Assembly: GCA_023130215.1 (NCBI GenBank)
Contig: JAGMAN010000112.1
Location: 1-10,398, forward strand
Direction of reading: 5' to 3'
Origin: a bacterium
GTDB lineage: Bacteria > NPL-UPA2 > JAGMAN01
Length of the DNA stretch: 10,398 nt
Of this stretch, positions 1 to 10,398 are shown in pieces. Numbering within the stretch: position 1 is the stretch's first letter; every line of letters starts with the position of its first letter. The position numbers and the translations under genes are program-made. The notes under the pieces are model-generated. The model made no database searches. It worked only from the letters and a program-made list of their open reading frames with translations, and was not told the DNA's origin.

Positions 1-2
1 TT

Positions 3-842
3 CAGGTCACAGGATTATGCCACAGTGTACAGGGAACAGCAGAAATGTTAGCCAGATGGATTAATACGCCTATGGACCAGATTACTTACCTGTGTGCTGG
101 GATCAATCACCAGGGCTGGTATATTGAATACAAAAAGAATGGTAAGGATGCTTATCCTCTGATTCGCAAAGCACTCAGGAAGAAGGAAATTTATATGGAG
201 GAAATTGTGCGTAACGAGATGTTCCTCCACCTGGGTTACTACGTTACTGAATCCAGCGGTCACAATTCAGAATATAACTGGTGGTTTCGCAAGCGTCCCG
301 ACCTTATCGAGAAATACTGTATTCATGGCACTGGTTGGAACCCCGGAGAATATGGTTACATTCTGAAGGAATATCTAAAGGCTGAAAAGACTTGGAAGAA
401 GGAAGTGAAAAAATGGTTTGGTGAAGGAGCGCCCATGTCTCTGGAGAGGGGACACGAATATGCTACGTATATTATAAATGCCTTAGAGGGAGGAGAACCT
501 TTTGAATTCAATGGCAACGTGCAAAATACGGGAATTATCACCAACCTTCCAGATGATGTATGTGTAGAGGTTCCTGTTGTGGCAAACAGGCGGGGTTTCA
601 ATCCAATCCACGTCGGCGCACTTCCTCCACAGTGCGCCGCCCTCAACAATATAAACATTGCCGTCGAAGAGATGGCTGTTGAGGCGGCTCTGACAGGGGA
701 CCCTGAGCTTGTATTTCACGCTGTTGCTTATGATCCACTTACCGCTTCGGTGCTGTCCCTAACAGAGATCAAGAAGATGGTGAGCGAGATGCTGAGGAAG
801 AATCGGAACTATCTACCGCAGTTCAAAAGCATAAAGATATGA
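3..842 (+). CDS. Glycoside hydrolase family 4, alpha-galactosidase/alpha-glucosidase type (5' truncated)
   Basis: This is the C-terminal part of an NAD- and divalent-metal-dependent GH4 enzyme, which cleaves alpha-glycosides in the cytoplasm by an oxidation-elimination mechanism. The frame is open from base 3, so the N-terminal Rossmann domain lies upstream of the window. The sequence [12 protein letters not shown] (bases 12-47) is followed by CAGINHQGW (bases 93-119). By family knowledge the Cys of GLCHS (18-20) and the His of GINH (108-110) are the metal ligands, and both are present. The C-terminal half keeps the GH4 pattern [14 protein letters not shown], then VGALPPQ, then [23 protein letters not shown] favours the MelA/AglA galactosidase-glucosidase subgroup over the 6-phospho-glycosidases, but the substrate cannot be fixed without the N-terminus. 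The stop overlaps the next start (ATGA), so the following prepilin is probably translationally coupled. Confidence 0.9.
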
Positions 843-1507
843 GAGGTGATGTAGATGATGTTTTTGCAAAGAGGCAGCAGAGAGCTTTTACCCTCATTGA
901 ACTTTTGGTCACCATAGCCATTATGAGCGTCCTTGCCGCTATTCTCCTGGCAGGTGTAACTCAGGCTCGAGCCTTTGGCCTGCGGACTGCCTGTACAAGC
1001 AACCTCCGCCAGCTTGGTTTCGCCTTCCAGATGTATGCCCAGGACTTTGAAGGTTTTCTGCCGCATGAAGACGACAGCTACGGTGTTGATTCCCGATGGT
1101 TTGAGGCTCTAACCCCTTATCTGGGGGGCGATGGTACAGACCACCGACTCGAGATCAAGCAATGCCCTGCTTATAAACCCCCTCCTGATAAAGCCTCAAA
1201 AAAGTATTATACATATAAATTTAATAGCCGCCTGGAAGGCTATCAGGGGTCTCCTGACTTCAGAAAATCAGATTCCATCCCCAACCCGTCAGAGACTGTT
1301 CTTCTCTATGATGGAGTGGCTTTTGCCGGTGGCGCTATTGCGTCCACAATTAACGGAAAATGGGGCTCAATAGATGATTACCACAGTGGAGGGACTAACT
1401 TTCTATTAGTAGATGGGCATGTGCAGTGGCATAAAGAAGAACTGAAAGATGGTTATGACTATGGTTGGCCGGATGATTCCCCTGGACCATTCATCTGGGA
1501 TCCCTGA
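839..1507 (+). CDS. H-X9-DG (DUF1559-like) prepilin / type II pseudopilin
   Basis: A 222-residue prepilin. The basic leader KRQQRA (residues 11-16) is followed by [23 protein letters not shown] (17-39), with the +5 Glu at residue 21. Residue -1 is Ala rather than the usual Gly; this is tolerated by prepilin peptidases and is common in this subfamily. Downstream are [21 protein letters not shown] (50-70), the characteristic linker of the family, and a second Cys at 109. The C-terminal signature H182-x9-D192-G193 is intact. After processing it should sit in the inner membrane or in a filament with its globular domain in the periplasm or outside. The start overlaps the GH4 stop as ATGA with no strong Shine-Dalgarno, which suggests coupling to the hydrolase. 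No other in-frame start fits. A GAGAGG motif at 841-846 precedes an ATG at 855 in another frame that soon hits a stop, so I disregard that one. Confidence 0.88.
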
Positions 1508-1549
1508 TTAATGATGAATAAAAGAATCCGCCCTGGGGAGAGGTTTAAT

Positions 1550-1571
1550 GGTGACTTGTGAAAGTGTCACC
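1550..1571. repeat. Inverted repeat GGTGAC/GTCACC
   Basis: A perfect 6-bp inverted repeat, GGTGAC (1550-1555) and GTCACC (1566-1571), with a 10-nt loop, lies 43 bases past the stop of the first prepilin. There is no T-tract after it, so it is not a good intrinsic terminator. It could be an operator-like dyad or an RNA-processing hairpin. Confidence 0.35.
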
Positions 1572-1748
1572 AACACAGCACATGAGCCCCTATTTGGGGA
1601 ATTTCACATAAGTTTTTCTATTTCTGCCACTTACACTAGTTATTTTCTCAAATTGTGTAAACTATACAGCACACTAACAGTCTGTGCATACTATGGATGT
1701 TTGAGCGACCAAAACAGTGGAAAAGACTATGCCACCGACGGTATAAAA

Positions 1749-1779
1749 GCCAGCAATCCTGCAAAAAAGGATAGCTGGC
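1749..1779. repeat. 12-bp imperfect hairpin overlapping the sigma-54 -24 element
   Basis: GCCAGCAATCCT (1749-1760) pairs with AGGATAGCTGGC (1768-1779) with a single A-A mismatch and a 7-nt loop GCAAAAA. The right arm contains the GG of the sigma-54 -24 box (1777-1778), so hairpin and promoter share bases. On the plus strand no T-tract follows. On the minus strand the hairpin would be followed by TTTTAT, but there is no minus-strand gene for it to terminate. It may be an operator dyad close to the promoter or a structure in read-through transcripts. Confidence 0.6.
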
Positions 1780-1790
1780 ACGGAAATTGC
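1775..1790 (+). promoter_or_regulatory. Sigma-54 (RpoN) promoter, -24/-12
   Basis: CTGGCACGGAAATTGC matches the sigma-54 consensus YTGGCACG-N4-TTGC at every defined base. GG (1777-1778) and GC (1789-1790) have the required 10-nt separation. Counting from the -12 C at 1790, transcription should begin near 1802, just ahead of the AGAAAGGAG ribosome binding site and the ATG at 1820. Sigma-54 control of pilin genes through PilS/PilR-type activators is well known in other bacteria, so the site makes sense in front of a pilin gene. Confidence 0.88.
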
Positions 1791-1803
1791 GTATGTTTAG
1801 AGA

Positions 1804-1812
1804 AGAAAGGAG
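1804..1812 (+). promoter_or_regulatory. Ribosome binding site deciding the start at 1820
   Basis: AGAAAGGAG lies 7 nt before the ATG at 1820. The upstream in-frame candidates (TTG 1787, ATG 1793) overlap the sigma-54 -12 box or precede the predicted transcript start, so they cannot be used from that promoter. Confidence 0.75.
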
Positions 1813-1819
1813 ATTTCAC

Positions 1820-2656
1820 ATGGCAAGTCCTACGAAGCAAAAAAAAGGTTTTACCCTCATAGAATTGCTCGTTACCATTGCCATTATTTCCATCTTAGCC
1901 GCCCTCCTTCTACCTGCTGTTCAAAAGGCAAGAAGAAGAGCCCATTATGCCAGTTGGTGCGGATTAAAGCAATCCAATAAAAATGACCCCAATTGCGTTG
2001 GTTATTGGACTTTTGAGGAAACTTATGAAGATGCTTCAGGTAATACCAAGGTAGCAAACCTTGCCTATGCTTATACAGGTAGTCTCATTGGACACAGCGC
2101 TGAAGATTATGATGGGACATTAGAAGGCAATGCTTCTCTAACAACTGATCCAAGCGATGGCAGATTTACCGGCAAGAAAGCTTTAAGTCTTGATGGAAGC
2201 GGTGATTATGTTAATTGCAATCCTTTCAATGGATTAAGTGGTGCGACTCAGTTTACTATAGAATTTTGGGCAAAGTTTGATACACCACAAGGGTACATTT
2301 CCTGGAGAAATCTTGGATGGCTTATAGAGGTACAAGCGAGCCAATACCGCTTTAGATTCAATTTAGACGGTACTTGGGGAGCAACGTTTCAGGTAAACCA
2401 TATAACAGGAAGTTGGCATCATGTTGCAGCTACTTGGGATGGAACCTACACAAATATATATATAAACGGGGAGAAGGAAGTAGATAATTCTACTTCCGAT
2501 AGTGCTTATTCTGCTATGTCGAGTAATTCCCAGGCGTTAGACATAGGGCGGAGAGATGCTGGTTATTTTAAAGGCCTCATCGGCGAGGTCGCAATCTTTG
2601 ATGAATCCCTGTCTGCCAGTGAGATAAAGAAACGTTATCAGTCTGGCAGGCCATAG
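1820..2656 (+). CDS. Prepilin fused to a LamG/concanavalin A-like domain
   Basis: A 278-residue protein. The leader [10 protein letters not shown] is cleaved before F11, giving [22 protein letters not shown] (11-32) with the +5 Glu at 15. A short basic linker follows (35-41, QKARRRA). From about residue 59 to 272 the protein is a LamG-type jellyroll: CVGYWTFEE (59-67), [11 protein letters not shown] (121-131), [10 protein letters not shown] (145-154), [11 protein letters not shown] (198-208), [11 protein letters not shown] (213-223) and the closing [20 protein letters not shown] (250-269). These are the hallmark strands of the LamG_3 fold, often a calcium-dependent glycan- or protein-binding module. 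The H-X9-DG signature of its neighbours is absent because the LamG fold replaces that domain. The gene is first behind the sigma-54 promoter and 7 nt ahead of the next prepilin. A glycan- or surface-binding filament subunit is inferred; the ligand is unknown. Confidence 0.9.
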
Positions 2657-2663
2657 GAAAATG

Positions 2664-3299
2664 ATGGACAAGAAACGTAAAAAAACGGGGTTTACCATTG
2701 TGGAATTGCTTGTAGTCATTGGCATCATGGCCGTTTTAGCCGCAATTCTATTGCCTGTACTAAACACTGTCAGGAGAGGTGCAAGGCGTGTCACTTGTCT
2801 TAATAATATCAGGCAGATTGGTCTTGCCTTCCAGATGTATTCAGATGATTGGTATCACTCCTATCCAACTGGCACAGACTCGAACCCGTATAGTCTCTAT
2901 ACTGCTACTGATGAGGCAGCAGCAGGAGATGATAAAGGACATCTCTATTTTTACTACATCAGAGAAAATGCGCCGGAGACCTTCTGGTGCCCGGGAACTA
3001 CACATTCCAAACCAACCGAATCAGAGATTAAAAACAATACCAGCGGCAAGATTGTAGAAAGCTATGCCTATGTCTTTGGCCTGAAAGTAGGTTATAAGGA
3101 CACCGACCCGGTAGTAAGTGATAACAATGTTAATAATCACAAAACAGGGGTTAATGTGTACTATCTTGATGGCAGCGCCCGCTTTATTACAGCCAACAAT
3201 ATTGACGAATCAAGTTCAACAACTCCACGTAATGTTGCTTATGACACTAGTAATAATTCGGTAACTATTTCCACCGGTGCCCATACCTGGGATGAATAG
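2664..3299 (+). CDS. H-X9-DG (DUF1559-like) prepilin / type II pseudopilin
   Basis: A 211-residue prepilin with leader MDKKRKKTG, cleaved before FTIVELLVVIGIMAVLAAIL (residues 10-29), +5 Glu at 14. It continues with TCLNNIRQIGLAFQMYSDD (44-62), nearly the same as the corresponding stretch in the prepilin at 839-1507, which marks the two as relatives. Cys at 45 and 109 and the H159-x9-D169-G170 signature are present. The start is ATG 2664 or the adjacent ATG 2661; AGGA at 2655-2658 gives better spacing (5 nt) for 2664. It sits 7 nt after the LamG-prepilin stop and very likely shares its sigma-54 transcript. The C-terminal tail (about 180-211) is Ser/Thr/Asn-rich and without recognisable motif. 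The exact role of the DUF1559-like domain is not established. Confidence 0.88.
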   Translation: MDKKRKKTGFTIVELLVVIGIMAVLAAILLPVLNTVRRGARRVTCLNNIRQIGLAFQMYSDDWYHSYPTGTDSNPYSLYTATDEAAAGDDKGHLYFYYIRENAPETFWCPGTTHSKPTESEIKNNTSGKIVESYAYVFGLKVGYKDTDPVVSDNNVNNHKTGVNVYYLDGSARFITANNIDESSSTTPRNVAYDTSNNSVTISTGAHTWDE

Positions 3300-3317
3300 T
3301 AAATAACACAATTATAA

Positions 3318-3344
3318 TTTCATGTAGGGGTTCGATTCATGAAA
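3318..3344. repeat. Inverted repeat TTTCATG/CATGAAA around TAGGGGTTCGATT
   Basis: A perfect 7-bp inverted repeat (3318-3324 and 3338-3344) encloses TAGGGGTTCGATT. It resembles a degenerate copy of a short dispersed element seen in uncultured bacterial genomes; this is recalled similarity, not a search result. It lies 19 nt past a prepilin stop and has no T-tract. Confidence 0.45.
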
Positions 3345-3383
3345 CCTGAAACAACTTCAATGTTATCAATATACACACTCATC

Positions 3384-3424
3384 CTGCCCTCTCCCCTCGG
3401 GGGAGAGGATGGAGGTGAGGGGAT
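3384..3424. repeat. REP-like GC-rich inverted repeat element
   Basis: CCTCTCCCC (3388-3396) and GGGGAGAGG (3400-3408) form a perfect 9-bp stem with loop TCG, followed by ATGGAGGTGAGGGGA (3409-3423). The CTCTCCCC...GGGGAGAGGxxGAGGTGAGGGG pattern matches a widespread class of REP-like dispersed repeats. The hairpin could attenuate or stabilise read-through RNA between the sigma-54 unit and the downstream pilin operon. Confidence 0.65.
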
Positions 3425-3432
3425 TAAGAAAA

Positions 3433-3450
3433 TCTCTGCGTTCTCTGTGA
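3433..3450. repeat. Imperfect tandem 9-mer TCTCTGCGT/TCTCTGTGA
   Basis: Two adjacent 9-mers, TCTCTGCGT (3433-3441) and TCTCTGTGA (3442-3450), match at 7 of 9 positions. Similar CTCTGTG-type short repeats are scattered in many genomes. It is listed because it adds to the repeat density just upstream of the GspG-like gene. Confidence 0.35.
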
Positions 3451-3471
3451 TTAAATTGCGGAGAACAAGCA

Positions 3472-3480
3472 GAAAGGAGG
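3472..3480 (+). promoter_or_regulatory. Strong ribosome binding site for the GspG-like gene
   Basis: GAAAGGAGG ends 4 nt before the ATG at 3485. No comparable site precedes the internal ATG at 3581, so this RBS supports the long-leader start. Confidence 0.7.
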
Positions 3481-3484
3481 CAAA

Positions 3485-4309
3485 ATGAAAGAGAAAAATT
3501 TGGAATTTGGAATTTGCAAATCGGGGCTTCGCCGCAGGTTTTGGGGGTTTACTACATTAGAGTTACGTGACCTTTTAAAAATGAAATTTCTAACGGGTCG
3601 AGGAAATAAGAAAGCAAGCCCTAATAAAAATCCATTTCTAAGTGGGGTAACGGGATTTACCATGACAGAGCTGATAGTGGTAATGGCAATTATTGTCATT
3701 TTGGCCGCCACGATAATGCCCGCCGTCGGTCGTGCCCGCAAGAAAGCCGCCATCAATAAGGCCACGGCAGAAATGGCTGGATTGGCCTCCACCGGAAGCA
3801 TGATTTATTTGGATATGGGGGGTTACATAGGTCTGTGTAATTACGATATGATAGATGGATCTCTTGCTTATACTGATAGCGTAAGTTCAACACCCGAGAA
3901 GTTCAATCAATCAAGTGAAACTGGAAAGACCTTTTTTACTGGTTTTACTAACCTTGCTGGCTTTCAGGCTGCTTGGGATGGACCATATACAACCTATCAG
4001 CCAGATGGTACGTACTCAGCAACTCAGGGTTCCCTTGCTACTTACGATACGGGGATAGGTGATTGGGCATCTGGCGATTTTCCTACAGGCACTCCTTTAG
4101 ACCCCTGGAATCATCCATATGGTCTTGCCTATAGCACTAGCGAAGAGGTAATGGTAGTTTATTCCGCTGGCCCAGATGGAAAATTCCAGACAGAAGCAGG
4201 GGCTGTAGTTAAGGGCGATGCTAACCGAGATGGTGATAACACCGATGCAGGTGACTATCCTGGTACTACTAACACTGCGTCTGACGACTTGCTCTATAAG
4301 TTCAAATAA
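3485..4309 (+). CDS. GspG-like major pseudopilin with unusually long leader
   Basis: A 274-residue prepilin. The cleavage motif GVTG^FTMTELIVVMAIIVILAATIMP starts the mature protein at F58, with +5 Glu at 62. The leader is therefore 57 residues, against roughly 6-25 in typical prepilins. Its first 35 residues look repeat-derived (tandem TTTGGAA heptamers) and contain a decoy GFTTLEL (21-27) with no hydrophobic stretch after it. The C-terminal region follows the GspG layout: PLDPWNHPYGLAYS (204-217), VVYSAGPDGKF (224-234) and the final DDLLYKFK (267-274). Between them, DANRDGDNTDAGD (245-257) resembles a calcium-binding loop. GspG-type pseudopilins form the main filament of type II secretion systems and are stabilised by calcium. 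The gene heads a tight operon with PilX/GspK-, GspI- and GspJ-like genes. ATG 3581 (M33) is an alternative start but lacks an RBS. Confidence 0.85.
   Translation: MKEKNLEFGICKSGLRRRFWGFTTLELRDLLKMKFLTGRGNKKASPNKNPFLSGVTGFTMTELIVVMAIIVILAATIMPAVGRARKKAAINKATAEMAGLASTGSMIYLDMGGYIGLCNYDMIDGSLAYTDSVSSTPEKFNQSSETGKTFFTGFTNLAGFQAAWDGPYTTYQPDGTYSATQGSLATYDTGIGDWASGDFPTGTPLDPWNHPYGLAYSTSEEVMVVYSAGPDGKFQTEAGAVVKGDANRDGDNTDAGDYPGTTNTASDDLLYKFK
3499..3519 (+). repeat. Tandem heptamer TTTGGAA inside the leader coding region
   Basis: TTTGGAA, TTTGGAA and TTTGCAA occur back to back (3499-3519), encoding part of the N-terminal leader of the GspG-like prepilin (NLEFGICK). Such AT-rich heptamer arrays look like an intergenic dispersed repeat that has been captured into the coding frame. 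Confidence 0.55.
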
Positions 4310-4314
4310 GGAGG
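4310..4314 (+). promoter_or_regulatory. Ribosome binding site deciding the start at 4324
   Basis: GGAGG lies directly against an ATG at 4315 (no spacing) but 9 nt before the ATG at 4324. Normal spacing favours 4324 as the real start. Confidence 0.65.
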
Positions 4315-4323
4315 ATGTTTAAG

Positions 4324-5811
4324 ATGTCCAACAACAAAGGAGTGGCGATGATTGTGGCTGTTGTGATGGCAATGATCTTTTTGATGCTTGTCATCGCCGT
4401 GAGTGCTATTTCCACCTCAGCCTACAAAAAAGCCCACTTTTACAAAGACCGTGCCATCGCCTTAAATCTTGCTGAAGCCGGCATCGCCGATGCCCTTTAT
4501 AGAATGAATTACAAGAATTATTCTACAGCTACCTTTGCCTATTTTAATGATATAGATAACTTTCACATAGATGAGGATTTTGCTGGTGGGAGTTATCAGG
4601 TTGTCTACACTCAGGTAGGAGCGAATGAAGATACTATCGAATCTACAGGTAAGCATAAAGGCAGGATGCGAAAAATTATAATCAAAGTTAGGGGGACAAA
4701 TAGTGGAGGAGTAGGAGATGGCATCGCCGAAGCATTTAATAAGCATGCGGTGTATGCTGGGACAGTAGTTAAAACAGGCGGTACATGGGGAACGGTAGAT
4801 GGGAATATTGCTTCCACAACGGATTTATCAGGCGAAACCATTCCAACAAGTAATGGTAATTCCAAAATTCAGGATACAAATATAGATAATACTTATTTCC
4901 CCAGTTTGATTCTTACTCCTACGGCTTTACCTTCCGTTGTTTGGGTAACATACACGGAGGGAGACACGGGAGTTCCAGATGGAGCGCCTTATGATTTTGA
5001 CGGTGCCTATGGTGCTTCTACTTATGATGGTGCTGGAACCTATACCTTTGCCAATGGTGCGACAATTGCAAATTCTCCTAAATTAAATCGTAGTGCTGGT
5101 GCCGCTACTATAATTTTGAATGATGTGACCATCAATGTAGGGCAAGTTATAGGAACGGATAATGGGTCTATCTCAGCAACTAATTCTACTATTACTAATG
5201 ACCTTATCGTATCAGGTGGGGCATTAACCCTTGATGGCGCTACGGTAAATGGAAGGGTAGTCTGCGACAATGATATTACTCTTTCCGGGGCGGCTTCTAC
5301 CATTGATGCCAGCGCCACTGCCAGTACGTATGAGGCACCAATATTGGCTAACGCTGGAGGAGATGCTGATATAATTATTCAAGATAATGCACCGGATATC
5401 ACTCTGGATTCAGGCCAGGAGGCAGTGGTTATTGCCTATTCTAATGGAGGGGCCGTTACCGTGACCGTAAATGCTAATTTAACTCCCACATTAAGTGGTG
5501 GTCAAGCAGGTATTATTGCATTTGCTGATTCAGCTAATAATGCCACAATAACCATAGGTACTGCGGCAGCAGATGTTAATGGCCTTATTTATGCTTATGG
5601 CAATTCAGGCAATGATGGCGATATCACCCTGGATGCCAGTGCTGGTGATATTTCCGGGGCATTGGTAGCATGCGATGCAGTTACTTTAGATGGTGGTACG
5701 CTTACCTGGGATTCTTCTCGTTATAAGTCCTCCAGCTATCCACTTTACGCGAATTTCTCTGGTGGCAGGCGGGTGTATCTGCCGGTGATAGGGAGCTGGA
5801 AAGAGGAATAA
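4324..5811 (+). CDS. PilX/GspK-like minor pseudopilin with large beta-rich repeat domain
   Basis: A 495-residue protein. The leader MSNNKG is followed by VAMIVAVVMAMIFLMLVIAVSAIS (7-30). There is no Glu at +5, as in GspK and the Pseudomonas-type PilX, which cap the filament tip. The stretch RAIALNLAEAGIADALYRMN (about 43-62) is the typical PilX/GspK sequence after the helix. Residues about 70-110 form a small pilin-like region (GGSYQVVYTQVG, STGKHKGRMRKIIIKVRG). From about 130 to 480 the protein is rich in Gly, Ala, Asp, Thr and Val with recurring short strands such as GALTLDGATVNGRVV, GDITLDASAGDISGALVA and DAVTLDGGTLTWDSS. These suggest a right-handed beta-helix or solenoid, as in some adhesins. 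It ends with RRVYLPVIGSWKEE. The stop abuts the next start (TAAATG), so the two are coupled. The upstream ATG 4315 is less likely. Confidence 0.82.
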   Translation: MSNNKGVAMIVAVVMAMIFLMLVIAVSAISTSAYKKAHFYKDRAIALNLAEAGIADALYRMNYKNYSTATFAYFNDIDNFHIDEDFAGGSYQVVYTQVGANEDTIESTGKHKGRMRKIIIKVRGTNSGGVGDGIAEAFNKHAVYAGTVVKTGGTWGTVDGNIASTTDLSGETIPTSNGNSKIQDTNIDNTYFPSLILTPTALPSVVWVTYTEGDTGVPDGAPYDFDGAYGASTYDGAGTYTFANGATIANSPKLNRSAGAATIILNDVTINVGQVIGTDNGSISATNSTITNDLIVSGGALTLDGATVNGRVVCDNDITLSGAASTIDASATASTYEAPILANAGGDADIIIQDNAPDITLDSGQEAVVIAYSNGGAVTVTVNANLTPTLSGGQAGIIAFADSANNATITIGTAAADVNGLIYAYGNSGNDGDITLDASAGDISGALVACDAVTLDGGTLTWDSSRYKSSSYPLYANFSGGRRVYLPVIGSWKEE

Positions 5812-6249
5812 ATGAGAATTAGAGGAGATTCTGGATTTACTCTTCTTGAGATGGTGATTGCGATGTCTATCATCGCTATTGTCCTTGCCTTCTCTCTGAT
5901 GTTGATGGGGGATGGGATGAGGAAAGCGGTGAAGGCAAATACAATCGTTACCGCGGCTGCTTTAGCTCAATATGAGATTGATAGGGTAAAAAACATTGCT
6001 TTTCCCCCAACCACAGATGATAGGCAGGATGAGTTTAATGATACAGACCAGGACCCTTATCCTTATGATTCCGATTATCGTGTTGAAGTTCTTAATGATT
6101 CTTATGATGCAGGGGGAAGTGGTCCTATAAGCGATACAAGTTATGATGCTACTATGATTAGAGAAATTACAGTTAATGTCTATAAAACAGGCAGTAGTGA
6201 CCCTTTAGTTACTCTCACTACCTACGTCGCCCGTAATGGAGAAATATAG
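5812..6249 (+). CDS. GspI/PilV-like minor pseudopilin
   Basis: A 145-residue protein with leader MRIRGDSG cleaved before FTLLEMVIAMSIIAIVLAFSLM (9-30), +5 Glu at 13. The sequence after the helix, VTAAALAQYEIDRVKNIAF (about 45-63), matches the ALAQxExxRVKNI region typical of GspI and PilV. The rest is a short beta-rich domain (DYRVEVLNDSYD, IREITVNVYKTG, VTLTTYVARNGEI), as in minor pseudopilins. AGAGGA at 5802-5807 serves as RBS and ATG follows directly on the upstream stop. In type II secretion GspI nucleates the tip complex with J and K; its position between the PilX/GspK-like and GspJ-like genes supports that role here. Confidence 0.82.
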   Translation: MRIRGDSGFTLLEMVIAMSIIAIVLAFSLMLMGDGMRKAVKANTIVTAAALAQYEIDRVKNIAFPPTTDDRQDEFNDTDQDPYPYDSDYRVEVLNDSYDAGGSGPISDTSYDATMIREITVNVYKTGSSDPLVTLTTYVARNGEI

Positions 6250-6882
6250 ATGGAGAAAAGACTTAAATCTTTGGGGGGTTTTACCCTGGTGGAGGTAGTG
6301 GTTAGTAGTTTGATTTTGGTTGTTGCTATGACACTTATTGGTGTCCTCTTTGGTAAAGCAGGTAAAATCCGCCTCGCTGTTACTGCTGAAAACGATATCC
6401 AAATAGTTGCCAATCAGATGATGGATACTATCATTACAGGAGCTGGTACTCCCTTGCAGGGATTGATGTCCGCAACGAAGATATATGATATTGACACGTC
6501 TTCTTCTCCAAAATACGTTACTTTTGGCAATTGTGATGGTGTAGGTAGGTATGTGCGCTTCGATATAAGCTCGGCTGCTGCTGCCAACTCATTGTACAGC
6601 GTTGTTGTGCCTATGACAAGTCCAGAACCTTCTGCAAGTGGCACAGATGATATAGATTTTAACGATAAGGTTGATTTAGAATCAGGCTCTCAGTTCACTT
6701 TTTATGACTGGAAGGAGGATGAAATTGATTCTTCCTATACTCCTCCTCCTGGTAAGAGTAATGAGGATTGTGTTGCCAAAGTTATGGTCTGTCTTGTTGC
6801 TAAATCCAACCTTGCGGCTATTTCCCGCACCATTACCCTTTATAATAGCGTCAAGGCTAGAAATATCTACCATATTGATTAG
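6250..6882 (+). CDS. GspJ/PilW-like minor pseudopilin
   Basis: A 210-residue prepilin. Leader MEKRLKSLGG is cleaved before FTLVEVVVSSLILVVAMTLIGVLF (11-34), +5 Glu at 15. Position in the operon, size and the C-terminal TLYNSVKARN ending agree with GspJ/PilW proteins, though family members diverge strongly outside the helix and the label rests mainly on layout. Three Cys (FGNCDG, NEDCVAK, VMVCLV) may allow one disulfide in the periplasm. The ATG directly follows the previous stop (TAG-ATG), with GGAG at 6238-6241 as RBS, and the stop overlaps a possible GTG start of the next gene. Confidence 0.78.
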   Translation: MEKRLKSLGGFTLVEVVVSSLILVVAMTLIGVLFGKAGKIRLAVTAENDIQIVANQMMDTIITGAGTPLQGLMSATKIYDIDTSSSPKYVTFGNCDGVGRYVRFDISSAAAANSLYSVVVPMTSPEPSASGTDDIDFNDKVDLESGSQFTFYDWKEDEIDSSYTPPPGKSNEDCVAKVMVCLVAKSNLAAISRTITLYNSVKARNIYHID

Positions 6883-6884
6883 TG

Positions 6885-7877
6885 ATGATACCTACCAAAA
6901 CTAACTTCCCCCAATATAAGCATTTTCTTCGTTACCACCTTATCCTGTCAGTACTAATTTCCTTCCCGGTCTTATATGTTTTCCTGGCAGCAGAGATAAA
7001 GCTGTTTAGCATCTGCCTTTTCGTGGCCGGGTTGGTTTTTGGGTACTGGGGAGCAAATACTCAGATACTGCTCCGTGAGCAAGAGTGGGAGGCATTTGCA
7101 AAAGGCGGGATTAGGAATTTTTGGAGGTTTAAAATTGGCAAGAGGCTTCTCACTATACTACTGATATTTGGTTTCATCCCTTTTGCACTGTGGCTCTCTG
7201 CTGTCGCAAAGTTTGTTTCATCTACTGGCCCAACCAGTGAGCAAAATCCAATCCTTGCTTACTACCATTACTATCTCATCAGCTCTGCCCTTACCTGGTT
7301 CTTCACTAACTACAATTGGGCACGGAGCATGCCCCAAAAGGTGCCAGAGCCAGGAGTTTATAGAAGAAAGAACAAGAGAATATCCCTCACATTTCTTTGC
7401 GGCTTCACCCTTGCTATCATCCTCAGGGCTTCCGTGGTCCAGCTAATGCAAGTTACCTCCACTTCAATGGCGCCAACATTGCACGCTCCAGACCGAGTCA
7501 TAGTTAATAAATTCATCTATCATTTCTCCAAACCAAAGCGGGGAGATATCATTGCCTTCAAATTCCCCAAGGACCCAAAAATAAACTTTATCAAGAGAGT
7601 TGCCGCCACTGCGGGAGAGGAAATAAACATTAAGGGAGGGCGCATCTGTATTGATGGCAATCCCATCGCTGAACCAGAAGTGATGAAGAAAGTATACTAC
7701 TACAGCTCCCCCGATTTCAAGAAGCAGAGGGTCCCCGAAGATTCCCTTTTCGTCTTGGGTGATAATAGCCTCGGCAGTGATGACAGTAGAATTTGGGGAT
7801 TCCTCCCATTAAGCAATGTGAAGGGCAGAATATCCCTCGTCTATTGGCCACCCAAGAGGGCAGGCTTGGTCAGATAA
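6885..7877 (+). CDS. lepB: Signal peptidase I with extra N-terminal membrane domain
   Basis: A 330-residue protein. The C-terminal half (about 167-330) is signal peptidase I: anchor helix FLCGFTLAIILRASVV, box B TSTSMAPTL with the catalytic Ser at 194, RGDIIAFKFP (219-228), then NFIKRVAATAGEEI with the catalytic Lys at 237, and box E LGDNSLGSDDSRIWG (291-305). The Ser-Lys dyad is intact. It removes ordinary secretory signal peptides; it is not a prepilin peptidase. Residues 1-160 form an additional domain with about four hydrophobic segments (near 16-36, 40-57, 87-107, 123-144) separated by basic loops; I do not recognise it. Typical enzymes have one or two N-terminal helices, so this one is long. 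The start is ATG 6885, or GTG 6882 overlapping the upstream stop; no clear RBS, so coupling is likely. Confidence 0.9.
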   Translation: MIPTKTNFPQYKHFLRYHLILSVLISFPVLYVFLAAEIKLFSICLFVAGLVFGYWGANTQILLREQEWEAFAKGGIRNFWRFKIGKRLLTILLIFGFIPFALWLSAVAKFVSSTGPTSEQNPILAYYHYYLISSALTWFFTNYNWARSMPQKVPEPGVYRRKNKRISLTFLCGFTLAIILRASVVQLMQVTSTSMAPTLHAPDRVIVNKFIYHFSKPKRGDIIAFKFPKDPKINFIKRVAATAGEEINIKGGRICIDGNPIAEPEVMKKVYYYSSPDFKKQRVPEDSLFVLGDNSLGSDDSRIWGFLPLSNVKGRISLVYWPPKRAGLVR

Positions 7878-7889
7878 ACCCTCCCGGCG

Positions 7890-7922
7890 CCACCACCGGT
7901 AATATCTTAATCACAGTGGTGG
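7890..7922. repeat. Inverted repeat CCACCAC/GTGGTGG
   Basis: A perfect 7-bp inverted repeat, CCACCAC (7890-7896) and GTGGTGG (7916-7922), with a 19-nt loop, lies 12 nt after the signal peptidase stop. It could form an RNA hairpin at the end of the pilin operon, but the long loop and missing T-tract make it a poor intrinsic terminator. Confidence 0.45.
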
Positions 7923-7965
7923 ATACCATGTGTGCCTATACGAGTCCCAAATTTGCGCATTTTTA

Positions 7966-7994
7966 TTGACAGGGGTAGGAGGATGTGATATTGT
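7966..7994 (+). promoter_or_regulatory. Sigma-70-type promoter for the nucleotide-sugar genes
   Basis: A perfect -35 box TTGACA (7966-7971) is followed, after exactly 17 nt, by TATTGT (7989-7994), 4 of 6 matches to the -10 consensus. A start near 8001 would give a leader of about 50 nt before the ATG at 8051. It lies in the gap between the pilin operon and the sugar genes, which suggests that the latter are separately transcribed. Confidence 0.6.
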
Positions 7995-8050
7995 CATGAT
8001 GAAGAGAGTTACGGAATCTGTGGTTTAAAAGTGAGGGAGGATAGAAACAG

Positions 8051-9340
8051 ATGAAGCTGTGCATGATTGGGGCCGGGCATGTGGGATTAGTCTCAGCGAG
8101 CTGCTTCGCTGATTTGGGGAACGAAGTAATCTGTGTAGATAGCGACGAAGGGAAAATTAATAAGCTCAAGAAAGGTGCTATGCCCTTCTTCGAAGCGGGG
8201 TTGGAAGAGTTGGTGAGAAAGAATGCTAAGGCTGGGCGCCTCTCTTTCACTGGTGACCTTGAGGGGGGAGTTAAGAAATCTGAGGTAGTCTTCATTGCTG
8301 TGGGCACTCCTTCCCGGGAGAATGGAGAAGCCGATTTGTCATTCGTAGAAGATGTTTCCCGTAAAATAGCCCGGGCCATAGAAGATTATAAGATAATTGT
8401 GGAGAAGTCCACTGTCCCGGTGAGGACGGGAGAATGGGTTAAGAAAACGATTAAAGCTAATAACATTCATCGGGTAGAGTTTGATGTCGTCTCCAATCCG
8501 GAATTTTTGAGGGAGGGTTCAGCTATCCATGACTTTATGCATCCGGACAGAATCGTCATCGGGGTGGAAACCGAAAGAGCAAAGAAGGTGATGATTGAGC
8601 TATATCAGCCTTTGAAGGCAAACCTGGTATTTACTGATATAAAGAGTGCTGAAATCATCAAGCATGCCTCCAACTCTTTCTTGGCCTTAAAGATCTCTTA
8701 TATTAACGCTATCGCCAATATCTGTGAAAAGGTGGGAGCGGATGTCAAGGAAGTGGCCAAGGGGATGGAGTTGGATGGTAGAGTTGGCAAGGGTTTCTTA
8801 AATGCCGGGTTGGGTTACGGAGGTTCCTGTTTCCCAAAAGATGTAGCGGCTTTCACCAGGATAGCTGAGGAAGCTGGCTATAACTTTGAGCTCCTTAAGG
8901 TTGCCGAGGAAATAAACCGAGGGCAAAGGGAACTATTTTTAAAGAAGGTAAAGGAAGCTCTCTGGACCCTTAATAACAAGATGGTTGGCGTCTTAGGTCT
9001 TTCCTTTAAACCTGATACTGACGATACGAGGGAGGCTCCATCAATTAAGATAATCGATCAGCTTCAGGCACAGGGAGCTAAGGTGAGAGCTTATGACCCG
9101 GCTGCCATGGAGAATGCCAGGAAGGTTCTCAAAAATGTAGAATACTGCCATGACCCTTACCAGGTGGCTGAGGGAAGCGATTGTCTTCTCATTATCACTG
9201 AATGGGAAGAGTTCGCAGAATTGGATCTGGAGAAAATCAAGTCCCTTCTTAGAAGTCCGATCATCATTGATGGGCGTAATCTCTATGAGCCCGGGGAATT
9301 GAAGAAGATGGGATTTAATTATCTCGCAGTGGGACGCTGA
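8051..9340 (+). CDS. ugd: UDP-glucose 6-dehydrogenase
   Basis: A 429-residue enzyme of normal length for the family. It oxidises UDP-glucose twice with NAD to UDP-glucuronate in the cytoplasm, supplying precursor for acidic polysaccharides, pentoses or glycan modification. The N-terminal Rossmann fold has GAGHVG (7-12), VGTPS (84-88) and the conserved EKSTVPVRTG (118-127). NPEFLREG (149-156) and KHASNSFLALKISYINA (204-220) line the substrate site, and the catalytic Cys is C260 in GYGGSCFPKD (255-264). The C-terminal UDP-binding domain includes GLSFKPDTDDTRE. All key residues are present. GGAGG at 8036-8040 provides the RBS. It is followed after 42 nt by an RmlB-like gene. Related UDP-ManNAc dehydrogenases share the fold, but the motifs here fit the UDP-glucose type. 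Confidence 0.94.
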   Translation: MKLCMIGAGHVGLVSASCFADLGNEVICVDSDEGKINKLKKGAMPFFEAGLEELVRKNAKAGRLSFTGDLEGGVKKSEVVFIAVGTPSRENGEADLSFVEDVSRKIARAIEDYKIIVEKSTVPVRTGEWVKKTIKANNIHRVEFDVVSNPEFLREGSAIHDFMHPDRIVIGVETERAKKVMIELYQPLKANLVFTDIKSAEIIKHASNSFLALKISYINAIANICEKVGADVKEVAKGMELDGRVGKGFLNAGLGYGGSCFPKDVAAFTRIAEEAGYNFELLKVAEEINRGQRELFLKKVKEALWTLNNKMVGVLGLSFKPDTDDTREAPSIKIIDQLQAQGAKVRAYDPAAMENARKVLKNVEYCHDPYQVAEGSDCLLIITEWEEFAELDLEKIKSLLRSPIIIDGRNLYEPGELKKMGFNYLAVGR

Positions 9341-9352
9341 AGCCCACCGAAG

Positions 9353-9368
9353 GCCCGCCTGCGGGGGC
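9353..9368. repeat. GC-rich imperfect inverted repeat between the sugar genes
   Basis: GCCCGCCTGCGGGGGC forms a short GC-rich stem (GCCCGC against GGGGGC, one mismatch, CTGC loop). It lies in the 42-nt gap just before the GGGAGGA ribosome binding site (9370-9376). It resembles the GCCTGCGG-type dispersed repeats found in many uncultured bacteria. If it forms in mRNA it could modulate access to the RBS. Confidence 0.45.
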
Positions 9369-9382
9369 AGGGAGGAATCAGA

Positions 9383-10381
9383 ATGAAGAGGGTTTTAATT
9401 ACCGGAGGAGCAGGTTTCATTGGAAGCAATTTTACAAAATATATCCTGTCCAGGCAGCCTGATTATCTGGTCACTGTCTTAGATGCGCTTACCTATTGCG
9501 GCAACCTCAATAACTTCACTCAGGATATGTGGGAGAATCCACATTTTACCTTCTGGCATGGTGACATCAGAGATAAGGAGGCAGTAGACAATTTAATGCG
9601 CCAGGCTGATGTGGTCGTTCATCTGGCCGCCGAGACCCATGTAGACAGATCCATTGACAACTCTGACCCTTTCATCTCTACCGATGTCAAAGGGGCTCAG
9701 GTTCTCCTGGAAGCTCTGAGACGCCATTCAGTGGAGAGGTTCATTCATATCTCTACCAGCGAAGTGTACGGAACAGCCACTGAGGTTCCTATGACCGAGA
9801 ATCATCCCTTGAATCCTCGAAGCCCCTATGCGGCGGCCAAGGCTGGGGCAGATAGATTAGCTTATTCTTACTTCGTCACCTATGACCTGCCGATTGTTAT
9901 TATAAGACCATTCAATGCTTACGGACCGAATCAGTATCCGGAGAAGATGATTCCCTTATTTATCACCAATGCCATAGAGGATAAACCTCTACCTGTCTAC
10001 GGGGATGGGACCTTCACCCGTGATTGGACATATGTGGAAGACCTCTGTCAAGCCCTGGACAGAGCCGTTCAAGTGGATATAGAGCGGTTGAAGGGGGAAG
10101 TAATAAACTTAGGGACAGGAGTGGATACTGATATCAATACCATTGCTAAGATTATATTGGAAAGATTGGAGAAACCGCAGTCTTTAGTTAGCTTCGTTGA
10201 GGATCGTCCTGGCCATGTCCAGAAACATATCTGCGCTACTTCCAAGTCAAAGGTCCTCTTAGATTGGTCTCCTGCTACGGAGTTGCCAAATGGGTTGCAC
10301 AGAACCATTGATTGGTACCTTGAACATCCGGAGTGGTGGAAGAGACTGAAAAAGGAAGGGGATGAACATGTCCCCGTATAG
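9383..10381 (+). CDS. RmlB-like nucleotide-sugar 4,6-dehydratase (extended SDR)
   Basis: A 332-residue extended short-chain dehydrogenase. GGAGFIG (8-14) binds NAD; DALTYCGNLNN (34-44) and HLAAETHVDRSI (80-91) are typical of dTDP-glucose 4,6-dehydratase, as is the C-terminal RPGHVQKHICATSKSKVLL followed by DWYLEHPEWW. The catalytic pair Y149-K153 is present. The active-site loop reads STSEVYG (124-130) where RmlB normally has STDEVYG: Glu127 is kept but the general-acid Asp is Ser126. GDP-mannose dehydratases and LegB-type enzymes have TSE there and still dehydrate, so a 4,6-dehydratase or related reaction is plausible, with an uncertain nucleotide sugar. Its neighbour makes UDP-glucuronate, so an epimerase or decarboxylase role on that product is an alternative. 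GGGAGGA (9370-9376) is a good RBS. The stop overlaps a probable next gene. Confidence 0.85.
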   Translation: MKRVLITGGAGFIGSNFTKYILSRQPDYLVTVLDALTYCGNLNNFTQDMWENPHFTFWHGDIRDKEAVDNLMRQADVVVHLAAETHVDRSIDNSDPFISTDVKGAQVLLEALRRHSVERFIHISTSEVYGTATEVPMTENHPLNPRSPYAAAKAGADRLAYSYFVTYDLPIVIIRPFNAYGPNQYPEKMIPLFITNAIEDKPLPVYGDGTFTRDWTYVEDLCQALDRAVQVDIERLKGEVINLGTGVDTDINTIAKIILERLEKPQSLVSFVEDRPGHVQKHICATSKSKVLLDWSPATELPNGLHRTIDWYLEHPEWWKRLKKEGDEHVPV

Positions 10382-10398
10382 GAAATTATATAATTTCC
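10362..10398 (+). CDS. Probable start of a further gene, cut by the window end
   Basis: ATG 10362 (or the in-frame ATG 10368) opens a frame MNMSPYRKLYNF that reaches the window end. The purine-rich AAGGAAGGGG just upstream (10351-10360) could be its RBS, and it would overlap the RmlB-like gene by 20 nt, a usual arrangement in polysaccharide clusters. There are too few residues to name a product. The same bases form a palindrome, so an intergenic hairpin is the alternative reading. Confidence 0.35.
   Translation, partial: MNMSPYRKLYNF
10381..10398. repeat. Perfect 18-bp palindrome at the window end
   Basis: GGAAATTATATAATTTCC is its own reverse complement. It begins on the last base of the RmlB-like stop codon and ends exactly at the window edge, so its true extent is unknown. 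It could be an operator-like site or coincidental AT-rich coding sequence. Confidence 0.5.

Follow-up and report, generated by a model that had tools for sequence, protein, structure and literature searches.

What controls transcription of the pilin gene cluster that begins at position 1820 of this DNA, and does an inverted repeat lying across its apparent promoter form part of that control? The window (the whole stretch of 10,398 nucleotides analysed here, C16 for short) is one of the 136 contigs of a 1.01 Mb genome, G000, from an uncultured NPL-UPA2 bacterium; a genome of about 1 Mb has also been described for the NPL-UPA2 member Unc8, with pili present and a flagellum absent (PMC6305446). 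The first gene of the driven unit (1820-2656; all window features given below are on the + strand) encodes a prepilin with a C-terminal LamG/concanavalin-like domain (PF07963, 2e-9; PF13385, 9.5e-23). Further pilin-type genes follow from 2661 to 6882 (2661-3299, 3485-4309, 4315-5811, 5812-6249 and 6250-6882) and are presumed to form an operon, on the evidence of PF07963/PF07596/PF08334 matches on three of them, N_methyl matches and tight spacing; a signal peptidase I-like gene (6882-7877; PF10502, 2.4e-46) ends the cluster. The gene upstream of the LamG unit, at 839-1507 on the same strand, also encodes a pilin.

A preliminary description of the window had placed a sigma-54 promoter at 1775-1790 and judged it to fit the consensus throughout, which is nearly right. 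Bases 1776-1791 read TGGCACGGAAATTGCG, and the -24/-12 element within them (TGGCACGGAAATTGC, 1776-1790) is an exact match to TGGCACG-N4-TTGC, agreeing at all 11 fixed bases; the element starts one base later than had been given, and its sole departure from TGGCACG-N4-TTGCW is a G at the final consensus position (W, 1791). The GG at 1777-1778 and the GC at 1789-1790 stand ten bases apart, in the correct GG-N10-GC spacing that had been reported. Position 12 past the -12 C gives a predicted transcription start at 1802, from which a leader of 18 nt (1802-1819), carrying AAAGGAG at 1806-1812, would run to the ATG at 1820, a reading that agrees with the very short leader proposed earlier. When TGGCACG-N4-TTGCW was sought with at most one mismatch, the 1.01 Mb genome yielded 7 matches against 1 in the reversed control, and because of this excess the site ahead of the pilin gene is not put down to chance.

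The same kind of element recurs at other pilin genes. N_methyl prepilins are found on only four contigs of the genome, and at three of these four loci one of the seven genomic matches lies just ahead of the first prepilin gene (C16:1776; C116:4901, on the - strand; and C120:1241, where the site reads TGGCACAAAACTTGCA), while the fourth contig, C91, begins inside its cluster. A fourth good site, on C113, stands ahead of an lpxD-like gene. Sigma-54-like sites were also seen on the - strands of C43 (L049, ~455-495) and C73 (L045, ~7032-7075), in each case right behind a terminator-like hairpin with a T-run. A quick scan of the prepilin loci in genomes G003 and G004 gave no good sigma-54 site.

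The control region as a whole could be compared in three copies in all: C16, its paralogue on C116 (L047) of the same genome, and contig C86 (L122) of a congener, G002. The C16 and C116 intergenic regions can be aligned over about 240 bp, and the genes upstream of them differ (a pilin gene versus rplE, for ribosomal protein L5); in G002 the whole control region lies ahead of a pilin operon. The sigma-54 core of C16 is identical at 15 of 16 positions to that of C116 and, again at 15 of 16, to that of G002, so that the same element is kept both in a paralogous pilin promoter and in a relative. Conservation extends upstream in a patchwork. Block B (TGCCACCGACGGTATAAAAGCC, 1729-1751), just upstream of the promoter, matches at 21 of 23 positions in both other copies; block A (TATTTGGGGAAT..ACATAAG..CCACTTAC.., 1589-1641) at 42 of 53 in C116 and 45 of 53 in G002; and two further segments, 1655-1679 (21/25 and 24/25, in the same order) and 1564-1582 (15/19 and 14/19), flank block A. 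The stretch between them and block B, 1680-1728, is identical at 37/49 in G002 and at 15/58 in C116; the low figure for C116 does not reflect drift alone, because a REP-like repeat there replaces the stretch. When 84,980 species were scanned for block B together with TGGCAC, the only relevant match was JAJOKU010000123.1 (NPL-UPA2), which is the G002 contig itself; the other 11 matches, in unrelated taxa and in the number expected, were taken as chance, as was a block B match with one mismatch in G069 that falls within an outer-membrane protein gene region. On the evidence of sequence, 1776-1790 is a genuine, conserved sigma-54 promoter of the pilin gene cluster.

The proteins that such a promoter would call for are encoded in the genome. 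RpoN, a search for which had been suggested in the preliminary description, is present on C23 with its activator-interacting (AID), core-binding (CBD) and DNA-binding (DBD) domains, the last part of the RpoN box being cut by the contig end. Four sigma-54 activators that combine an AAA+ domain (PF00158) with a Fis-type HTH are encoded on C54, C43, C24 and C120, and the GAFTGA motif can be read in all four sequences. The one on C120 directly precedes the pilin gene of that contig; no activator gene is encoded in the window beside the 1776 promoter. In the congener G001, a pilin gene with TGGCACAGAAATTGCG is directly preceded by genes for a histidine kinase and for an NtrC-type activator, and the sigma-54-type promoter of this pilin gene carries the palindrome GTGTTCCATATAGGAACAC. 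With rpoN and NtrC-type activators in the genome, and the -24/-12 bases kept in the congener and in the paralogous pilin promoter, sigma-54 control of the LamG-pilin unit, as first proposed, is supported; what had been overlooked are conserved tandem enhancer-like sites further upstream.

These sites were flagged by a repeat finder as direct repeats at 1564-1582 and 1655-1673, on either side of block A. The distal putative enhancer (UAS1, GTGTCACCAACACAGCACA, direct repeat D1) and its proximal partner (UAS2, GTGTAAACTATACAGCACA) share the motif GTGTnnnCnAYACArCACA, which, with up to 2 mismatches, occurs at exactly four sites in the genome, two in the C16 promoter and two in that of C116, and at none in reversed controls. 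Since those four sites were themselves the source of the motif, this exclusivity is partly circular; the independent check is G002, whose control region also contains two copies. The spacing between copies is 91 bp in C16, 91 bp in C116 and 90 bp in G002, and their centres lie at -228/-137, -237/-146 and -228/-138, respectively, the proximal distance in C116 being off by 8-9 bp as compared with C16 and G002. The motif is absent from the C120, C43 and C73 promoters, which for that reason probably answer to other activators, and in more distant members of the phylum it occurs at control level. Tandem sites at such distances are the normal enhancer layout for sigma-54 activators, as is generally known (PMC3162934).

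The element, its spacing, its conservation, the exclusivity of the upstream motif and the presence of rpoN and activators can all be read from sequence, and together they make it highly probable that the region is a sigma-54 promoter that depends on an activator acting from tandem enhancers and is common to two pilin operons. An NtrC/PilR-type activator would occupy the two candidate sites, some 137 and 228 bp upstream, hydrolyse ATP and contact the sigma-54 polymerase through looping of the DNA; the polymerase, bound at 1776-1790, would then initiate near 1802 and transcribe the pilin cluster from the LamG-pilin gene at 1820. One type of enhancer-promoter region would thereby also govern the second pilin operon of the genome, on C116, and because they share it the C16 and C116 operons are probably switched together.

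The surroundings of the region raise a further possibility. The contig of G002 carries, at 91-345 and 329-562, a decayed remnant of the window's pilin gene 839-1507, and the order there is decayed remnant, control region and then a pilin operon of the C116 type, with similarity to C16 ending just past the promoter (window position 1794). As judged from these alignments, the promoter region has the look of a joint at which pilin operons are exchanged. On C116 (4140-5688) the pilin operon comes directly after rplE, where ribosomal protein genes are expected, which may be a rearrangement or an assembly join. The REP-like palindromic repeat (CCTCTCCCC..GGGGAGAGGAT..GGTGAGGGG) is found at 3377-3430 of the window, near 4973 of C116 (- strand), near 617 of the G002 contig and near 1205 of L123 (- strand); in all three congeners it lies near pilin promoters or separates one pilin gene from the next. 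The G002 pilin operon also contains two small-gene pairs (L122:1360-2200 and 3504-4206) of nucleotidyltransferase (MNT)/HEPN-type appearance. A fuller version of the exchange idea would make the ~240-bp region an interchangeable cassette, with recombination swapping the pilin operons that stand behind it and the dyad of C16 adding a further on/off site. The region does occur in three contexts (flanked by pilin 839 and the LamG operon, or by rplE and the other pilin operon, in G000, and by the decayed copy of 839 and the latter operon in G002), and we regard this version as unlikely.

The dyad itself had been presented as a 12-bp near-perfect inverted repeat with the -24 GG in its right arm, and so it is: the arms at 1749-1760 and 1768-1779, the latter holding the -24 TGGC, form 11 of 12 pairs around a loop of 7. 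No other dyad of such quality is present in the window, but equal ones turn up in 5 of 12 dinucleotide-shuffled windows, so that by itself it is not beyond chance; the probability that a dyad would fall precisely on one particular 16-base site is about 0.002 by our own arithmetic, in what is a post hoc test. It is known that repressor sites can overlap the -24 region of sigma-54 promoters, as does that of Caulobacter FlbD at fliF. A dimeric repressor might sit on 1749-1779 and, over and above the control by enhancers, block the sigma-54 polymerase at -24, and the well-paired stem (-17.5 kcal/mol for the 31 nt folded as RNA) does lie on the polymerase footprint, with its outer six pairs retained in G002 and, for the most part, in C116. 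The inner pairs, however, are broken in both other copies (3 of 5 in C116, which also lacks pair 6, and 2 of 5 in G002), their folds reach just -3.6 kcal/mol in C116 and -8.6 kcal/mol in G002, and the sole other copy of the region in the genome, the C116 paralogue, is without the inner arms. Only five pairs (four outer, one inner) are invariant across the three copies. The 5-6 outer pairs kept in the paralogue and the congener fall on conserved sequence and on the -24 box, and they need nothing beyond conservation of primary sequence, because the outer right arm belongs to the promoter and the outer left arm is the end of block B; the inner bases of both arms are not conserved. A both-sided change is seen in one pair only, which 165 of 500 shuffles equal, and with 110-165 of 500 shuffles reaching the observed compensation, it is across the three sequences not above the level of shuffles. 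The check proposed in the preliminary description, whether dyad and promoter are conserved together, accordingly comes out against the dyad. The likeness to FlbD at fliF, a resemblance only, lies in the physical position over the -24 box, and unlike that case the dyad here is not conserved and is without a known binding protein. A repressor acting at the dyad is thus quite unlikely, and the dyad over the -24 box seems to be mainly a by-product, with an inner stem specific to the C16 copy.

Less probable still is that the hairpin acts in an RNA started upstream, as a terminator or attenuator of read-through from pilin 839-1507 into the LamG unit. The upstream gene is co-oriented, and the C43 and C73 sites do stand behind true terminator-like hairpins, but the + strand from 1480 to 1860 contains neither a T-tract nor any terminator-like site, an Rfam search of both promoter regions returned chance-level matches only, and the stem is not conserved. 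As a special device interlocked with the -24 box, then, the hairpin is not supported, its inner stem being broken, its outer pairs being explained by conserved primary sequence, and neither a compensatory signal nor a terminator being present; with three sequences, the evidence goes against the hairpin reading, short of proof. That the conserved upstream region might be, instead of a region of enhancers, a structured non-coding RNA or a long leader is hardly to be credited either: some 240 bp are conserved around a variable stretch, and in the three-sequence consensus fold (-29.7 kcal/mol) both partners have changed in 7 pairs, but the covariation term is just -0.1, 4 of those 7 changes fall in the variable stretch that the REP-like repeat replaces in C116, no Rfam family matches, a sigma-54 start at 1802 would place the region outside the transcript, and direct repeats at a fixed spacing of 90-91 bp are typical of enhancers.

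The favoured arrangement, an enhancer-dependent promoter shared by two operons, resembles the PilR/NtrC-activated sigma-54 pilin promoters of the Pseudomonas, Myxococcus and Geobacter type in its -24/-12 element just before the pilin gene, in its (candidate) activator sites more than 100 bp upstream, in the NtrC-type activators of the genome and, in the congener G001, in a pilin gene beside a kinase/activator pair. It differs from them in that its putative enhancer is present twice, at a distance of 91 bp, and has a motif matched to no known activator, in that the cognate activator is not beside the operon, and in its host, an uncultured NPL-UPA2 bacterium. Pili are a recurrent target of sigma-54, whose regulon, as surveyed before the NPL-UPA2 genomes were available (Francke et al. 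2011, PMC3162934), is one of genes for the cell exterior, and the G000 targets, pili and an envelope gene (the lpxD-like gene on C113), are of the same kind. A small-genome, uncultured bacterium would thus retain classical enhancer-dependent control of its pili, through a shared enhancer motif that is recognisable and hence testable. The -24 hairpin drops off the list of unusual devices and the control looks ordinary; the curiosities that remain are conserved blocks A and B and the apparent exchange of operons behind the promoter region in G002.

A separate observation arose from the search for sigma factors. A second rpoN-like match, on C83 (L053), was rejected as a sigma factor and proved to be a nuclease fusion: the gene at 431-1609 encodes a protein of 393 aa in which a sigma-54 DNA-binding domain (PF04552, 1.9e-13) is combined with a GIY-YIG nuclease domain (PF01541, 4.6e-6). 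A literature search joining the terms for both domains found no paper, and no such fusion was found in viral contigs. The protein is possibly a nuclease addressed to sigma-54 promoters and, if so, merits separate study. Its relatives, at L189:1501-2739 and L188:1501-2361 (both on the - strand), come from two genomes unrelated to this one and to each other in the parts they share with it: the protein of G029 is 43% identical over aa 118-393, that of G046 63% over aa 230-393.
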